Assembly: GCA_028281025.1 (NCBI GenBank)
Contig: JANQKR010000038.1
Coordinates: 1-64,000 of the forward strand
DNA length: 64,000 bases
Direction: 5' to 3'
From: Croceivirga sp.
GTDB lineage: Bacteria; Bacteroidota; Bacteroidia; Flavobacteriales; Flavobacteriaceae
Positions 1-64,000 of this stretch are shown piece by piece. A program made the position numbers and the translations under genes. Under the pieces are notes generated by a model. It did no database searches, was not told the DNA's origin, and saw only the letters and a list, made by a program, of their open reading frames with translations. The first letter of the stretch is position 1, and every line of letters begins with the position of its first letter.

Positions 1-245
1 CCATTAACCATTAACCATTAACCATTAACCATTAACCATTAACCATTAACCATTAACCATTAACCATTAACCATTAACCATTAACCATTAACCAATAACC
101 AATAACCAATAACCAATAACCATCAACCATCAACCATCAACCATCAACCATCAACCATCAACCATCAACCATCAACCATCAACCAATAACCAATAACCAT
201 CAACCATCAACCATCAACCATCAACCATCAACCATTAACCATTAA
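1..245. repeat. Heptanucleotide satellite array, 35 units
   Basis: Thirty-five uninterrupted 7-bp units fill this stretch, and the array is cut by the window edge, so it may extend upstream. Three unit types occur in blocks: CCATTAA x13, CCAATAA x4, CCATCAA x9, CCAATAA x2, CCATCAA x5, CCATTAA x2. A degenerate unit follows, and the ettA start codon lies 15 bp beyond the last perfect unit. Each unit carries TAA in one frame, so the array is not coding. The repeated order CCAATAA-block then CCATCAA-block suggests duplication of a multi-unit segment. There are no spacers, so this is not a CRISPR array. Confidence 0.97.
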
Positions 246-260
246 CAATTAAACATAATC

Positions 261-1952
261 ATGTCTGACGATAAAAAGGTCATTTTTTCCATGGCAGGGG
301 TCACCAAGACCTTTAAGAATGCCAATACACCAGTACTGAAGAATATTTATTTAAGCTTTTTTTACGGGGCAAAGATTGGTATTCTTGGTTTAAACGGCTC
401 GGGTAAGTCCACCTTACTCAAAATAATTGCGGGGGTGGATAAAAATTATCAAGGTGATGTGGTTTTTTCACCGGGGTATTCTGTTGGTTATTTGGAGCAG
501 GAACCACAGTTGGATGCGGATAAGACGGTCCTTGAGATTGTTAAGGAAGGGGTGGCCGAAACCGTTTCGACTTTGGATGAGTACCATAAGATCAATGATA
601 TGTTTGCCCTGCCGGAAGTGTATGAGGATGCGGATAAGATGCAAAAGTTAATGGACAGGCAGGCGGTACTGCAAGATAAAATTGATGCCAGTAATGCCTG
701 GGAACTGGACACGAAATTAGAGATAGCAATGGATGCCCTGAGGACCCCGGAAGCGGATAAGAAGATTGAAGTGCTTTCTGGCGGTGAACGAAGGAGGGTG
801 GCCCTTTGCCGTTTATTATTGCAAGAACCGGATGTGCTACTTTTGGATGAGCCTACCAACCATTTGGATGCAGAATCGGTCCATTGGTTGGAACACCATT
901 TGGCCCAATACAAAGGAACGGTGATTGCAGTGACCCACGACAGGTATTTCCTGGACAATGTTGCGGGGTGGATACTGGAACTGGACCGGGGGGAAGGCAT
1001 TCCCTGGAAAGGGAATTATTCGGGTTGGCTGGATCAAAAGGCCAAGCGATTGGCCCAAGAAAGCAAACAGGCCTCCAAACGTCAAAAAACCTTGGAACGT
1101 GAATTGGAATGGGTACGTCAAGGAGCAAAAGGGCGGCAGGCAAAGCAAAAGGCGCGTTTAAAGAACTATGATAAGTTGGCCAGCCAGGACCAAAAGCAAT
1201 TGGAGGACAAACTGGAAATATATATTCCCAACGGCCCCAGGCTAGGGACCAATGTCATAGAGGCCAAAGGCGTGAGCAAGGCCTATGGGGATAAACTCCT
1301 CTATGAGGATCTTAATTTTAATCTTCCACAAGCAGGTATCGTGGGCATTATTGGTCCCAACGGTGCCGGTAAGACCACTATTTTTAGAATGATCATGAAC
1401 GAAGAATCACCTGACAAAGGGGAATTCGTTGTGGGTGACACGGCCAAATTGGCTTACGTAGACCAATCCCATTCAAATATTGACCCAGAAAAATCCATTT
1501 GGGAAAACTTCAGCGATGGACAGGAATTGGTGATGATGGGAGGGAAGCAGGTGAACTCCAGGGCGTATTTAAGTCGGTTTAATTTTTCCGGAAGTGAACA
1601 AAACAAAAAGGTAAACATGCTTTCCGGTGGGGAGCGGAACCGATTGCACTTGGCCATGACGCTAAAAGAGGAAGGCAACGTTCTGTTGTTGGATGAACCT
1701 ACCAATGATTTGGATGTCAATACCCTACGGGCTTTGGAAGAAGGCTTGGAAAATTTTGCGGGATGTGCCGTTATTATTTCACACGACAGATGGTTTTTGG
1801 ACCGGATCTGCACCCATATCCTGGCCTTTGAAGGGGATTCCCAGGTCTATTTCTTTGAGGGGTCTTTCTCCGATTATGAGGAAAACAAAAAGAAGCGTTT
1901 GGGAGCTGATATCATGCCAAAACGTATTAAGTACAAAAAGCTGGTAAGATGA
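261..1952 (+). CDS. ettA: Energy-dependent translational throttle protein EttA (ABC-F ATPase)
   Basis: This is a cytosolic ABC-F protein with two ATPase domains and no membrane segment. In the family, EttA binds the ribosomal E site and gates the first elongation steps according to ATP/ADP. The first domain has Walker A GLNGSGKST at residues 43-51, signature LSGGERRR near 172 and Walker B LLLDEPTNHLD. A charged linker rich in Lys, Arg and Gln follows. The second domain has GPNGAGKTT near 365, LSGGERNR and LLLDEPTNDLD. At 563 residues the length is normal for EttA. The heptamer array ends 15 bp upstream, leaving no recognisable TAnnTTTG box there; the promoter must lie in or beyond the array. 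It converges on the downstream hydrolase gene with a 1-bp gap between stop codons. Confidence 0.95.
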   Translation: MSDDKKVIFSMAGVTKTFKNANTPVLKNIYLSFFYGAKIGILGLNGSGKSTLLKIIAGVDKNYQGDVVFSPGYSVGYLEQEPQLDADKTVLEIVKEGVAETVSTLDEYHKINDMFALPEVYEDADKMQKLMDRQAVLQDKIDASNAWELDTKLEIAMDALRTPEADKKIEVLSGGERRRVALCRLLLQEPDVLLLDEPTNHLDAESVHWLEHHLAQYKGTVIAVTHDRYFLDNVAGWILELDRGEGIPWKGNYSGWLDQKAKRLAQESKQASKRQKTLERELEWVRQGAKGRQAKQKARLKNYDKLASQDQKQLEDKLEIYIPNGPRLGTNVIEAKGVSKAYGDKLLYEDLNFNLPQAGIVGIIGPNGAGKTTIFRMIMNEESPDKGEFVVGDTAKLAYVDQSHSNIDPEKSIWENFSDGQELVMMGGKQVNSRAYLSRFNFSGSEQNKKVNMLSGGERNRLHLAMTLKEEGNVLLLDEPTNDLDVNTLRALEEGLENFAGCAVIISHDRWFLDRICTHILAFEGDSQVYFFEGSFSDYEENKKKRLGADIMPKRIKYKKLVR

Positions 1953-1953
1953 T

Positions 1954-2730
1954 TTAAGGCTTGTACCAATTCAATAGAATTACCCCTATATCGGTATTTT
2001 CTTCCTCGACCAGCGATTTAAATCGTTGTACATCACTAAATCCGTCCGTACCCCGGTAATGATAGGGGTATACTTCCTTGGGCTTAAACTCCAATACGGC
2101 ATCTGCCGCACTTTCTACGGTCATGGTATACGGCAGGTTCATACAAACAAAGGCTTTGTCTATATTTCTCAGTGCTCGCATTTCGGGAATATCCTCAGTA
2201 TCACCGGAAATATAAATACGTTCTCCGTTCATTTCCAGTACATACCCATTCCCCCGTCCTTTTTTATGATACTTCAGCGCCTCCTGCCTTAGGTTATACA
2301 TGGGGACGGCCTCCACACATATTCCGTACCGTTCTTTTGTATCGCCATTGTCCAATACATCCAATTGCGGGGTAAATTCATCGGGAATTCTCTCAGCTAC
2401 CGCAAGGGGGACCATGATTTTTGCCTTTTTGGTATCTAGTTGCTGAAGGGTCTCCAAATTAAAGTGATCCCCATGGATATCGGTAATCAATATCAGATCG
2501 GCCTGTTTTTGTCCCTGAAAGGCACTTTTGCCGCCCACGGGGTCAACATAAATGGTTATACCGTTCCATTCCATGACCATGGTAGCATGCTGAATTGGTC
2601 TGATATCCAAAGTGGAAACCGGAAATTCTTCGGTAGGGCCTTCAACCGATATCGGTTCCTTTTTCCTGTTTCCACAGCCCACCATACTTAAACAAAACAG
2701 TGAAATAAGGAGAAAATATAAATTTTTCAT
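1954..2730 (-). CDS. UlaG-like metal-dependent hydrolase lipoprotein (MBL fold)
   Basis: A 258-residue metallo-beta-lactamase-fold protein. The N-terminus is a lipoprotein signal (hydrophobic LLISLFCLSMVGC), so it is probably anchored in the periplasm or outer membrane. The metal motif reads TDIHGDHFN: the second His and the DH are kept, but the first His of the usual HxHxDH is Asp, as in some members of this beta-lactamase-like family. Further features are SGDTED in the middle and PYHY near the end, both typical of UlaG-like members. The substrate cannot be told from sequence. It ends 1 bp from the ettA stop codon on the opposite strand and has about 150 bp upstream before the divergent gene at 2883. 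Confidence 0.8.
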   Translation of the reverse strand: MKNLYFLLISLFCLSMVGCGNRKKEPISVEGPTEEFPVSTLDIRPIQHATMVMEWNGITIYVDPVGGKSAFQGQKQADLILITDIHGDHFNLETLQQLDTKKAKIMVPLAVAERIPDEFTPQLDVLDNGDTKERYGICVEAVPMYNLRQEALKYHKKGRGNGYVLEMNGERIYISGDTEDIPEMRALRNIDKAFVCMNLPYTMTVESAADAVLEFKPKEVYPYHYRGTDGFSDVQRFKSLVEEENTDIGVILLNWYKP

Positions 2731-2882
2731 AAAAAAAATAGTTGTATAAAGCTAAGTAAACATGGGCATTCACAAACATCTTTAACATTTTGTCCCATTA
2801 AAAACGTCTAAACATAATCCATTGACGTATATAAACCAGACACTAACAAATTTTCATTTGTAGAAAGCAAAAAATCGAGATT

Positions 2883-3770
2883 ATGACAGAAACAAAAAGT
2901 AACAACAGTTTGAAGGTAATAGCGGGATTGCTAGGTGTTGTCCTTTTGGGAACAATTATCTACACTGTTAGTCTTTACCAAGATAAGAAGAAGACTACTA
3001 CCGCTTTGAAACAAGAAAAAGACTTGGTTGTTGAGGATTTGAATAGCTTGAAATCCGAATATGACAAAGCTATTTTGGAGAGTAATGCCACCAATGAAGA
3101 ATTGGTTGCCGCCCGTGATCGAATTGCAAAATACATTGATTCCGTTCAGACCATGAAAGCGGACATTGCTTCCCTTTCCAGATACAGAAGGCAAGTAAGT
3201 CAACTAAAAGCGGAACGCGAAGAGTTATTGAAGCAAGTGGATTCCTTGACCACTTCAAATACCTTGTTGGCAATGCAACGTGATAGCACGTTTGTTGAGT
3301 TGGAAAAGCAAACGGTTTTCAATGACTCCCTAGTAGTTCAGAATACGCAGTTGGCAGATGCTGTTGAAAGAGGTTCTGCGCTTAATCTTTCCGATTTTAA
3401 AATTGACGCTGTCAAGGAAAGAAGCAGTGGTAGATTGGTTTCAACACAAAGGGCCAAGGCTACCGACAAGTTTAAGGTATGCTTTACTGTGGCGGACAAC
3501 GCTATTGCACAGGCTGGTGATAGGGAGTTCTTTATTGAGGTTCTTGACCCCCAAGGCAATGTTGTAGGCGATGGAATGACTGCCAGTACCGAGGAAGGTG
3601 CTTCCGTGAGCTACACCAAGGGAACCAGTTTTTACTATGAGAACAATTCATTGGACGTATGTGACTACATCAATAAACCGGCAAGTGAGTTCCAAAAAGG
3701 GAATTATATGGTGAATGTTTATGATGATGGTTTAAAGCTATTGGGAACTTCTAAGTTCACCCTTAAATAA
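2883..3770 (+). CDS. Conserved membrane-anchored coiled-coil protein
   Basis: A 295-residue protein of unknown function. After about 10 polar residues there is one hydrophobic segment (VIAGLLGVVLLGTIIYTVSLY, about 11-31). A heptad-like region rich in Lys, Glu, Leu and Ser follows to about residue 165 and should form a long coiled coil. The C-terminal domain from about 170 is beta-rich, with FKVCFTVADNA, REFFIEVLDPQGNVVGDG and KGNYMVNVYDDGLKLLGTSKFTL. The topology suggests an inner-membrane anchor with a periplasmic stalk and head. It is monocistronic and ends in a strong hairpin terminator shared with fumC. Proteins of this layout are common in Flavobacteriaceae, but I know no function. Confidence 0.75.
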   Translation: MTETKSNNSLKVIAGLLGVVLLGTIIYTVSLYQDKKKTTTALKQEKDLVVEDLNSLKSEYDKAILESNATNEELVAARDRIAKYIDSVQTMKADIASLSRYRRQVSQLKAEREELLKQVDSLTTSNTLLAMQRDSTFVELEKQTVFNDSLVVQNTQLADAVERGSALNLSDFKIDAVKERSSGRLVSTQRAKATDKFKVCFTVADNAIAQAGDREFFIEVLDPQGNVVGDGMTASTEEGASVSYTKGTSFYYENNSLDVCDYINKPASEFQKGNYMVNVYDDGLKLLGTSKFTLK

Positions 3771-3790
3771 CACACTATCCACTATATGCA

Positions 3791-3824
3791 AAAAGGGCAT
3801 CCAAATAGAATGGATGCCCTTTTT
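3791..3824. terminator. Bidirectional intrinsic terminator
   Basis: A 13-bp perfect stem (AAAAGGGCATCCA / TGGATGCCCTTTT) with a 7-nt loop lies between two convergent genes. It has a T run on the plus strand and, through the A run, on the minus strand, so it can terminate both the coiled-coil gene and fumC. Confidence 0.9.
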
Positions 3825-3843
3825 TATTTCCTGTGCGCGCAAC

Positions 3844-5241
3844 TTATTTTAAGCTGCCAACCATATCTTCGGGTTTTACCCACTCATCATATTCTTCCGG
3901 GGTAACGTACCCTAGGTTTACGGCTTCTTCCCTTAGGGTAGTCCCATTCTTGTGGGCAGTATTGGCAATTTCTGCTGCTTTGTAATATCCTATTTTAGTG
4001 TTCAGTGCCGTAACCAACATCAAGGAATCGTTCAATAGTTTAGTTATGGTTTTATGATTGGGTTCAATTCCCACGGCACAGTTCACATCAAAGCTCACGC
4101 AAGCATCGCCGATCAACTGGGCCGATTGCAGGATATTCGCGGCCATGACCGGTTTAAAAACGTTCAACTCATAATGCCCTTGTGTTCCTCCAACAGCAAT
4201 GGCCACATCATTGCCCATTACTTGGGCGCATACCATTGTCATGGCCTCACATTGGGTGGGATTTACCTTTCCGGGCATAATGGAACTGCCGGGTTCATTG
4301 GCTGGGATGATGATTTCCCCAATCCCGGAGCGTGGTCCGGAAGCCATCATTCGGATATCGTTCGCTATTTTATTTAAGGAGACCGCCAATTGCTTTAATG
4401 CGCCGTGGCTTTCCACGATCGCATCATGGGCGGCCAAAGCCTCAAACTTATTCTCAGCCGTAACAAAGGGCATTCCAGTGAAATCGGCAATATATTTGGC
4501 TACCAGGACATCATATCCTTTGGGCGTATTCAAACCTGTACCCACTGCCGTTCCCCCCAATGCCAATTCTGCGAGATGGGGCAACGTATTTTTCAACGCC
4601 TTAAGGCCATGGTCCAATTGCGAAACATAACCTGAAAACTCTTGTCCCAGAGTTAGGGGAGTGGCATCCATTAAATGGGTCCTACCAATCTTTACAACCT
4701 CTTTGAATTCTTCTGCTTTCTTTTTCAAGGTATTTTGGAGTTGCAGCACACCGGGGATGGTGACCTCCACTATTTTCTTGTAGGCTGCAATATGCATTCC
4801 CGTAGGGAAGGTATCGTTGGAAGATTGTGATTTGTTCACATCATCATTGGGTTGAATGGTCTTCTCACCCTCTCCAATGGTTTTTCCGGCCAGTTCGTGG
4901 GCCCTATTGGCAATTACCTCATTGACATTCATATTACTTTGGGTCCCTGAACCCGTCTGCCAAATGACCAATGGAAATTGGCTGTCATGTTTACCCTCTA
5001 AAATCTCATCACAAACCGTGGCGATCAAGTCCCTTTTTTCCTTTGCAAGTACCCCCAGTTCATGATTGGCGTATGCAGCGGCCTTTTTTAGGTAGGCAAA
5101 ACCGTACACCACTTCCAAAGGCATGGAAGCCGTAGGCCCAATTTTAAAATTGTTTCGGGAGCGTTCCGTTTGCGCACCCCAATACTTATCGGCAGGCACC
5201 CTTACCTCGCCCATAGTGTCTTTTTCAATCCTAAATTCCAT
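3844..5241 (-). CDS. fumC: Class II fumarate hydratase
   Basis: A cytosolic, iron-independent TCA-cycle enzyme that interconverts fumarate and L-malate. The class II signature [11 protein letters not shown] is present, along with [10 protein letters not shown] (catalytic His region) and [14 protein letters not shown]. The open frame extends upstream to an ATG at 5274, but that extension contains the -7 promoter box at 5261-5268. I therefore start at the ATG at 5241 ([16 protein letters not shown]). This gives 465 residues, close to the usual FumC length. The gene is monocistronic and shares a bidirectional terminator with its convergent neighbour. Confidence 0.96.
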
Positions 5242-5260
5242 TGTGAAAAATTTTACCGTA

Positions 5261-5268
5261 CAAAGGTA
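5261..5268 (-). promoter_or_regulatory. -7 element of the fumC promoter
   Basis: On the minus strand this reads TACCTTTG, matching the Bacteroidota -7 consensus TAnnTTTG. It lies about 20 bp before the fumC ATG and rules out the upstream in-frame ATG at 5274. I see no clear -33 TTG at the usual spacing. Confidence 0.6.
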
Positions 5269-5328
5269 ATCCATGAAAAAGGTATTTGTTCCTGATAAAT
5301 GTTTGGAATTATATTTTTTTTATTGTCC

Positions 5329-5360
5329 TTGCAATTTTGAATTATTTCAAAGTATCTTTG
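5329..5360 (+). promoter_or_regulatory. Promoter of the 57-residue membrane protein gene
   Basis: The -33 TTG at 5329-5331 is followed, after 21 bp, by the -7 TATCTTTG at 5353-5360. This is a full match to the Bacteroidota promoter pattern. The start codon is 18 bp downstream. Confidence 0.7.
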
Positions 5361-5378
5361 TCGTATAAATAAGAACTC

Positions 5379-5552
5379 ATGGTAGAATTTGACCAATATC
5401 TCGGATTTTTAGCCTTTTTGACCATCTTGACCATAGGTTTTTGGCTAATGATTTTCTTATTGACCTTTGTAGTGCCCTATTGGTTAACGGGCAACCTCAT
5501 GGAAATGTGGAAAGAAAGACGCGAGGCCAAAAAGGCTGAGCTTGAAGAATAA
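5379..5552 (+). CDS. Small single-span membrane protein, 57 residues
   Basis: A 57-codon gene beginning MVEFDQYLGFLAFLTILTIG. It has one long hydrophobic span (about residues 9-33) and a charged, probably cytoplasmic tail (MWKERREAKKAELEE). Support for a real gene comes from a good promoter 18 bp upstream, a hairpin terminator starting at the stop codon, and its own intergenic space between two divergent or convergent genes. The function is unknown; a small regulatory or complex-associated membrane protein is possible but unproven. Confidence 0.75.
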   Translation: MVEFDQYLGFLAFLTILTIGFWLMIFLLTFVVPYWLTGNLMEMWKERREAKKAELEE

Positions 5553-5579
5553 AAAAAGGAGCCATTCGGCTCCTTTTTC
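5553..5579. terminator. Bidirectional intrinsic terminator
   Basis: Stem AAAGGAGCC / GGCTCCTTT with loop ATTC, flanked by an A run and a T run. It can end the small membrane gene on the plus strand and the TonB-dependent receptor gene on the minus strand. Confidence 0.85.
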
Positions 5580-5580
5580 T

Positions 5581-8016
5581 TTATGGGGTTCCAAACTCTT
5601 CATCATCACCTTCATAATCCCTTTGCCTATCACCACCCCGTTTTTTCTTTTGATTAAAACGATAGGTAAATGCCAGATTGTAACTGCGTACCCTCCATTG
5701 AAACTCACTATCGTTGTTGAATAAAGGGGTTACCGTTTCACTGATTCTTCGCCTGCTATTGAACACGTCACTTACATTGACGGCCAAGGAGGCCTGTTCC
5801 TTGAAAAAATCCTTGCTAAAGGCCAAGTCCAGTGAAAAAATGCCCTGGTTCCTGGTCTGGGCGTTTTCCGTGGGACCACGATAAAAGATTCGGGTTTGCC
5901 AATCGATGCTGGAGGGAAGGGTAATTTTATTGTTTAGGCGTATGAACCAACTTAGGTTTTCGGCATCAAAATTTTGGTCGTTAAAGTCGCCTCTGGTGAT
6001 AAAATTAAACAAGTTGATATTGGTATTCAGGTTCCATTTTCGGGTGGGTCGGTAGGTAGCGGTAAAATCCAGTCCATATCGGTCGTTTCGGGCCAAGTTT
6101 ACAGGAGTTCGCCTTAAAATACTGAGCTGTTCCCCATCAAAGAAAGTATCCTCCCCGGTGTCCTCCACAATAAAAGTGATGACATTGGTGGAGCGTTGGA
6201 AATAGATCGATCCGTTCAACGTCAACTTTTCCCATCGTTTAAGATATCCCAACTCAATTTGGTTGGAAAAGCTTGGGGTCAGATTGGGATTTCCCTGAAA
6301 AAGGTTGGTAGGGCTTGATCTAGACGGAAAAGGATTAAGAAACCTGGACCTGGGCCTGCGTATTCTACGATTGTACCCCAGTTGGAAACTCTCTTTTTCG
6401 GAGATTTCGTAATTCAAATTCAAAGTAGGGAAAAGACCATCAAAATTGTTTCGGTTAAAATCACCGGTCTCGATTTGGTTGATGATCAGCCGTGTGGCCT
6501 CATATCGTAGTCCCGCTAGAAAGGAAAAATCCTTGAACTTGTTCCCGTATTGGGTATAGAACGCATTGATGGTTTCCTTAAAGTCGAGCACGTTACTGGG
6601 ATCGGTTATTCCCAGGACATCCAGGGTGGGTTCAATGAATACCACATCATAATCCGTATTCAAACGGTTAAAATCCCCTCGGTAACCAACTTCAAACTGT
6701 CCGTTTTCACCCAGGGGCACCACGTAGTCGGATTGCATAAAGACCCTTCTTTGGTTCTCCGCAGTTCGCACACTTTCGCTATCAAATCCATTTTGGACGA
6801 TCAGGGATTCCTCAACTTCATCACTCTCCTCATATTGAAAGGCAAAGGTGAGCGTGTGGTCCAATTCCCCATTGAATTGCTTGTCAAAATTAAAGGCATA
6901 TTGAAAAGTGTCATCTTTCTCCGTTTCTGGGTCAAATCTGAAGCCCGAACGGGTATTTCCCGCAACATCACTTTGGACAAAGTTGTTGGTGGTCTCGCTT
7001 TCATTGTCAGAATCCCTTACGAAAATGGATTGTGTAATGGAGGCCGTTTTATTGATGTACCATTCCACACCCAAGTTGGCATTCAATCCTCTTCTGATTC
7101 GGTCAAAATCGCGTTCCTCGCGCAGGGCATTGGTGAAATTTCCCTCGGCATCAAAAAAGTCCGTATCATTTAGGGAATTTCCGGGACGTGTCCTGTAATT
7201 ATATCCGGTGTTGGTAAAAATATTGATGTTGCCGGTTCTATAGTTGAGATTGCCATTGATGCCCGCGGATTCCGGATATCCCCCGTTCACGGTAAGGGCA
7301 CCGTTGAGGCCCTGTAATTTACTTCTTCTAAGAATGATATTGATGATTCCTCCGGATCCCTCGGCATCGTAACGAGCGGATGGGGAGGTGATTACTTCCA
7401 CTTTTTCTATGGATTCTGCCGGTAATTGGCGTAAGGCCTCAGTACTGTTCAATCCGGTTATCGCAGAGGGTTTACCATTGATTAGGATGCGAACATCATC
7501 ATTTCCGCGTAATTGTACATTGCCCTCCACATCAACGGATACGGATGGAACATTGTCCAAGACGTCGCTGACCGTTCCCCCTTGAACCGTAAGGTCCTTA
7601 CCCACATTGTAGATTTTTTTATCCAATCGAAGCTCTACCGTGGTCTTTTCTGCCACCACTTCAACCTCTTCCAATAGGGAAACATCGGGAGATAGGTAAA
7701 TTATTCCCAAATCCGTATTGGAGCGAAGTTGTTGTTTTTTGGATACATAGGTAGTATAGGCAATGTATTCAACGGAAATGTTGAAGATGCCGGGAGGTGT
7801 TTCTACCTCAAATTTTCCCTCGGCGTCGGTGATACCTCCGGTTATTCTCTTGGGATTTCGAATGCTTTGCACTATTAAAGTTGCGTATTCGAGGGGTTGT
7901 CCGGTATCCTTGTCGATAACTGTTCCTGTAATTTGTATGGGTTTAAAGTTTTGGGGTTTTTGGGCGAGTGCCAGTATGGGTATGATCCATACGAGCACCA
8001 GGAACAGTTTCTTCAT
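5581..8016 (-). CDS. Outer-membrane beta-barrel protein, TonB-dependent receptor family
   Basis: An 811-residue outer-membrane protein. It has a signal peptide ending near LALAQ, then a carboxypeptidase-regulatory-like beta-sandwich (about 28-110: GTVIDKDTGQPLEYATLIV). A TonB plug-like domain follows (about 125-230: VSDVLDNVPSVSVD, VQLRGNDDVRILINGKPS, IEKVEVITSPSARYDAEGSGGIINI). The rest is a barrel with many aromatic beta-strands. This matches the flavobacterial 'outer membrane beta-barrel family protein' group, whose ligand is usually unknown. No SusD partner is adjacent. The 151-residue secreted protein gene upstream ends 1 bp before this start, so the two are almost certainly co-transcribed. 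The C-terminal end after the last strand is charged (KKKRGGDRQRDYEGDDEEF), unlike the usual terminal aromatic. Confidence 0.88.
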   Translation of the reverse strand: MKKLFLVLVWIIPILALAQKPQNFKPIQITGTVIDKDTGQPLEYATLIVQSIRNPKRITGGITDAEGKFEVETPPGIFNISVEYIAYTTYVSKKQQLRSNTDLGIIYLSPDVSLLEEVEVVAEKTTVELRLDKKIYNVGKDLTVQGGTVSDVLDNVPSVSVDVEGNVQLRGNDDVRILINGKPSAITGLNSTEALRQLPAESIEKVEVITSPSARYDAEGSGGIINIILRRSKLQGLNGALTVNGGYPESAGINGNLNYRTGNINIFTNTGYNYRTRPGNSLNDTDFFDAEGNFTNALREERDFDRIRRGLNANLGVEWYINKTASITQSIFVRDSDNESETTNNFVQSDVAGNTRSGFRFDPETEKDDTFQYAFNFDKQFNGELDHTLTFAFQYEESDEVEESLIVQNGFDSESVRTAENQRRVFMQSDYVVPLGENGQFEVGYRGDFNRLNTDYDVVFIEPTLDVLGITDPSNVLDFKETINAFYTQYGNKFKDFSFLAGLRYEATRLIINQIETGDFNRNNFDGLFPTLNLNYEISEKESFQLGYNRRIRRPRSRFLNPFPSRSSPTNLFQGNPNLTPSFSNQIELGYLKRWEKLTLNGSIYFQRSTNVITFIVEDTGEDTFFDGEQLSILRRTPVNLARNDRYGLDFTATYRPTRKWNLNTNINLFNFITRGDFNDQNFDAENLSWFIRLNNKITLPSSIDWQTRIFYRGPTENAQTRNQGIFSLDLAFSKDFFKEQASLAVNVSDVFNSRRRISETVTPLFNNDSEFQWRVRSYNLAFTYRFNQKKKRGGDRQRDYEGDDEEFGTP

Positions 8017-8017
8017 A

Positions 8018-8473
8018 TCAGGATTTCGATTGCCGCTTCTTCTTTTTCTGTTTTCGCTTGGTTTTTGAAGGGTTCTCCCTCATATCCATATAGATTTGGA
8101 ATTTTTCTTCCGGAAGGCCGGCTTTTAATTCCTCATCCTGTTCTTTTACGATCTTTCCATATTCCTCCATCATCTTTTTCTGTTCCAGATCCAGGATTTG
8201 GAGTTCCATTCTTTTTTGAACGCTTTTGACGAGCACTGACCTAACAATGGCTTGCTCAAAAGGGTCAAGGCCCATAACCTCAATTAGCTTGGGCATTTCC
8301 TGATCCACACGTTGTTCCGCGGTCAGTTTTTCAGGTTCTGGTGGAGGTGTTTGCGTTTGCGGAATAGCGCTTCTTTGTCTTCCAAAACGGTTGTTGTTGA
8401 TAAATTGCGAATGGAGATCGGAACTTATTAGGAAGCAAGTGAGTACAAATAAGGAAGTTGCAAGGGTTCTCAT
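8018..8473 (-). CDS. Small secreted helical protein with basic tail
   Basis: A 151-residue exported protein of unknown function. I chose the ATG at 8473 because it places a clean signal peptide (MRTLATSLFVLTCFLISSDLHSQ) at the start; the frame is open to 8497. The mature part has a Pro/Gln-rich stretch (IPQTQTPPPEPEK), then amphipathic helices rich in Glu, Met and Lys. It ends in a strongly basic tail (SKTKRKQKKKKRQSKS). The helical, Met/Gln-rich layout recalls Spy/CpxP-like periplasmic proteins, but no diagnostic motif is visible. It lies 1 bp upstream of the TonB-dependent receptor gene and probably shares its function. Confidence 0.7.
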   Translation of the reverse strand: MRTLATSLFVLTCFLISSDLHSQFINNNRFGRQRSAIPQTQTPPPEPEKLTAEQRVDQEMPKLIEVMGLDPFEQAIVRSVLVKSVQKRMELQILDLEQKKMMEEYGKIVKEQDEELKAGLPEEKFQIYMDMRENPSKTKRKQKKKKRQSKS

Positions 8474-8577
8474 CGTTCTATTGGATTTTAAAACCAACCG
8501 AAGGTTTAAAGGGCCTTGGTTAATTTTTTGTTAAATGACTAATACAGCTAAACAAATTTAGGAAGGATTTAGCGAAG

Positions 8578-9673
8578 TTACGCTTCCCTTTGCCCCATCA
8601 TCATCAAGTAAGCCTTTAAAAAAGAGCCTATTTCCCCATTCATAACGGCATCGACATTGCCCGTTTCTTCGTTTGAGCGTACGTCTTTCACCAATTTATA
8701 GGGATGCATCACATAGTTACGGATTTGTGAACCCCACTCAATCTTCATCTTGGATGCCTCAATTTCATCCCTGGCCTCTTGACGTTTTCTCAGTTCAATT
8801 TCATACAATTGGGATTTGAGCATACGCATGGCCGTAGCCCTATTATCATGTTGGGAACGGGAATCCGAACAGGAAATTTGGATTCCAGTGGGTTTGTGCA
8901 CCAATTGTACCTTGGTTTCCACTTTATTGACATTTTGCCCACCCGCACCGCTACTTCGTGCCGTGGTAATTTCGATATCCGAAGGGTTAACGTCGATTTC
9001 TATGGAATCGTCCACCAAAGGGTAAACATAGACCGAAGCAAAACTGGTATGTCGTTTGGCGTTACTATCAAATGGTGAGATACGGACCAATCGGTGTACG
9101 CCATTCTCGCCTTTTAACCAACCAAAGGCAAACTCCCCCTCAATTTCCAGGGTCACTGTTTTAATTCCGGCAACATCGCCTTCCTGATAGTTGAGTTCCT
9201 TAACCTTGTATCCATTTTTTTCGGCCCACATCATATACATGCGCATGAGCATGGAAGCCCAATCACAACTTTCCGTTCCACCGGCTCCAGCCGTTATTTG
9301 TAGTACTGCGGTGAGTTCGTCACCCTCTTCGGAAAGCATATTTTTGAACTCGAGGTTCTCAATGATTTCTTTGGTGGCATTGTATTTTTCCTGCACTTCC
9401 CCTTCGTCAACCTCGCCCAATTCATAAAACTCCATGAGCACTTCCAGATCACCGACCATGGTTTTGGCATTTTCAAAATCAGTGACCCATCTCTTTTTGG
9501 ATTTTAAGGCCTGCATCTGCTTTTGGGCCTCCTGTGGATTGTCCCAAAACCCTGGCACCAAGGTTTTCTCCTCCTCATTCTCTATTTCAATTCGTTTGGC
9601 ATCAATGTCAAAGATACCTCCTTAACGCACCCAGGCGTTCAATAAGATCCTTTTGCTGATCTGTGGTTACCAT
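8578..9673 (-). CDS. prfB: Peptide chain release factor 2, with programmed +1 frameshift
   Basis: RF2 recognises UGA and UAA stop codons. The coding region is split between two frames: 21 codons from the ATG at 9673 to CTT at 9613-9611, then an in-frame TGA (9610-9608), then 343 codons in the +1 frame from GAC at 9609 to the stop at 8578. The product is 364 residues, normal for RF2. The slip site reads AGG AGG TAT CTT TGA C, the classical prfB recoding site with an internal Shine-Dalgarno-like AGGAGG. RF2 marks include the SPF anticodon-like tripeptide ([13 protein letters not shown]) and the GGQ peptidyl-hydrolysis motif ([11 protein letters not shown]). Low RF2 favours frameshifting over termination, giving autoregulation. 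Confidence 0.97.
9606..9625 (-). promoter_or_regulatory. prfB programmed +1 frameshift site
   Basis: On the minus strand the order is AGGAGG, TAT, CTT, TGA, C. The SD-like hexamer sits 3 nt before CTT, the spacing known to promote slippage of the Leu tRNA from CUU to UUU so that translation resumes at GAC. Confidence 0.95.
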
Positions 9674-9689
9674 TTAAAAATGTTTGGGG

Positions 9690-9719
9690 CAAAAATAGAA
9701 ATTCACTATTGCTGGGCAA
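9690..9719 (-). promoter_or_regulatory. prfB promoter
   Basis: On the minus strand TTG (9719-9717) is followed, after 19 bp, by TATTTTTG (9697-9690), a full Bacteroidota promoter match. The prfB ATG at 9673 is 16 bp downstream. Confidence 0.75.
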
Positions 9720-9739
9720 TCAAATTTCAATAAATTTAA

Positions 9740-9952
9740 GAGCCTGTTTAGGATTGTATAATTGAATTTTTGTAAAGACTATTTTTGGCGCAGAATGAGG
9801 AAAAATTGAAGATGATAGCTGTGCTACCTGATGAAATTTTAACAGGGCCGAGGGAAAAGGCCAACGATTTGGCCTTTTTAAGAGGAGCCAGATGGTACGC
9901 TGGCAGCAAAAAGGGACATGAAAAAACAATTTATGGAATCTTAAACAGGCTC
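9740..9952. mobile_element. MITE-like element with 16-bp terminal inverted repeats
   Basis: The left end GAGCCTGTTTAGGATT (9740-9755) and right end AATCTTAAACAGGCTC (9937-9952) are inverted repeats with one mismatch. They are flanked on both sides by TAA (9737-9739 and 9953-9955), consistent with a 3-bp target-site duplication of the TNA type. The element is about 213 bp and too short for a transposase. A plus-strand frame from ATG at about 9811 runs some 47 codons to a stop lying in the right terminus; I do not recognise it. GAGCCTGTTT-like ends with TNA duplications fit IS5-family relatives, which is inference. It lies between the prfB promoter and the metalloprotease start codon, 28 bp from the latter. 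Confidence 0.75.
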
Positions 9953-9980
9953 TAAATGTCTAACAACTTTATATTCCTGC

Positions 9981-12410
9981 ATGAGACCGAGCTGTATTTT
10001 TTTTCTTTTACTAAGTTTTTATTCACTACGTTCCCAAACCTTTGAAAAGGCCAGGGAATTTCAAAAATTCAATGGATATTTCAATTTTTATTACGATGAC
10101 GGTTCCGACAGGATTTATCTCCAGGTAGATAAATTGGAACAGGAATTCCTCTATGTGTATTCGTTGAGCAGTGGTATTGGAAGCAACGATATAGGACTGG
10201 ATAGGGGACAGCTGGGAAATGAACAGGTTGTCTTTTTTAAAAAAGTGGGACAAAAGCTATTGCTCGTTCAACCCAATCTTACCTTCAGGGCTTTAACGGA
10301 TAATGAACTGGAGCGCAAATCCGTGGAGCAGGCTTTTGCCAAATCGGTACTGCATGGTTTTAAAATTGAAGAAGAATCCAAAGGAAGTTATCTTATTGAT
10401 ATCACCGATTTTTTAATGCGCGATGCCCACGGGGTATCGGATAGGTTAAAAAGGACCAAGCAAGGTTCCTATACATTGGACAAGGATAAAAGTGTATTGT
10501 CCTTTGAACGTACTAAAGCCTTCCCGAAAAACGTGGAGTTCGACATGTTACTCACATTTTCCGGCACCCCCGAGGGGGCATGGATCCGCTCGGTTGCCCC
10601 CAATCCCAAATTGGTCACCGTGGCCCAGCACCATTCCTTGATCGAACTCCCTGAAGAAGGATTTAAAAAAAGGGATTTTGATCCAAGGTGTGGCACATAC
10701 CCTTTCAGTTACTACGACTATGCAACTCCGGTACAAGAACCTATTCTTAAAAGGTACATTCCAAGACATCGATTGGAGAAGAAAAACCCAACCGCTGAAG
10801 TAAGTGAAGCCGTGGAACCCATTATTTATTATTTGGATAATGGTACCCCGGAACCGGTGCGTTCGGCGCTTTTGGAAGGTGGGCGTTGGTGGAACCAAGC
10901 CTTTGAGGCCATTGGTTATAAAGATGCTTTTCAAGTTAAAATACTGCCAAACGAGGCCGACCCTATGGATGTAAGGTATAATGTAATTCAGTGGGTGCAC
11001 CGCTCTACCAGGGGATGGAGTTATGGGGCCAGTGTCCGGGATCCCAGAACGGGTGAAATTATAAAAGGGCATGTGAGTTTGGGAAGTTTACGGATACGGC
11101 AAGACTTTTTAATTGCCCAAGCATTGATGGACAAACCTTTTGCTGAACGCGATGATAACTACGAGCCTATGCTACAGTTGGCCTTGGCGAGGATTCGCCA
11201 ACTATCTGCACACGAAATTGGGCATACACTCGGTTTTGCCCATAATTTTGCGGCCAGCACCAATAACAGGGCATCCGTTATGGACTATCCACACCCGTAT
11301 TTCCAGTTGGATGGAAATACCGTGGACTTTTCCAATGCTTACGATACGGGAATCGGAGAATGGGACAAAGTTACCGTAGCCTATGCCTATTCGGATTTTC
11401 CGAAGGGGACCGATGAGAAAAAAGCCTTGAATGCGATTTTGGAACAGGCACAAAAAGACGGGTTGCGCTATTTGTCCGATCAAGATGCGCGCCCTTTGGG
11501 AAGCGCGCATACCCTTGCCCATCTTTGGGACAATGGACCAAGTGCAAGTCAGGAATTGGAACGGGTGCTGGAAATAAGAAAACGGGCAATTGCAAACTTT
11601 TCCGCGGATAACATAAAATCTGGGGAACCGTATGCTGTTTTGGAGGACGTTTTTGTCCCCTTATACTTTTTTCACCGCTATCAACTTGAAGCCGCGGCCA
11701 AAGTAATTGGGGGATTGGACTATAATTACAAGGTTAAGGACGATGGTCAAAACAGTGTGGTAACCGCAAACAAGGTGTCCCAGGAAAATGCATTGGAAGC
11801 CATGCTGAAATCCTTGGAACCGGACGTTTTGGCGATACCAACGGAAAAATTGAAATTGTTTCCGCCGCGAAGTATTGGATATCCAAGAACCAGGGAGTCT
11901 TTTAAGGGCAAGACGGGCGTAGCCTTTGATCCCTATGGTGCAGCCGAAACTGCGGCCTCCGGAACATTGGGGCTGTTATTGCATCATGAACGTGCCAATA
12001 GATTGGTTCAACAAAAGGCCATGGACGAAGACCAACTTGGATTTGAAAATATGGTTGCCTTACTTTTGGAGGAAACCATTAAGGGCAAAAAAAACAAAGG
12101 ATATAGGGGAGAAATACAAAAATTGGTGAACTGGCAGGTTTTGCAGCATCTTATGCAGGTGGCCAGTCATAAAGAGAGTTATCCCCAGGTAACTGAAACA
12201 ATCCTGTTTGAGATGATGCGCCTGAAGACGTATTTGGGGGAAGGACCCAGGGCAACCGACCCATTTGCTATCTTAATGAAAAAGGAAGTGGAAAAATTCA
12301 TTGGGAATCCCAGAGGGTATGAGGCGAAAACCAAGGCGCCAAAGATTCCTGATGGCTCCCCTATTGGAATGGATTGTTTTGAAAACCATTGGTCCACTTC
12401 CATGGACTAG
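9981..12410 (+). CDS. Secreted zinc-dependent metalloprotease (DUF5117/DUF4953-type)
   Basis: An 809-residue exported protein with a signal peptide (MRPSCIFFLLLSFYSLRSQ). The N-terminal half resembles the DUF5117 region found in Bacteroidota metalloproteases. The metzincin-type zinc motif HEIGHTLGFAHN lies near residue 413, with two His ligands, the catalytic Glu and a third His. It is followed by a helical C-terminal region. The probable role is periplasmic or surface peptide hydrolysis; the substrate is unknown. The MITE-like element ends 28 bp before the start codon, so transcription may depend on sequence in that element. The next gene (threonine aldolase) follows after 45 bp on the same strand. 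Confidence 0.85.
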   Translation: MRPSCIFFLLLSFYSLRSQTFEKAREFQKFNGYFNFYYDDGSDRIYLQVDKLEQEFLYVYSLSSGIGSNDIGLDRGQLGNEQVVFFKKVGQKLLLVQPNLTFRALTDNELERKSVEQAFAKSVLHGFKIEEESKGSYLIDITDFLMRDAHGVSDRLKRTKQGSYTLDKDKSVLSFERTKAFPKNVEFDMLLTFSGTPEGAWIRSVAPNPKLVTVAQHHSLIELPEEGFKKRDFDPRCGTYPFSYYDYATPVQEPILKRYIPRHRLEKKNPTAEVSEAVEPIIYYLDNGTPEPVRSALLEGGRWWNQAFEAIGYKDAFQVKILPNEADPMDVRYNVIQWVHRSTRGWSYGASVRDPRTGEIIKGHVSLGSLRIRQDFLIAQALMDKPFAERDDNYEPMLQLALARIRQLSAHEIGHTLGFAHNFAASTNNRASVMDYPHPYFQLDGNTVDFSNAYDTGIGEWDKVTVAYAYSDFPKGTDEKKALNAILEQAQKDGLRYLSDQDARPLGSAHTLAHLWDNGPSASQELERVLEIRKRAIANFSADNIKSGEPYAVLEDVFVPLYFFHRYQLEAAAKVIGGLDYNYKVKDDGQNSVVTANKVSQENALEAMLKSLEPDVLAIPTEKLKLFPPRSIGYPRTRESFKGKTGVAFDPYGAAETAASGTLGLLLHHERANRLVQQKAMDEDQLGFENMVALLLEETIKGKKNKGYRGEIQKLVNWQVLQHLMQVASHKESYPQVTETILFEMMRLKTYLGEGPRATDPFAILMKKEVEKFIGNPRGYEAKTKAPKIPDGSPIGMDCFENHWSTSMD

Positions 12411-12455
12411 TGTGATACCTAAACTTAATTGCCAAATAGTAGTTCTTTTACCTGC

Positions 12456-13481
12456 ATGGAAATAAATTTAATAAGCGATACCGTCACCAAACCAACTCCT
12501 GGGATGCTAAAGGCTATGCTTGAGGCCGAAGTAGGGGATGATGTATTTAAAAATGACCCAACCGTTAATGCGTTGGAACAGAAAGTAGCGAACATGTTTG
12601 GCATGGAAGCCGCGCTCTTTTTCCCAAGTGGCAGTATGACCAATCAAACGGCGATTAAACTCCATACCAATCCCGGAGAACAATTGATATGTGACAAATA
12701 TGCCCATGTCTATAACTACGAAGGTGGTGGGGCAAGTTTCAATAGCGGGGTATCCTGTAAGTTGGTGGATGGCCATAGGGGCATGATGACCGCTGAGCAA
12801 GTGGAGGCGGCCATTAACCCACCTGATTTTTACCATAGCCCCTTGACCAGTTTGGTATGCATCGAAAACACGACCAACAAGGGTGGGGGAGCATGCTGGG
12901 ACTTTGAGGAACTGAAACGAATACAAAAGGTCTGTGAGGAACACAATTTGGCGTATCATTTGGATGGGGCCCGACTTTGGAATGCTTTAGTGGCCAAGGG
13001 GGAGTCCGCCAAACAATATGGGGAATTGTTCGATTCCATAAGCGTTTGTCTAAGCAAAGGTTTGGGATGTCCGGTAGGGTCGGTTTTGATAGGAAGCGAA
13101 AAGTTGATTTACGATGCCATTCGGGTTCGAAAGATTTTAGGCGGGGGAATGCGTCAGGCGGGATATTTGGCGGCATGCGGTATCCATGCATTGGACAACC
13201 ACGTACGGCGTCTTGAGGAAGACCATGGACGGGCCCGGGAAATTGGGGCTATTTTAAAAGAATTGGACTTCATTAAGAACGTGGAGCCCATTGAAACCAA
13301 TATCATCATTTTTGAGTTGGACCAATCCGTACTGTCCGAAGAAATCTTTTTAAAAAAACTCTCTGAAAATAAGATTTCCATTATTGGTATGGGACAAGGA
13401 AAGCTCCGAATGGTCACCCATTTGGACTATACGGACGAAAAGCATGCACATTTTTTGGAGGTACTGGCCCATTTAAATTAA
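12456..13481 (+). CDS. ltaE: Low-specificity L-threonine aldolase
   Basis: A PLP fold-type I enzyme that cleaves L-threonine or L-allo-threonine to glycine and acetaldehyde. The ATG at 12456 ([18 protein letters not shown]) gives 341 residues, normal for the family; the frame is open further upstream only through non-ATG codons. Diagnostic segments are [29 protein letters not shown], the PLP-binding Asp in [11 protein letters not shown] and the Schiff-base Lys in [16 protein letters not shown]. The stop codon overlaps that of the convergent DUF1508 gene by 4 bp. Confidence 0.93.
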
Positions 13482-13777
13482 ACGCTGGCTTTGGAAAGGC
13501 TTTTCAATAAATTCTTAATGCCATTTTCCATTCCCGCTTCTGATGAATAGGTGTTGCTTTGTCCTACATTTTCCCCATTGGCGGTCTTTAACGTAATAAC
13601 AAATTTACCCTGATGGTCCGTCTTTCGTTCAAAAATGGGTTTTGCAATCACCTTGTCCAAAACGCTCTTGGCATCGGATTCGCTTTTGAAGGGTATACTG
13701 TGCAATAGCGGGCTCCCTGATTCAGAATCAATTCGAAGTTGGAATTTTCCCTCAGCAATTTTTAGAATCTCGACCAT
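13478..13777 (-). CDS. DUF1508 (YegP-like) protein
   Basis: A 99-residue cytosolic protein made of two copies of the DUF1508 unit. The first is GKFQLRIDSESGSPLLHSI with a SESDAKSVLDKVI helix. The second is GKFVITLKTANGENVGQSN with YSSEAGMENGIKNLLKS. Duplicated units of this type are typical of YegP. No biochemical function is established for the family. It is transcribed convergently with ltaE, the stop codons overlapping, and sits 29 bp downstream of the YbaB gene on the same strand, so the two may be co-transcribed. Confidence 0.85.
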   Translation of the reverse strand: MVEILKIAEGKFQLRIDSESGSPLLHSIPFKSESDAKSVLDKVIAKPIFERKTDHQGKFVITLKTANGENVGQSNTYSSEAGMENGIKNLLKSLSKASV

Positions 13778-13806
13778 TCCTAAAATTAGGAAATTCCTGC
13801 CAATAA

Positions 13807-14133
13807 CTATTTAAAAAGGGAGTCCATTCCTGGAATATTGGGCATACCTTCCTTGGCAACCGCTCCGAGTTCAGCTTCCTGAACTTTGGATGCTTTTTGG
13901 ATGGCTTTGTTCAGGGTTAAAATAAGATAATCCTCCAACTCCTCCCTATCGGTCAATAAGGACTCGTCAATGGTAATGGACTTTAACTCCCTATTGGCCG
14001 TTATGGAAACCTTTAGTTTTCCATCTGTGGAAGTTTCATCGACCAGTACCGTATCCAATCGTTTTTTGGTTTCTTCCACTTTCTTTTGGGTTTCCTTTAG
14101 TTTCCCCATCATACCCATTAAGTCGCCGAACAT
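13807..14133 (-). CDS. YbaB/EbfC family nucleoid-associated protein
   Basis: A 108-residue DNA-binding protein family member. It starts [27 protein letters not shown], an N-terminal helix typical of YbaB, followed by [24 protein letters not shown] (the beta-sheet core) and a C-terminal helix. Family members bind DNA as homodimers with a tweezer-like fold and are often near dnaX/recR; here no such neighbour is seen. A good promoter lies 20 bp upstream of its start. Confidence 0.9.
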
Positions 14134-14153
14134 ATCATTCCTTTTTATGGTTT

Positions 14154-14183
14154 CAAAAGTAAATTGATTAACATAGTATTCAA
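14154..14183 (-). promoter_or_regulatory. YbaB gene promoter
   Basis: Minus-strand TTG (14183-14181), 19 bp spacer, TACTTTTG (14161-14154). A full match to the Bacteroidota promoter pattern, 20 bp upstream of the ATG. Confidence 0.7.
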
Positions 14184-14254
14184 AATAAATATATCGACCT
14201 CTTTGTCCTGTGTCTTATTTTTGCAGCTTTCCATAATTACACTTTAGAGACACT

Positions 14255-16309
14255 ATGAACCCAAAGCCTCCTGTCGCAAAAAAAATACCGAAAGCACTTG
14301 AAAAACACGGTGATGTTCGCATAGACCCTTATTACTGGCTGAATGAGCGGGAGAATCCAGATGTCATCGCCTACCTGGAGGCCGAAAACAGCTATTACAG
14401 GGAGATGACCGCCCATACGAAAGAATTTCAGGGAACACTTTTTCAGGAGATGAAGTCAAGGATCAAGGAGGACGACACCTCGGTCCCCTACAAATTAAAT
14501 GGATATTATTACCTCACCCGATATGAGGAAGGGAAGGAATACCCCATCCATGCCCGCAAAGAAGGAAATCTGGAAGCCCAGGAAGAGATTCTTTTTAACT
14601 GCAATGAAATGGCGGAGGGCCATGATTTTTTCAATTTAAGGGGGATTTCCGTAAGTCCGGACAATACCTTGGCCGCTTTTGGGGTGGATACCGTTTCCAG
14701 AAGACAGTATACCATTCAGATCAAAAATTTAAAGACGGGGGGGATTTACCCGGATAAAATCGAAAATACCACCGGAACCGCGGCTTGGTCCTCAGATAAC
14801 AAAACCTTGTTTTACACCAAAAAGGATCCGGTAACCTTACGTTCGGACAGGATTTTTAAGCATAGATTGGGTACTCCGGTAGCGCAGGATGAAGAGGTAT
14901 TCCATGAGAAGGATGAGACGTTCAACACTTTTGTGTACAAAACAAAATCAAGGGAATATATCGTCATAGGATCCAGTAGTACCATGACTTCTGAATATCG
15001 GATTTTAAAAGCGGATGACCCCAATGGTTCGTTTACCGTTTTCTGCCCAAGGGAACGGGGCCTGGAATATGAAATCAATCATTATGGAAGTCATTTTTAT
15101 ATCTTGACCAACAAGGACGGGGCCACAAATTTTAAACTGATGCGGTGTGGCGTAGATAGCACATCATCCGAATATTGGGAAGAGTTCATAGCACATCGCT
15201 CCGAGGTGTTGTTGGAGGATGTGGAAATGTTTCGGGACCACTATGTCATTACCGAGCGGGAAAGGGGTTTGACAAAAATGAGGATTGTTCGTTGGGACGG
15301 TACCAATTCCTATTACCTCCCTTTCACAAGTGAGACTTACGTTGCAGGCCCATTTACGAATTTGGATTTTAATACGGACAAGCTTCGTTTTTTCTATAAT
15401 GCCATGACGTCACCCTATGCCATTATTGAATACCATATGGAAACCGGGGAGCAGGAAATTTTGAAGGAACAGGAAGTGCTGGGAGGGAAGTTCAATAAAG
15501 ATAATTACCGATCCAAAAGGGTCTGGGCCAGGACACAAGATGGAAAAAAGGTTCCTATTTCGTTGGTGTATCGAAAGGATACCCCCTTGGATGGTACTAG
15601 TCCATTACTACAATATGCCTATGGTTCCTATGGTTCCACCATTGACCCCTATTTCTCTTCCGTACGTTTAAGTCTTTTGGACAGGGGTTTTATTTACGCC
15701 ATATCCCATGTACGAGGGGGGGAATACCTGGGTAGGCCTTGGTACGAAGGGGGAAGGTTATTGAACAAGAAAAATACATTTACCGATTTCATCGATTGCT
15801 CCAGGTATTTGATTGAAAATGGATATACCTCCCCTGAGCGGTTGTATGCCATGGGTGGTTCCGCCGGAGGATTGTTGATGGGAGCTGTAATAAACATGGC
15901 ACCCGAACTGTACAACGGGGTTATTGCGGCCGTTCCCTTTGTGGATGTCGTCACAACAATGCTGGACGATTCCATTCCGTTGACCACCGGGGAATACGAC
16001 GAGTGGGGAAATCCAAACAATAAGGAGTATTACAGCTATATAAAAAGTTACTCCCCTTATGATAATTTAGAGGCCAAGGCGTATCCCCATATGTATGTTT
16101 CCACCGGTTTGCATGATTCCCAGGTGCAATATTGGGAACCTGCGAAATGGGTGGCCAAATTACGGGAATTGAAGATCGATGGCAACCAGCTGTTTCTGGA
16201 CACCAATATGGAAGCAGGTCATGGAGGTGCTTCCGGTAGGTTCGAAGCCTTGAAGGAGACGGCAAAGGAATATGCCTTTATTTTAGATTTGGAAGGAAAA
16301 GTCCCATAA
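14255..16309 (+). CDS. ptrB: S9 family peptidase, oligopeptidase B-like
   Basis: A 684-residue prolyl-oligopeptidase-family serine peptidase with no signal peptide, so probably cytosolic. The N-terminal beta-propeller opens with KIPKALEKHGDVRIDPYYWLNERENPDVIAYLEAEN, split here only by reading frame context, a typical oligopeptidase B start. The catalytic Ser is in GGSAGG (Ser536), and the His is in EAGHGGASGR near the C-terminus. The SHVRGGEYLGRPWYEGG segment is also characteristic. Oligopeptidase B cleaves short peptides after basic residues. A TATTTTTG box lies at 14216-14223, without an obvious -33 TTG. Confidence 0.9.
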   Translation: MNPKPPVAKKIPKALEKHGDVRIDPYYWLNERENPDVIAYLEAENSYYREMTAHTKEFQGTLFQEMKSRIKEDDTSVPYKLNGYYYLTRYEEGKEYPIHARKEGNLEAQEEILFNCNEMAEGHDFFNLRGISVSPDNTLAAFGVDTVSRRQYTIQIKNLKTGGIYPDKIENTTGTAAWSSDNKTLFYTKKDPVTLRSDRIFKHRLGTPVAQDEEVFHEKDETFNTFVYKTKSREYIVIGSSSTMTSEYRILKADDPNGSFTVFCPRERGLEYEINHYGSHFYILTNKDGATNFKLMRCGVDSTSSEYWEEFIAHRSEVLLEDVEMFRDHYVITERERGLTKMRIVRWDGTNSYYLPFTSETYVAGPFTNLDFNTDKLRFFYNAMTSPYAIIEYHMETGEQEILKEQEVLGGKFNKDNYRSKRVWARTQDGKKVPISLVYRKDTPLDGTSPLLQYAYGSYGSTIDPYFSSVRLSLLDRGFIYAISHVRGGEYLGRPWYEGGRLLNKKNTFTDFIDCSRYLIENGYTSPERLYAMGGSAGGLLMGAVINMAPELYNGVIAAVPFVDVVTTMLDDSIPLTTGEYDEWGNPNNKEYYSYIKSYSPYDNLEAKAYPHMYVSTGLHDSQVQYWEPAKWVAKLRELKIDGNQLFLDTNMEAGHGGASGRFEALKETAKEYAFILDLEGKVP

Positions 16310-16369
16310 AATTAAAAGTAGTATTTTTGCCAGCGGAATTGTAAACACTTTCCTTGACCTAACTGAATT

Positions 16370-17410
16370 ATGGAAAATACAATCAAGGCCCACGATAGTA
16401 TCTTGGATTTGGTGGGAAACACTCCCTTAATAAAGTTGAACAAAATCACAGCGCACCTTACCGGTAACTTCTATGCAAAGGTAGAAGCGTTCAATCCGGG
16501 ACATTCCGCCAAGGATAGGATTGCCGTTCATATTATTGAGGAGGCGGAGCGAAAGGGAATACTGAAACCGGGGAGCACCATTATAGAGACCACTTCAGGA
16601 AATACCGGTTTTAGTCTTTCCATGGTGAGCATGGTAAAGGGATACGACTGCATCTTGGCCGTGAGTTCAAAGTCGTCTCCGGATAAGATAGATATGTTGC
16701 GTTCCATGGGTGCAAAAGTCTATGTGTGCCCTGCACATGTCAGTGCGGACGATCCGCGTTCCTATTATGAGGTGGCCAAGCGATTGCACCAGGAAACTCC
16801 CGGCTCCATTTATATCAATCAATACTTCAACGATTTGAATATTGAGGCCCACTACAAAACTACCGGTCCCGAAATCTGGGAGCAGACCGGAGGTCAAATC
16901 ACGCATTTGGTCGCCTGTAGTGGCACAGGTGGGACCATTTCGGGAATAGCCCGTTTTTTAAAGGAGCAGAACCCCAAAATAAAAATACTGGCTGTGGATG
17001 CCTATGGTTCCGTTCTAAAAAAATACCATGAAACAGGTGAGTTTGACCACGATGAGGTATATCCATACCGTATTGAAGGTCTTGGAAAAAATTTAATTCC
17101 GAAAGCAACGGATTTCAACAGTATCGACCGATTTCTTAAGGTGACGGATGTAGAAAGCGCACATATGGCACGCCAAATTGCGCATAAAGAGGGTTTGTTT
17201 TTGGGATATACCAGCGGCGCGGCCATGCAAGCCGTAATGCAATACCATACCGAAGGTGAGTTTAATGCCGATAGTCAGGTTGTGGTTGTTTTCCCGGATC
17301 ATGGTTCCCGATACATGAGTAAGATATACAGCGACGAGTGGATGGAAAACCAAGGTTTTTTTGAAGGTGATAAAACGCCGAAACCCAAGGAGATAGAGTA
17401 CATTAAGTAA
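16370..17410 (+). CDS. PLP-dependent cysteine-synthase-family enzyme (candidate cysteate synthase)
   Basis: A 346-residue fold-type II PLP enzyme. Visible motifs are [10 protein letters not shown] at the start, the PLP Lys in NPGHSAKDR, the substrate-carboxylate loop [11 protein letters not shown], and [14 protein letters not shown] for PLP phosphate binding. It lacks the C-terminal CBS pair of cystathionine beta-synthase, and it has a longer C-terminus than CysK. By sequence alone it could be cysteine synthase or cystathionine beta-synthase. The adjacent oxoamine-synthase-like gene suggests a third option: making L-cysteate for sulfonolipids. A TATTTTTG box lies at 16322-16329. An intrinsic terminator follows the gene. 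Confidence 0.75.
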
Positions 17411-17435
17411 GAAAAGTTTACGTTTAAGGATAGGG

Positions 17436-17467
17436 GGCGGCACAGTAAGGTGCCGTCTTTTTTGTTT
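17436..17467 (+). terminator. Intrinsic terminator
   Basis: Stem CGGCAC / GTGCCG (17438-17443 and 17450-17455) with loop AGTAAG, followed by a T-rich tract (CTTTTTTG). It separates the cysteine-synthase-like gene from the next gene. Confidence 0.8.
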
Positions 17468-17480
17468 TAATACGATGACG

Positions 17481-17510
17481 TTGCAAGAAAGTTTTAATTG
17501 GCTATTTTTG
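17481..17510 (+). promoter_or_regulatory. Promoter of the oxoamine-synthase-like gene
   Basis: TTG (17481-17483), 19 bp spacer, TATTTTTG (17503-17510). The start codon is 24 bp downstream, so this gene has its own promoter after the preceding terminator. Confidence 0.75.
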
Positions 17511-17533
17511 CAGTTCATTAAATTCACGGCCAA

Positions 17534-18793
17534 ATGCGGGATATTTTTGACAGAATTATTGAAAACAAAGGGCCTTTGGGCAAATGGGCTTCACAAGCAG
17601 AAGGGTATTTTGTTTTTCCAAAGTTGGAAGGACCTATCTCCAATAGGATGAAGTTCAGGGGTAAAGAGGTAATTACCTGGAGTATCAATGATTATCTTGG
17701 GCTTGCCAATCTTCCTGAAGTTAAAAAAGTGGATTCGGATGCCGCTTTGGAACACGGTGCTGCCTATCCCATGGGCGCGCGTATGATGAGTGGCCATACC
17801 GATTATCACGAGCAATTGGAGCGTGAATTGGCCGATTTTGTGGATAAGGAGTCGGCATACTTATTGAATTTCGGCTATCAGGGGATTATGTCCTGTATAG
17901 ACGCTTTGGTAGCCAAGGACGATATTATCGTTTATGATGTGGACTGTCACGCTTGTATCATAGACGGGGTTCGCCTACATATGGGCAAGCGCTTCACGTT
18001 TAAGCATAACGATGTTGAGAGCCTGGAAAAAAACCTGGAACGTGCCACCAAAATGGCACAGGACAACGGGGGAGGTATCCTGGTTATTTCCGAGGGCGTC
18101 TTCGGTATGCGTGGAGAACAGGGAATACTTAAGGAAATAGTAGAACTTAAGAAGAAATTCCAGTTCCGTTTGTTGGTGGATGATGCACATGGTTTTGGAA
18201 CCTTGGGTACTACAGGTGCCGGAGCAGGAGAGGAGCAGGGTATCCAAGACGAAATCGATGTCTATTTTGCCACATTTGCTAAATCCCTTGCCGGAATAGG
18301 TGCCTTTTTAGCGGCCGACAAAGAAATCATAGACTATCTAAAATACAATATGCGTTCGCAGATGTTCGCAAAGTCCTTGCCCATGGTTTTTGTGAAAGGC
18401 GCATTGAAGCGGTTGAACATGCTTCGCACCATGCCTGAATTAAAGGCAAAGCTTTGGGAAAACGTCAATGCCTTACAGAACGGCCTTAAGGAACGTGGAT
18501 TTGATATAGGAACCACAACAAGTTGTGTTACACCTGTGTATCTGAACGGTAGTATTCCCGAGGCAATGGCTTTGGTAAAAGACCTCCGGGAAAATTATGG
18601 AATCTTCTGTTCCATAGTGGTTTACCCAGTGATTCCTAAAGGATTGATCCTACTGCGAATGATTCCTACGGCAACGCATACCATGGAAGATATTGCAGAA
18701 ACCCTGGATGCGTTCTCTGCAATTCGTGAACGACTTCAAAATGGAACCTATAAACGCCTTTCTGCTGCCGTAGCTGCGGCTATGGGCGAGTAG
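17534..18793 (+). CDS. Alpha-oxoamine synthase family PLP enzyme (candidate cysteate/serine acyltransferase)
   Basis: A 419-residue fold-type I PLP enzyme of the AOS family, which also includes serine palmitoyltransferase, KBL, BioF and the flavobacterial cysteate fatty-acyltransferase of capnine synthesis. Key segments are WSINDYLGLANLPEV, the His of DVDCHACIIDGVRLH that stacks on PLP, LLVDDAHGFGTLG (PLP-N1 Asp) and the Schiff-base Lys in FATFAKSLAGIGAFL. The N-terminal region (GPLGKWASQAEGYFVFP) is typical of the flavobacterial group rather than of KBL or BioF. Its partner upstream is a cysteine-synthase-like enzyme. Amino-acid substrate (serine or cysteate) cannot be decided from sequence alone. 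Confidence 0.8.
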   Translation: MRDIFDRIIENKGPLGKWASQAEGYFVFPKLEGPISNRMKFRGKEVITWSINDYLGLANLPEVKKVDSDAALEHGAAYPMGARMMSGHTDYHEQLERELADFVDKESAYLLNFGYQGIMSCIDALVAKDDIIVYDVDCHACIIDGVRLHMGKRFTFKHNDVESLEKNLERATKMAQDNGGGILVISEGVFGMRGEQGILKEIVELKKKFQFRLLVDDAHGFGTLGTTGAGAGEEQGIQDEIDVYFATFAKSLAGIGAFLAADKEIIDYLKYNMRSQMFAKSLPMVFVKGALKRLNMLRTMPELKAKLWENVNALQNGLKERGFDIGTTTSCVTPVYLNGSIPEAMALVKDLRENYGIFCSIVVYPVIPKGLILLRMIPTATHTMEDIAETLDAFSAIRERLQNGTYKRLSAAVAAAMGE

Positions 18794-18798
18794 GAACA

Positions 18799-19653
18799 TT
18801 AACTGAAATACCTTTTCAGAATCCGTAGCACCGGACCTAAGTAGGAAACCCCAAAAAGGTTCAGATGGACCAACAGGTAATAGAGTTGGTAGATGTCCAC
18901 AAGCGCTTTTTGATTCGGATGGGGAGGAATGATTTCATGATATGCCCCATAAAACGTTGATGAAAACCCACCAAAAAGTTTGGTCATCGCCAAATCCACT
19001 TCATTATGGCCGTAATAGACTGCTGGGTCGATAAGATAAGGCCTTCCCTCATTTGAGATAAGGTAATTTCCACTCCAAAGGTCACCGTGTAACAAAGATG
19101 CATGGACTTCCCCAAACAAAGCTTCACAGCAAGTGCCCATTTTAATGATGGATGGTATACTGTCCTGGTCCAATTTGCCCAGGTCTAAGGCCATTTTCAG
19201 CTGGGGGTGCAATCGTTCCTGAACGTAGAAATCCACCCAATTTTGGTGTACGGTGTTGCTTTGGGGCAGTTTTCCAATGAAATTGTCGGTTTCCAGTCCA
19301 AATGTTTCAAAACCCATTTTATGAAGTCCCGCCAAGGCCCTACCGAATACTTCCATATCACGATTTGAGGGATTTTTGGAGGCAATAAATCCTAAAAAAA
19401 GATAGGTCGTTCCCTGGTTATCGTGCACACCAAGGATTTTAGGAATGGCAATGGTATGTGTACTGGCCAATTTTTGAAGTCCAAGGGCTTCTTTCCGCAG
19501 GAGGTCCCCAGCGTTATGGAAAGAGGCCGATTTCACAAAATACTTTTGGTTTCCCGTCTCCACTTTAAAGGCCTGTGCAATATCCCCTCCGGAAACGCTC
19601 GTAATGGCTATTGGCTTCTCCCCTAAAACTTGATGTATGAATGAGGGGTCCAA
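18799..19653 (-). CDS. Fructosamine kinase family protein
   Basis: A 284-residue kinase of the fructosamine-3-kinase/YniA family, which phosphorylates ketosamines on glycated amines (protein repair). Seen: a nucleotide-binding VSGGDIAQAFKVETGNQKYFVK with the ATP-binding Lys, the catalytic loop LLHGDLWSGNYL, and metal-binding LIDPAVYYGHNEVDLAM. The start is unusual: TTG at 19653-19651, immediately after and in frame with the TAA stop of the upstream gene. There is no in-frame ATG close by, and the family N-terminus fits this start. It probably depends on termination-reinitiation from the upstream gene. Confidence 0.88.
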   Translation of the reverse strand: MDPSFIHQVLGEKPIAITSVSGGDIAQAFKVETGNQKYFVKSASFHNAGDLLRKEALGLQKLASTHTIAIPKILGVHDNQGTTYLFLGFIASKNPSNRDMEVFGRALAGLHKMGFETFGLETDNFIGKLPQSNTVHQNWVDFYVQERLHPQLKMALDLGKLDQDSIPSIIKMGTCCEALFGEVHASLLHGDLWSGNYLISNEGRPYLIDPAVYYGHNEVDLAMTKLFGGFSSTFYGAYHEIIPPHPNQKALVDIYQLYYLLVHLNLFGVSYLGPVLRILKRYFS

Positions 19654-20772
19654 TTACAAAGCTTTTCGATAGGTACGCCTACGTTTGTGGGTAATCGGGT
19701 TAAAATGCTTCCACATTTGGCGTATAGCAGTATTCTCTTCCAATTCCGGCGTGCGGATACAATTTACAATACCCTTGGCTTTAAAGGTGTGGTAGTATTC
19801 ATTAAAGATAACGGCCGTAACCCCTTTGTTTTGAAAGTCCGGTCGTATGCCTATCAAGTAGAAAATCACATCTTTGCTGCTTTTCTTAGCTCTTAAGAGA
19901 TGAAAAATCCCAAAAGGGAACAATCTTCCATTTGCTTTTTGCAAGGCTTTGGAAAAGGAAGGCATGACTATGGCAAAGGCAACCAATTTATCATCACTGT
20001 CCACAACAAATTTGATATACTCCGGATTGATAAAACTGATGTACTTCTTTTTAAAATAGGCTTTTTGAACCTCGGTGATCTTCACAAAGGAGGAAAGCTT
20101 GGCATAACTTTCATTGAACAGATCGAACATTTGGTCCACCCAGGGCATAATTTCACTGCTATTCGTAAAATTGATTTCGCGCAGACCAAAACGTTTTTTA
20201 ATGAGAACGTTGGCCTTGGCAAAGAGTTTGGGGTCCGCTGCTGCGGCTTTGAATTTGTTCTCCAGGTATTCTTTTTCCTTTACAAAACCGTGTTCCTCAT
20301 AGTGTTTTTGGTAATAGGGATGGTTGTACCAGGTAATCATGGTACCAATATGATCAAATCCTTCTATGAGAACACCAACCTTGTCCAGATTCGAAAACCC
20401 TACTGGCCCTTCCATATATTCCAATCCATTGGCCTTGCCAATGGCCTCAACCTCACCCAAAAGTATTTTGGATACCTCCAGATCATCCACAAAATCAAAC
20501 CATCCAAAGCGCATTTTTTTCAATCCCTGTCCGTTGACCTCCAAATGATTGATGATGGCTGCGATTCTTCCGACCACTTTCCCATTTTTTATGGCTAGGA
20601 AAAACTGGGCCTGGGCGGATTGAAATGCGGGATTCCTCTGGCGATCAAAAACTTCCAGTTCATCCTTGATGATCGGGGGAACCCAATAGGGATTGCCTTT
20701 GTACAGTTGGAAGGGAAATTTTACAAAGGCTTTAAAATCTGCTTTTGAAACGACTTCTTTTACTTGAACCAT
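19654..20772 (-). CDS. GNAT-fold acyltransferase-like protein
   Basis: A 372-residue cytosolic protein with GNAT-like features. The N-terminal region (YKGNPYWVPPIIKDELEVFDRQRNPAF) and the strand-loop AQFFLAIKNGKVVGRIAAIINH resemble an acetyl-CoA-binding N-acetyltransferase core. A second GNAT-like part near the C-terminus carries YLIGIRPDFQNKGVTAVIFNEYYHTFKAKG, with Q/RxxG-type CoA contacts. So it may contain two degenerate GNAT modules. The substrate is unknown. Its stop codon directly abuts the TTG start of the fructosamine kinase gene, implying co-expression. Confidence 0.7.
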   Translation of the reverse strand: MVQVKEVVSKADFKAFVKFPFQLYKGNPYWVPPIIKDELEVFDRQRNPAFQSAQAQFFLAIKNGKVVGRIAAIINHLEVNGQGLKKMRFGWFDFVDDLEVSKILLGEVEAIGKANGLEYMEGPVGFSNLDKVGVLIEGFDHIGTMITWYNHPYYQKHYEEHGFVKEKEYLENKFKAAAADPKLFAKANVLIKKRFGLREINFTNSSEIMPWVDQMFDLFNESYAKLSSFVKITEVQKAYFKKKYISFINPEYIKFVVDSDDKLVAFAIVMPSFSKALQKANGRLFPFGIFHLLRAKKSSKDVIFYLIGIRPDFQNKGVTAVIFNEYYHTFKAKGIVNCIRTPELEENTAIRQMWKHFNPITHKRRRTYRKAL

Positions 20773-20822
20773 AGGTTAGGATTGTAAGGCTCAAGATGGG
20801 GAATAATCTGCTCAGAAAAAAA

Positions 20823-21779
20823 TTAGAAATCCAATTTCTTCTTGCGTCGTTTTTTCTTTTTCTTGGTGCTGTTGCGTTTGATCTTTGCTTTTGCGCCCTG
20901 TTCGTTGAGGGGTTTAAGCTCGTCTTTGTGAAAATCCAATCGGTACGAAAGCCCGGTCCTTCCAAAAGCCCTGAACGGGGTATCCTTAATACTGGCGCCC
21001 AAACTGAAATCCACTTGAAAATTGGGATTGAACAAATGGGCAATACCCGTCCTTAGCAACAAATCGGAAAAACGATCACTCTCTATGCCCTGATGTTCCA
21101 CGAAAATGCTCCATTTAGGGTTTCTAAAAGCACGGGTATAGGAAATGGCATAGCTTAATTCCGGAAAGTCGGTAGTGATGCGGTCATAGGCCACATTGGT
21201 AATTAAAACCGATTTTGGGGTAAGGCGGCTTTGGGTGGCGATCATACCCCGGTAAGAAATCGTTCCGTCCTCCGGATAAAAAGGATTATCACCCAAGTTA
21301 AAAGTTGCCCCGGCGTACAAGGAAACTGCTGGAATAAGATTTTTAAGCTGAAACTTGTTATTGGCACGCCAACTGTACAGATTAGGTTTGTTGGCTTCCG
21401 GATTTTTAAAGGGATCAAAGACCAAATATTTGAGCCCGATACGGTTCCGGGAAAAATCGGTGCGCCGTTCATCCACTCCAAAATTATCAAAGGTGATGTT
21501 CTCGCTTATATAGGTGCCTTCGTATTTCAACTCCAATTCCTCAAATAGAAAACCGTAACGTAGGGCCAGTTCGCCCCCAAAGATGGAGGAAGAAGTATTC
21601 AATACGCTATGGTCCCGCATTTCGTATAAAAAACCGGTCTCCGCCTGGACCACATTTTTTCCAACAGCATAAGCACTTACCCCGATCCCTGGACGATTTG
21701 AGTTGATCACATCCGTGTACTGACCCTTGGTCAAAAAGGGTAAGAACAACAATAAAAGGAAAAATCTGTAATGCACCAT
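20823..21779 (-). CDS. Outer-membrane transporter-like beta-barrel (phenol MetA-type channel family)
   Basis: A 318-residue exported barrel protein. The signal peptide (FFLLLLFLPFLTKG) is followed by INSNRPGIGVSAYAVGKNVVQAETGF, a start typical of the 'transporter' family related to MetA-pathway phenol channels. Many amphipathic beta-strands follow (LALRYGFLFEELELKYEGTY, NRIGLKYLVFDPF). The end is odd: after the last barrel strand (RTGLSYRLDFH) come about 30 residues rich in Lys and Arg (NSTKKKKKRRKKKLDF). A free basic tail is unexpected for a barrel whose C-terminus is normally the insertion signal. Substrate unknown. Confidence 0.75.
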   Translation of the reverse strand: MVHYRFFLLLLFLPFLTKGQYTDVINSNRPGIGVSAYAVGKNVVQAETGFLYEMRDHSVLNTSSSIFGGELALRYGFLFEELELKYEGTYISENITFDNFGVDERRTDFSRNRIGLKYLVFDPFKNPEANKPNLYSWRANNKFQLKNLIPAVSLYAGATFNLGDNPFYPEDGTISYRGMIATQSRLTPKSVLITNVAYDRITTDFPELSYAISYTRAFRNPKWSIFVEHQGIESDRFSDLLLRTGIAHLFNPNFQVDFSLGASIKDTPFRAFGRTGLSYRLDFHKDELKPLNEQGAKAKIKRNSTKKKKKRRKKKLDF

Positions 21780-21862
21780 AGCAAGACTTTAATACTATTT
21801 TATGAAACGAATATTCAATTTAATGGACTAGTTGGGTAAATTTGAATCAATAGCAATACACC

Positions 21863-22123
21863 ATGGTTGTACTACAAACGATATTATTTCTGATAATCGT
21901 ATACTATATCGCTAAAATCCTTTGGAAATGGTTGGCGCCAAAACTGCTGAATTATGCCGTTCAGAAAACGGAGGAACGTTTTGGACAACAATTTGGACAA
22001 TTTCAACAATCCCATCAGCACCCAAAACGGGAAGGGGAGACCACAGTGCACAAAGCACCCAATCCCAAATCCAATCCTTCAAAAAAAGTTGGAGAATACA
22101 TAGATTTTGAAGAAATTGAATAA
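21863..22123 (+). CDS. DUF4834 family small membrane protein
   Basis: An 86-residue protein. It has an N-terminal membrane span (VVLQTILFLIIVYYIAKILW), then a polar region (KTEERFGQQFGQFQQSHQHPK) and a conserved acidic end (KVGEYIDFEEIE) typical of DUF4834, a Bacteroidota-specific family of unknown function. It directly precedes the YfhO-like gene (24-bp gap), so they are probably one transcript. A TAAATTTG box lies at 21837-21844, 18 bp before the start. Confidence 0.85.
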   Translation: MVVLQTILFLIIVYYIAKILWKWLAPKLLNYAVQKTEERFGQQFGQFQQSHQHPKREGETTVHKAPNPKSNPSKKVGEYIDFEEIE

Positions 22124-22147
22124 TCTTTGGGCATTCAAAGCCAGATT

Positions 22148-24583
22148 ATGAAGCTTTCTGCAAAAGCCATCTTTACCCATATTGCCGTTGTTCTTTTTTT
22201 CATTGTGGCCTCATTGGCGTACTTCTATCCCGTGATTCAGGGCAAGGCCATCTATCAATCCGATATCGCCCTTTACAAAGGAATGGCCAAGGAACGTGAT
22301 GATTACAAGGAAACTACAGGAGTGGAGTCCTACTGGACCAATAGTGCTTTTGGCGGTATGCCTACTTATCAATTGGGAGCCAACTATCCACACGATTACG
22401 TAAAAAAATTGGACCGATTGATTCGGTTTTTGCCAAGACCCGCGGATTATCTATTCTTATACTTCATTGGGTTTTATATTTTAATGCTCTGCATGAAAAT
22501 GGATTGGCGATTGGCCATCCTGGGCAGTCTGGCTTTCGGTTTCTCAACCTATTACATCATTATCCTGGGCGTGGGGCATAATGCCAAAGCCCATGCCATT
22601 GGTTACCTGCCAATGGTTTTAGGGGGAATTCTGTTGGTGTTTCGGAAGAAATACATACTTGGCTTTGTTTTAACTGCCATTGCCATGGCCCTTGAAATTA
22701 GTGCCAATCATTATCAGATGACCTATTATTTCATGTTGTTGGTACTGATTCTTGGTCTGGTCTATTTGATTGAGGCCATTCGAAAAAAGAAGCTAAAGCA
22801 TTTTTTCGCTTCAGTGGGCATTTTGCTTGCGGCCGTACTTTTGGGAATAGCCACCAATGCCACGGGAATTTTGGCCACCAAGGAATATGCGGATTGGAGT
22901 ACACGGGGTAAATCGGAGCTCACCATCAATCCGGATGGTACCGAAAAGGAAATTAAAAATGGGCTGGACAGGGAATATATCACCCAGTACAGCTATGGAA
23001 TTACGGAATCCTTGAATCTTTTTGTGCCTCGCTTGTTTGGTGGTTCCAATAGTGAGAATTTAGGGAAGGACTCAAAAGCCTATGAATTTTTGACCGGTCA
23101 GGGATTGTCCCCTACACGGGCGTTGGAGTTTACCCAGGGCCTCCCCTTGTATTGGGGAAATCAACCTGGGGTAGCTGCCCCCGCATACATTGGGGCCGTG
23201 GTGTTTTTTCTGTTTTTATTGGGCCTTTTTTTGGTCAAGGGCAAGAAGAAATGGTGGTTGTTGGGCGGGGTGCTTTTATCACTCGTACTCTCCTGGGGAA
23301 AGAACTTCCCGGCCTTGACCAACTTTATGATCGATTATTTCCCCTTGTACAATAAATTCCGGGCGGTTTCTTCCATACAGGTCATTTTGGAACTATGTGT
23401 CCCTATTTTGGCAATTTTGGGCCTTAAACAATTGTTTGCCGATTCCATTAAAAAGAAGGAGAAGATAAAGGCACTGCAATTATCCGGAATCATCGCCTTG
23501 GGTGTGGTCATCGTGCTTTTTGTGATAAAAGGAATGTTCGGTTTTGAGGGGTTGAGTGATGCCACCTATCAGCAATATTTTGGGGAGGAGTTGATGTCCA
23601 TGATAGAACGCGATAGGGAAGCGGTGTACATCAGTGACACCTTTAGGACGTTGATTTATTTTGCGCTAACGGCGGCAGTCGTTTTTCTAATGATAAGGGG
23701 GGCGATAAAAAGGAACATGGCCCTGATCGTCATTGGCATATTGCTTGTTTTTGATTTGGTAGGGGTGAACCAACGTTATGTAAATGAGGATGACTTTGTT
23801 CGGCAACGTTTGGTGGACCAACCTTACCAGGCCACGGAGGCGGATCGGCAAATACAAACGGATAAATCCATATATAGGGTTTTTGACCCTTCGGAAGGAG
23901 TTGTCGGCTCACGGACATCGTATTTCCATAAATCATTGAGCGGTTACCATGCCGCCAAACCGGCCAAGCTCGAAGATTTATTTGACTTCCATTTGTACAG
24001 TAACAATTTGGATGTTCTGAATATGCTGAACGTCAAGTACATTTTTCAACAGGACGAGGATGGAAAGCGAATTCCTACCATAAATCCGGATGCCAACGGT
24101 CCGGCGTGGTTCATCAACAATCTGATTGCGGTTTCCAGCGCCGATATGGAGATTAAGGCCCTGGATAGTTTAAATACCAAAAAATCGGCGGTTTTTGATG
24201 AAACCGATCAAACAGTGTTAAAGCCCCGGACGTTTACAGTGGATTCATTGGCCTCCATAAAAGTGATGGACCATCGTCCGGATTTCATTGCATATGAAAT
24301 GGATAACCCCAATGCAGGATTTGTGGTCTTTTCTGAAATGCACTATCCCAATGGATGGCATGCATCCATTGATGGCAAGGAGGAAACCCATTACAGGGTG
24401 AACTATGCCCTACGGGGAATGAAGGTCCCCGCTGGGAAACATACCGTGATTTTCCAGTTCGATCCGGAGGTAGTGAAGACGGGCAGCACCATTGCACTGG
24501 CAAGCAACCTCCTTTTGGGAGTGCTTGCCCTGGGGGGTATGGTTTGGTTGCTCCGAAAACCTGGAAGAAAAGCCAAGGATTGA
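22148..24583 (+). CDS. YfhO-like polytopic membrane protein
   Basis: An 811-residue integral membrane protein of the bacterial YfhO family. Known YfhO proteins are GT-C-like and take part in glycosylating cell-wall polymers, so a glycosyl-transfer role is inferred. It has at least 12 hydrophobic spans from about residues 10 to 560 and a periplasmic C-terminal beta-rich domain (GFVVFSEMHYPNGWHASIDGKEE), closing with a last span. A motif near the start, SDIALYKGMAKERDDY, lies in the first extracytoplasmic loop. I use the ATG at 22148; the open frame begins upstream only with a TTG. Its TGA overlaps the ATG of the next gene by 1 nt. Confidence 0.85.
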   Translation: MKLSAKAIFTHIAVVLFFIVASLAYFYPVIQGKAIYQSDIALYKGMAKERDDYKETTGVESYWTNSAFGGMPTYQLGANYPHDYVKKLDRLIRFLPRPADYLFLYFIGFYILMLCMKMDWRLAILGSLAFGFSTYYIIILGVGHNAKAHAIGYLPMVLGGILLVFRKKYILGFVLTAIAMALEISANHYQMTYYFMLLVLILGLVYLIEAIRKKKLKHFFASVGILLAAVLLGIATNATGILATKEYADWSTRGKSELTINPDGTEKEIKNGLDREYITQYSYGITESLNLFVPRLFGGSNSENLGKDSKAYEFLTGQGLSPTRALEFTQGLPLYWGNQPGVAAPAYIGAVVFFLFLLGLFLVKGKKKWWLLGGVLLSLVLSWGKNFPALTNFMIDYFPLYNKFRAVSSIQVILELCVPILAILGLKQLFADSIKKKEKIKALQLSGIIALGVVIVLFVIKGMFGFEGLSDATYQQYFGEELMSMIERDREAVYISDTFRTLIYFALTAAVVFLMIRGAIKRNMALIVIGILLVFDLVGVNQRYVNEDDFVRQRLVDQPYQATEADRQIQTDKSIYRVFDPSEGVVGSRTSYFHKSLSGYHAAKPAKLEDLFDFHLYSNNLDVLNMLNVKYIFQQDEDGKRIPTINPDANGPAWFINNLIAVSSADMEIKALDSLNTKKSAVFDETDQTVLKPRTFTVDSLASIKVMDHRPDFIAYEMDNPNAGFVVFSEMHYPNGWHASIDGKEETHYRVNYALRGMKVPAGKHTVIFQFDPEVVKTGSTIALASNLLLGVLALGGMVWLLRKPGRKAKD

Positions 24584-25869
24584 TGCAAAAGGTGCTCATT
24601 ATCACCTATTATTGGCCACCCGCTGGCGGCCCTGGGGTACAACGATGGTTGAAATTTATTCAATACCTTCCCAATTTTGATATTGAACCTATCGTATTCA
24701 TTCCCGAAAAACCCCATTACCCCTTATATGACGAATCTTTAGTGACCAAAGTCCCCAAAGGACTTCGCATCATCAAACAATCCATTTTTGAACCGTATGG
24801 ATTCGCTTCATTCCTATCCAAAAAGAAAACCGAACGCATCAGTTCCGGTATTATCCAGGAGTACAAAAAGCAGTCGTTTTTGGAGCGAATGCTATTGTGG
24901 GTAAGGGGGAACCTCTTTATCCCGGATGCTCGAAAGTATTGGGTAGGACCTTCTGTTCAAAAAATAAGACGGTTGATACTGGAGGAACAGATTGAAACCA
25001 TAATTACTACGGGCCCTCCGCACAGTGTTCACCTAATAGGAAAAAAGATAAAGGGAAACTCCAAGATCAACTGGGTGGCCGATTTTCGCGATCCGTGGAC
25101 CAGCATTGGCTACCACAAAAAACTGAAATTGACCAAAGCTTCGCAACGAAAGCACAAGGCGTTGGAAAAACAGGTCCTTAACATGGCGGACACTATTGTC
25201 GTGACCAGCGAAACCACTCGATTGGAATTTGAGGGATTGACGGAAAGACCGATTTCCGTTATTACCAATGGCTATGATGGGGAACGGTTGCAATCTTCCG
25301 TGGATACCAGTTTTACGCTTTCCCATATTGGTTCCTTGTTGACGGAAAGGGACCCAAAGACCCTTTGGGAGGCCATTGGGGAATTGGTCCGGGAAAACAC
25401 GGCGTTCAAGGAAAACTTGAAGGTTCAATTGATAGGTGTTGTAGGGGAGGGGGTATTGGAATCCATCAAAGCCTATGGAATTACTGACTATGTTGAAATT
25501 CTGGGATACATTCCCCACTCAAAGGTATTGGAATATCAATGCAAATCCCAGGTGTTGCTGTTATTGGAAATTGATTCCGAAGAAACCCGGGGTATCATTC
25601 CGGGCAAACTTTTTGAATATTTAAAGAGTCAACGTCCCATATGGGCCATAGGACCCAAAAACTGGGAAGCCGGACAAATGGTGCAAGCCCATAATGCGGG
25701 GAATTACGTAACCCACAACGATACCAAATCCATAAAAACCTTACTTTTGGAAGGATTTCAACAGTTCCAAAAGGGAGAATTAACCTGTAATTCCAGAGGA
25801 ATTGAACAGTACCATCGCCGGGAACTGACCAAAAAACTAGCCAATCTCCTTACATGGGAATCGTCCTAA
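24583..25869 (+). CDS. Glycosyltransferase (GT4-like)
   Basis: A 428-residue predicted cytosolic glycosyltransferase with two Rossmann-like halves (GT-B). It starts MQKVLIITYYWPPAGGPGVQRWLKF, a classical N-terminal nucleotide-sugar glycosyltransferase opening. The second half has ISVITNGYDGE, the SHIGSLLTERDPKTLWEAI acceptor-donor linker, and the C-terminal E-rich helix ELDSEETRGIIPGKLFEYL (written here approximately: LLLEIDSEETRGIIPGK). The start overlaps the preceding stop by 1 nt (TGATG), and the stop lies 16 bp inside the next gene, so the three genes are translationally coupled. It probably builds a surface polysaccharide. Confidence 0.85.
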   Translation: MQKVLIITYYWPPAGGPGVQRWLKFIQYLPNFDIEPIVFIPEKPHYPLYDESLVTKVPKGLRIIKQSIFEPYGFASFLSKKKTERISSGIIQEYKKQSFLERMLLWVRGNLFIPDARKYWVGPSVQKIRRLILEEQIETIITTGPPHSVHLIGKKIKGNSKINWVADFRDPWTSIGYHKKLKLTKASQRKHKALEKQVLNMADTIVVTSETTRLEFEGLTERPISVITNGYDGERLQSSVDTSFTLSHIGSLLTERDPKTLWEAIGELVRENTAFKENLKVQLIGVVGEGVLESIKAYGITDYVEILGYIPHSKVLEYQCKSQVLLLLEIDSEETRGIIPGKLFEYLKSQRPIWAIGPKNWEAGQMVQAHNAGNYVTHNDTKSIKTLLLEGFQQFQKGELTCNSRGIEQYHRRELTKKLANLLTWESS

Positions 25870-27311
25870 AGCAGTCGTTGAAAAATACCTTGGTCACCTA
25901 TGTGGGCTTTGCCCTGGGTGCGATCAATATTTTGTTTCTCTACACACACATCTTACCTGATGCGTATTTTGGATTGGTCACTTTTATTTTGGCCACGGCT
26001 GCAATTCTAATGCCATTGATGGCCTTTGGTGTTCATAATACTTTGGTCAAGTTCTATCATGAACAGGAAGAGGACAAAAAAAACGGCTTTCTAACCCTTA
26101 TGGTACTGAGCCCATTGCTGGCTATTGCCCCTTTGGCCCTTCTAACTTTTTTGGGCTTTCAACACATTGCCGATTTTTTGTCCCAAAAGAATGCCATTGC
26201 GTCCAACTATGTCTGGCATATTTTTCTGATTGGTTTGGCAATGGCCTATTTTGAGGTGTTTTATGCGTGGAGTAGGGTACATTTAAAATCGGTTTTTGGA
26301 AATTTTTTGAGGGAAATTTTTGCCCGATTGGGAGCGACCGTCCTTTTGGTACTGGTTTATTATGAGGTGCTGTCCATTCCGTCTTTTTTGAATGCCCTGG
26401 TCGGGATGTACCTGTTACGGACCGTAGTGATGAAAATATATGCCTATAGCCTGCACAGGCCGAAACTTAATCTTGATTTTCCGAAAAACACCAAAGCAAT
26501 CCTTTGGTACAGTGCGCTTATCATTTTAGGAGGTTCCGCGGCAGTATTGCTTTTGGAAATCGACAAGTTTATGATCAATCAGTATGTGGCCATTGAAAAT
26601 GTAGCCTATTACGGGGTTGCTATTTACATTGCCACGGTTATTATTGTTCCTTCCAGGGCCATGCACCAAATCACGTATCCTTTAACGGCTAAGTTGCTAA
26701 GTGAAGGAGACCTGTTTGGACTGGAAAACCTCTATAAAAAAACCTCTTTGACCCTCTTTATCGCTTCAGGAATGGTATTCTTATTGATCGTCTTGAATCT
26801 GGAGGATTTGTTCCTATTGTTGCCCGAAACGTACCGAAAAGGTTTTGCCATTGTGTTTTTAATTGGCCTGGCCAAAGTGTTCGATTCCGTTTTGGGCAAT
26901 GTGAATTCCATTTTGTACAACTCTGTGTACTATAAGACCATTCTACTGTTGGGTGTATTGTTGGCCATTACCACCATTCTATTGAATTTATGGTTCATTC
27001 CCCTGTTTGGAATTGAAGGGGCTGCCATAGCCAGCTTTATTGCCATCTTCTTGTTCAATTGCATTAAAATGGCCTTTGTTAAGGTAAAATTTGGATTCCT
27101 GCCCTTTGGAAAGGGAACTTTTAAGATTCTGGCAACCCTGCTTCTTTTGGGGTTTCTCTTCTGGAAGTTGAACTTCTCCTTTCATCCTATCCTGAACATT
27201 ATGCTAAAGTCGGTCATTATGGTAGTGATGTATCTAGGGATTTTATACCGATTTGATATTTCCGAAGATGTTTCGGGATTGATTTCCAAGCTTTTGAATC
27301 GTAAGGATTGA
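25854..27311 (+). CDS. Polysaccharide flippase (Wzx/MATE-like)
   Basis: A 485-residue membrane protein with about 12-14 hydrophobic segments and short loops, typical of lipid-linked oligosaccharide flippases of the MOP superfamily. The N-terminus (KQSLKNTLVTYVGFALGAINILFLY) matches the usual opening of this family. It overlaps the upstream glycosyltransferase gene by 16 bp. Together with the YfhO-like protein and the glycosyltransferase it forms a minimal surface-glycan module. No polymerase or chain-length regulator is adjacent. Confidence 0.85.
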   Translation: MGIVLKQSLKNTLVTYVGFALGAINILFLYTHILPDAYFGLVTFILATAAILMPLMAFGVHNTLVKFYHEQEEDKKNGFLTLMVLSPLLAIAPLALLTFLGFQHIADFLSQKNAIASNYVWHIFLIGLAMAYFEVFYAWSRVHLKSVFGNFLREIFARLGATVLLVLVYYEVLSIPSFLNALVGMYLLRTVVMKIYAYSLHRPKLNLDFPKNTKAILWYSALIILGGSAAVLLLEIDKFMINQYVAIENVAYYGVAIYIATVIIVPSRAMHQITYPLTAKLLSEGDLFGLENLYKKTSLTLFIASGMVFLLIVLNLEDLFLLLPETYRKGFAIVFLIGLAKVFDSVLGNVNSILYNSVYYKTILLLGVLLAITTILLNLWFIPLFGIEGAAIASFIAIFLFNCIKMAFVKVKFGFLPFGKGTFKILATLLLLGFLFWKLNFSFHPILNIMLKSVIMVVMYLGILYRFDISEDVSGLISKLLNRKD

Positions 27312-27446
27312 CCACTGACTTAACTTGTCGAAATTATGCTTTCCTGTGGCTCAATTCCGGTCAGAAATACCATGTTAGTGTACCCCTTGACAAGCTCAGG
27401 GTTCAATTCGTTTACGGAAATCAAAGATTTCCCAACGCATTGAAAA

Positions 27447-27479
27447 ACCCCGGGGTAAACAGAACATTTACCCCGGGGT
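27447..27479 (-). terminator. Strong hairpin terminator, minus strand
   Basis: A perfect 13-bp stem (ACCCCGGGGTAAA / TTTACCCCGGGGT) with a 7-nt loop. On the minus strand the stem is followed by TTTTCA, so it most likely terminates the exported basic protein gene about 120 bp upstream. It could also stall plus-strand readthrough from the flippase gene. Confidence 0.75.
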
Positions 27480-27548
27480 CAAACAACTAACCAACCTAAA
27501 AACTTCGTGTCTCCCTATTTTGTTATTGAACAAAACAGCTGGTGTAAT

Positions 27549-27591
27549 GACTGTTGGGTGAAGTCAAAGCATCTTTCTTCACCCAGCAGTC
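27549..27591. repeat. Inverted repeat / 3' UTR hairpin
   Basis: GACTGTTGGGTGAAG (27549-27563) pairs with CTTCACCCAGCAGTC (27577-27591) with one G-T wobble and a 13-nt loop. It lies 8 bp beyond the stop codon of the basic protein gene (minus strand) and lacks a T tract, so it looks like an mRNA 3'-end stabiliser rather than a terminator. Confidence 0.6.
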
Positions 27592-27598
27592 CCAATTA

Positions 27599-28792
27599 TT
27601 ATAATCTCCGAGCACTTCTTGTATTTCTTGTGCCTCTTGAATTTTTGCTCTTTGTTCCAGAAGAACTCCTTCTTGTGGTAGTCGTACTCCTGGTCACGGT
27701 TCTCTTTGCGGGTGTACTTCGCTTGACACTGGTACTCCTACTTCGGGTTTGGGCCACAGTACGCTTTGGTTTCGTATAGGTACTGCTCCTTTTCGTTACC
27801 GTCCGCTGGTTAGGGGTACGGGTAACTTCCCTTTTGGTCACCGTGGTACTCCGTGGGGTCCGGCTTACCGAACGCTGCGTTACCGAGGTATTGCGGTTGG
27901 ATCGACGAGCATCTGAAGTACTCCTCCTCGTGGTGCTACGCCTCACCTGATCCTGGTTTTGTCGCGCATTGTTACTCCTATTTATCGCAGTGGACCTATT
28001 GTTCCTTTGCGCAATGGCATTGTTGGAACGCCTAACCGATCTTCTTTCGGCAACAGCTCGATTGTTTCTACCGATATCATTGCGTCTTATGCGATTGTTT
28101 TCACGGACGGCAACACGTCTGTCATTCCTATAGATCTTCGCCCTTCGCGTTCTGTTGAATCTATACTCTCGACCTATTTGTGCATAAGCCCTACGCACAT
28201 TGTTCCTATAAGGCCTGTGCCAAGTGTACCGGATGGGATTATACCACCTTCTATAGGGAGTGGTCCATACATTACAGAATCCTATTGCCGGTCTGGCGAA
28301 CCATCGGTGCCATGGCCTAAATACATAGCCTCGGTTGTAGATGTTAATAAAACCTGTGGTATGACTGAATACACCGCCATTCCAAAATACGTTCAATCCG
28401 CCCAAGCGTCGAACAAATCCGTTTCTGTACCAAATATCCACTCCACCGATTTGGGAAACCCGACCGTAGAAGTCATAAAAGATAGGTACATTTTCCACTT
28501 GGATTACGGCACCAAAATCATCGTACTGTACAAATGGGTTATAGTTAAAACCGGAATTAAAGGTGATACCCACATTCCCAACACGTGCGCCGACCCCTAC
28601 GTTTACCCGGTTATCAATATAAAAATCAAATTCACCATCGGGATATACGGAAAAGGTTATACCGTTTTCCACAAAAATAAACGAGTTGCCATAACGAAAT
28701 GTGGTCATTGCCGTTTCACCATTCATCGTCGCAGCTTGTGTAGCAGAAGCTCCAAATACCAGGGCTGCCATTAAGAATACAAACTTTCTCAT
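27599..28792 (-). CDS. Exported protein with Arg/Ser/Thr-rich protamine-like C-terminal tail
   Basis: A 397-residue protein. The signal peptide (MRKFVFLMAALVFGASATQA) is followed to about residue 165 by a domain rich in Gly, Phe, Tyr and Asn with repeated beta-hairpin-like elements (VYPDGEFDFYIDNRVNVG, VGNVGITFNSGFNYNPF, IGGVDIWYRNGFVRRLGG). From about 190 to the end the sequence is low-complexity and highly basic: first Arg/Asn-rich (ENNRIRRNDIGRNNRA), then Arg/Ser/Thr-rich (RSTTRRSTSDARRSNR; TKREVTRTPNQRTVTKRSS). No family function is known to me. The tail could bind DNA, polyanionic polysaccharide or lipopolysaccharide in the envelope. Confidence 0.75.
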   Translation of the reverse strand: MRKFVFLMAALVFGASATQAATMNGETAMTTFRYGNSFIFVENGITFSVYPDGEFDFYIDNRVNVGVGARVGNVGITFNSGFNYNPFVQYDDFGAVIQVENVPIFYDFYGRVSQIGGVDIWYRNGFVRRLGGLNVFWNGGVFSHTTGFINIYNRGYVFRPWHRWFARPAIGFCNVWTTPYRRWYNPIRYTWHRPYRNNVRRAYAQIGREYRFNRTRRAKIYRNDRRVAVRENNRIRRNDIGRNNRAVAERRSVRRSNNAIAQRNNRSTAINRSNNARQNQDQVRRSTTRRSTSDARRSNRNTSVTQRSVSRTPRSTTVTKREVTRTPNQRTVTKRSSTYTKPKRTVAQTRSRSTSVKRSTPAKRTVTRSTTTTRRSSSGTKSKNSRGTRNTRSARRL

Positions 28793-28929
28793 AACTGTTT
28801 AATTTTAGTTTTAGGTGCAACTATTTACATCCCACCCAAGAATAATCAAACAGCGTGCCAAAAAAAGAATTATAGTTTTAAGTTATTGATTATCAATATA
28901 TTAAAATCAATATTTGACAATAGTATTCC

Positions 28930-29823
28930 TTAGAGGCTCTCGAATTCCACAAATTCAAATTGTGGGGTGGATTCAAATAAATGACGTAGTAAGGAAGCAT
29001 GGCCATTTCCCATGATGACCAAAATACGGTCTTGCGGGCCTTCGGAAATCCCGACCAATTTTGAAAAAATGCGAAGGTTTCGATTGTACCACCATAAGGA
29101 CAGATTATCCGCTGCCTGATTTTCGACCTTGCCCATATTGCCCGTAAGGTAAAGGCCGTAGTTGGCCAAGTGGTTTTTTCTGGAGTTGAGGTATTTAAAG
29201 TAGTCCAACAGATGCATTTTGGAAACGATTTTGTCGTCATAGTTCAACCACTCTTTGGCCATATCCCAATAGGGATCCGGGGCATCCCAATCTATTTCGT
29301 CTATAAGGGAATTTAGTAGGACGGAATCCTTCTTTTTTAAATCATAGAACAATGATTTGGCATCGATGGCATAAAGTGTATCCAATGCCATGTCTTTTGC
29401 AATACGCATTCCCAGGGTATAGCGTTCATCCCGTTTATCCGAATGCGCCCCACTTTTATAGGCCGCAAACTTTTCCATGGTGTTCCACCCGGGGCGGGCT
29501 TCAATGGCAACCTTATTGGGACGGAACTTTTTGATATGTGCAATCAAATCTTCCAATTCTGACTTTTTTGGCTCCTTTAATACATCTACCTGATCCTCCT
29601 CGGAAGTTTTATGGGTATCCAATCCGGGATAGCCAAAATGGAAGGTGCCTACGACCAGGACCTTGGCCCGTTCTTCCGGGAAAAAGTCCCCAGGATATTT
29701 TAGGGTATCCAAAACTGATGGGGCTGGGGTATGGGCGGTGTTGTTTTCCTGCTTTGTAGTGCAGCCAACAACTACTAAGAAAAGTAAGGGAAAGGTCGGC
29801 AAAAGGCTTTTGATCGTGTTCAT
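28930..29823 (-). CDS. DUF5694 family lipoprotein
   Basis: A 297-residue predicted lipoprotein (LLPTFPLLFLVVVGC, Cys as lipid attachment). I start at the ATG at 29823 (MNTIKSLLP) because it places the lipobox correctly; the frame extends to 29856. The body begins with KVLVVGTFHFGYPGLDTHKT and contains KVAIEARPGW, YAIDAKSLFYDL and a C-terminal RILVIMGNGHASLLRHLFE. This His/Glu arrangement recalls TraB/GumN-type putative metal-dependent peptidases, which is how DUF5694 is usually placed; activity is unproven. The palindromic repeat array starts 74 bp upstream of its start. Confidence 0.8.
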   Translation of the reverse strand: MNTIKSLLPTFPLLFLVVVGCTTKQENNTAHTPAPSVLDTLKYPGDFFPEERAKVLVVGTFHFGYPGLDTHKTSEEDQVDVLKEPKKSELEDLIAHIKKFRPNKVAIEARPGWNTMEKFAAYKSGAHSDKRDERYTLGMRIAKDMALDTLYAIDAKSLFYDLKKKDSVLLNSLIDEIDWDAPDPYWDMAKEWLNYDDKIVSKMHLLDYFKYLNSRKNHLANYGLYLTGNMGKVENQAADNLSLWWYNRNLRIFSKLVGISEGPQDRILVIMGNGHASLLRHLFESTPQFEFVEFESL

Positions 29824-29896
29824 TGGTTGGAGTTTTGCTGTAAAGATGAATACCAACGGGATTTGTTACAGCAGCACCAAGGTTTTGTTCCCTGAT

Positions 29897-30185
29897 TGTC
29901 ATTCTGAACCCTGAATGGAGTGAGGGGAAGAATCTTACTTTATTTATTGGGATTTCTCGTCGCTTTGATCTGTCGGAATGACATTTAGGGGTTAGTTGTC
30001 ATTCTGAACCCTGAACGAAGTGAAGGGGAAGAATCTTATTCTGTTTATTTGGATTCCTCCTCGCTATGCTCACTCGAAATGACATTTAGACGTTAGTTGT
30101 CATTCTGAAACCTGAGCGAAGTGAAGGTGAAGAATCGTATTCAGTTTATTTGGATTCCTCGTCGCTGCGCGCTGTCGGAATGACA
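29897..30185. repeat. Three tandem copies of a palindromic intergenic repeat
   Basis: Units at 29897-29983, 29997-30084 and 30098-30185, each about 87-88 bp and separated by 13 bp with a GTTAGT-containing spacer. Each unit begins TGTCATTCTGAA and ends GAATGACA or AAATGACA. Internally it consists of two inverted half-units: TGTCATTCTGA...GAAG...GAAGAATC and the complement of TGTCATTTCGAG...GACGAGAAATC. This belongs to the widespread class of dispersed intergenic repeats seen in many Bacteroidota. No gene is found between 29824 and 30279. Confidence 0.85.
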
Positions 30186-30279
30186 TTTGGAGCGAAGTCC
30201 GAGTAGGAAGTCTTACCACGTATAACGCTTGTACTAACCAAGCACAATGCCGCCCGTAAATGGGTGCCAAAAGATAAAT

Positions 30280-30714
30280 TTAGCCTTCCAAATACTGCTT
30301 TAAGTTTTCTTGAATAAAGTATTGCCAACCTGCCAAACAACTTTCCCTTTTAAATTCTGGGATATTATCTGGGAAATCCTCTAAGACCGTTGCCGTGACC
30401 GTAAGTTGGGTGCGTTCCTCCATTCCTTCCAGTTCAAATGCCACGGTACACCGACCGGTATAACCTTCATAGTGCCAGTGTTGCACCATTTTTTGTTGAG
30501 GGGTAATCTCCAGAACCTTCCAAATATGGGGAAAACTCCGTTCCCCGGTATCCACTATAAATTGGGTTTCAAAGCCGACCTGGGCTTGGTATTCCGGAAT
30601 ATTGGGAAAAAACCATTGTCGCATTTCATCCACTTGGGTCAGCGCATTCCATACCTTTTCTTTGGGAGCGCTAAAGGATTCTTTGACAATAACGGGGGGT
30701 TCGGTGGTTTTCAT
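30280..30714 (-). CDS. SRPBCC/AHSA1 family protein
   Basis: A 144-residue small cytosolic protein with a START-like fold. The ATG at 30714 (MKTTEPPVIVKESF) gives the standard AHSA1 opening VKESFSAPKEKVWNALTQVDEMRQWFFPN, followed by the strands FETQFIVDTGERSF, IWKVLEITPQQKMVQHWHYEGY and TQLTVTATVLEDF, and the C-terminal helix GWQYFIQENLKQYL. Such proteins bind hydrophobic ligands or act as Hsp90-activator-like modules; the ligand is unknown. It stands alone, flanked on both sides by copies of the same palindromic repeat. Confidence 0.85.
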   Translation of the reverse strand: MKTTEPPVIVKESFSAPKEKVWNALTQVDEMRQWFFPNIPEYQAQVGFETQFIVDTGERSFPHIWKVLEITPQQKMVQHWHYEGYTGRCTVAFELEGMEERTQLTVTATVLEDFPDNIPEFKRESCLAGWQYFIQENLKQYLEG

Positions 30715-30768
30715 TGCACTAAGGTTTCTTAAAGATAAGAGTTTGTGGATTTCCCAATCGCACATTGA

Positions 30769-30857
30769 TTGTCATTCTGAACCCTGAGCGAAGTGAAGGG
30801 GAAGAATCTTATTCTATTTATTGAGATTTCTCGTCGCTACGCTCGCTCGAAATGACA
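30769..30857. repeat. Fourth palindromic repeat unit, plus a half-unit
   Basis: A full 89-bp unit with the same architecture as the 29.9-30.2 kb copies: TGTCATTCTGA at the left, TCGAAATGACA at the right, and a GAGCGAAGTGAAGGGGAAGAATC-type left arm. A lone half-unit follows at about 30869-30896 (TCATTTCGAACCGAAGGTGA). It lies between the SRPBCC gene and the end of uvrA. Confidence 0.85.
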
Positions 30858-30957
30858 TTAATGTTTTAGTCATTTCGAACCGAAGGTGAGAAATCCAATT
30901 TTTCATAGAAGAGGGTACTCGTATGAATTCATGGATTTTCCAATGGCACACTGATTG

Positions 30958-33738
30958 TCATATCTTTTCCCCTAAATACCTCGCCGTAAACGATTCCTTA
31001 CTTTGCGCCACTTCTTCCGGAGTTCCTTCGGCCAACAGGTTTCCGCCATTTTCACCGCCTTCTGGACCTAGATCAATAATATAATCCGCACATTTGATCA
31101 GTTCAATATTATGCTCGATCACCACTATGGAATGGCCTTTGGAAATCAATTCATCAAAAGACTTTAAGAGCTTTTTAATATCGTGAAAATGTAGGCCAGT
31201 CGTAGGTTCATCAAAAATGAAAAGGGCCTTTTCCTTGGTGTTCCCTTTTACCAAAAAGGAGGCCAACTTAATTCGTTGTGCTTCCCCACCGGATAGGGTG
31301 GAGGAGCTTTGCCCCAGGGTCACATAGCCCAGACCCACATCCTGAAGGGGCTGCAACTTCTGTACAATCTTGTGCTGCCCGTGTTCGGAGAAATGGGCAA
31401 TGGCATCATCTATGGTTAAATTGAGAATGTCATTGATGTTTTTTCCCTGAAACTGCACTTCGAGTACATCCTTTTTAAAACGCTTGCCGCCACAGGCATC
31501 ACATTCCAAATGTACATCGGCCATAAACTGCATTTCTACAGTGATTTCCCCTTCCCCTTTACACTTTTCACAGCGGCCACCATCCACATTAAAGGAAAAA
31601 TGTTTGGCTTGATATCCCCGTAGTTTGCTCAATTTCTGCGCAGCAAACAGGGCACGGATATCGTCATAGGCCTTGATATAGGTTACTGGATTGGAACGTG
31701 AGGAACGCCCAATTGGGTTTTGATCCACGAACTCCACATGTTTTAACTGGGTGTATTTTCCTTCCAAGGTTGTGAATTGACCCGCCTTTTCGCCGTATCC
31801 CCCCACTTCTTTTAGGATGGCCGGATACAACAGTTTTTTGACCAAGGTACTTTTTCCGCTGCCGGAAACCCCGGTTACTACGGTCAATACATTCAATGGA
31901 AAGGTGACATCAATATTTTTAAGGTTGTTTTCACGGGCTCCTTTAATTTGGATGTAATTTTTGGAGTTTCTTCGCTCCCGTGGTACCGTTATCGTCATAG
32001 TTCCACTGAGGTAGTTGCCCGTTAGGGTGTTTTTGCTTAGGATTTCCGCAAAAGTACCTGTGGCAACGACCTTACCACCCAAGGTTCCCGCTTCCGGACC
32101 AATATCAATGATTTCATCAGCCGCTTTCATGATATCCTCATCATGTTCCACTACAATAACGGTATTCCCTAAATCGCGGAGGGATTTTAAAACTGCTATC
32201 AGGTTTTCGGTATCCTTGGGATGTAGCCCAATACTGGGTTCATCCAAAATATACATGGAACCTACCAAACTACTCCCCAAACTTGTAGCCAAGTTGATCC
32301 GTTGGCTTTCCCCACCGGATAAGGTATTGGATTTGCGATTGAGCGTTAGGTAACTAAGGCCTACTTTATCCAAAAAGTCCAACCGGGTCGTGATTTCTTT
32401 CAGTAAGCGTTTGGCAATGGCTGTATCGTGTTTGGATAGTTGTAGGTCCGCAAAGAACCCTACCAACTGTTTTATGGGCAGTTCAATAAGATCGGTGATG
32501 GAATGTCCCTGAATTTTTACATAGTTGGCTTCTTTGCGTAGGCGCTTTCCTTTGCAGACCGGACATTTTGTTTTTCCGCGGTACCGGGAAAGCATCACCC
32601 GATTCTGGATTTTATAGCTTTTCTCCTCCAGTTGTTCAAAGAACTTATGGATACCTATAAAGTGTTCGTTGCCATCCCATACCAATTGTCTTTGCTCCTC
32701 AGAAAGTTCAAACCAAGGTTTATGGATGGGGAAGTCAAATTTATAGGCGGAGTTTACCAACTGATCTCGATACCAGCCCATGCTCTCGCCGCGCCATGGG
32801 AAAACGGCATTTTCATAGATGGACAATGCGGTATTGGGAACTACAAGGTCTGGATCAATACCAATGACATCGCCGTAGCCTTCACATTTGGGACAGGCCC
32901 CATAAGGGTTGTTGAAACTAAAAAGATGTACATTGGGCTCCAGGAATTTCATGCCATCCAAATCGAACAGGTTGCTGAACTCCATTTGTTTGCCCGAAGT
33001 CAATTCTTCAATACTACAGACCCCTTTACCTTCAAAAAAAGCATTGTCAACGGCATTGCCCAATCTATTTAGGAAGTCCTCATCCCCTTTTTTGACCACA
33101 ATTCGGTCGACCACAAGATCAAATTGTTTTCCAATATCACTTGGGGCTTGATCTATTCTAATGACCTTCCCTTTATACTTTAATCGTGCATACCCCTGCT
33201 TGGAAAACAATTCCAAAGATTTTAGGGAGTCCTTCGTCTCTGGAATGGTAATGGGGGCCAGTAACAGTAGTTTGGTGCCTTCCTCAAAAGCTTTTACATG
33301 GTTGACCACATCCGTCACCGTATGCTTTTTTACCTCTTCACCGGAGATTGGGGATATGGTTTTCCCAATTCGCGCGAACAACAGTTTCAGGTAGTCATAG
33401 ATTTCAGTGGTGGTCCCGACCGTAGAACGGGGATTGGTGGAATTCACCTTCTGTTCAATGGCGATCGCTGGAGCTATACCTTTAATATAATCTACTTTGG
33501 GTTTGTCCAATTTGCCCAAGAACTGTCTGGCATAAGAGGAAAGACTTTCTACATACCTACGCTGTCCCTCGGCATATAAGGTGTCAAAGGCAAGGGAAGA
33601 CTTGCCCGAACCGGAAAGTCCTGTAATGACCACCAGCTTATTTCTGGGAATTACTACATTTATATTTTTAAGATTGTGCAGTTTGGCACCCTTTATGATA
33701 ATATTTTGCTTGGGATCTACATCTTGTATTGATGTCAT
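30958..33738 (-). CDS. uvrA: Excinuclease ABC subunit A
   Basis: A 926-residue DNA-damage recognition ATPase of nucleotide excision repair, working with UvrB and UvrC. It has two ABC modules with Walker [11 protein letters not shown] and [10 protein letters not shown], each with a signature ([12 protein letters not shown] and [12 protein letters not shown]). Zinc-binding cysteines are in [17 protein letters not shown] and CEKCKGEGE...CDACGG. The start is set at the ATG at 33738; the longer frame to 33759 would run into the -7 box at 33757-33764. It is monocistronic. Confidence 0.97.
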
Positions 33739-33756
33739 TCGTCGAAAAAATTTGGG

Positions 33757-33764
33757 CAAAGATA
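33757..33764 (-). promoter_or_regulatory. -7 element of the uvrA promoter
   Basis: Reads TATCTTTG on the minus strand, about 19 bp upstream of the chosen ATG. It overlaps the first codon of the longer uvrA frame and so decides the start. No clear TTG at -33. Confidence 0.6.
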
Positions 33765-33835
33765 CGATTCAGGGGTCTTAATGTCTATATTGCGACGGTT
33801 GACATCTAAAATACAGTAGATCACAACATACTTTT

Positions 33836-33864
33836 TTGGTAACATCCTTTATTACATATCTTTG
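33836..33864 (+). promoter_or_regulatory. Sigma factor gene promoter
   Basis: TTG (33836-33838), 18-bp spacer, TATCTTTG (33857-33864). This predicts a transcription start near 33870 and a leader of about 115 nt before the ATG at 33986. Confidence 0.7.
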
Positions 33865-33873
33865 GTATGTAAT
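33851..33873. promoter_or_regulatory. Palindromic operator candidate over the -7 element
   Basis: ATTACATA (33851-33858) and TATGTAAT (33866-33873) form a perfect 8-bp inverted repeat with a 7-bp centre. The centre contains most of the -7 box TATCTTTG, so a bound dimeric regulator would block it. The regulator is not identifiable. Confidence 0.5.
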
Positions 33874-33900
33874 TAAAAACTGATAGGCCTATACAGCGAT

Positions 33901-33982
33901 AATTACTTTTTTACAATTAAACTAATAACTCCAAGCCGGTCCAAGCCGTTGGTCTGGTGATGTTTAAACCAAAAAAGTAATT
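33901..33982 (+). promoter_or_regulatory. Structured 5' leader of the sigma factor mRNA
   Basis: AATTACTTTTTT (33901-33912) is perfectly complementary to AAAAAAGTAATT (33971-33982), whose end is 3 nt before the start codon. The 58-nt interior holds a tandem decamer (CCAAGCCGGT CCAAGCCGTT) and the near-palindrome CCAAGCCGTTGG, able to form nested stems. Folding would hide the A-rich region that Bacteroidota ribosomes favour for initiation. Confidence 0.5.
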
Positions 33983-33985
33983 TGT

Positions 33986-34567
33986 ATGGAACTGCAAATA
34001 GAAGATTCTGTATTGGTCAAGAAGTACATAAATGGCGAAGAGAAAGCCTTGGAAGTACTTATTAACCGTCACAATCAAAAAATCCTAAGTTTTATTTATT
34101 CCAAAGTGCTCAATCGGGATGTGGCAGAAGACATCTTTCAAGACACTTTTATAAAAGTAATAAAGACCCTAAAACGCGGTTCTTACAGTGAAGAAGGTAA
34201 GTTCTTACCGTGGGTCATGCGTATTGCCCATAACCTGATCATTGACCATTTCCGGAAAAACAAACGTATGCCAAAGTTTGAAGGAAGTGAGGACTTCAAC
34301 ATCTTCTCCGTTATTAAAGACGAGAAGCTCAATGTGGAAAAACAGATTATAAAAGATCAAATTGATAGTGATCTGTCCCTTTTGATTGAAGAATTACCGG
34401 ACGATCAGCGCGAAGTCTTGATTATGCGTATCTACAAGGATATGAGCTTTAAGGAAATTGCGGAAAATACCGGGGTTAGCATCAATACCGCCTTGGGACG
34501 TATGCGCTATGCCCTAATTAATTTGAGAAAAGTAGTTCAACGAAATAATATCGTTTTAACGAATTAA
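33986..34567 (+). CDS. RNA polymerase sigma factor, ECF (sigma-70 family)
   Basis: A 193-residue sigma factor with region 2 and region 4 only. Region 2 (about residues 20-95) has INRHNQKILSFIYSKVLNRDVAEDIFQDTFIKVIK and the RIAHNLIIDHFRKNKR helix that melts the -10. Region 4 (about 130-185) has LPDDQREVLIMRIYKDMSFKEIAENTGVSINTALGRMRYALINLRK, the -35-binding helix-turn-helix, here given in parts. No anti-sigma gene with a FecR-like transmembrane protein is adjacent; instead a 47-codon ORF follows. The leader is about 115 nt and highly structured, suggesting post-transcriptional control. The gene may belong to the abundant flavobacterial group that recognises general promoters. Confidence 0.88.
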   Translation: MELQIEDSVLVKKYINGEEKALEVLINRHNQKILSFIYSKVLNRDVAEDIFQDTFIKVIKTLKRGSYSEEGKFLPWVMRIAHNLIIDHFRKNKRMPKFEGSEDFNIFSVIKDEKLNVEKQIIKDQIDSDLSLLIEELPDDQREVLIMRIYKDMSFKEIAENTGVSINTALGRMRYALINLRKVVQRNNIVLTN

Positions 34568-34638
34568 TCTGCATTAGGTCGAACCGAGCAATATTTCCAA
34601 ATTACTGGCGTTTCTATATTGAATTTAAACGCTAGAAT

Positions 34639-34782
34639 ATGGAAGAAATTTACTCTGAAGAACCGAGAACCTGCAGAATCGCAAAGGCTAGACCTGAAAC
34701 CATTTCCTTTTTGATGGCGTTTTCCAGGTCGTACCAGGTAGCCGATTACGACAACTTAACATTTGAGCGTTTTCTAAACTAA
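34639..34782 (+). CDS. Small ORF downstream of sigma factor, 47 residues
   Basis: ATG at 34639 to TAA at 34780-34782. The predicted peptide starts MEEIYSEEPRTCRIAKARPE and ends YDNLTFERFLN. It has no signal peptide or membrane span and is mixed charged/hydrophobic. It lies 71 bp after the sigma gene on the same strand and directly before a terminator, so it would be on the same transcript. Codon use and amino-acid balance look gene-like. A hairpin (GCGTTT / AAACGC around 34604-34631) precedes it. A small regulatory or anti-sigma-like protein is possible; this is inference. Confidence 0.55.
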   Translation: MEEIYSEEPRTCRIAKARPETISFLMAFSRSYQVADYDNLTFERFLN

Positions 34783-34800
34783 AATGCTCCTGATCAAAAT

Positions 34801-34848
34801 AAAGACCACCGCACTTTGACTAAGCTCAGTGACTGGTGGTTTTTTTGG
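34801..34848 (+). terminator. Intrinsic terminator
   Basis: Stem built on AAGACCACC / GGTGGTTTT, with an inner CACT/AGTG pairing and a loop containing CTAAGCTC, followed by a run of T. It ends the sigma factor transcript and overlaps the end of the convergent nth gene. Confidence 0.75.
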
Positions 34849-35494
34849 TTCTAAGATAGTCGTTGATCACGGATTTTCTACCTATTGTCCTGGTGATACT
34901 GTCCTTTTCCAAATTCCAACCCCGGGCAGGCGAGTATTCCCTACCATACCAAATGATCTGCAAGTGCAAACGGTTCCAAAGCTCTTTGGGAAAAAGTCGT
35001 TTCGCATCCCTTTCGGTTTGTACCACACTTTTCCCATTGGAGAACCCCCAACGGTACATCAAACGATGAATATGGGTGTCCACTGGAAAAGCTGGGATGC
35101 CAAAGGCCTGGGAGACCACTACGCTGGCCGTCTTATGGCCAACAGCGGGCAATTCCTCCAATAAGGCGATGTCCTTAGGTACTTCACCATTGTATTTTTC
35201 AATCAAAATTTTGGACAGTCCATGGATTCCTTTGGATTTCATGGGGGATAGCCCTACGGGTTTGATAATTTCCCGTATTTCCTCCACGGTAAGTTTTACC
35301 ATATCAAATGGATTATCCGCCCTCTTGAATAATTTGGGAGTAATCTGATTTACGCGGACATCCGTACTCTGTGCCGATAATAAAACAGCAATTAAAAGGG
35401 TGTAGGGATCTTTATGATCCAAAGGGACCGGTATTTCCGGGTAAAGCTCCTCCAATGTATGAATGGTAAAGTTTATCTTCTCTTTTTTAGTCAT
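34826..35494 (-). CDS. nth: Endonuclease III homologue lacking the [4Fe-4S] cysteines
   Basis: A 222-residue DNA glycosylase/AP lyase of base excision repair. The helix-hairpin-helix ELPAVGHKTASVV carries the catalytic Lys, and the catalytic Asp is in PVDTHIHRLMYR. The opening TLLIAVLLSAQSTDVRVNQ is also typical. Normal EndoIII ends in a Cys-X6-Cys-X2-Cys-X5-Cys cluster motif. Here the same region reads REYSPARGWNLEKDSITRTIGRKSV, with no Cys, and I find no Cys in the whole protein. So it should be an iron-sulphur-free enzyme. It is divergent from bcp with a 47-bp gap to the bcp ATG. Confidence 0.9.
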   Translation of the reverse strand: MTKKEKINFTIHTLEELYPEIPVPLDHKDPYTLLIAVLLSAQSTDVRVNQITPKLFKRADNPFDMVKLTVEEIREIIKPVGLSPMKSKGIHGLSKILIEKYNGEVPKDIALLEELPAVGHKTASVVVSQAFGIPAFPVDTHIHRLMYRWGFSNGKSVVQTERDAKRLFPKELWNRLHLQIIWYGREYSPARGWNLEKDSITRTIGRKSVINDYLRTKKTTSH

Positions 35495-35541
35495 TATTGT
35501 TTAACTTTGAATATTATAATATTAAACAAAATTTAAAGACA

Positions 35542-35997
35542 ATGAACACGCTCAAAGCAGGGGATAAAGTACCAGATTTTTCATCAAAAGACCAAGACGG
35601 AAATACAGTTTCGCTTTCCGATTACAAGGGAAAGAAACTCATAGTTTTCTTCTATCCCAGGGCCAATACGCCCGGATGTACCGCCGAAGCTTGCAATTTA
35701 AGGGATAACTATGCCGATTTGCAGGCACAGGGCTATGAATTATTGGGTGTTAGTGAGGATTCTGAAAAGAAACAGGCCAATTTTAGGAACAAATACGAAT
35801 TTCCTTTTCCCTTATTGGCCGATGAGGACCATACCGTTATTGAAACGTTTGGGGTCTGGGGCCCAAAAAAGTTCATGGGCAAGGAATACGATGGCTTGCA
35901 CCGGATGACCTTTTTGATCAATGAAGATGGGGTAGTGGATCGGGTAATTGAGAAGGTCAAAACCAAAGACCACGCAGCCCAAATATTGAGTGCATAA
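35542..35997 (+). CDS. bcp: Thioredoxin-dependent thiol peroxidase (Bcp/PrxQ)
   Basis: A 151-residue peroxiredoxin that reduces hydroperoxides using thioredoxin. The motif FYPRANTPGCTAEACNLRD carries the peroxidatic Cys and, five residues on, the resolving Cys typical of the atypical 2-Cys PrxQ type. I use the ATG at 35542 (MNTLKAGDKVPDF); the frame is open to 35497, but that part overlaps the TAACTTTG box (35502-35509). The gene is followed by a bidirectional terminator. Confidence 0.95.
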   Translation: MNTLKAGDKVPDFSSKDQDGNTVSLSDYKGKKLIVFFYPRANTPGCTAEACNLRDNYADLQAQGYELLGVSEDSEKKQANFRNKYEFPFPLLADEDHTVIETFGVWGPKKFMGKEYDGLHRMTFLINEDGVVDRVIEKVKTKDHAAQILSA

Positions 35998-36029
35998 AAA
36001 AATGCCCTGTTAGAACAGGGCATTTTTTA
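35996..36029. terminator. Bidirectional intrinsic terminator
   Basis: Stem AAAAAATGCCCTG / CAGGGCATTTTTT with loop TTAGAA. A and T runs on both sides allow termination of bcp (plus) and of the 488-residue protein gene (minus). Confidence 0.9.
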
Positions 36030-37493
36030 ATCTTCTTCCACTCCTTCTTCCTGAGGTATTTCCTTGCGGACAAAGAGATTTTTCTCTTTGATCATTTCGG
36101 CAACACCTTCGGGGAGCATTTCCTCCCAGCCCCCTTCGCCGTTGGTAATTCGTCTTAGGACATCCCTGGAAAAAATGTTCATGATGTCCGGGTCATAATC
36201 AATAATGTCCATGACCTTCCCATTGTACTTAAAGAATTTGTACAATTCCTTCATCCTGGGATGGACTTTTACGTTATTGCTGGTCATTATCTGGCCCGTT
36301 TTCGAATCCTTCATGGGATATAGGTAGACTTTTAAGTCCTTAAAGAACAATTTTCCAAAGGCTTCAAGAATTCCCCCACTGAGGTGGCGATAGTACTTTT
36401 CGTCAAATACATCGACCAAGTTGTTGACGCCCATGGTAAGCCCAATTTTCGCCTTGGTGTAATTATTAAAGTATTCGACCAGTTTATAGTATTCCTGAAA
36501 CTTGGAAATCATGACCATATGTCCCAGGGAACTCAATAACTCTGCCCTGTCCATAAAATCCTGTTCATCAATTTCCCCAGAGGCCTTTAGGTTGGACAAG
36601 GTAATCTCAAAAATGACAATGGTATTGTCATAATCCACCGTTTGTTCACGGATGAAAATGTCATGGGACTTTTGGAACATATCCATGTTCACTTTGGTCA
36701 CCGGCCTAAAGCTTCCCCGGAGGGCAAGGATATTCTTTTTATAAAGCACGGCCGCCGGTAATAAATTATGCCCATCGGGACCGAACATAACGGCATCCGT
36801 CATGTCATTCTTAATCAGTTGCAAACTCATTAACCTATTGTCCACATCCTTAAAACTGGGTCCGTGAAAATTGATCATGTCAATTTCAAGGGTATCCTTG
36901 TCGATATGATCGTAGAGGTATTTCAGCAACTTTTTGGGCTTATCGTGCTTAAAATAAGCCCCATAAATGAGGTTGACCCCCATAATGCCCAAGGTTTCCT
37001 GTTGCAGCCTTGCCTCATTTTGCTTAAAACGAACATGTAGGATAATCTCATTGGGTTCCTTTTGGGTGGGTTCCAATTGAAAGCGTAACCCAACCCATCC
37101 ATGTCCTTTGTACCGCTTGGAAAAATCAATCGTTGCCACCGTATTGGCGTAGGAGAAAAAACGGTAATTGGGGTTTTCCTTACGATCAATACGCTCTTCC
37201 ACCAAGCGCATTTCATGCTTCAACATTTTTCGTAATCGCGATTGGGTCACGTACCTGCCATCTTCCTCAATGCCATAGATGGAATCACTAAAGGCCTTGT
37301 CATATGCACTCATGGCCTTGGCAATGGTCCCCGAAGCTCCGCCAGCCCTAAAAAAATGCCTTGCAGTTTCCTGCCCAGCCCCTATTTCGGCAAAAGTTCC
37401 ATAAATGTCCGGGTTCAAATTTATTCTCAGGGTCTTGGCTTTTATGGAAGGAATGTTTTCAAAGCCATTGTTTGTGCTGGTTTTGGTGGGCAT
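36027..37493 (-). CDS. Conserved uncharacterised cytosolic protein, 488 residues
   Basis: No signal peptide or membrane span. It opens with NPDIYGTFAEIGAGQETARHFFRAGGASGTIAKAMSAYD, a very conserved-looking Gly-rich start (given here in pieces: FAEIGAGQETARHFF; AGGASGTIAKAMSAYD). Later segments include VDNRLMSLQLIKNDMTDAVMF, LRGSFRPVTKVNMDMF and LSSLGHMVMISKFQEYYK. Homologues are widespread and have been given many inconsistent names in databases. I can recognise no catalytic motif. It is monocistronic and shares a terminator with bcp. Confidence 0.8.
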   Translation of the reverse strand: MPTKTSTNNGFENIPSIKAKTLRINLNPDIYGTFAEIGAGQETARHFFRAGGASGTIAKAMSAYDKAFSDSIYGIEEDGRYVTQSRLRKMLKHEMRLVEERIDRKENPNYRFFSYANTVATIDFSKRYKGHGWVGLRFQLEPTQKEPNEIILHVRFKQNEARLQQETLGIMGVNLIYGAYFKHDKPKKLLKYLYDHIDKDTLEIDMINFHGPSFKDVDNRLMSLQLIKNDMTDAVMFGPDGHNLLPAAVLYKKNILALRGSFRPVTKVNMDMFQKSHDIFIREQTVDYDNTIVIFEITLSNLKASGEIDEQDFMDRAELLSSLGHMVMISKFQEYYKLVEYFNNYTKAKIGLTMGVNNLVDVFDEKYYRHLSGGILEAFGKLFFKDLKVYLYPMKDSKTGQIMTSNNVKVHPRMKELYKFFKYNGKVMDIIDYDPDIMNIFSRDVLRRITNGEGGWEEMLPEGVAEMIKEKNLFVRKEIPQEEGVEED

Positions 37494-37569
37494 ATCAGAG
37501 TTTTTAACAATAACAAAGTTAAGAAGATGATGAAATCTATTCTATAATAATGTTATAATTTTGACTTAA

Positions 37570-38346
37570 ATGGAACAGCGTTTGACCGTTACTTTTTTGG
37601 GTACGGGAACTTCCCAGGGAATTCCCATTATTGGCAGTAATCACCCAGTTTGTTTGAGCTCCAATCCTAAGGATAAAAGACTACGGGTTTCGGTTCTGGT
37701 TTCCTGGAAGGCATATAATTACGTCATTGATTGTGGTCCTGATTTTAGGCAACAAATGTTGTCCAATCCCATTGAGCGTTTGGATGGTATCCTTTTTACC
37801 CATGAACATTCCGATCATACGGCCGGTATTGATGATATCCGCCCATTTTTCTTTAGGCAGGGGGACATCCCCATCTATGCCCATGAACGTGTGGTACAGT
37901 CCTTAAAACGGAGGTTCGATTATATTTTTGCGGATGAAGATCGGTATCCCGGTGCCCCTGCCGTTCAAGTGCAGTTGATCGATAAGGATAGCCCGTTTCA
38001 ATTGGATGATGTAACGGTAACCCCTATTGAGGCGTTTCACAACAGACTGCCGGTTTTAGGTTTTCGAATCCGGGATTTTGCCTATCTGACCGATGTGAAA
38101 CGTATGGAGGAACCCGAACTCCAAAAACTTCAGAATCTCAAGGTTATGGTGGTCAATGCACTAAGGATAGAACCGCACTATTCCCATTTCAATCTGGAGG
38201 AGGCTTTGGAGTTTGCCAAAACCGTTGGTGCCGAGCAAACCTATTTTACCCATATTAGCCATTTGCTGGGCTTTCATGACGAAGTGGAGGCGCAGTTGCC
38301 CGATAATGTACATCTGGCCTACGACAACTTAAAAATTTCAATGTAA
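37570..38346 (+). CDS. MBL-fold hydrolase, PhnP-like phosphodiesterase
   Basis: A 258-residue cytosolic metallo-beta-lactamase-fold enzyme. It starts VTFLGTGTSQGIPIIG, has the metal motif THEHSDHTAGIDDIRPF, and DCGPDFRQQML, IYAHERVVQSLKRRFDYIF and TYFTHISHLLG, the last supplying the third His ligand. These are the marks of the PhnP/RNase Z-like phosphodiesterases that cleave cyclic phosphate esters; no phn genes are nearby, so the substrate is open. A TAATTTTG box ends 6 bp before the ATG, which would give a very short or leaderless mRNA. The stop codon overlaps the next ATG by 1 nt. Confidence 0.85.
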   Translation: MEQRLTVTFLGTGTSQGIPIIGSNHPVCLSSNPKDKRLRVSVLVSWKAYNYVIDCGPDFRQQMLSNPIERLDGILFTHEHSDHTAGIDDIRPFFFRQGDIPIYAHERVVQSLKRRFDYIFADEDRYPGAPAVQVQLIDKDSPFQLDDVTVTPIEAFHNRLPVLGFRIRDFAYLTDVKRMEEPELQKLQNLKVMVVNALRIEPHYSHFNLEEALEFAKTVGAEQTYFTHISHLLGFHDEVEAQLPDNVHLAYDNLKISM

Positions 38347-38843
38347 TGCGAAAGAATATCTTTTTATACCTGTTTGTGTTTGCGGCATTGATTGCCCTTT
38401 TTTTGTTGATGAAAGGAAACAAGACTGCCAAAACCAGCACCGAAAAAATTGAAGCTTTGGAAAATGAAATTGCCATGTTGAAGGATTCAACGGAAAAGCT
38501 GCAATTCCGATTAATGGACATGCAATATTTTTCCCTGGAAAACAATGATGACGCAATGGCCTACTATGACCACTTAAATCTGGAGAATCCTACACGATAT
38601 ATTGAAGACAAACTATTGGAAACCAATGAAGCAAAAGGAGATAACCCATTGGTCCCCTATGCCGGAATGGAAAGTGATTTTAAAATCAATAAAATCAAGG
38701 TGCTGAACCATAAATGGTTATTGGCGGATTTTTCGGATGGCAAGTACTGGGGGGATTTGGTCATTAAATATGAGTTAAAGGACAACTTAAGCGTTGACTT
38801 CACTGTAATGGACCACTTGCTCTATACCCGGAGCAACAATTAG
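38346..38843 (+). CDS. Small membrane-anchored protein coupled to PhnP-like gene
   Basis: A 165-residue protein with an N-terminal span (IFLYLFVFAALIALFLLM), a short coiled-coil (EKIEALENEIAMLKDSTEKL) and a globular domain of unknown type ending in VIKYELKDNLSVDFTVMDHLLYTR. The topology is probably periplasmic. The ATG overlaps the preceding stop codon (ATGTAATG), so expression is coupled with the PhnP-like phosphodiesterase. Its stop codon abuts that of the convergent esterase gene. Function unknown. Confidence 0.75.
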   Translation: MRKNIFLYLFVFAALIALFLLMKGNKTAKTSTEKIEALENEIAMLKDSTEKLQFRLMDMQYFSLENNDDAMAYYDHLNLENPTRYIEDKLLETNEAKGDNPLVPYAGMESDFKINKIKVLNHKWLLADFSDGKYWGDLVIKYELKDNLSVDFTVMDHLLYTRSNN

Positions 38844-39506
38844 TTATTGGATTCTTGCGGTCAGCCAGTCCCGGAACGAATAAAAATTCTGCGGGGCAAC
38901 GCCATGGCCAACGGGAAATTCCTCGTATTTATGGTCAATGCCAAGGCTTTTCAATACTTCCGGCGCACGTTGTGCCCATTCCAGTGGAATGACCTGGTCC
39001 ACCTGTCCATGCGAACAATAGATGTCTAAATTGGAATGGTCCTTTTCCCCATGGTCATTGGTAAGGATCCCTTCATTGATGTAACCGCTTAAGGCGATTA
39101 CATTTTTTACTTTTTCTGGATAGGAGAGTGCTACGGCATAACTTAGGATGGTTCCTTGACTGAATCCCAATAGGGTTACATTTTTGTTATCCAGGCCATA
39201 GGCTTCACATGCCTCATACATAAAAGTCACTATTTTTTCCCTGGAGTTGATGGCCTGTGCATCATCACTCCATTTGCCGGACCCAGCATCAAAATTTATG
39301 GCATACCAGGCATAACCAAAAGGTTCCAGGTGATAGGGGGCCCTCAAGGAAATGATGAAAAACTCTTCGGGCAACTCCTGGGCAAAAGAAAATAAGTCTT
39401 CCTCATTGCTGCCATAGCCATGTAACATGAACAGAACTGGAATATGTTCCGAGGGAATACCGTTGGGGCGTATCAAATGTTCCAGGGATAGTGGGGCGGG
39501 GTTCAT
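38844..39506 (-). CDS. Alpha/beta-hydrolase, phospholipase/carboxylesterase family
   Basis: A 220-residue cytosolic serine esterase. The oxyanion region is MLHGYGSNEEDLFSFA, the nucleophile elbow is LLGFSQGTILSYA, and the Asp and His are in SHGQVDQVIP and FPVGHGVAPQN. These match the carboxylesterase/YpfH-type family, which hydrolyses short acyl esters or lysophospholipids. It is the last gene of the minus-strand run BatA - dihydroorotase-like - DUF4870-like - esterase. Confidence 0.9.
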   Translation of the reverse strand: MNPAPLSLEHLIRPNGIPSEHIPVLFMLHGYGSNEEDLFSFAQELPEEFFIISLRAPYHLEPFGYAWYAINFDAGSGKWSDDAQAINSREKIVTFMYEACEAYGLDNKNVTLLGFSQGTILSYAVALSYPEKVKNVIALSGYINEGILTNDHGEKDHSNLDIYCSHGQVDQVIPLEWAQRAPEVLKSLGIDHKYEEFPVGHGVAPQNFYSFRDWLTARIQ

Positions 39507-39571
39507 TTTTTTGATGGTAAATATAAGTGGAATTTCCGCTAAAAAATGGAATAGCGGTAATCAGATTTCAC

Positions 39572-39898
39572 TCATTGGATGAATGTAAACCATTTTTGAA
39601 ATGAATCACCCAAAATGGGCAGGGGTTTTTTCTTTCCGTTTATGGCATGGATAAAACCGAATCCCCAAATGAGCAGATAAACCAAAAACAGTAGTATGGC
39701 CGCCCATGCCATCCCCAGATAACTCAAGGCAATGGCTAAAACGTGATAAAGGATATGGATGCCAAACGCCTGTCGAATATGGAATCTCGAAAATGGGTTT
39801 TTGGGTTCTAAATTCATGGTTATGGCAATCAAACATCCAACAATTGTCAAATATGCTATTATGGCCACAGTTTTTCCCTCCTTAGCAGTTTTGTCCAT
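39572..39898 (-). CDS. DUF4870-like small membrane protein
   Basis: A 108-residue protein with three hydrophobic spans: VAIIAYLTIVGCLIAITMNL, GIHILYHVLAIALSYLGMAW and AAILLFLVYLLIWGFGFIHAI. The loop NPFSRFHIRQAFGIHI matches the DUF4870/Tic20-like 'import component' pattern (F-HxRQ). The biological role is not known. It begins 2 bp after the dihydroorotase-like stop codon. Confidence 0.8.
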   Translation of the reverse strand: MDKTAKEGKTVAIIAYLTIVGCLIAITMNLEPKNPFSRFHIRQAFGIHILYHVLAIALSYLGMAWAAILLFLVYLLIWGFGFIHAINGKKKPLPILGDSFQKWFTFIQ

Positions 39899-39900
39899 GT

Positions 39901-41157
39901 TTATGCCAGGTTTATTTTGCCGTTATTGACCACACCATAGACGTGGCCTTTGAGCCGCTGTCCAAGAAAGGCACTATTTTTTGAGGTTGAATGGATATGT
40001 TCGTTGCCGAAAATAATATTCCCATCGGGATTGAACAAGCTTAGGTTGGCCGGAGCCCCTTTTTCCATTTGCGGGGTTTCCAGTCCAAAACGGTCCCTGC
40101 CCCTGGTGAGTATTTCCACTGTTTTTTCCATCCCAAAAATGGAATTCAGTGCCCCAAATGCACTTTCCAGTCCTATGGTTCCGTAGGCCGCATTATCAAA
40201 TTCCACTCGTTTTTCCTCAATATCCAAAGGGGTGTGGTCCGTGGTGACAAAGTCAATGGTACCCTTTAAAAGTGCCTTCTGCAATGCCTTGGCGTCTTTT
40301 GATATACGTAGGGGGGGCATTACCTTATAGTTGGAATCAAAATCCTCCAGCAAGGAATCCGTGAGTGCCAAGTTGTGAAGTGCTACACTACAGCTAACGT
40401 CCAAACCTTTTTTCTTTGCCTCCGCGATCAATTGCACCGAACCTTCCGTGGAAATGGTAGGAATGTGCAGTTTTCCCCCGGTATATTCCAAAATATATAG
40501 ATCCCTTGCAATTTGAAGTTCTTCGGCAAGCGCGGGAATCCCTTTTAGTCCCAGCCTTGTGGAAACGGTTCCCTCATTGGCAACCCCCTTGCCTTTTACC
40601 ATCTTATCCTGGGGATAGGAGAAGACCAGGCCTTGAAAATTCTGGGCATATTGCAGGGCAATTTTCATGAGATTGGCGTTGGTAATGGGGGACTTAAAAT
40701 CATAAAAGCCAACTGCACCGGCTTGGTGCATGTCGTACAGTTCGGCCAAGGCCTCACCTTTGCCATTGGCAGTTACGTTTCCCAGGGGATAAAGAACGGT
40801 ACTCTTCTTTGCGCTCCGTTCCTTCAAAAACACAATGTCCGGTCTTGTATCGGGTCTTGGATTGGTATTGGTATTCAATAGAATTTCGGTGAACCCGCTT
40901 TTTGAGGCAACATCAAGCCCATTGGCAAGGGTTTCCCGCTCCTCAAATCCAGGTTCTCCGAAAGCCACACCAGAATCGAACCATCCCAGCGATACATGAA
41001 GGTTTTTCCGTTCAATAAGCCTTAGGTTCCCATCCATGGAAATCTTTGCATTGATCGATTCAATTTTTCCATTTCTAATATGGATATCCCTTTTTTTAAG
41101 ATGGAGGTTCTTGTGGCCTGGAGCTACTATTGTGGCAGATTTTAAAAGTACATTCAT
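39901..41157 (-). CDS. Dihydroorotase homologue lacking HxH metal ligands (probable pseudoenzyme)
   Basis: A 418-residue amidohydrolase-family protein of the PyrC multifunctional type, starting at ATG 41157 (MNVLLKSATIVAPGHKNL). The true enzyme's metal site DxHxHxREPG reads DSGVAFGEPGFEE here, so both His ligands and the substrate-binding Arg are lost. The mid-chain metal segment reads GAVGFYDFKSP. Other hallmarks remain: KLHIPTISTEGSVQL, VTTDHTPLDIEEKRVEFDNAAYGTIGLESAFG. It therefore looks non-catalytic, like the PyrC' subunits that act as structural partners of aspartate transcarbamoylase. The start overlaps the stop of the BatA-domain gene by 4 nt (ATGA). Confidence 0.85.
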   Translation of the reverse strand: MNVLLKSATIVAPGHKNLHLKKRDIHIRNGKIESINAKISMDGNLRLIERKNLHVSLGWFDSGVAFGEPGFEERETLANGLDVASKSGFTEILLNTNTNPRPDTRPDIVFLKERSAKKSTVLYPLGNVTANGKGEALAELYDMHQAGAVGFYDFKSPITNANLMKIALQYAQNFQGLVFSYPQDKMVKGKGVANEGTVSTRLGLKGIPALAEELQIARDLYILEYTGGKLHIPTISTEGSVQLIAEAKKKGLDVSCSVALHNLALTDSLLEDFDSNYKVMPPLRISKDAKALQKALLKGTIDFVTTDHTPLDIEEKRVEFDNAAYGTIGLESAFGALNSIFGMEKTVEILTRGRDRFGLETPQMEKGAPANLSLFNPDGNIIFGNEHIHSTSKNSAFLGQRLKGHVYGVVNNGKINLA

Positions 41158-43076
41158 GGAAACAGTTTTTGAATCAATAGTTCCAACACCGCAAAGAGCA
41201 AGGCAAAAATAACAAACCATTTCCAATAGTCCGTAATGGAAGTATCTTCTTGTAATGTCCTAAAAAGCTCGGAAATACTGGAATGGACCGTTGCGGTGCC
41301 AAAACCAGTGGCAGCAAGGTAGTTGAGTTTGCTTTCACTCCTTGGGAAATTGAAGCTCAGGTTTTGAAGTGTATCATTGTTCCTTAAAACCACATAGGTT
41401 CCATCTTTTGAAGGATTTTCTTCAAAAGTTAACCGAACTTTATTGGAAAAGGACTGCTGTAATGGGATGAATTCTACTTCCCCTTTGCCCAATTTTAAGA
41501 TATTGTCCTGTTCCAACCTATGGTTTACATCCACGCTTTGGTTTTGTCCTATGGTTTGGTACAGGGCAGCGTTTTTTAGACTTTGTTCCCCAATATTAAA
41601 GAAAGTGGGTACCACCAAGGGTGAATTAATGAAATTGGAGTTTTCCGCTTGCAATGAAGCTGTAAATACATAGCAGTTTTGCGATGTGATCAGGAAAGGG
41701 GAACCATCCTGGAAGGACAGGGCCACCGAACCATTGGAAAGGGTCCTGTAAAAGGATTTGACTTCAGGGTAATCAAAATTGGTTACCCTTTTCTCGAATA
41801 CGTTTTCATATAGTGGATGTTGAAAGGCTATTTTCGTTATTTTTTCCGCACTAACTACGGAACTCTCCAAGGTAATAGGGGTTATCTGCCTTAGAAAAAG
41901 ATTGTAAGTAGTAACATCCATGGCTTTGGCAGAAGGAATTACGACAAGGGAACCTCCATTTTTGGAAAAATCCAGAAGCACTGTTGCCAAACTGTTGGGA
42001 ATGGTCTGCAATCCGTTTAGGATAATGGTATTTTGAGACTCCAACAAACTATAATTTAGGTTGTTAAGGTCGAATTTCAAAAAATCGAAATCGCTCTTCG
42101 GAAAGACTCTTTCCAAAAAAGAGGCCTCCTCTTCAGAAATCGCTAAAATTTTGGGTTTGCTGCGTTCATTGATGGTAAAATGAAACTGGTTATCGTAGGT
42201 AAGGACTTGATCCTCAATTACGGCCCTTCCTTTAATGGACTTACCGTTTTCAAGGGAAAGAACGCTGATCGTTCGTTCGGAACCCGCTCCCTTTACCGCG
42301 GTTTTGGCTATTAAGCGGTCATCGTCATAGAGGGAAATGGGGACGGTTTCATTATCTTCCAATCCAATAACCTGTACGTTCAAGGATACTTGATTTCCAT
42401 CTACCTGTCCCAAAAAAAGCGAATCGATATAAATGTTGTTTCGCTTAACCGGAAGTGTTTGGACAATATGGAGGTTTTCAATGTCCAGGACGTCGTTTGC
42501 AGTGGCCATTCTTTCCTGTAGATCGGATATGATCAACAACTCTTTAATGCTTTTGTCGTCCTGGGTAAAAAGGGATTTTGCTTTTAGAACGATCTGGTCC
42601 AATCGTAACTGTTTTTCGGAAGGCTCCAAGGAAAGCAAATTATTTTGTATCTGCTTTATGGTGACATTTTGGAAGGTTTGTTCATTGGTAAAAAGTGTGA
42701 AATTGGTGGTTTCGGGAATGATCTGTATCAAGTCCTGAATGGATTTTCCCAACAAGGCCATACCGTCCTTTTTGACCTGCATACTAAAGGAATTGTCCAA
42801 ATAAATCACGGTTTCCCTCTTGGTCAGTGCATCTAATTTTGAGGAAAAGGGCTGGGCAAAGGCGATAATTAAAAAAGCAAGCAAGAATAGGCGTGTAAAC
42901 AGCAAAAGCCACTTTTTGAGATTTTGACTTTTTCGGGATTCCGAAACCACCCTTTGTAGCATGGCAACATTGGTAAAGGGCGTCTTCTTAAAGCGGCGGA
43001 GCTGTAAAAGATGAATCAGGATGGGGATGAGCAGTAAAAGTAAGGCCCAAAGAATTTCTGGATGTTTGAACTGCAT
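41154..43076 (-). CDS. BatA-domain membrane protein
   Basis: A 640-residue inner-membrane protein. The N-terminal aerotolerance BatA domain (about 1-80) reads MQFKHPEILWALLLLLIPIL then LIHLLQLRRFKKTPFTNVAMLQ, with two spans. A von Willebrand A-like domain follows, with DNSFSM as a DxSxS MIDAS start. A long extracytoplasmic beta-rich part comes next, and a last span (WFVIFALLFAVLELLIQK). Such proteins are common in Bacteroidota; a role in envelope integrity is suspected. Its stop overlaps the dihydroorotase-like ATG, and it is the first gene of a four-gene operon. Confidence 0.85.
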   Translation of the reverse strand: MQFKHPEILWALLLLLIPILIHLLQLRRFKKTPFTNVAMLQRVVSESRKSQNLKKWLLLFTRLFLLAFLIIAFAQPFSSKLDALTKRETVIYLDNSFSMQVKKDGMALLGKSIQDLIQIIPETTNFTLFTNEQTFQNVTIKQIQNNLLSLEPSEKQLRLDQIVLKAKSLFTQDDKSIKELLIISDLQERMATANDVLDIENLHIVQTLPVKRNNIYIDSLFLGQVDGNQVSLNVQVIGLEDNETVPISLYDDDRLIAKTAVKGAGSERTISVLSLENGKSIKGRAVIEDQVLTYDNQFHFTINERSKPKILAISEEEASFLERVFPKSDFDFLKFDLNNLNYSLLESQNTIILNGLQTIPNSLATVLLDFSKNGGSLVVIPSAKAMDVTTYNLFLRQITPITLESSVVSAEKITKIAFQHPLYENVFEKRVTNFDYPEVKSFYRTLSNGSVALSFQDGSPFLITSQNCYVFTASLQAENSNFINSPLVVPTFFNIGEQSLKNAALYQTIGQNQSVDVNHRLEQDNILKLGKGEVEFIPLQQSFSNKVRLTFEENPSKDGTYVVLRNNDTLQNLSFNFPRSESKLNYLAATGFGTATVHSSISELFRTLQEDTSITDYWKWFVIFALLFAVLELLIQKLFP

Positions 43077-43156
43077 TCCAAGTTTTAAAGTTCAAATATA
43101 AGGTTTTGCCCTATCTGAACCGGCAAAGCAATGTTAATGGAAAGCCAATCTTATCC

Positions 43157-44158
43157 CTAACAGAAGAAAAAGAAATCCTTCATGGATTCTTGTCCCAGGT
43201 CCTTTAGGTATTTCCTTATTTCGATTTGGGCTTGCCCATTGGCGACGGTAATAATACTTTGGGGTCGTTGCAAGGTTTTTAAGGCACCAAAGTGTTTTAG
43301 TTCCTTCCCGTATATCTTTTTATCAATTTTATTGGGATTATCACAGAGCCAAGTGAATTGGATATGGTTTTCCAATAATCTTTTTGCAATGGTTTTCCCT
43401 TTAAAACCTGCGCCCCAAATCACCAATGGCCTGGTGAGATCATGCTCCAGTTTTAAAAAGTAATGGATTTTTATATCCAAAAAATAGTTTTGGGCGTAGT
43501 GTTCATGGGTTCTTGAAGTGCGGGTATCATAATCCCGCCAAAGATGGAGTACCTGGGTACAGGAAATAACCTTCAATCCTTTTTCATAAAATCGAAAGGT
43601 AAGATCGTAATCTTCGGGATATCTGTTTGGCAGAAAGCCCTCACTGGCTTCAAAGTCATTGCGATGGGCCATCCAACAAGGGGAAGGGATAACACATTCC
43701 TTATAGATTTCCGAATAATTGTTTCCCTTGGCGGTCAATTGGTTCAACCACCGTTCATAGCGATTATAACCATCGCTGATTCCGCTTTGGGAAAAATAAT
43801 GTACCTGTCCAACGGCCAAATGCCCTGGGCCATATTCCTGCAGTGATTCTACCATTATTTCCAGTCTATTGGGTTTCATGATATCATCGGAGTCCATTCG
43901 CGTAATGAATTCCCCACGGGCATGCGAATACGCCGTTTGCAATGCGGGTATAATCCCTGAGCCCTTGTTCTGAAACAATCGGATTCTCTTATCCTTGATT
44001 GCATATTGGGAAACCAATGCATTACTATGGTCCAAAGAACCATCATTTACTGCCAGAACTTCCCACTTCACGTAGGTTTGACCTAGAATGGAATCGAGGC
44101 ATTCCGGTAAAAAAGGGGCGGTGTTCTTAAAGGGAATGATGATACTTACCAAAACCAA
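43157..44158 (-). CDS. Glycosyltransferase family 2 with C-terminal nucleotide-binding-like domain
   Basis: A 333-residue protein. The GT-A domain (about 1-235) has VSIIIPFKNTAPFLPECLDS, VLAVNDGSLDHS and the DxD-like TRMDSDDIMKPNRL. From about 245 a second domain starts RPLVIWGAGFKGKTIAKRLL, a Rossmann GxGxxG-like motif, and ends in PQSIITVANGQAQIEIRKYL. This C-terminal part resembles the NAD/CoA-binding-like modules attached to some sugar enzymes. The start codon is TTG at 44158: an in-frame TAG lies two codons upstream and no ATG precedes the conserved IIIPF. Confidence 0.82.
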   Translation of the reverse strand: MVLVSIIIPFKNTAPFLPECLDSILGQTYVKWEVLAVNDGSLDHSNALVSQYAIKDKRIRLFQNKGSGIIPALQTAYSHARGEFITRMDSDDIMKPNRLEIMVESLQEYGPGHLAVGQVHYFSQSGISDGYNRYERWLNQLTAKGNNYSEIYKECVIPSPCWMAHRNDFEASEGFLPNRYPEDYDLTFRFYEKGLKVISCTQVLHLWRDYDTRTSRTHEHYAQNYFLDIKIHYFLKLEHDLTRPLVIWGAGFKGKTIAKRLLENHIQFTWLCDNPNKIDKKIYGKELKHFGALKTLQRPQSIITVANGQAQIEIRKYLKDLGQESMKDFFFFC

Positions 44159-44228
44159 TTGCTACTGTATGGGAATATAAAAGTAAGAAATGGTCGCTCT
44201 TTGATTCATGGGCCGTGAGGGCTTTTTG

Positions 44229-44924
44229 TTATTCCTGAAGCACCTTGCCAATGGCCTTTTCCACCAGTTTTTCCATTACCGCATATCCTTCTTTGGTAAG
44301 ATGGACTTCATCCGTGGTATAGGCCTCAGGTAAGCCATTACGATCATCGACCATTGCCGAAAAGTAATCCAAATAAGGAACCTTGTGTTCTGTGCTCATT
44401 TGTCTGAGCATTTCGTTCAACTTCGGAATTTTAATATTTGGGGCTTTGCCCGGGCGCCAAGGATAATCGTAGGCCGGCAACACCGAACAAACGATCGGAA
44501 TAATATGGTTCGCCTTGGCCAGTTCTACCATGGAAAGCATATTGTCCCGTATTTGTTCCAATGTAATTGGGCCCGTATTTTCCGCAATATCATTGGTGCC
44601 AGCTAAAATGACTACAATTTTTGGGTTGAGGTCAATGACGTCCTGCCGAAATCGAAGCAGCATTTGTGGGGTAGTCTGCCCTCCAATACCACGATTTACA
44701 TAAGGCTTGCCTTCAAAAAATTTGGGATTTGCCTGCAACCAGCCTTCCGTTATACTGTTCCCCATAAAGACCACGCGATTATTTTGGGAGTTATGAAGTT
44801 CCAATGCCAAATTTTCGTTTTGATACTTTTTTAAATTGGCCCAGTCCTGTGCAATGGCAGTATTCTTCTGAAAAAAGCCCAATAAAAGGGATGCAGTTAC
44901 CATTACAAATTTTAATTTGGTCAT
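44229..44924 (-). CDS. Secreted SGNH/GDSL hydrolase
   Basis: A 231-residue exported hydrolase with signal peptide (FVMVTASLLLGFFQKNTAIAQ). Block I is VFMGNSITEGW (nucleophile Ser), block III is VVILAGTNDIAENTG (Asn oxyanion), and block V is YTTDEVHLTKEGY (Asp-x-x-His). RGIGGQTTPQMLLRF forms block II with its Gly. The family includes esterases and acyl-hydrolases acting on sugars or lipids; the substrate is unknown. Downstream of it is the GT2 gene at 70 bp. Confidence 0.9.
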   Translation of the reverse strand: MTKLKFVMVTASLLLGFFQKNTAIAQDWANLKKYQNENLALELHNSQNNRVVFMGNSITEGWLQANPKFFEGKPYVNRGIGGQTTPQMLLRFRQDVIDLNPKIVVILAGTNDIAENTGPITLEQIRDNMLSMVELAKANHIIPIVCSVLPAYDYPWRPGKAPNIKIPKLNEMLRQMSTEHKVPYLDYFSAMVDDRNGLPEAYTTDEVHLTKEGYAVMEKLVEKAIGKVLQE

Positions 44925-44950
44925 GATTGCCTTTTCCCTAAATGTAAAGA

Positions 44951-45226
44951 TTATTGGCTAAAAAGCCACCATAGGACTAACAGAAGAAAAATAGTTATTC
45001 CAAAGGCTATCCAACCCTTCCTTTTGAGCTTTTTATTGTATAGGCGCATTTGTGCCCTGACCTTAATAATATCGTCCTTTGTAGATTTTTTAAATTGAAG
45101 CTCTGTTACTGAAGATTTTCCATAAACGTCCCTATTGGTCTTTCGATTTCTCCTTTGGGAACGTAAAAGTGCCCTATTGTTTTCCGTAACATTTTTAGCG
45201 TGTTGTGCAAACCCTCCGCCTCCCAT
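44951..45226 (-). CDS. Small tail-anchored membrane protein
   Basis: A 91-residue protein starting MGGGGFAQHAKNVTENNRAL. It has a basic polar body (RSQRRNRKTNRDVYG; TELQFKKSTKDDIIKVR) and one C-terminal hydrophobic span (GWIAFGITIFLLLVLWWLF). Proteins with this MGGG...N-terminus and tail span recur in Flavobacteriaceae; no function is known. An ATG two codons further upstream is also possible. It lies 26 bp upstream of the SGNH gene and is probably co-transcribed. Confidence 0.7.
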   Translation of the reverse strand: MGGGGFAQHAKNVTENNRALLRSQRRNRKTNRDVYGKSSVTELQFKKSTKDDIIKVRAQMRLYNKKLKRKGWIAFGITIFLLLVLWWLFSQ

Positions 45227-45303
45227 AATCATAAATTTGTAATATGAGTAGTGAAAAGAAGAATTTTGTTACAAATAATTTAATAAAAACACAGTATTGT
45301 AAT

Positions 45304-45936
45304 CTATATTTTAACAGAATCAAGGTATTCTTGAAAATTATTAAAATAAGCGCCCATGTATCTTCCGTCAACCAACCCATGGTGCGCCTGCACGGACAGG
45401 GGCATCAACGTCCTACCATTTTGTTCAAGGAATTTGCCCCAGGAGATTCGGGGAACACTATCATGGGGATGATAACTCATAGCATGTTGTAAGCCGGTAA
45501 AACTGACCCACGGAATGGCAGACATAAAAAGATAGTCGTCCCTGTCGGGTTCATCCTCAACGGAAGGGCTCGTCCTCATTCGCTCCTGCACTTGATTCGC
45601 TTCTTGGATAAAAATACTAAGTTCTGGCTGATACCTTACCGTACAGAAACTAAAAACATCCGTTCCATCCGTTGGAACGGTAAAAGATGGATGGACAAGT
45701 TCATGTTCCACCACTTCATCCTTTCGTATCCTCCATCGAAACTCTTTGATTCCATTGGCCGTTTTGGAAAGTCCGTGCACTAAGGTAAGGGTCAAGGGCA
45801 GATTGTTGGCTTTGACCCACCGCAAGAATATGGTAATATCCACATTGGCGGTAAGATTGAAGTGGGGATGGTTCATCCCATGAAAAAATTCAAAATGTTT
45901 TTTCCTATGGGGATTTTCAAAAACTATTTTCTTCAT
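45304..45936 (-). CDS. CAT-like acetyltransferase (CatA family)
   Basis: A 210-residue trimeric-type chloramphenicol-acetyltransferase homologue. It starts IVFENPHRKKHFEFFHGMNHPHFNLTANVDIT in the family manner (shown: KHFEFFHGMNHPHFNL), and has the catalytic HHGLVDG near the C-terminus, equivalent to HHAVCDG. The active-site Ser148 region of true CAT (FDSF or FTSF) reads FTGL here, so the Ser that stabilises the transition state appears to be Gly. It may therefore be a CAT-fold enzyme with another acceptor. Its ATG overlaps the upstream gene's stop by 4 nt. Confidence 0.8.
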   Translation of the reverse strand: MKKIVFENPHRKKHFEFFHGMNHPHFNLTANVDITIFLRWVKANNLPLTLTLVHGLSKTANGIKEFRWRIRKDEVVEHELVHPSFTVPTDGTDVFSFCTVRYQPELSIFIQEANQVQERMRTSPSVEDEPDRDDYLFMSAIPWVSFTGLQHAMSYHPHDSVPRISWGKFLEQNGRTLMPLSVQAHHGLVDGRYMGAYFNNFQEYLDSVKI

Positions 45937-46511
45937 TGTTTTTTTGGAGGCGAAATCATAATATGGGCCCTATGGGTGCCCGGGTCCATAATCCAGGCAT
46001 GTCCGGGCGGGGTAGGGGTAGTGGGTAAGCCCGTGGATTCCCCGGTGGCAAAGGGAATGTAGAACACATAGCGAAGGTAGGGGTTCTCGATTTCCTTGGT
46101 GTCCGGATTCACCTCACCTGTGAATACACAAAGGGTGGCCTTGTCCGGCATCTTAAGCTTACCTGATTTCACTTCATTCTCACGAATGTCAAAAATCTCT
46201 TGGAACTCCTTGCCCTGGGCTTTTAACTCCCGTCCCCTGGCCATAAAAGGGTCCAAATCCTTGTGATAGGCCGCAGTGGAGAACTTGTCATTTTTGGGAT
46301 CATCCGCCAGGGCTATATAATCATTGGAACCTTCCCTTAGGGTCGTAAAGTTTCCATTGGAATCATACCCATACACCATGGCTCCGTCCTGATAATCCTT
46401 TGGCACGGCCATCAAAGCTGTTTTTATTTGCCATTCTTTTGGGGGAACTTCCTGGCTTTGTGTGGTTGTAATTACACAAAGTAGACTGATTGTTAACGCT
46501 ATTCTTTTCAT
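45933..46511 (-). CDS. Exported protein of unknown function
   Basis: A 192-residue secreted protein (signal peptide MKRIALTISLLCVITTTQSQ). I chose the ATG at 46511 for this reason. The body has NGNFTTLREGSNDYIALADD and AYHKDLDPFMARGRELKAQG, and it ends in ATGESTGLPTTPTPPGHAWI and HRAHIMISPPKKQ. There is no CxxCH haem motif. I do not recognise the family. The start lies 4 bp after the S10 peptidase stop, and its stop overlaps the CAT-like start, so the three form one operon. Confidence 0.75.
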   Translation of the reverse strand: MKRIALTISLLCVITTTQSQEVPPKEWQIKTALMAVPKDYQDGAMVYGYDSNGNFTTLREGSNDYIALADDPKNDKFSTAAYHKDLDPFMARGRELKAQGKEFQEIFDIRENEVKSGKLKMPDKATLCVFTGEVNPDTKEIENPYLRYVFYIPFATGESTGLPTTPTPPGHAWIMDPGTHRAHIMISPPKKQ

Positions 46512-46515
46512 GGTT

Positions 46516-48003
46516 TTAATATTTTGCAGATTCACCTTTGGTCATGGTTCGTAGAATAAAGGCCCTTAAATCCTCATTGGCTTTTTGTAGATCTTCACGC
46601 CTTAGGTACATCATATGGCCGGAACGATACCCTTTAAATTCAAACCGGTCTTTCATTCGCCCACTGGGATCTACCTGCCACATGGTGTATTTGGCATTGA
46701 AGTAGGTGGTGGCACCATCGTAATAACCGGACTGTACCAGAACGTTCAAATACGGATTCTGTGCCATGGCCTGTCTTAGGTTGTCCCTGGTATTGTCGTT
46801 TTCGTTGTTCCAAGGCCTTACGGGACCAAACATATTGTATTTAATATCCGTTTTAAATTTTAACTCCTCTTGGAGATAGTAATTGATGGCAGGGGTAAAA
46901 CTGTGTAACCACGAGGTGATTTCAGAGTTGTAATCCGGACGCATACCGATTAATTTTTTGTCGATACCCCTATATCGGCTGTCCAATCTTCCAACCGTAT
47001 ATCCCCCACGCTCTTTCATTAGATTTTTCCAAAAGAATGCAGTGGGTACATCAAGATTATGATCCAAAATATCCTTCTCCTTTAATCCCGAATAAAACGC
47101 CATTTTTTTGGCAACTGCATTTCGTTCGGAATCGGAAATGAATCCTCCCTTGGCAATCGCAGGGATCAAAGTATTTATGGTATATTCCTCGGATTCCGGA
47201 AGGATTTCCAACAGGTCCTTGCTTTGTAATTCGGCAGGTAATGCCTTATGGTGCCATGCTGCGGCCGTATAATACGGAAGGTTCAACGCACTGGAAACGG
47301 GACCACCAACCCGAATCACCTTATAATCGGCCGGCGAAACCATAATGACCCCATTCAAATACATCCATTGTTGGTTTTGGAGGGCCAAGGAGAGTCCCAT
47401 AACACGGGTTCCACCATAGCTCTCGCCAATGATGTATTTAGGGGAACGCCAGCGGTTATTTCGGGTAACAAAGGTGTTCATCCATTCCGCCAAATATTTT
47501 ACATCGGCATTGATGCCAAAAAACATATCCCTATCCACTTCCTCACCCGTTTCGGGAATAGTTCTGGAATAACCTGTATTCGCTGGGTTTATGAATACAA
47601 TATCCGTCACATCCAGAACGGAATACGGATTTTCCTTTACCCCATACGGTTGAACGGGGTATCCTTCATCATCAATTTTTAAAATCCGGGGCCCGGTATA
47701 GGCCAGGTGCATCCAAACGGAACCGGAACCGGGGCCTCCATTGAACGAAAACAATAAAGGGCGTTCCTCCCTATTTTTCACATTGTTTCGGGTGTAGTAG
47801 GTGTAATGTAATGCGGCAATTGGTTTTCCCGTTTTATCCCAAACGGGCTGTGTACCCGTGGTAGCTGTGTAAGAAAACGAGGTTCCTTTTACCGTAACAC
47901 TGTGTTGCGTGGTAACCGTGGTATCTATTGGTAATTTTCGTTCTTGGGCAACAACGAGACTGGTTATGCAAAGGATACAAAAATAGAGTAGCTTTTTTTT
48001 CAT
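46516..48003 (-). CDS. Secreted S10 family serine carboxypeptidase-like protein
   Basis: A 495-residue exported peptidase with signal peptide (YFCILCITSLVVAQ). The oxyanion segment is FSFNGGPGSGSVWMHLAYTGP, the nucleophile is in IGESYGGTRVMGLSLAL, and the His is in YRSGHMMYLR. These are the landmarks of serine carboxypeptidases (S10), with Ser-Asp-His. It heads a three-gene operon with an exported protein and a CAT-like enzyme. The probable location is the periplasm. Confidence 0.9.
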   Translation of the reverse strand: MKKKLLYFCILCITSLVVAQERKLPIDTTVTTQHSVTVKGTSFSYTATTGTQPVWDKTGKPIAALHYTYYTRNNVKNREERPLLFSFNGGPGSGSVWMHLAYTGPRILKIDDEGYPVQPYGVKENPYSVLDVTDIVFINPANTGYSRTIPETGEEVDRDMFFGINADVKYLAEWMNTFVTRNNRWRSPKYIIGESYGGTRVMGLSLALQNQQWMYLNGVIMVSPADYKVIRVGGPVSSALNLPYYTAAAWHHKALPAELQSKDLLEILPESEEYTINTLIPAIAKGGFISDSERNAVAKKMAFYSGLKEKDILDHNLDVPTAFFWKNLMKERGGYTVGRLDSRYRGIDKKLIGMRPDYNSEITSWLHSFTPAINYYLQEELKFKTDIKYNMFGPVRPWNNENDNTRDNLRQAMAQNPYLNVLVQSGYYDGATTYFNAKYTMWQVDPSGRMKDRFEFKGYRSGHMMYLRREDLQKANEDLRAFILRTMTKGESAKY

Positions 48004-48114
48004 TTTCGTTTTGAATTGGTCTCTGTTAAAAATAGGGATTTTGGATAAGAATAAGCTAAAGTTTGTGTTGGAAGGGAAACTATTCTTTAACTTGAAAACG
48101 AAACGAATGGAACA

Positions 48115-49251
48115 ATGAAAGCGTTAAGTCGAAGAAAATTCGCAAAGACCCTGTCCAAAGGAGTAGGAGCAACCACTTTGATGGCAAATGTGCCTTTGGC
48201 CTGTGCCATGTCAGGTTCCAATCAAAAGAAGAAACTGGGTGTGGCTTTGGTGGGTCTTGGAAGTTACAGTACCTATCAGTTGGCACCGGCTTTGATGGAT
48301 ACCGAACATTGTTATTTGGCAGGGATAGTGACCGGTACCCCGGCCAAGGCGAAAACATGGGCCAATAGGTACAATATTCCCGAGGGCAATATTTTTAACT
48401 ATGGCAATTTTGATGCAATCAAGGAGAATAGGGAAATTGATGTGGTCTATGTTGTACTTCCCAATTCCATGCATGCGGAATTTTCCATCCGGGCGGCAAA
48501 AGCGGGTAAACATGTAATTTGCGAGAAACCCATGGCCATGGACGTAAGGGAATGTGATGAAATCATCAAAGCGTGCAAAGATGCTGGGGTAAAACTGGGA
48601 ATGGGCTACCGCTTGCACTCCGAACCCTATACGCAAGAAGTGAAGCGTTTTGTAAGGGAGAAAACGTTCGGCGAAGTCCTTTATGTATCTGCAGATGCGG
48701 CCTATCGGTCTACGTCCAACCCCAATCAATGGCGTTTGGATAGAAAATTGTCCGGTGGTGGTGCCTTGGTCAATATGGGTGTTTATGCCATACAGAGCGC
48801 AATCTATGGAACTGGGCAAAATCCTATTTCGGTCCAGGCACAGGAATACAGCACCCGTCCAGAATACTTTAAGGATACCGATGAAACCATAACGGCCCAA
48901 TTTGAGTTTCCCAGTGGGGCAGTGGCCAATATGATGACCTCCCATAACGTGATAGCCAACCGACTTTACGCCACATGTGAGAACGGGTGGTTTGAATTGG
49001 ACCCTGCAAGTACCTATATTCCATTGGCCGGAAGGACTTCACGAGGGGAATTGGACTTTAAACAGGAAAGTCAACAAAAACTACAAATGGATGATTTCGC
49101 CAAGCATATTCTTTACGATGCCCCCAATTTAGCCCCCGGGGAAATGGGAAAACGGGATATGATGATCGTGGAGGCCATTTACAAGTCGATACGGGAGGGC
49201 GGTAAGAAGCAATCTTTGGATTTTGAGCCTGGTTACGGCTTCGGGAGTTGA
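48115..49251 (+). CDS. Tat-exported Gfo/Idh/MocA family oxidoreductase
   Basis: A 378-residue NAD(P)-dependent oxidoreductase. The twin-arginine motif SRRKFAK in the first 10 residues and the following hydrophobic stretch (GVGATTLMANVPLACAMSG) predict Tat export with a folded cofactor. The Rossmann part has VALVGLGSYSTYQLAPAL, and EKPMAMDVRECDEI is the conserved EKP motif. SADAAYRSTSNPNQWRLDR and GGGALVNMGVYAIQSAIYG follow, as in glucose-fructose oxidoreductase-like members. The sugar substrate is unknown. Confidence 0.9.
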   Translation: MKALSRRKFAKTLSKGVGATTLMANVPLACAMSGSNQKKKLGVALVGLGSYSTYQLAPALMDTEHCYLAGIVTGTPAKAKTWANRYNIPEGNIFNYGNFDAIKENREIDVVYVVLPNSMHAEFSIRAAKAGKHVICEKPMAMDVRECDEIIKACKDAGVKLGMGYRLHSEPYTQEVKRFVREKTFGEVLYVSADAAYRSTSNPNQWRLDRKLSGGGALVNMGVYAIQSAIYGTGQNPISVQAQEYSTRPEYFKDTDETITAQFEFPSGAVANMMTSHNVIANRLYATCENGWFELDPASTYIPLAGRTSRGELDFKQESQQKLQMDDFAKHILYDAPNLAPGEMGKRDMMIVEAIYKSIREGGKKQSLDFEPGYGFGS

Positions 49252-49455
49252 AAAAGACGGTTGAAAATCGCAACTGAGTGCTACTTGAATAGTACATGCA
49301 GGATGTGGTTTTCCCATTGACACCCGTAATTTGGTTTCCTAACGTCCAGCTAATATTGACATATGCAATTGCTAAACTGATTTGGAGTCCGTCCCCAAAA
49401 GTTCATAACTATAGACTCAGTTCGGACATTCACTTTTAGCCTTTGTCCCGCTGCG
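49252..49455. other. Intergenic, no feature seen
   Basis: Two hundred base pairs between convergent genes. I see no ORF, RNA gene or clear terminator hairpin here. Confidence 0.5.
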
Positions 49456-50187
49456 TCATTTTTCCGGTAAATAATCCCCCAGTAAATTCCAGTCCATGCT
49501 GTTTCCCCATCCTTGTCCATGGTCACTTGTATTTTTTACTTTGTGGCCATCTCCAATGGTATGTTCACCGAAACTGAGCAAAGAGAGTATAGTGCCGGGG
49601 CGTAGATGTTCGCTGGCCCAACTCATGGGAGAATCTCCATTTGCATCTTTTTCCGTTTTGTCCGCGCCATTTTCAATAAGAAAGCTGATCGTTCGTTCAT
49701 CAGCATAGGCCGCTGCCCGATGTAAGGGTGTTTCTCCCTTGGTTCTTACGTCGCGCATGAAAGCACCCGTTTCCACACCGGGAAGGGTTTTGGCATTGAC
49801 ATTCGCTCCCTTTTCCACCAATAGTTTGACCACATAATGGTAATAGGGTCTACCTGCCTTGGCTAGGGCGTTATGCAACGGTGTTTCATTGGTCTTGTCA
49901 ATAATGGCATTAACATTAGCTCCATGGTTTATCAAAAAGTCACAAACCTTCCAGTGCCCAAAAAATGCGGCGTTTCCCAATTCCTCATTTAAATCAATAC
50001 TTTCGAGTGTTCCACCATATTCCAAAATTGCTTTCAAGGCGGTAGTATCATTATAATAGACAAGCCATTGCATCGGTTTTACCGGACCGTTATGAAGCAA
50101 TTCTTTCCAATTGTCCTTTTTGAAGAGCTGAAAAATATAATCTGTACGTCCCCTGCCAATGAACTCGATGATCTTTTTAACTTCCAT
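49456..50187 (-). CDS. Ankyrin repeat protein
   Basis: A 243-residue cytosolic protein made mainly of ankyrin repeats. Clear units include GNAAFFGHWKVCDFLINHGANVNA, TPLHNALAKAGRPYYHYVVKLLVEKGANVNA (seen as ETPLHNALAKAG...VKLLVEKGANVN) and TPLHRAAAYADERTISFLIENGADKTEKD. Ankyrin repeats mediate protein-protein binding. No secretion signal or enzymatic domain is visible. It stands alone. Confidence 0.88.
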   Translation of the reverse strand: MEVKKIIEFIGRGRTDYIFQLFKKDNWKELLHNGPVKPMQWLVYYNDTTALKAILEYGGTLESIDLNEELGNAAFFGHWKVCDFLINHGANVNAIIDKTNETPLHNALAKAGRPYYHYVVKLLVEKGANVNAKTLPGVETGAFMRDVRTKGETPLHRAAAYADERTISFLIENGADKTEKDANGDSPMSWASEHLRPGTILSLLSFGEHTIGDGHKVKNTSDHGQGWGNSMDWNLLGDYLPEK

Positions 50188-50279
50188 ATCGTATTGGATT
50201 CGGATAATTCCGTATTAAGGATAAAACAGCATTGATTTTCAATACCTTAGCTGTCATTACTTGCACAAAAAATTAAATT

Positions 50280-51425
50280 TCATACCTTTTTGAACCTATC
50301 CTCAAAGTCCAAATTGTTTTTGATCCAAATAAGGATAGGTGGTATGCACATACTAAGGTAAGAAATGTCAAATTGGTGATTGAAAAGGGTCGTATGCCAT
50401 CCAACTTGCACAATTGTAAAGATCATTCCGATAAAGGGTATCATAAAAATGATCAAGGCACTATAGAAAATAAGGTCATTATGTTTTTTTGTAAGCCAGG
50501 GAATATAAAAAGTAGTAAATAACAACAGGTAAGCGATGAAAGGGGCTTTGTTTGTTTGAAGGGAGATTGGATTGAGATTTCTCAACGTAGCCCAATTAGG
50601 AACGGATAAAAGCGTGGGTAGACAAATGGTGAGGCCCATTAGGGCCATTGATAGCACTATTTTAATTTTAATCCCCATTTCACTTTGCCAAAAATCCCGC
50701 AGAAATAAAATGACCAATGGAACAACAACGACAGCTCTTGTCAATACAAAAAATGAGATCAGCGCTCCCCATACCATAGGTTTCTTAAACAAATCCCCAT
50801 GATATTTTTTCTTCCAGTATTCAATAAAAAGAAAAACAAGAAAGAGATTACTGACCAAATCACTTTTTGCCAGGATTTCCCAAATCAAAGCTGGGGAGGA
50901 AAGGTAAAGAAACAGCATAAAAAAGGACGTTTTTTCTGCGTTACATGTTTTGAACAGGAAAAAGGAAAATACTATAAAGACAAATACTTGTAAATATCCT
51001 ACATCACCTAGCATATAGAATGGCAGGCCCAGGAACCCCAACGCCGGAAAATTAGAACTCATCTGGCCTAAATGGTCTTTTCGGGAATAGGGGTATTTAC
51101 CTTCAGTTATTCCTTGAACCGTCAACTCTAGGGCGGACCATCTATCCACATTGAGACTGTCCCCATCTATGCTCAGGACAACAAGGGTGCATACAACGGA
51201 AAATACTCCAACGATTGTCCAGTATAAAATGACCAGTGTTGATTCTTTCAAAGGTGGAATAGCCGTTTTTCTAAGAAAAAAAATCGTGCACCCAATGAGA
51301 CTTGTATACATCAAAGGAGGGATCAAGGGTAAGGAAAATCCCAGTCCTTTTCCATATTTATAGGTGAAAAGAGCATTAATGAAAATATAAATACTGACAA
51401 GAATGATACCTTGGGCCTTGCTCAT
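50280..51425 (-). CDS. Polytopic membrane protein, GT-C-like
   Basis: A 381-residue integral membrane protein with about 10 hydrophobic spans. Features such as the early extracytoplasmic loop with ITEGKYPYSRKDHLGQ and the periplasmic Tyr/Trp-rich turn suggest a GT-C type mannosyl/arabinosyl-transferase-like fold, but no diagnostic Asp pair is certain. Base composition is visibly A/T-richer than neighbours. It is monocistronic, with no glycan genes adjacent. Function uncertain. Confidence 0.6.
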   Translation of the reverse strand: MSKAQGIILVSIYIFINALFTYKYGKGLGFSLPLIPPLMYTSLIGCTIFFLRKTAIPPLKESTLVILYWTIVGVFSVVCTLVVLSIDGDSLNVDRWSALELTVQGITEGKYPYSRKDHLGQMSSNFPALGFLGLPFYMLGDVGYLQVFVFIVFSFFLFKTCNAEKTSFFMLFLYLSSPALIWEILAKSDLVSNLFLVFLFIEYWKKKYHGDLFKKPMVWGALISFFVLTRAVVVVPLVILFLRDFWQSEMGIKIKIVLSMALMGLTICLPTLLSVPNWATLRNLNPISLQTNKAPFIAYLLLFTTFYIPWLTKKHNDLIFYSALIIFMIPFIGMIFTIVQVGWHTTLFNHQFDISYLSMCIPPILIWIKNNLDFEDRFKKV

Positions 51426-51815
51426 TTTTTAAATAGGTGCTTGTTTTTTATGGTCCTTCCAGTGGCGTTGTTGGAAACAAAAGGGTTCCGCGCATACTTT
51501 AGGAGCATAAATTGAGTAAATCCCAATACCCAAAAAATTGAATAGTAATAGATGGACCTAACAAGAAATAAGTGGACCTATAGGCCAGCTTTATGTGGTT
51601 TTTGATATACAAATCCCCTATGTTTCTTAGGAACAGGCCATTAGTTTTTTCCTTGCATTTAGCCCTATCAAGACCAATTCTAAGTATTAACCTTCTATTA
51701 AAAGCTTAACTTTTATTTCATCAACTCTTGACAGTATCACCACGACTGCTTAACCTCTCCAGCTGCTCGCTAAAAGTATTTTTGGGGCATACGAAAACCT
51801 AAAAAGCTTTAAATC
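51426..51815. other. Intergenic, promoter-like box only
   Basis: A 390-bp A/T-rich gap. I see no ORF with support. The only signal is TATTTTTG at 51777-51784, a -7 type box 31 bp before the PhoX-like gene; no TTG lies at the right spacing. Confidence 0.5.
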
Positions 51816-53417
51816 ATGAAATTGAAAAAAAATGCATTCTTATTGTTTACACTGGCATCCCTTATGGTCACTTTTTCCAGTTGTGATGGTGAAGATGGTA
51901 GAAACGGCCGTGACGGTGTTGACGGTGTAGATGGAACCGACGGTCAGGACGGACAGGATGGTGAGGATTTCACCGTTTCCGAGTTGGTACCTCTTGAAAG
52001 TTCCGTGGTACCCAATGAGGTATTTGAACTTAAAGGCAGTTTTGCAAGTAGTGCCGACTTGCAGATGATATTGTCCTCTGCAGACATTTTGCCGTCAGAT
52101 TCCACTTTTATTTACGGTTCCTATATGGACGGAGCTGCGTTGTATCCCAATGAAGATGGAACGTATGCCTTTATAAACAATCTGGAATCCGATTATTCCA
52201 TTGCCCGCATAAGAATGAACAAAGACCTTCAGCCATTGGAAGGTGATTATATAGTAAATGCTACGGCTACGGCTTTTACTGCGCAGTGTTCAGGTTCTGC
52301 AATTACTCCGGAAGAACATGGTTTTGGCCCATTATACCTTTCTGGCGGAGAGTGGGGCGGTAATGCCAAAGGGGTTTATCGCATTAATCCATTTCGGAAT
52401 GCCGAAGATAGGGTAGAAGCGGAAAGACTGCCTGCATTGGGGGAATGGTCCACTGAAAATGCCGTTGTGGTTGGCAAAGATGCATATCCTGGAAGTACAG
52501 TTGTTTTTATGGGTGATGATGATAGCAATAACTCCTATCCAGAAGCCCACTTTGCCATGTACGTAGGTAGTTTGGGTGATTTACATGGTGGCGATCTTTA
52601 TGTTTTAAGGGGGAAGGATACCACTGAAACCGCTATTGGTGGTGGTGGCCTAAAATTTGAAATGGGAATGGTGGAAGATACCACTTATGATGTGGAATGG
52701 GTACAGGTAACAGAACGTACCATTGATGAGTTGAATCAAGAAGCCATAGATTCCGTTGCTATAGGTTTTCAAAGAATTGAGGATATTGATTGGCAAAGAG
52801 GTTCAGCAGCGAACAACAGAAATACTTATTTCAACGCTACTGGAAGGTATCGACCCGAGAATCCGGATTTGGCCAATAGGGGAACTACCTTTGGAAGGGT
52901 CTATAAATTAGAGTTAAATCCTGATGATCCAACAGGTGATGCCAAGCTCACTGTTGTGGTGGATGGTGATCGCGAAGGAGGTATCGGTGATGGAATGCAT
53001 TCTCCGGATAATATTTTGGTGACCGAAAACTATGTGTACATTCAGGAAGACCCTAATGGTTATCAGGACTTGAACACCGATATTCAGGGATATGCCAAAC
53101 TATGGCAGTACAATATCAACACCGGGGCTTTGGAAGAAGTTTTGGAATGCAATCAAATTGCCGCTTCGCAATTGGGCTTTGGTACGGAAACAAGATACTG
53201 GGAAATCACAGGTTTGATTGATGTCACGGATATTATCGGTGCCACCGAATCTACTTTTCTTGGAGGTGCCCAGGTTCACGGTTGGGATTTCAATACCACC
53301 CCCGAAACAGCAGTTAGGGCAGATGGCTCAAAATTTGTCGATCCCACGGCAATTGATGAAAGTCTAAGTAGATTGGAAGGTTCCTTCCTTTTTAAATTGA
53401 CTGGACTTCCCAGATAA
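51816..53417 (+). CDS. PhoX-like (DUF839) lipoprotein with collagen-like segment
   Basis: A 533-residue surface or periplasmic protein. The lipoprotein signal (LFTLASLMVTFSSC) is followed by about 10 Gly-X-Y triplets (GEDGRNGRDGVDGVDGTDGQ...), collagen-like and Asp-rich. The main domain resembles PhoX/DUF839 proteins: SPDNILVTENYVYIQEDPNGYQ and GRVYKLELNPDDPTGDAKLT, with a beta-propeller-like organisation. Known PhoX enzymes are calcium- and iron-dependent phosphatases; the activity here is not shown. A cytochrome c peroxidase gene follows after a hairpin, on the same strand. Confidence 0.78.
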   Translation: MKLKKNAFLLFTLASLMVTFSSCDGEDGRNGRDGVDGVDGTDGQDGQDGEDFTVSELVPLESSVVPNEVFELKGSFASSADLQMILSSADILPSDSTFIYGSYMDGAALYPNEDGTYAFINNLESDYSIARIRMNKDLQPLEGDYIVNATATAFTAQCSGSAITPEEHGFGPLYLSGGEWGGNAKGVYRINPFRNAEDRVEAERLPALGEWSTENAVVVGKDAYPGSTVVFMGDDDSNNSYPEAHFAMYVGSLGDLHGGDLYVLRGKDTTETAIGGGGLKFEMGMVEDTTYDVEWVQVTERTIDELNQEAIDSVAIGFQRIEDIDWQRGSAANNRNTYFNATGRYRPENPDLANRGTTFGRVYKLELNPDDPTGDAKLTVVVDGDREGGIGDGMHSPDNILVTENYVYIQEDPNGYQDLNTDIQGYAKLWQYNINTGALEEVLECNQIAASQLGFGTETRYWEITGLIDVTDIIGATESTFLGGAQVHGWDFNTTPETAVRADGSKFVDPTAIDESLSRLEGSFLFKLTGLPR

Positions 53418-53442
53418 TTGGGATGATATAAAAGTTTTTTCA

Positions 53443-53474
53443 AAGGGTTCCCAACCATAAGGTTGGGAGCCCTT
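53443..53474 (+). terminator. Intercistronic hairpin
   Basis: A 14-bp stem (AAGGGTTCCCAACC / GGTTGGGAGCCCTT, one G-T pair) with loop ATAA. A T run lies before, not after, the stem, so it may attenuate or stabilise the PhoX-like mRNA rather than end it. The peroxidase ORF begins 14 bp later. Confidence 0.55.
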
Positions 53475-53487
53475 CACTCATTAACCC

Positions 53488-55326
53488 ATGTTTTGCATGA
53501 AAATGAAAATGAAACCGTTGTCCTATTATTTGGTCATCCTTTTTTTACTACCATCCTGTCAGGAAAAAACCTTCGAAAAAGTAACCAGTACCAAGGAACC
53601 TTCCAGGTTCAATGAAGCCGTAAGGCAATACTATTTTAAAACCTTGGACAGTGCTTCCTTCCATATCCAACAAATGGACACTTTACATAGCCTAGCGGAA
53701 AATCAGGATGCATTCCTAAAGAGTAGAAAATGGTACAAGCGTGTGGAACCTATGCTTATAGCGTATGACCACGAAAATTACCTCTCCATGAATGCGCCCA
53801 ATTTGTTGAAGGTGGAAATCGATGATTATACCGATATAAAAATACGTAAGCCCAAGAGTTACCAAGTTTTGGAAGAAATGCTATTTGGAGGGGATGCCAT
53901 TTCAAACAGGGAGTTACACAACGTACTGGTATACCTTCAGTCCCGTATTCCTTACATTGGAAAGCACCATAATATTTACAGGCAATTGGATAGGCACCAT
54001 TTAAAGATGATCAGGGATGCCATTGTCAATGTAGCGACAAAGGGCATCACCGGTTTCGATTCCCCAATGCTATCCAATTCCCTTACGGAAGCCATTGACA
54101 ATTACATGACCCTAAAAGAAATCCTTGAAATTTATAGGGAAGCTTTTCGGGATACCGGTTTATACCAGGAATGGATGACGGAATTGGATGCTGCGATGAC
54201 CACCCTGGAACAAGGGGATTTTGAAACTTTTGACCGCTACACTTTTATTAAAGAACATACCCACACCCAACTTCAATTGGTCAATGCCACCGCTATGGAT
54301 TGGCAGGTCAATTTAAACACATCACGGCCTTTGAACCCTAAGGCCGACAATCTTTTTGACAAGGATTTTTTTAATATAAAAATGTTTGCTTTGCCCAATT
54401 CCCCACCCATTGGTGAAGAGCGCGTAGCCTTGGGAAGGGCATTGTTCAATGATAACGCATTGTCCAATGAAGGATTGATGAGTTGTGCCACCTGCCACCT
54501 TAAAGAAAAGGCCTTTACGGATGGCCAACCAAAAGCATTGGGAAATAACGGAAAGCCCTTACAGCGCAATACGCCAACGCTTTCCTATGCCGTATATCAA
54601 AAAACGTTTTTCTATGATGGAAGTGGGGATGATCTGGAGGCGCAGATCGTAAGTGTTGCCAATAACGAAAATGAATTCCATATGGATTTGAACAGGATGG
54701 AAGAGCAGGTAAAAGCGAACGCAACGTACCAATCGGCATTTGATTCGCTGTACCGCGATGGCGTCACGAATCAAAATGTGCGAAATGCCATTGCCACGTA
54801 TATTCGGAGTTTGGCCCCTTTCGATTCCAAGTTTGACCGAAATATGCAGGGAAAGGAAGAAAGCTTGACGCAAGAGGAAGTCCTGGGGTTTAATTTATTT
54901 ATGGGCAAGGCCGCTTGCGCCACATGTCATTTTCCACCGGCTTTTAATGGAACGGTTCCACCAAAATACCAGGAGACCGAGTTTGAAAATCTGGGGCTGC
55001 CCAAGAATGCCAGCTTTACCCATCCCGTTCTGGACGAAGATCTGGGACAATACTTTCCCTATAAGGTGGAAGAGAAGAAATCGTTTTTCAAAACATCTAC
55101 GGTCAGGAACATTGCCCTTACCGGCCCTTACATGCATAACGGGGTCTACAAGACTTTGGAAGAGGTAATGCAATTTTACAATGTGGGCGGTGGCCAGGGA
55201 ATGGGATTGGACGTGCCCTACCAGACCTTACCTCCCGATTCGCTGGACTTAACGGACAGGGAGACCAAAGCCATCATTGCCTTTATGCGCACTTTGACGG
55301 ATCGGGAATTTGAAACTATGGATTAA
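53488..55326 (+). CDS. Di-haem cytochrome c peroxidase-like lipoprotein with N-terminal extension
   Basis: A 612-residue lipoprotein (LVILFLLPSC). Residues from about 30 to 290 form a helical extension of unknown type. The C-terminal half is a MauG/CcpA-type peroxidase with two CxxCH haem sites, CATCH at 333-337 and CATCH at 477-481. It also has GRALFNDNALSNEGLMSCATC and FKTSTVRNIALTGPYMHNGVYKTLEEV. It should reduce peroxide in the periplasm with c-type electron donors. Several ATGs occur in the first 8 codons (53488, 53497, 53503, 53509) and I cannot decide between them. Its stop overlaps the convergent TIGR02757 stop by 3 nt. Confidence 0.88.
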   Translation: MFCMKMKMKPLSYYLVILFLLPSCQEKTFEKVTSTKEPSRFNEAVRQYYFKTLDSASFHIQQMDTLHSLAENQDAFLKSRKWYKRVEPMLIAYDHENYLSMNAPNLLKVEIDDYTDIKIRKPKSYQVLEEMLFGGDAISNRELHNVLVYLQSRIPYIGKHHNIYRQLDRHHLKMIRDAIVNVATKGITGFDSPMLSNSLTEAIDNYMTLKEILEIYREAFRDTGLYQEWMTELDAAMTTLEQGDFETFDRYTFIKEHTHTQLQLVNATAMDWQVNLNTSRPLNPKADNLFDKDFFNIKMFALPNSPPIGEERVALGRALFNDNALSNEGLMSCATCHLKEKAFTDGQPKALGNNGKPLQRNTPTLSYAVYQKTFFYDGSGDDLEAQIVSVANNENEFHMDLNRMEEQVKANATYQSAFDSLYRDGVTNQNVRNAIATYIRSLAPFDSKFDRNMQGKEESLTQEEVLGFNLFMGKAACATCHFPPAFNGTVPPKYQETEFENLGLPKNASFTHPVLDEDLGQYFPYKVEEKKSFFKTSTVRNIALTGPYMHNGVYKTLEEVMQFYNVGGGQGMGLDVPYQTLPPDSLDLTDRETKAIIAFMRTLTDREFETMD

Positions 55327-56087
55327 AATTTTTCGAAAACCCCCAATCCAAAAAGGGCAAAATCATATTTAACGGGATCGATGGGACTCAATTGGCGAAG
55401 ACTATGGTCCAACTCCATAACGGCTTTTGCGTCGTTTTGTTTCCGTTGTAAAAGCCTTAGTTTTCTCGCTACGTTTCCCGAGTGTACGTCCAGGGGGCAG
55501 GATAACTGGTTTGGGGATAGGGATTTCCATAAACCAAAATCCACACCTTTGGCAGCGGGCCGTACCATCCAGCGCAAAAACATATTTATTCGTTTGGCAG
55601 CGGAGCCCGAATCAGGATTGGATACATGTTTTTGGGTACGTTTGGAATGCGGCAATTCAAAAAACAACTCCTTAAATCGAGCTATTGCCGGTTGCAGTGT
55701 ATGTGGCTCCTGATGTTTGGAAAAAATAGGTTCCAGCCCGCCGTAATTTTTATATATGGATTTAAGTGCGGTAGTGAAAAAACGTAAATCCATCCCGTTA
55801 AAAGTCCTATGGACAAAGTCATCCAAACGCCCCAAGTCCGATACTTCATGGTTGCGGATAAAATCGTGAGGGGAGTTGTCCATAAGTTCCATCATCCGCG
55901 TGGCACTTTTAATAATGCTCATACGGTTGCCCCATGCAATGGTGGCCGTCAAAAATGCACTGATTTCAACATCTTCCTTTTTGGTGTACCGATGCGGGAT
56001 TTGAATGGGATCCGATTCCAGGAACTTGGGATGCTCATACTGTTCCGCCTTGGCATCTAAAAAGGTTTTAAGCTCGGACTTTTTCAA
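55323..56087 (-). CDS. TIGR02757 family protein
   Basis: A 254-residue protein, family TIGR02757, unknown function, widespread in Bacteroidota. Motifs: YTKKEDVEISAFLTATIAWGNR, HDFIRNHEVSDLG, LRFFTTALKSIY, KRINMFLRWMVRP and CPLDVHSGNVARKL. The start is taken as TTG at 56087, which overlaps the stop of the CPBP gene by 4 nt (TTGA). The upstream open frame to 56252 is only the shadow of that gene. Helix-rich and probably DNA-repair-glycosylase-like in fold, but I cannot prove that. Confidence 0.85.
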   Translation of the reverse strand: MKKSELKTFLDAKAEQYEHPKFLESDPIQIPHRYTKKEDVEISAFLTATIAWGNRMSIIKSATRMMELMDNSPHDFIRNHEVSDLGRLDDFVHRTFNGMDLRFFTTALKSIYKNYGGLEPIFSKHQEPHTLQPAIARFKELFFELPHSKRTQKHVSNPDSGSAAKRINMFLRWMVRPAAKGVDFGLWKSLSPNQLSCPLDVHSGNVARKLRLLQRKQNDAKAVMELDHSLRQLSPIDPVKYDFALFGLGVFEKF

Positions 56088-56644
56088 TTTGCAGATGGAT
56101 TTAGAAGTGTAACCAATAGAAAGGGTCCAAGCAAAATTAAATTGAACAGGGCATGAAAAAGCATTGCATGTCCCAAACCCATCCTCACCCTTATGTAGCT
56201 TAAAAAAATACCGGTAATCAGTTGGGGCAAAAATAGGAGTGGGGCAAACCATAGTGCATTTTGATACCCCTCAAAATTAAAAAGATGGATGAGTCCAAAT
56301 AGAAAAATGGAGGTATAAAGAGCCAAGGCAAAATAGGTCGATTTTTTAAATAAGATCAGAGGCCCCCTAAAAAGGGATTCTTCCAAAACAGGGGCCAACA
56401 CTACGGCCATGGCCAAAATTACCAAGGGATGATAGTGCCCAAACAATCGCTCCATTCCATGTGTGCCGACATCTACGCCCAAGGCCTCCCTTATTATTTC
56501 TATGATGAACCCTACCCCTATGGCAATGGCAATATTCCACCCCAAAAGGTTTAGAAAGACCCGTCTTTGTAAAGTGCCGGGATAGGTATACGTTTGATAT
56601 TTGGGCCTAAGAAAAAATGCCCAAACCTTTTTCAGTAGGTTCAT
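56084..56644 (-). CDS. CPBP family intramembrane metalloprotease
   Basis: A 186-residue membrane protein with about five spans. The ABI/CPBP motifs are present: [12 protein letters not shown] (EExxxR), FGLIHLFNF and HALFNLI, which supply the metal-binding His and Glu. Family members process prenylated or other membrane proteins. It overlaps the LolD-like gene by 4 nt (ATGA) at its start, and its stop overlaps the TIGR02757 start, so all three are tightly coupled. Confidence 0.88.
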
Positions 56645-57315
56645 ACAACCATTTTTCCATCTACCATTGTCAATTTTCTGTCTGCCATATTGGCCAAGTT
56701 CTGGTTGTGGGTCACAATAACAAAGGTTTGTCCAAATTCTTCCCTAAGCTTAAAGAAAAGGTGGTGCAAATTGTCTGCACTTTCGGAGTCCAAATTTCCA
56801 CTGGGTTCATCCGCCAAAACAACGGAAGGGCCATTGATCAAAGACCGCGCTACGGCAACACGTTGCTGTTCGCCACCGGATAATGCACTGGGTTTATGGT
56901 CATGCCGTTTTTCCAATCCCAAAAATCCCAATAGTTCCTTTGCTTTTTTCTCGCATTCCTGTCTGTTCGTTTTTTTGATGAAGGCCGGGATACAGACATT
57001 TTCCAGTGCCGTGAATTCGGGAAGGAGTTGGTGGAATTGAAAGATAAAACCGATGTGTTCGTTTCTAAATTTGGCCAAATCCCTGGAATTTAGCTGATTA
57101 ACGTCAATTCCATTGATTTGAATCGAGCTGTCCCCTGGATTGGAGGCCATGTCCAAGGTTCCCAAAATCTGAAGTAGGGTGGTTTTGCCTGCTCCCGAAG
57201 CTCCGACAATGGAAACAATTTCACTTTTTTCTATCGTTAGGTCCACACCTTTTAAGACTTCTAAACTTCCGTAGGATTTATGAATGTTTTTTGCGTATAT
57301 CATGCCGGAATTCAT
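56641..57315 (-). CDS. LolD-type ABC transporter ATP-binding protein
   Basis: A 224-residue ABC ATPase. Walker [11 protein letters not shown]-loop [17 protein letters not shown], signature [15 protein letters not shown], Walker [19 protein letters not shown]. This fits the MacB/LolD group that energises lipoprotein release or FtsX-like permeases. No permease gene is adjacent, so its partner is elsewhere. Start at 57315 ([12 protein letters not shown]) or at the ATG at 57303. Confidence 0.88.
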
Positions 57316-57455
57316 CGGTGTGAAAGTAAGGAATCCCTATGTAGCGAACAACAAAAGATACTATAAGGTTATTGCTATTTTTGCGACTATTAAGCAAAAG
57401 TTAAATGTACGGTCAATATTGCATATTTCAATAAATTGTTCAACTTTTACTATAA

Positions 57456-58019
57456 ATGGATAAACAAAATAACGCAAACCTTGAAACGGCCATTCTGGCC
57501 AACGGCTGTTTTTGGTGCACAGAGGCTGTATTTCAAAGGCTTAAAGGAGTAAGGTCAGTAGTATCAGGTTATACGGGAGGAAACATCAAAAATCCTGCGT
57601 ATCGCGAAATCTGTACTGGAAGAACAGGACATGCAGAGGCCATCAAAATTACTTTTGACCCTAAGGAAATTTCCTTTCAGGAATTATTGGAAGTTTTTTT
57701 CGCTACACATGACCCTACAACCCTTAACCGCCAGGGAAATGATGTGGGCACCCAGTACAGAAGTGAAATTTTCTATACCACGGAAGGGCAAAAACGTTTG
57801 GCGGAACAGTATATTCAATTTTTGGAAGGGGAAAAAGTCTTTTCGGACCCTATAGTTACGGCTATTTCTGAAGAGAAACCGTTTTATGTTGCCGAAGAGG
57901 AGCATCACAATTATTATAATGAACATGGTCTTCAACCCTATTGCCAATTCATCATCAATCCAAAAATCAAAAAACTGCAAAAACACTTTGCGGACAAACT
58001 AAACACCGTCAAAAACTAA
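57456..58019 (+). CDS. msrA: Peptide methionine-S-sulfoxide reductase
   Basis: A 187-residue cytosolic repair enzyme that reduces methionine-S-sulfoxide in proteins. The active-site motif [10 protein letters not shown] is present, with [25 protein letters not shown] and EEHHNYY in the usual order. A TATTTTTG box lies at 57376-57383, 72 bp upstream. The folE gene follows after 1 bp. Confidence 0.95.
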
Positions 58020-58020
58020 C

Positions 58021-58620
58021 ATGGCACCCTACAAAAACCTTGAGGAGTATAACATTGAATTGACCAATGAGGTCAAAGACCGCTATTTAAAGATCATTGA
58101 TGAGATAGGGGAGGATGTGTCCCGGGAAGGACTTTTAAAAACCCCCGAACGTGCTGCTAAGGCCATGCTTTTCCTGACCCAGGGATACAAGCAGGATGCC
58201 GTGGAAATCTTAAGAAGTGCCATGTTCAAGGAGGAATATGACGATATGGTCATCATAAAGGACATTGAACTGTATTCGCTCTGTGAACACCATATGCTTC
58301 CCTTTTTTGGGAAGGCGCATATTGCCTATATCCCCAATGGACATATTGTGGGATTGAGCAAAATTCCAAGGATTGTCGATGTGTTTGCAAGACGATTGCA
58401 GGTTCAGGAACGATTGACCCACGATATTTTGGAATGTATCAACAATACCTTAAAACCAAAAGGGGTCGCCGTGGTTATTGAAGCATCCCATATGTGTATG
58501 ATGATGCGGGGAGTACAAAAACAGAACTCGGTTACCACAACTTCCGGATTCAGGGGACAGTTTGAAAAGATTGAAACACGGAACGAATTTTTGAAACTGA
58601 TCAGTTCCGATTTGTCTTAA
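58021..58620 (+). CDS. folE: GTP cyclohydrolase I (housekeeping copy)
   Basis: A 199-residue enzyme that converts GTP to dihydroneopterin triphosphate, the first step in folate and pterin synthesis. Zinc ligands lie in [12 protein letters not shown] (Cys, His) and [12 protein letters not shown] (Cys). [24 protein letters not shown] and [10 protein letters not shown] are hallmark blocks. It is co-transcribed with msrA (1-bp gap). A second, divergent copy lies at 61.7 kb in this window. Confidence 0.95.
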
Positions 58621-58658
58621 GCGGCAACGCTGTTACTTTTTTTGCTTATTTTTCGGAC

Positions 58659-58952
58659 ATGTCTAACACATCGGATAAGCGTACCCGCAATTTAGTTTTA
58701 GGATTACTGTTTGATGGCATCGGGATGTCCTCATTGCTCATACCCGGTCTGGGTGACATATTGGATGTAATCTGGGCGCCATTGGCGGGGTGGTTAATGA
58801 CCCGAATGTATAAAGGGAATGTAGGGAAAGCTGCTGGGGTAATCACTTTTATTGAGGAGATCGTGCCTGGGCTCGATGTCATTCCCACCTTTACCATCAT
58901 GTGGATCTACACCTATTTTTTTTCCGGGAAAAACAAAAAGAATATCGTCTAG
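58659..58952 (+). CDS. Small membrane protein of unknown function
   Basis: A 97-residue protein with hydrophobic spans (NLVLGLLFDGIGMSSLLIPG, LDVIPTFTIMWIYTYFF) and Gly/Pro-rich turns (IPGLGDILDVIWAPLAGW). It is 38 bp after folE on the same strand and ends just before a small terminator hairpin. I cannot name the family with confidence. Confidence 0.65.
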   Translation: MSNTSDKRTRNLVLGLLFDGIGMSSLLIPGLGDILDVIWAPLAGWLMTRMYKGNVGKAAGVITFIEEIVPGLDVIPTFTIMWIYTYFFSGKNKKNIV

Positions 58953-58967
58953 GGCCTGCTGACACCC

Positions 58968-58986
58968 AGCCAAAAAGTGGCTTTTT
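58968..58986 (+). terminator. Possible intrinsic terminator
   Basis: Stem AGCCA / TGGCT with loop AAAAG followed by TTTT. Short, so moderate confidence. The 220 bp that follow carry no supported gene, only a TACTTTTG box at 59186-59193 before the next gene. Confidence 0.45.
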
Positions 58987-59233
58987 CGCTTGCCCCAATT
59001 CTGCTAAACTTCTACGTACGGCACTCTCTCCGCATCAAGATATTGGCTCGGTTGCACCAAGGACAATTCGTGTTATGGGAAACGTAATAAGTTGGATTGA
59101 ATTTCTGGAACGCACCAATGATTTAAAACGATGCCAAACCATACTTTCTTTACACTGGAATAACAATTTCTGAAGTAATGCTTTTTACTTTTGCAAGCGT
59201 AAAATGAATCAAAGTATAGTGATGATTAATTCC

Positions 59234-60577
59234 ATGAAAAACAGACTTTTTTTTATAGCATTTATAGGGATGCTGAACATAGCTGGCCTTTTGGCCCAAG
59301 ACCTACTTCAATCCGGACCAATGGTGGGGTATTCAACCATGCGTGAAGTACTTCTTTGGGCCCAGACAAAAACCGATGCGGAAGTACATTTTGAATATTT
59401 TGACAAGGAAAATCCCAAAGAACGCTTCAAAACCAAAAAACAGCGTACACAATCCCATACGGGTTTTGTTGCCAAACTTATTGCGGACCAAGTCCTTCCC
59501 GGGAAAACCTATACCTATGAGCTGTATATTGATGGAAGTAAGATCGATCGTAACTATCCAATGGAGTTTCAGACACAGGAGCTTTGGCAGTGGCGAACCG
59601 ATCCCCCGGAAGTGCGTTTTGCCCTGGGCAGTTGTAATTATGTCAATGAAGAACGTTTTGACCGTCCTGGCAAGCCCTATGGCAGTGATTTTGAAATTTT
59701 TGATGCCATCCATCAAAAAAAACCGGATTTTATGCTTTGGATGGGGGATAATACCTATCTAAGGGAAGCTGATTGGAACTCAAGAACCGGTTTTTTACAT
59801 CGTTATACGCATACACGTTCATTACCTGAACTGCAGCCGTTGTTGGCCTCTACCCACCATTATGCCATTTGGGACGATCACGACTATGGTCCCAACGATT
59901 CCGATGGAAGTTTTTGGTTAAAGACTACGGCTTCAGAGATATTCAGGCTTTTTTGGGGCAACCCCAATTATGACGTAATCGGACAGGGAGGTATTACAGG
60001 TACCTTTCAATGGGCCGATCTGGATTTCTTCTTGTTGGACAATCGCTATTTTAGGACCTCAAACTCCAATTTTGCCACGGAACGGGAAATGTTGGGGAAA
60101 ACTCAAATAGATTGGCTCATCAATGCCTTGGCGTCAAGTAGGGCGACTTTTAAATTCGTTGTTGTTGGCGGACAGGTGATAAGTACGGAAGCCATGCATG
60201 AAAACTATGCCACCTTCCCGGAGGAACGGGGGTATTTGCTCCAAAAAATCCGTGAGGCAAAAATTGAAGGCGTTGTCTTTTTGGATGGGGATAGACACCA
60301 TACGGGGCTCAGCCGTATGAAGGAAAGCGATAGGGTATATCCATTATACGATCTCACCTGTTCTTCGTTGACTGCGGGCGCTTATCCCAATAAAGAGGAA
60401 TTGAACCAATATCGCCTGGAGGAAACCTTATTTGGGGAACATAATTTTGGCATCTTAAAGGTCTCCGGACCACGGACGGAACGTGTCCTTAACATGACCA
60501 TTTTTGATAAGGAAGGAAAAGAGGTTTGGACGAAAGATATCCATGCCAAGGACCTGAAATATCCCAAAGTCAAGTAG
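59234..60577 (+). CDS. PhoD-like alkaline phosphatase family protein
   Basis: A 447-residue exported phosphodiesterase/phosphatase. I start at the ATG at 59234, which gives a clean signal peptide (FFIAFIGMLNIAGLLAQ). The metal-binding blocks are FALGSCNYVN, FMLWMGDNTYL, YAIWDDHDYGPNDSDG and FVVVGGQVIS, with VVFLDGDRHHTGLSR towards the end, typical of the PhoD metallophosphoesterase fold (Fe/Ca). It probably releases phosphate from organic esters in the periplasm. The upstream ATG-bearing extension is rejected because it lacks a signal peptide. Confidence 0.9.
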   Translation: MKNRLFFIAFIGMLNIAGLLAQDLLQSGPMVGYSTMREVLLWAQTKTDAEVHFEYFDKENPKERFKTKKQRTQSHTGFVAKLIADQVLPGKTYTYELYIDGSKIDRNYPMEFQTQELWQWRTDPPEVRFALGSCNYVNEERFDRPGKPYGSDFEIFDAIHQKKPDFMLWMGDNTYLREADWNSRTGFLHRYTHTRSLPELQPLLASTHHYAIWDDHDYGPNDSDGSFWLKTTASEIFRLFWGNPNYDVIGQGGITGTFQWADLDFFLLDNRYFRTSNSNFATEREMLGKTQIDWLINALASSRATFKFVVVGGQVISTEAMHENYATFPEERGYLLQKIREAKIEGVVFLDGDRHHTGLSRMKESDRVYPLYDLTCSSLTAGAYPNKEELNQYRLEETLFGEHNFGILKVSGPRTERVLNMTIFDKEGKEVWTKDIHAKDLKYPKVK

Positions 60578-60689
60578 GGACTGATTGGGTATTCTGCCCA
60601 TTCCTTTTTATACTTTGGGGGAGCGGGGAATACATCGCTGCTAAAGGCGGAATTTATAAAACGATGTTTTATGTATTAAACTGGAAACC

Positions 60690-61742
60690 ATGTCAAGAAT
60701 CAGTATTGTACTTATCCTATTACTTTCGGTTCAAATGGGTACTTCCCAGAAAACACTGCAACAAGTACTTGGGGATGACACACGTCCTGCCAGGGAAAAC
60801 CTCCGTATTCAAGTGGAAGACAGTTTGGGCAATAGGGGTTATTTACCCGTTTCCGTCGTAAAAGGCAAGGGGGAGGGGCCAACTTTTACCATAGTTGCTG
60901 GTGTTCATGGATTTGAGTACCCGCCCATAGTTGCCACGCAGCAACTAATGAAGGAAATAAAAATGGATTCATTGTTGGGTACAATTATCTTTGTTCCTAT
61001 TGCCAATAGAAGTTCTTTTTACTCAAGAACACCATTTTTCAATCCACAGGATAAGGTCAATCTGAACAACGCCTTTCCCGGTGATGCCAATGGAACAATT
61101 ACACAGCGTTTGGCCCATATCATCACCGAAAACATCATTCCGGTAAGCGATGTATTTTTGGATATCCATGGTGGTGACGCTCCCGAAGACCTTTTGCCCT
61201 TTATCTGCTATTACAACAATAAGAAGCGACCGAAACAGACCCAACGGGCCAAAGCGCTTTCTGAGGCAAGCGGATTTGATTATATCGTTTCATATCCCTA
61301 TACCCTTTCGGATGGGGAACCGGCAAAATATACATTCAAACAAGCCGTTCAGGACGGCAAGACGGCTTTGAGTATTGAATGCGGAAAATTGGGGAACGTG
61401 CAAAAAGAAGCGGTGGCATTAATTAAAAAGGGTGTTTATAATATGTTGGCCGAAATGAAAATGTACGGTAGGGGCAAACGGACCAATAATAATCCCACAA
61501 GATTGAACAGTCAGGTTTATATAAGGTCAAAAGAAACGGGTGTTTTCTACAGTTTTGTTAAGGCTGGTGATTCCGTAAGCAAAGGTGATGTTGTTGGCCG
61601 TACTACGGATGAATTCGGTAGGGAACTTGCCCAATACAAAGCACCTGTTTCCGGAATCGTATTATATAATCTGGCGACACCGCCCATTAGCAAGGGTAAT
61701 ACCGTTATGTGCATTAGTCGATTTTTGGAGGAGAACAGGTAA
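60690..61742 (+). CDS. Secreted succinylglutamate desuccinylase/aspartoacylase family protein
   Basis: A 350-residue zinc-dependent hydrolase of the M14-like AstE/AspA family, with signal peptide (ISIVLILLLSVQMGTSQ). Metal ligands are in AGVHGFEYPP (His, Glu) and DVFLDIHGGDAPED (His). Further features are VPIANRSSFYSRTPFFNP and LSIECGKLG. A C-terminal beta-sandwich with RTTDEFGRELAQYKAPVSGIV resembles a lipoyl-like tail. The natural substrate is unknown. Its stop codon abuts that of the convergent second folE. Confidence 0.88.
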   Translation: MSRISIVLILLLSVQMGTSQKTLQQVLGDDTRPARENLRIQVEDSLGNRGYLPVSVVKGKGEGPTFTIVAGVHGFEYPPIVATQQLMKEIKMDSLLGTIIFVPIANRSSFYSRTPFFNPQDKVNLNNAFPGDANGTITQRLAHIITENIIPVSDVFLDIHGGDAPEDLLPFICYYNNKKRPKQTQRAKALSEASGFDYIVSYPYTLSDGEPAKYTFKQAVQDGKTALSIECGKLGNVQKEAVALIKKGVYNMLAEMKMYGRGKRTNNNPTRLNSQVYIRSKETGVFYSFVKAGDSVSKGDVVGRTTDEFGRELAQYKAPVSGIVLYNLATPPISKGNTVMCISRFLEENR

Positions 61743-62411
61743 TTAAAGGTTCTTAAAGTTGTTCTTAAGAAGTCCGTAGAATTCGTTTCGTGAATTCTCA
61801 TTGGTAAACTTTCCTCCGTACTCCACAGTGGTTGTAAAACTGTCCTTGTCCTTGATTCCCCTGGATGAAACACAAAGGTGTTTGGCGTGTACCATAACGA
61901 TGACATCATCGGTTTCCAAGGTTTCCTGCAAATCGTTCAGGATTTGTAAACAAAGACGCTCCTGGACTTGGGGTCTGTGGGCATAATAATCGACCAATCG
62001 GTTAATTTTTGACAATCCTACTACCTTATTTTTGGGAATGTATCCAATATGGGCATGACCAATAATGGGTAAAAAATGATGTTCACAGGACGAGTCGATG
62101 GTAATATCCTGTTCTACCAACATTTTTTGATAGCCGTATGTGTTTTCAAAAGTGGACAATTGGGGACGGTTATCGGGATTTAGTCCATAAAATAGTTCTT
62201 GGACATACATTTTTGCAAAACGGTAGGGTGTTCCCGAAAGACTGTCGTCATTGAGGTCCATCCCCAAAGTTTCCATTATTTTTTGAAAGTGATGTTGTAT
62301 GCGCTCAATCTTTTCCTTATCGCTGAGCAAAAAAGCATCTTCCCGCATTGGGGTTTCCAGGGAAGTGGCAATATGTTGATTCCCAAGGGTCTCTATTCTT
62401 TCAATATCCAT
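61743..62411 (-). CDS. folE: Second GTP cyclohydrolase I (putative metal-stress copy)
   Basis: A 222-residue class IA GTP cyclohydrolase. It has all hallmark blocks: SSCEHHFLPIIGHAHIGYI, VVGLSKINRLVDYYAHRPQVQERL, AKHLCVSSRG and FTTTVEYGGKF. Cys and His ligands are kept, so it is not the zinc-independent FolE2 (COG1469) type. It differs clearly from the folE at 58.0 kb (for example CVSSRG instead of CMMMRG). It is second in an operon with the MerC-type gene (16-bp gap), whose promoter overlaps a palindromic operator. Housekeeping function is covered by the other copy; a metal-limitation role is inferred. Confidence 0.92.
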   Translation of the reverse strand: MDIERIETLGNQHIATSLETPMREDAFLLSDKEKIERIQHHFQKIMETLGMDLNDDSLSGTPYRFAKMYVQELFYGLNPDNRPQLSTFENTYGYQKMLVEQDITIDSSCEHHFLPIIGHAHIGYIPKNKVVGLSKINRLVDYYAHRPQVQERLCLQILNDLQETLETDDVIVMVHAKHLCVSSRGIKDKDSFTTTVEYGGKFTNENSRNEFYGLLKNNFKNL

Positions 62412-62427
62412 AATGATCAATTAAGGT

Positions 62428-62847
62428 TTAGGCATTCAGCTTTTCGTCGGTACAGCACTGTTCGTGACCACAATTGCAGTACTTCCTATTGTACAGATGG
62501 AAGAAGACAAGGGCGATGGATGGAAAATATATGGCCTGTTCCGCTAAAGGAAATAGGTGGATTTTCTCATTTATAACAATAAGCGCCAAAAGTCCCCAAC
62601 TACCCCAAAGTAGGTTGCGCATCCATTTTTTGGAAGTGGTTTTGGCAGACCACCAAATGGCAAAAAAGGAAATGGCCAAAAAGACCAAATCCAGTATGCC
62701 CCACCATTGGGGATGCAATTCTCCGGCCCCTGCTATTCCTGCTTGGGCCACAAACAAAAAGGGAGTGACCACACAATGTACCAAACAAAGTGCACTGGCC
62801 AGGGCGCCAACGATATCGGATTTTGATGTCAATTGAAGGGTATTCAT
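62428..62847 (-). CDS. MerC-domain membrane protein with Cys/His-rich tail
   Basis: A 139-residue inner-membrane protein with four spans. The MerC-type core has ALCLVHCVVTPFLFV (Cys-x-x-His-Cys-like) in the first span and GILDLVFLAISFFAIWW later. The C-terminal tail NRKYCNCGHEQCCTDEKLNA is rich in Cys and His and looks metal-binding. MerC proteins bind or carry metal ions such as mercury; Bacteroidota MerC-like proteins are thought to concern zinc or other metals. It is the first gene of the divergent operon with the second folE. Confidence 0.88.
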   Translation of the reverse strand: MNTLQLTSKSDIVGALASALCLVHCVVTPFLFVAQAGIAGAGELHPQWWGILDLVFLAISFFAIWWSAKTTSKKWMRNLLWGSWGLLALIVINEKIHLFPLAEQAIYFPSIALVFFHLYNRKYCNCGHEQCCTDEKLNA

Positions 62848-62875
62848 ATGGTTTTATGACTTGCAAAATGAAATG

Positions 62876-62903
62876 CAAAAATAACTTAAAATCGCAAACG
62901 CAA
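62876..62903 (-). promoter_or_regulatory. MerC/folE operon promoter
   Basis: On the minus strand TTG (62903-62901), 17-bp spacer, TATTTTTG (62883-62876). The -33 TTG lies inside the palindrome at 62896-62916, so a bound regulator would block it. The MerC ATG is 29 bp downstream of the -7 box. Confidence 0.7.
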
Positions 62904-62916
62904 CTCAGTCGCATTT
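62896..62916. promoter_or_regulatory. Fur/Zur-type palindromic operator candidate
   Basis: AAACGCAACT, central C, AGTCGCATTT: a 10-1-10 imperfect palindrome (8 of 10 pairs match). It lies between the divergent MerC/folE operon and the ABC transporter operon. The size and the GCAACT half-site fit Fur-superfamily operators. Binding and identity of the regulator are not shown. Confidence 0.55.
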
Positions 62917-62927
62917 AAAATTCTTCT

Positions 62928-62935
62928 TAAGTTTG
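62928..62935 (+). promoter_or_regulatory. -7 element of the ABC transporter promoter
   Basis: TAAGTTTG, matching TAnnTTTG, ends 4 bp before the ATG at 62940. This implies a very short leader, or that the second ATG (62949) is the true start. The -33 region coincides with the palindromic operator. Confidence 0.5.
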
Positions 62936-62939
62936 TAAG

Positions 62940-63575
62940 ATGACACAAATGGTCAAAACGGAAGGACTTCAGTTTAAGTACCCGGGGGGACAGGCTTTTG
63001 AGTTTCCCAATATTATTTTGAATAGCCAGGAACATCTATTGGTGCTGGGGCCTTCTGGGGTTGGGAAGACCACTTTACTCCATTTACTTTCGGGAATATT
63101 ACCGGCCTCCAGTGGTTCCATTGTGATTAATGAAACTGAAATTACTGCTTTGGACCGAAAGGGTCTGGATTTATTTCGTGGCGCATATGTTGGGCTCATT
63201 TTTCAGCAATACCATTTCATAAAATCCTTGAACGTTGATGAAAACCTTAGGTTACGGCAGAACTTTCCCAAAAAAACCATGGATAAGGAGCGAAGGTTTG
63301 CCATTGCGGAACGATTGGGACTGACCCCATACCTCAAGAAAAAGGTAATGCAATTGAGTCAAGGACAGCAACAACGACTGTCCATAGCTTTGGGGTTGAT
63401 CCATCGACCCCAGGTAGTCTTTGCCGACGAACCCACCTCCAATTTGGATGATTTTAACTGTAATCAGGTTATAAATTTGTTAAAAGATGAGGCTGAATTA
63501 TGTGGGAGCAGTTTGGTCATTATAACCCACGACCAACGGGTTACCCAACATTTTTCAAATCAAATTGTGCTATGA
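62940..63575 (+). CDS. ABC transporter ATP-binding protein, MacB/LolD-like
   Basis: A 211-residue ABC ATPase. Walker A is GPSGVGKTT, the Q-loop region is LIFQQYHFIKSLNVDENL, the signature is LSQGQQQRLSIAL, and Walker B is VVFADEPTSNLDD. This is the type that energises FtsX-like permeases. It starts at ATG 62940 or 62949. Its stop overlaps the permease start by 4 nt (ATGA). It resembles in layout the Zur-regulated ABC pairs of proteobacterial Zrg-type zinc systems; this is inference. Confidence 0.88.
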   Translation: MTQMVKTEGLQFKYPGGQAFEFPNIILNSQEHLLVLGPSGVGKTTLLHLLSGILPASSGSIVINETEITALDRKGLDLFRGAYVGLIFQQYHFIKSLNVDENLRLRQNFPKKTMDKERRFAIAERLGLTPYLKKKVMQLSQGQQQRLSIALGLIHRPQVVFADEPTSNLDDFNCNQVINLLKDEAELCGSSLVIITHDQRVTQHFSNQIVL

Positions 63576-64000
63576 ACCTTTTGTATTTAGCCTATCGCAA
63601 CATGGTCTCAAAACCCTTGAATATGGTTTTGAGCCTGGTACTTTTGGTACTTAGCGTTTCCTTGGTCACTTTTGTCCTGCAGCTCGGTAAGCAACTGAAC
63701 GGACAAATGGACAAGAACATTACCCCAGTAGACATGGTCGTTGGGGCCAAAGGGAGCCCATTGCAGTTGGTGCTTTCCTCCGTTTTGCATATTGACGTAC
63801 CTACGGGTAACATTAAACTGAAGGAGGCGGAGTCCATTAAGAATCATCCCTTTGTGGGGTCTGCCATATCCGTTTCCTATGGGGATAACTACAAAGGGTA
63901 TCGCATTTTGGGTACGGAACCGGGTTATTTGGATAATTATGGTGTTGTTTTAAGCGCGGGAGGTTTATTTCAACAACCTTTTGAAATAGTGGCTGGGAAT
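63572..64000 (+). CDS. FtsX-like ABC transporter permease (partial, runs off window)
   Basis: The first 143 codons of a permease, open to the window end. It starts MNLLYLAYRNMVSKPLNMVL with one hydrophobic span (VLSLVLLVLSVSLVTFVLQL), followed by a periplasmic MacB-like domain opening with NITPVDMVVGAKGSPLQLVLSSVLHIDVPTGNI. The segment DMVVGAKGSPLQLVLSSV is like the DLIVGARSGSVQLLL element of proteobacterial permeases that occur in zinc-linked ABC operons. The start overlaps the ATPase stop by 4 nt. Confidence 0.85.
   Translation, partial: MNLLYLAYRNMVSKPLNMVLSLVLLVLSVSLVTFVLQLGKQLNGQMDKNITPVDMVVGAKGSPLQLVLSSVLHIDVPTGNIKLKEAESIKNHPFVGSAISVSYGDNYKGYRILGTEPGYLDNYGVVLSAGGLFQQPFEIVAGN

Follow-up and report, generated by a model that had tools for sequence, protein, structure and literature searches.

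A candidate Zur-like zinc-limitation divergon in Croceivirga links a MerC-type protein and an extra FolE to a split MacB-type transporter

What could unite a MerC-type membrane protein, a second GTP cyclohydrolase I (FolE) and a MacB-like ABC transporter that are encoded back to back in a Croceivirga genome? An earlier note, made from the letters of a 64,000-nucleotide stretch of DNA (the window, whose numbering is that of contig C40), had proposed a zinc-limitation divergon of the Bacteroidota. The operator, the recurring gene set and the zinc-linked neighbours described here support that proposal, and from them we infer zinc itself. In our assessment the divergon is probably one unit of a Zur-like zinc-limitation regulon.

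Two operons diverge from one palindrome

The left operon, on the minus strand, begins with the gene for a MerC-type four-helix membrane protein (62428-62847; PF03203), followed by that for a class IA (E. coli-type) FolE (61743-62411; PF01227 and NF006824). On the plus strand lie the ATPase of a split MacB-type transporter (62940-63575; PF00005, 93 bits) and an FtsX/MacB-type permease with a His-rich loop (63572-65002; profile matches), which starts within an overlap with the ATPase stop codon and runs past the window end at 64000. Open reading frames and profile matches thus uphold the back-to-back arrangement read from the letters. The ABC operon continues beyond the window with two putatively DUF3299-like proteins (64995-65438 and 65440-65874) and closes with a Fur-family gene, FurA (65888-66292; profile match), so that a regulator of the kind anticipated beyond position 64000 is found 2 kb past it.

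The predicted 21-bp palindrome is present between the two gene sets (AAACGCAACTCAGTCGCATTT, 62896-62916, without strand, common to both operons) and pairs at 8 of 10 positions. Its 15-bp core, CGCAACTCAGTCGCA (62899-62913), has two mismatches to the pattern TGCAACTNAGTTGCA. On either side stands a TAnnTTTG motif, which we take to be the Bacteroidota -7 promoter box: at 62876-62883 on the minus strand for the MerC-FolE operon, 15 nt from the operator core, and at 62928-62935 on the plus strand for the ABC operon, 14 nt from the core. We rejected the palindrome alone as evidence, because 21-bp windows that pair equally well occur 44 times in the 64 kb (0.06 expected per 93 bp); the genome likewise holds 13 sites as good as the window's two-mismatch site, versus 8 for the reversed pattern. 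The palindrome is conserved in relatives, however, and is therefore more than chance.

The operator recurs at MerC and FurB genes

In loci fetched by permease homology, which are related and so give counts that are not independent, a site with at most two mismatches to the pattern lies at the start of 39 of 40 MerC genes, 17 of 21 genes for FurB, a paralogue of FurA, and 28 of 107 ATPase genes, and at none of 74 control genes (MsrA 13, PhoD 7, HupE 16, DUF6702 11, M14 12, FolEhk 9, MogA 6). No site lies directly at the permease (0/111) or FolEz (0/31) genes, which are inside operons, nor at FurA (0/21), the last gene of its operon. We discarded a role for the M14, PhoD and HupE/DUF6702 genes nearby, since none has the operator.

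We rely on these gene-start counts because a separate set of 24 FurB/MerC regions includes seven fetched by the operator pattern (L143, L145, L156, L157, L161, L165 and L167) and four from genomes already included (L232, L205, L258 and L165); the random controls for that set were first-order Markov samples rather than exact shuffles. The gene-start counts exclude L036, identical regions, regions with Ns or at contig ends, and matches below thresholds of our own choosing. For MerC this removed 17 of 57 genes: 13 weak matches (six with a site at up to two mismatches, seven without), L036, the repeats L205 and L232, and L177, a strong MerC in a region with Ns whose site has three mismatches.

The promoter geometry is conserved as well. 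Among 21 divergent pairs of ATPase and strong MerC genes, 19 are distinct once the repeats L172 and L175 are dropped (L177 and L178 included). A site with up to two mismatches occurs in 18 of the 19, and the TAnnTTTG box stands 13-15 nt from it on the ATPase side in 17 and 15-16 nt from it on the MerC side in 17. The divergent pairs with weak MerC-like genes, L095, L190, L196 and L208, have 3, 3, 2 and 1 mismatches, respectively, and no box at these distances.

Exact sites number 18, in 14 of 100 family genomes, compared with none for the reversed pattern. Thirteen are at FurB or MerC and two at a ZigA-like gene; the others lie at a His-rich lipoprotein gene, at a gene without assignment and within a gene. 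Operator-like matches inside a susD-like gene (L162) and large genes (L138, L146), and at phasin-like genes (L147, L154), look like chance and were set aside; the names susD-like and phasin-like are our own reading.

Gene set and operator recur together both in the genus and in other Flavobacteriaceae, as expected if the neighbourhood is shared by related genomes. Ten of 11 genus genomes carry the permease, a MerC, and FurA or FurB. The remaining one, G001, lacks permease, MerC, FurA and FurB, has no site with one mismatch or fewer, and keeps a more distant FurA-like paralogue. Further FurA-like paralogues are also kept by some other genus genomes. G009 has FurA and no FurB, G002 has FurB and no FurA, and both retain the site at MerC. 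A DtxR-type regulator gene adjoins the operator in G009.

Genes and regulators of the putative regulon

At a second locus of the genome, on contig C13, the operator precedes FurB, accompanied by MerC, DUF1826 and a ZigA-like COG0523 GTPase (NF038288, 561 bits, E 1e-168; below the cut-off of 600 though close to it). In relatives it also precedes LCIB, ZIP, TonB-receptor and HisI genes. The conserved palindrome is thus found at promoters of genes that are Zur targets elsewhere, and the divergon most likely serves to cope with low zinc, because the common operator of its two operons recurs beside genes of the zinc-starvation type.

The available text of a review of Zur regulons (PMC6103462) describes the same kind of arrangement, with a Fur-family regulator, a palindromic promoter operator and targets that include COG0523/ZigA, FolE, HisI and TonB receptors. 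MerC, class IA FolE and LCIB-type carbonic anhydrase are targets here and are unseen in that text, whose main part as available contains no Bacteroid* or Flavobact*. FurA and FurB differ further in failing the curated E. coli-type Zur model NF008646: FurA reaches 27 bits where the cut-off is 167, and FurB gives no match. Both have a Fur model as their best NCBIfam match, and among solved chains their joint profile comes closest to one named as a Fur.

These scores would suit a Fur-, Mur- or PerR-like regulator that senses another metal (iron, manganese or cobalt), with MerC and the ABC pair handling that metal. The DtxR-type gene beside the operator in G009 points the same way, as does the Pseudomonas MacB operon, which the available part of PMC11481552 links to cobalt-pyochelin. 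However, the genes under the operator (ZigA-like GTPase, DUF1826, HisI, FolE, ZIP) are a zinc-limitation set elsewhere, and two further Fur-family proteins of the genome score higher on the Fur model. We therefore regard another metal as an unlikely signal and prefer a Zur-like response to zinc.

Our literature search found no Zur-like zinc-limitation regulon described for the Bacteroidota, and nothing on point for Bacteroides with Zur or for LCIB with Zur. A paper on the Flavobacterium johnsoniae ribosome mentions Zur, in its available text, only for other bacteria (PMC9976891).

The ABC transporter and its partners

The complete permease scores above the cut-offs for both FtsX and MacB_PCD. 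With the separate ATPase this makes a split MacB, and the His-rich loop lies within the permease itself. The two small proteins of the operon have no direct match to PF11736 (DUF3299) in a Pfam scan. Of six scanned relatives, four pass the PF11736 cut-off, one falls below it and one (L217) has no match, so that the small proteins may be DUF3299-like, by transitivity only. A sequence search of the PDB gave nothing convincing for them, and a Foldseek search with a model at pLDDT 88 returned chiefly OB-fold domains, with no match reaching E 0.001.

Zur-controlled split MacB systems with DUF3299 have been reported in Vibrio and Pseudomonas (available parts of PMC9817125 and PMC11481552). As set out there, ZrgABCDE of vibrios and PA4063-PA4066 of Pseudomonas share with the present operon a separate ATPase with an FtsX/MacB permease and, as proposed here, a Zur-type setting, and their DUF3299-type protein may have a counterpart in the two small proteins; the Croceivirga operon differs in being coupled to MerC-FolE by one operator. 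It also differs in having no ZrgA/DUF2796 gene: a ZrgA-like gene had been thought possible beyond the window, and the PF10986 search found none over cut-off in any of 100 family genomes. The same search returned one sub-threshold His-rich lipoprotein, in G096. The His-rich loop of the permease possibly stands in place of ZrgA.

The permease also shows weak LolCE similarity, and many loci have the ABC pair at a distance from MerC or show no MerC; 38 of the 80 named loci (the best of at least 586) have a recognisable MerC, COG0523, FolEz or Fur gene within the retrieved region. An ordinary MacB/LolCDE exporter of the lipoprotein or antibiotic type might therefore stand beside MerC-FolE by chance, the palindrome serving one side only. 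Against this, MerC, FolE, COG0523, ATPase, permease and small protein form one co-directional cluster behind FurB in several other genera, the divergent regions carry a promoter box on both sides, and the ATPase has a site even where no MerC is alongside (for example, L195, L207 and L211). Some loci from elsewhere in the Bacteroidota also have the operator in front of the ATPase. Chance neighbourhood is thus improbable, and we retain the reading of one Zur-like unit.

A possible role for MerC outside mercury resistance

MerC scores 69.6 bits on PF03203 (cut-off 27.6) and ends in the Cys/His tail CNCGHEQCC, as the earlier note had it. In an alignment of relatives C21, H24, C25, D53 and H117 are invariant, and the tail is Cys-rich. 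The predicted structure has four helices (pLDDT 78.7) and found no fold match in a structure search. Family, predicted helices and cysteines in helix 1 are shared with the MerC mercury transporters. Those transporters carry a Cys pair, whereas the divergon MerC has CxxHC and stands alongside Fur, FolE and COG0523.

A mercury-resistance remnant, in which MerC imports mercury beside unrelated neighbours, would fit the PF03203 score and is rejected as highly improbable: no MerA passes the cut-off in the whole genome (best 378 bits versus 454), no other mer family matches among the genes scanned around MerC, and the link of MerC with FolE, Fur and the operator holds across genera. A literature search found nothing linking MerC with Zur; on the zinc-limitation reading, the divergon would suggest that MerC-domain proteins have a function other than mercury resistance.

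A class IA FolE under the operator

The divergon FolE matches PF01227 (200 bits) and NF006824 (261 bits, cut-off 202). The C of SSCEHH and its second H are kept in 33 of 33 aligned relatives and a later C in 31 of 33; these are presumably the metal ligands, and the assignment to class IA with ligands kept is confirmed. In the 100-genome family sample, all 11 listed FolE copies that are at least 70% identical adjoin MerC. The second FolE of the window (58021-58620) and MsrA (57456-58019), both identified by profile match, are present as described, and the former shares only 37% identity with the divergon FolE. Its label as the housekeeping enzyme is doubtful because the genome has four FolE homologues; the two E. 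coli-type copies elsewhere, on C24 and C37, are equally good candidates.

Known members of class IA need zinc, and a zinc-type FolE under a proposed zinc-starvation switch is a puzzle. In Cupriavidus, according to the available text of PMC10882993, the Zur-controlled FolE belongs to class IB, and zinc starvation causes the IA enzyme to malfunction. The folE_IB2-cobW1 locus of Cupriavidus metallidurans resembles the divergon in combining a spare GTP cyclohydrolase and a COG0523 GTPase under zinc control, with two boxes at one promoter; it differs in that its enzyme is of the metal-promiscuous class IB, whereas class IA with zinc ligands kept is found here (same source).

Discussion

From this anatomy we infer repression, zinc as its signal and each transport step as follows. 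When zinc is sufficient, FurA, FurB or both would bind the palindrome at 62896-62916. The operator lies just upstream of both divergent -7 boxes, and a bound Fur repressor would silence both promoters. As zinc falls, the repressor would be released and the MerC-FolE and ATPase-permease-DUF3299-DUF3299-FurA operons switched on. MerC would most likely move zinc or a substitute metal across the inner membrane by way of its C-x-x-H-C motif, Asp and His. The extra FolE could sustain folate synthesis through better zinc capture, zinc delivery by the ZigA-like GTPase, or use of another metal. The ABC pair, like MacB and PA4064-65, would be an ATP-driven envelope machine and may handle a metal or metal carrier through the His-rich loop and the DUF3299-like partners.

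More tentatively, and with well under the confidence that we place in the divergon itself, we suggest that zinc limitation in the Bacteroidota is governed by a regulon particular to them. Its distinct operator (AAATGCAACTNAGTTGCATTT-like) would be recognised by one or the other of two Fur paralogues that fall outside the curated Zur group. The regulon would include a MerC-fold zinc importer, a class IA FolE for scarce zinc that replaces the usual IB spare, and a spare LCIB-type carbonic anhydrase, which would link such enzymes to metal supply. The Bacteroidota are a major phylum in marine, soil and gut habitats, and the operator would open the whole regulon to testing. The exchange of FurA and FurB with the operator retained would be a clean case for the study of regulatory evolution.

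Gene content of the divergon

The left operon, on the minus strand, comprises FolE (61743–62411) and MerC (62428–62847), and the right operon, on the plus strand, begins with an ABC ATPase (62940–63575) and its permease (63572–65002, matching both FtsX and MacB_PCD over cut-off), confirming the gene calls of the earlier note. The window makes up the initial 64 kb of contig C40 in a 5.1-Mb genome. The right operon runs unbroken past the window end through two paralogous small proteins to a terminal Fur-family gene, FurA (65888–66292, plus strand), a regulator that the same note had proposed to look for beyond position 64000. Within both operons, genes overlap or are separated by at most 16 bp.

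An AstE/AspA-type (M14-like) gene (60690–61742, plus strand) points towards the divergon FolE, which it also adjoins in some relatives, and lacks the operator. On the other side, a HupE/UreJ_2 and DUF6702 pair (66376–67471 of the same contig, C40, minus strand; L035 4377–5472) adjoins FurA and occurs again within the genus and at some loci elsewhere, likewise without the operator.

The shared operator

The 21-bp palindrome reported between the operons (62896–62916) is present, with 8 of 10 positions paired, but is unremarkable taken alone. Its core, TGCGACTGAGTTGC (62899–62913), has just two other matches with at most one mismatch in the whole genome, both in tandem on contig C13 between FurB, a Fur paralogue, and a second MerC gene. 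The consensus TGCAACTNAGTTGCA, derived by comparing intergenic regions, matches exactly at 18 sites in 14 of 100 Flavobacteriaceae genomes, and its reversed pattern at none. FurB and MerC account for 13 of these sites and a ZigA-like gene for two; of the other three, a His-rich lipoprotein and an unassigned gene have one each, and the last falls within a gene. In the Croceivirga genome itself, the consensus with at most one mismatch gives three sites (the C13 tandem and one 5′ of an LCIB-type carbonic anhydrase gene) and the reversed pattern one. With two mismatches allowed the numbers are 13 and 8, so the site in the window is convincing solely through its relatives.

For a non-circular test, loci were fetched by permease homology and searched for sites with at most two mismatches from −250 to +60 of each gene start. 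Sites occur at 39/40 MerC and 17/21 FurB starts, and at 28/107 ATPase and 10/32 COG0523 starts; those at ATPase genes extend to loci of Cyclobacteriaceae, Echinicola, Algoriphagus, Dysgonomonas and Pedobacter. Control genes in these loci have none (MsrA 0/13, PhoD 0/7, HupE 0/16, DUF6702 0/11, M14 0/12, 'housekeeping' FolE 0/9, MogA 0/6). Operon-internal genes score 0/111 (permease), 0/31 (divergon-type FolE) and 1/99 (small protein), and FurA (0/21), DUF1826 (0/4) and DinB (0/1) are also without sites. LCIB has 2/8, and three TonB-receptor classes have 0/5, 0/12 and 1/5.

Such a site is present in 18 of the 19 distinct regions in which a strong MerC stands divergent from the ATPase. The motif TAnnTTTG, which we take to be the Bacteroidota −7 box, begins at a distance from the core of 13–15 nt towards the ATPase (17/19; exceptions L093 and L178) and of 15–16 nt towards MerC (17/19; exceptions L096 and L171); by chance, any such box would be expected on a given strand in about 2.3 regions of a set of 17. 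As spacing is fixed on both sides, one bound repressor would cover the stretch just 5′ of both −7 boxes. Many FurB–MerC intergenic regions contain two sites, mostly 38 bp apart; the most tightly controlled operon of Cupriavidus likewise has two Zur boxes (PMC10882993).

Distribution of the gene set

Examining the neighbourhood in relatives, as had been proposed, revealed two arrangements that recur, operator included, in the genus and in other genera. The first, FolE–MerC divergent from ATPase–permease–small protein(s)–FurA, is found in most members of the genus and in its closest relatives. The second, FurB divergent from MerC–FolE–(MogA)–(COG0523)–ATPase–permease–small protein, is found in other genera and in two genus genomes, G002 and G003. 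Many loci have a different gene order or lack parts. Permease and a MerC are present in 10 of 11 genus genomes; the remaining one, G001, has no permease, no MerC and no site with at most one mismatch. Only 25 of 199 family genomes contain a close permease (E ≤ 1e-20), so the gene set is patchy. An alphaproteobacterial locus from Sphingorhabdus (L238) brings together DUF1826, COG0523, MerC, ATPase, permease and DUF3299 and, in our reading, a Zur-like reading frame.

FurA and FurB

Proteins were typed by profile (FurA proper above 220, FurB proper above 190). Further Fur-family paralogues score 84–116 bits against the FurA profile and 61–78 against that of FurB (L277, L278, L294 and L296–L299, from G001, G003, G010, G007, G004, G008 and G006); G001 keeps one despite lacking the whole system. 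The cleanest pair of genomes is G009, with FurA and no FurB, and G002, with FurB and no FurA. Both have the operator at MerC, which suggests, without proving, that either protein can read it.

Among structures, a joint FurA/FurB profile matches first a chain that bears the name ferric uptake regulation protein. Next come 2o03, named a probable zinc uptake regulator; two chains labelled 'metal uptake', presumably Zur of Streptomyces; and 4mtd, a zinc uptake regulation protein. Neither protein reaches the curated Zur model. We therefore describe FurA and FurB as working in a Zur-like setting and withhold the name Zur.

Transporter, MerC and FolE

The transporter is related to the Zrg and PA4063–4066 systems but lacks ZrgA: the ZrgA-like gene that the earlier note suggested seeking was not found over cut-off in 100 family genomes. 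All 113 permeases with a profile score above 250, some from repeated loci, contain at least three His within a 30-residue stretch (at least four in 111). Given the missing ZrgA, this His-rich loop may stand in for it. The closest named permease relatives, among the matches listed, are from Allomuricauda, Croceivirga, Muricauda and Flagellimonas, which would place the genome in this group. The corresponding Pseudomonas MacB, earlier annotated as zinc uptake, has been proposed to be a pyochelin–cobalt exporter (PMC11481552), so transport here might run either way. The small proteins have a conserved SCFFCG motif and an OB-fold-like model; their N-terminus appears to us to resemble a signal peptide, and by transitivity only they would be DUF3299.

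MerC has four predicted helices, and its residues C21, H24, C25, D53 and H117, unchanged in 31/31 sequences, look like a metal path. We infer that MerC imports zinc.

The divergon FolE is class IA by model match and ligands. Further homologues (four FolE in all) lie at 58021–58620 and on two other contigs (C24:85487–86116 and C37:598892–599530). At six positions, none of them a ligand, the divergon-type clade is invariant and departs from both of the genome's other E. coli-type copies. Among the matches listed, the 11 copies at least 70% identical (10/100 family genomes) are all beside MerC; the others are at most 62% identical, and one of them, partial (G061, 54%), is also beside MerC. Some MerC loci lack FolE.

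Genes behind the operator

The C13 cluster (L036 408–7112) carries two operators and comprises FurB, the second MerC, DUF1826, a ZigA-like GTPase, a MogA-like gene and a TonB receptor. The second MerC gene is followed by DUF1826 and the COG0523 GTPase, which scores 561 bits against the ZigA model (E 1e-168), just below the curated 600. The LCIB-type gene (C40:72010–72723, minus strand; L035 10011–10724) lies 10 kb from the divergon, with its operator at 72906–72920 (one mismatch); several relatives have it behind COG0523 and a DinB-fold gene, all in a single operator-led cluster.

Other loci add individual cases. In L150 (G009, 4161–6515) an operator separates a TonB receptor from a DtxR-type regulator–ZIP pair, with FolE adjoining. 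In L254 (G096) one precedes a HisI gene and COG0523 (3544–5493) and a second (8588) precedes a His-rich lipoprotein whose match to ZrgA is sub-threshold.

Across genomes, the operator-led genes comprise COG0523/ZigA-like, DUF1826, FolE, ZIP with DtxR, TonB receptors, LCIB carbonic anhydrase, HisI and a His-rich lipoprotein. The table of a Zur review lists folE2, hisI2, yciC or zigA, carbonic anhydrase and TonB receptors as Zur targets (PMC6103462), and a figure legend on Zur-regulated COG0523 clusters names DUF1826 (PMC2770081). We found no Zur regulon in Bacteroidota in open-licence papers, where absence is not proof; a Riemerella paper concerns ZntR. The zinc-limitation reading first proposed for this locus is supported by the match between the operator-led genes and the Zur targets of other bacteria, which makes zinc the probable metal. 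Single items are no proof, but the set as a whole would be hard to explain by another metal, and by this analogy the divergon appears to work like a Zur regulon.
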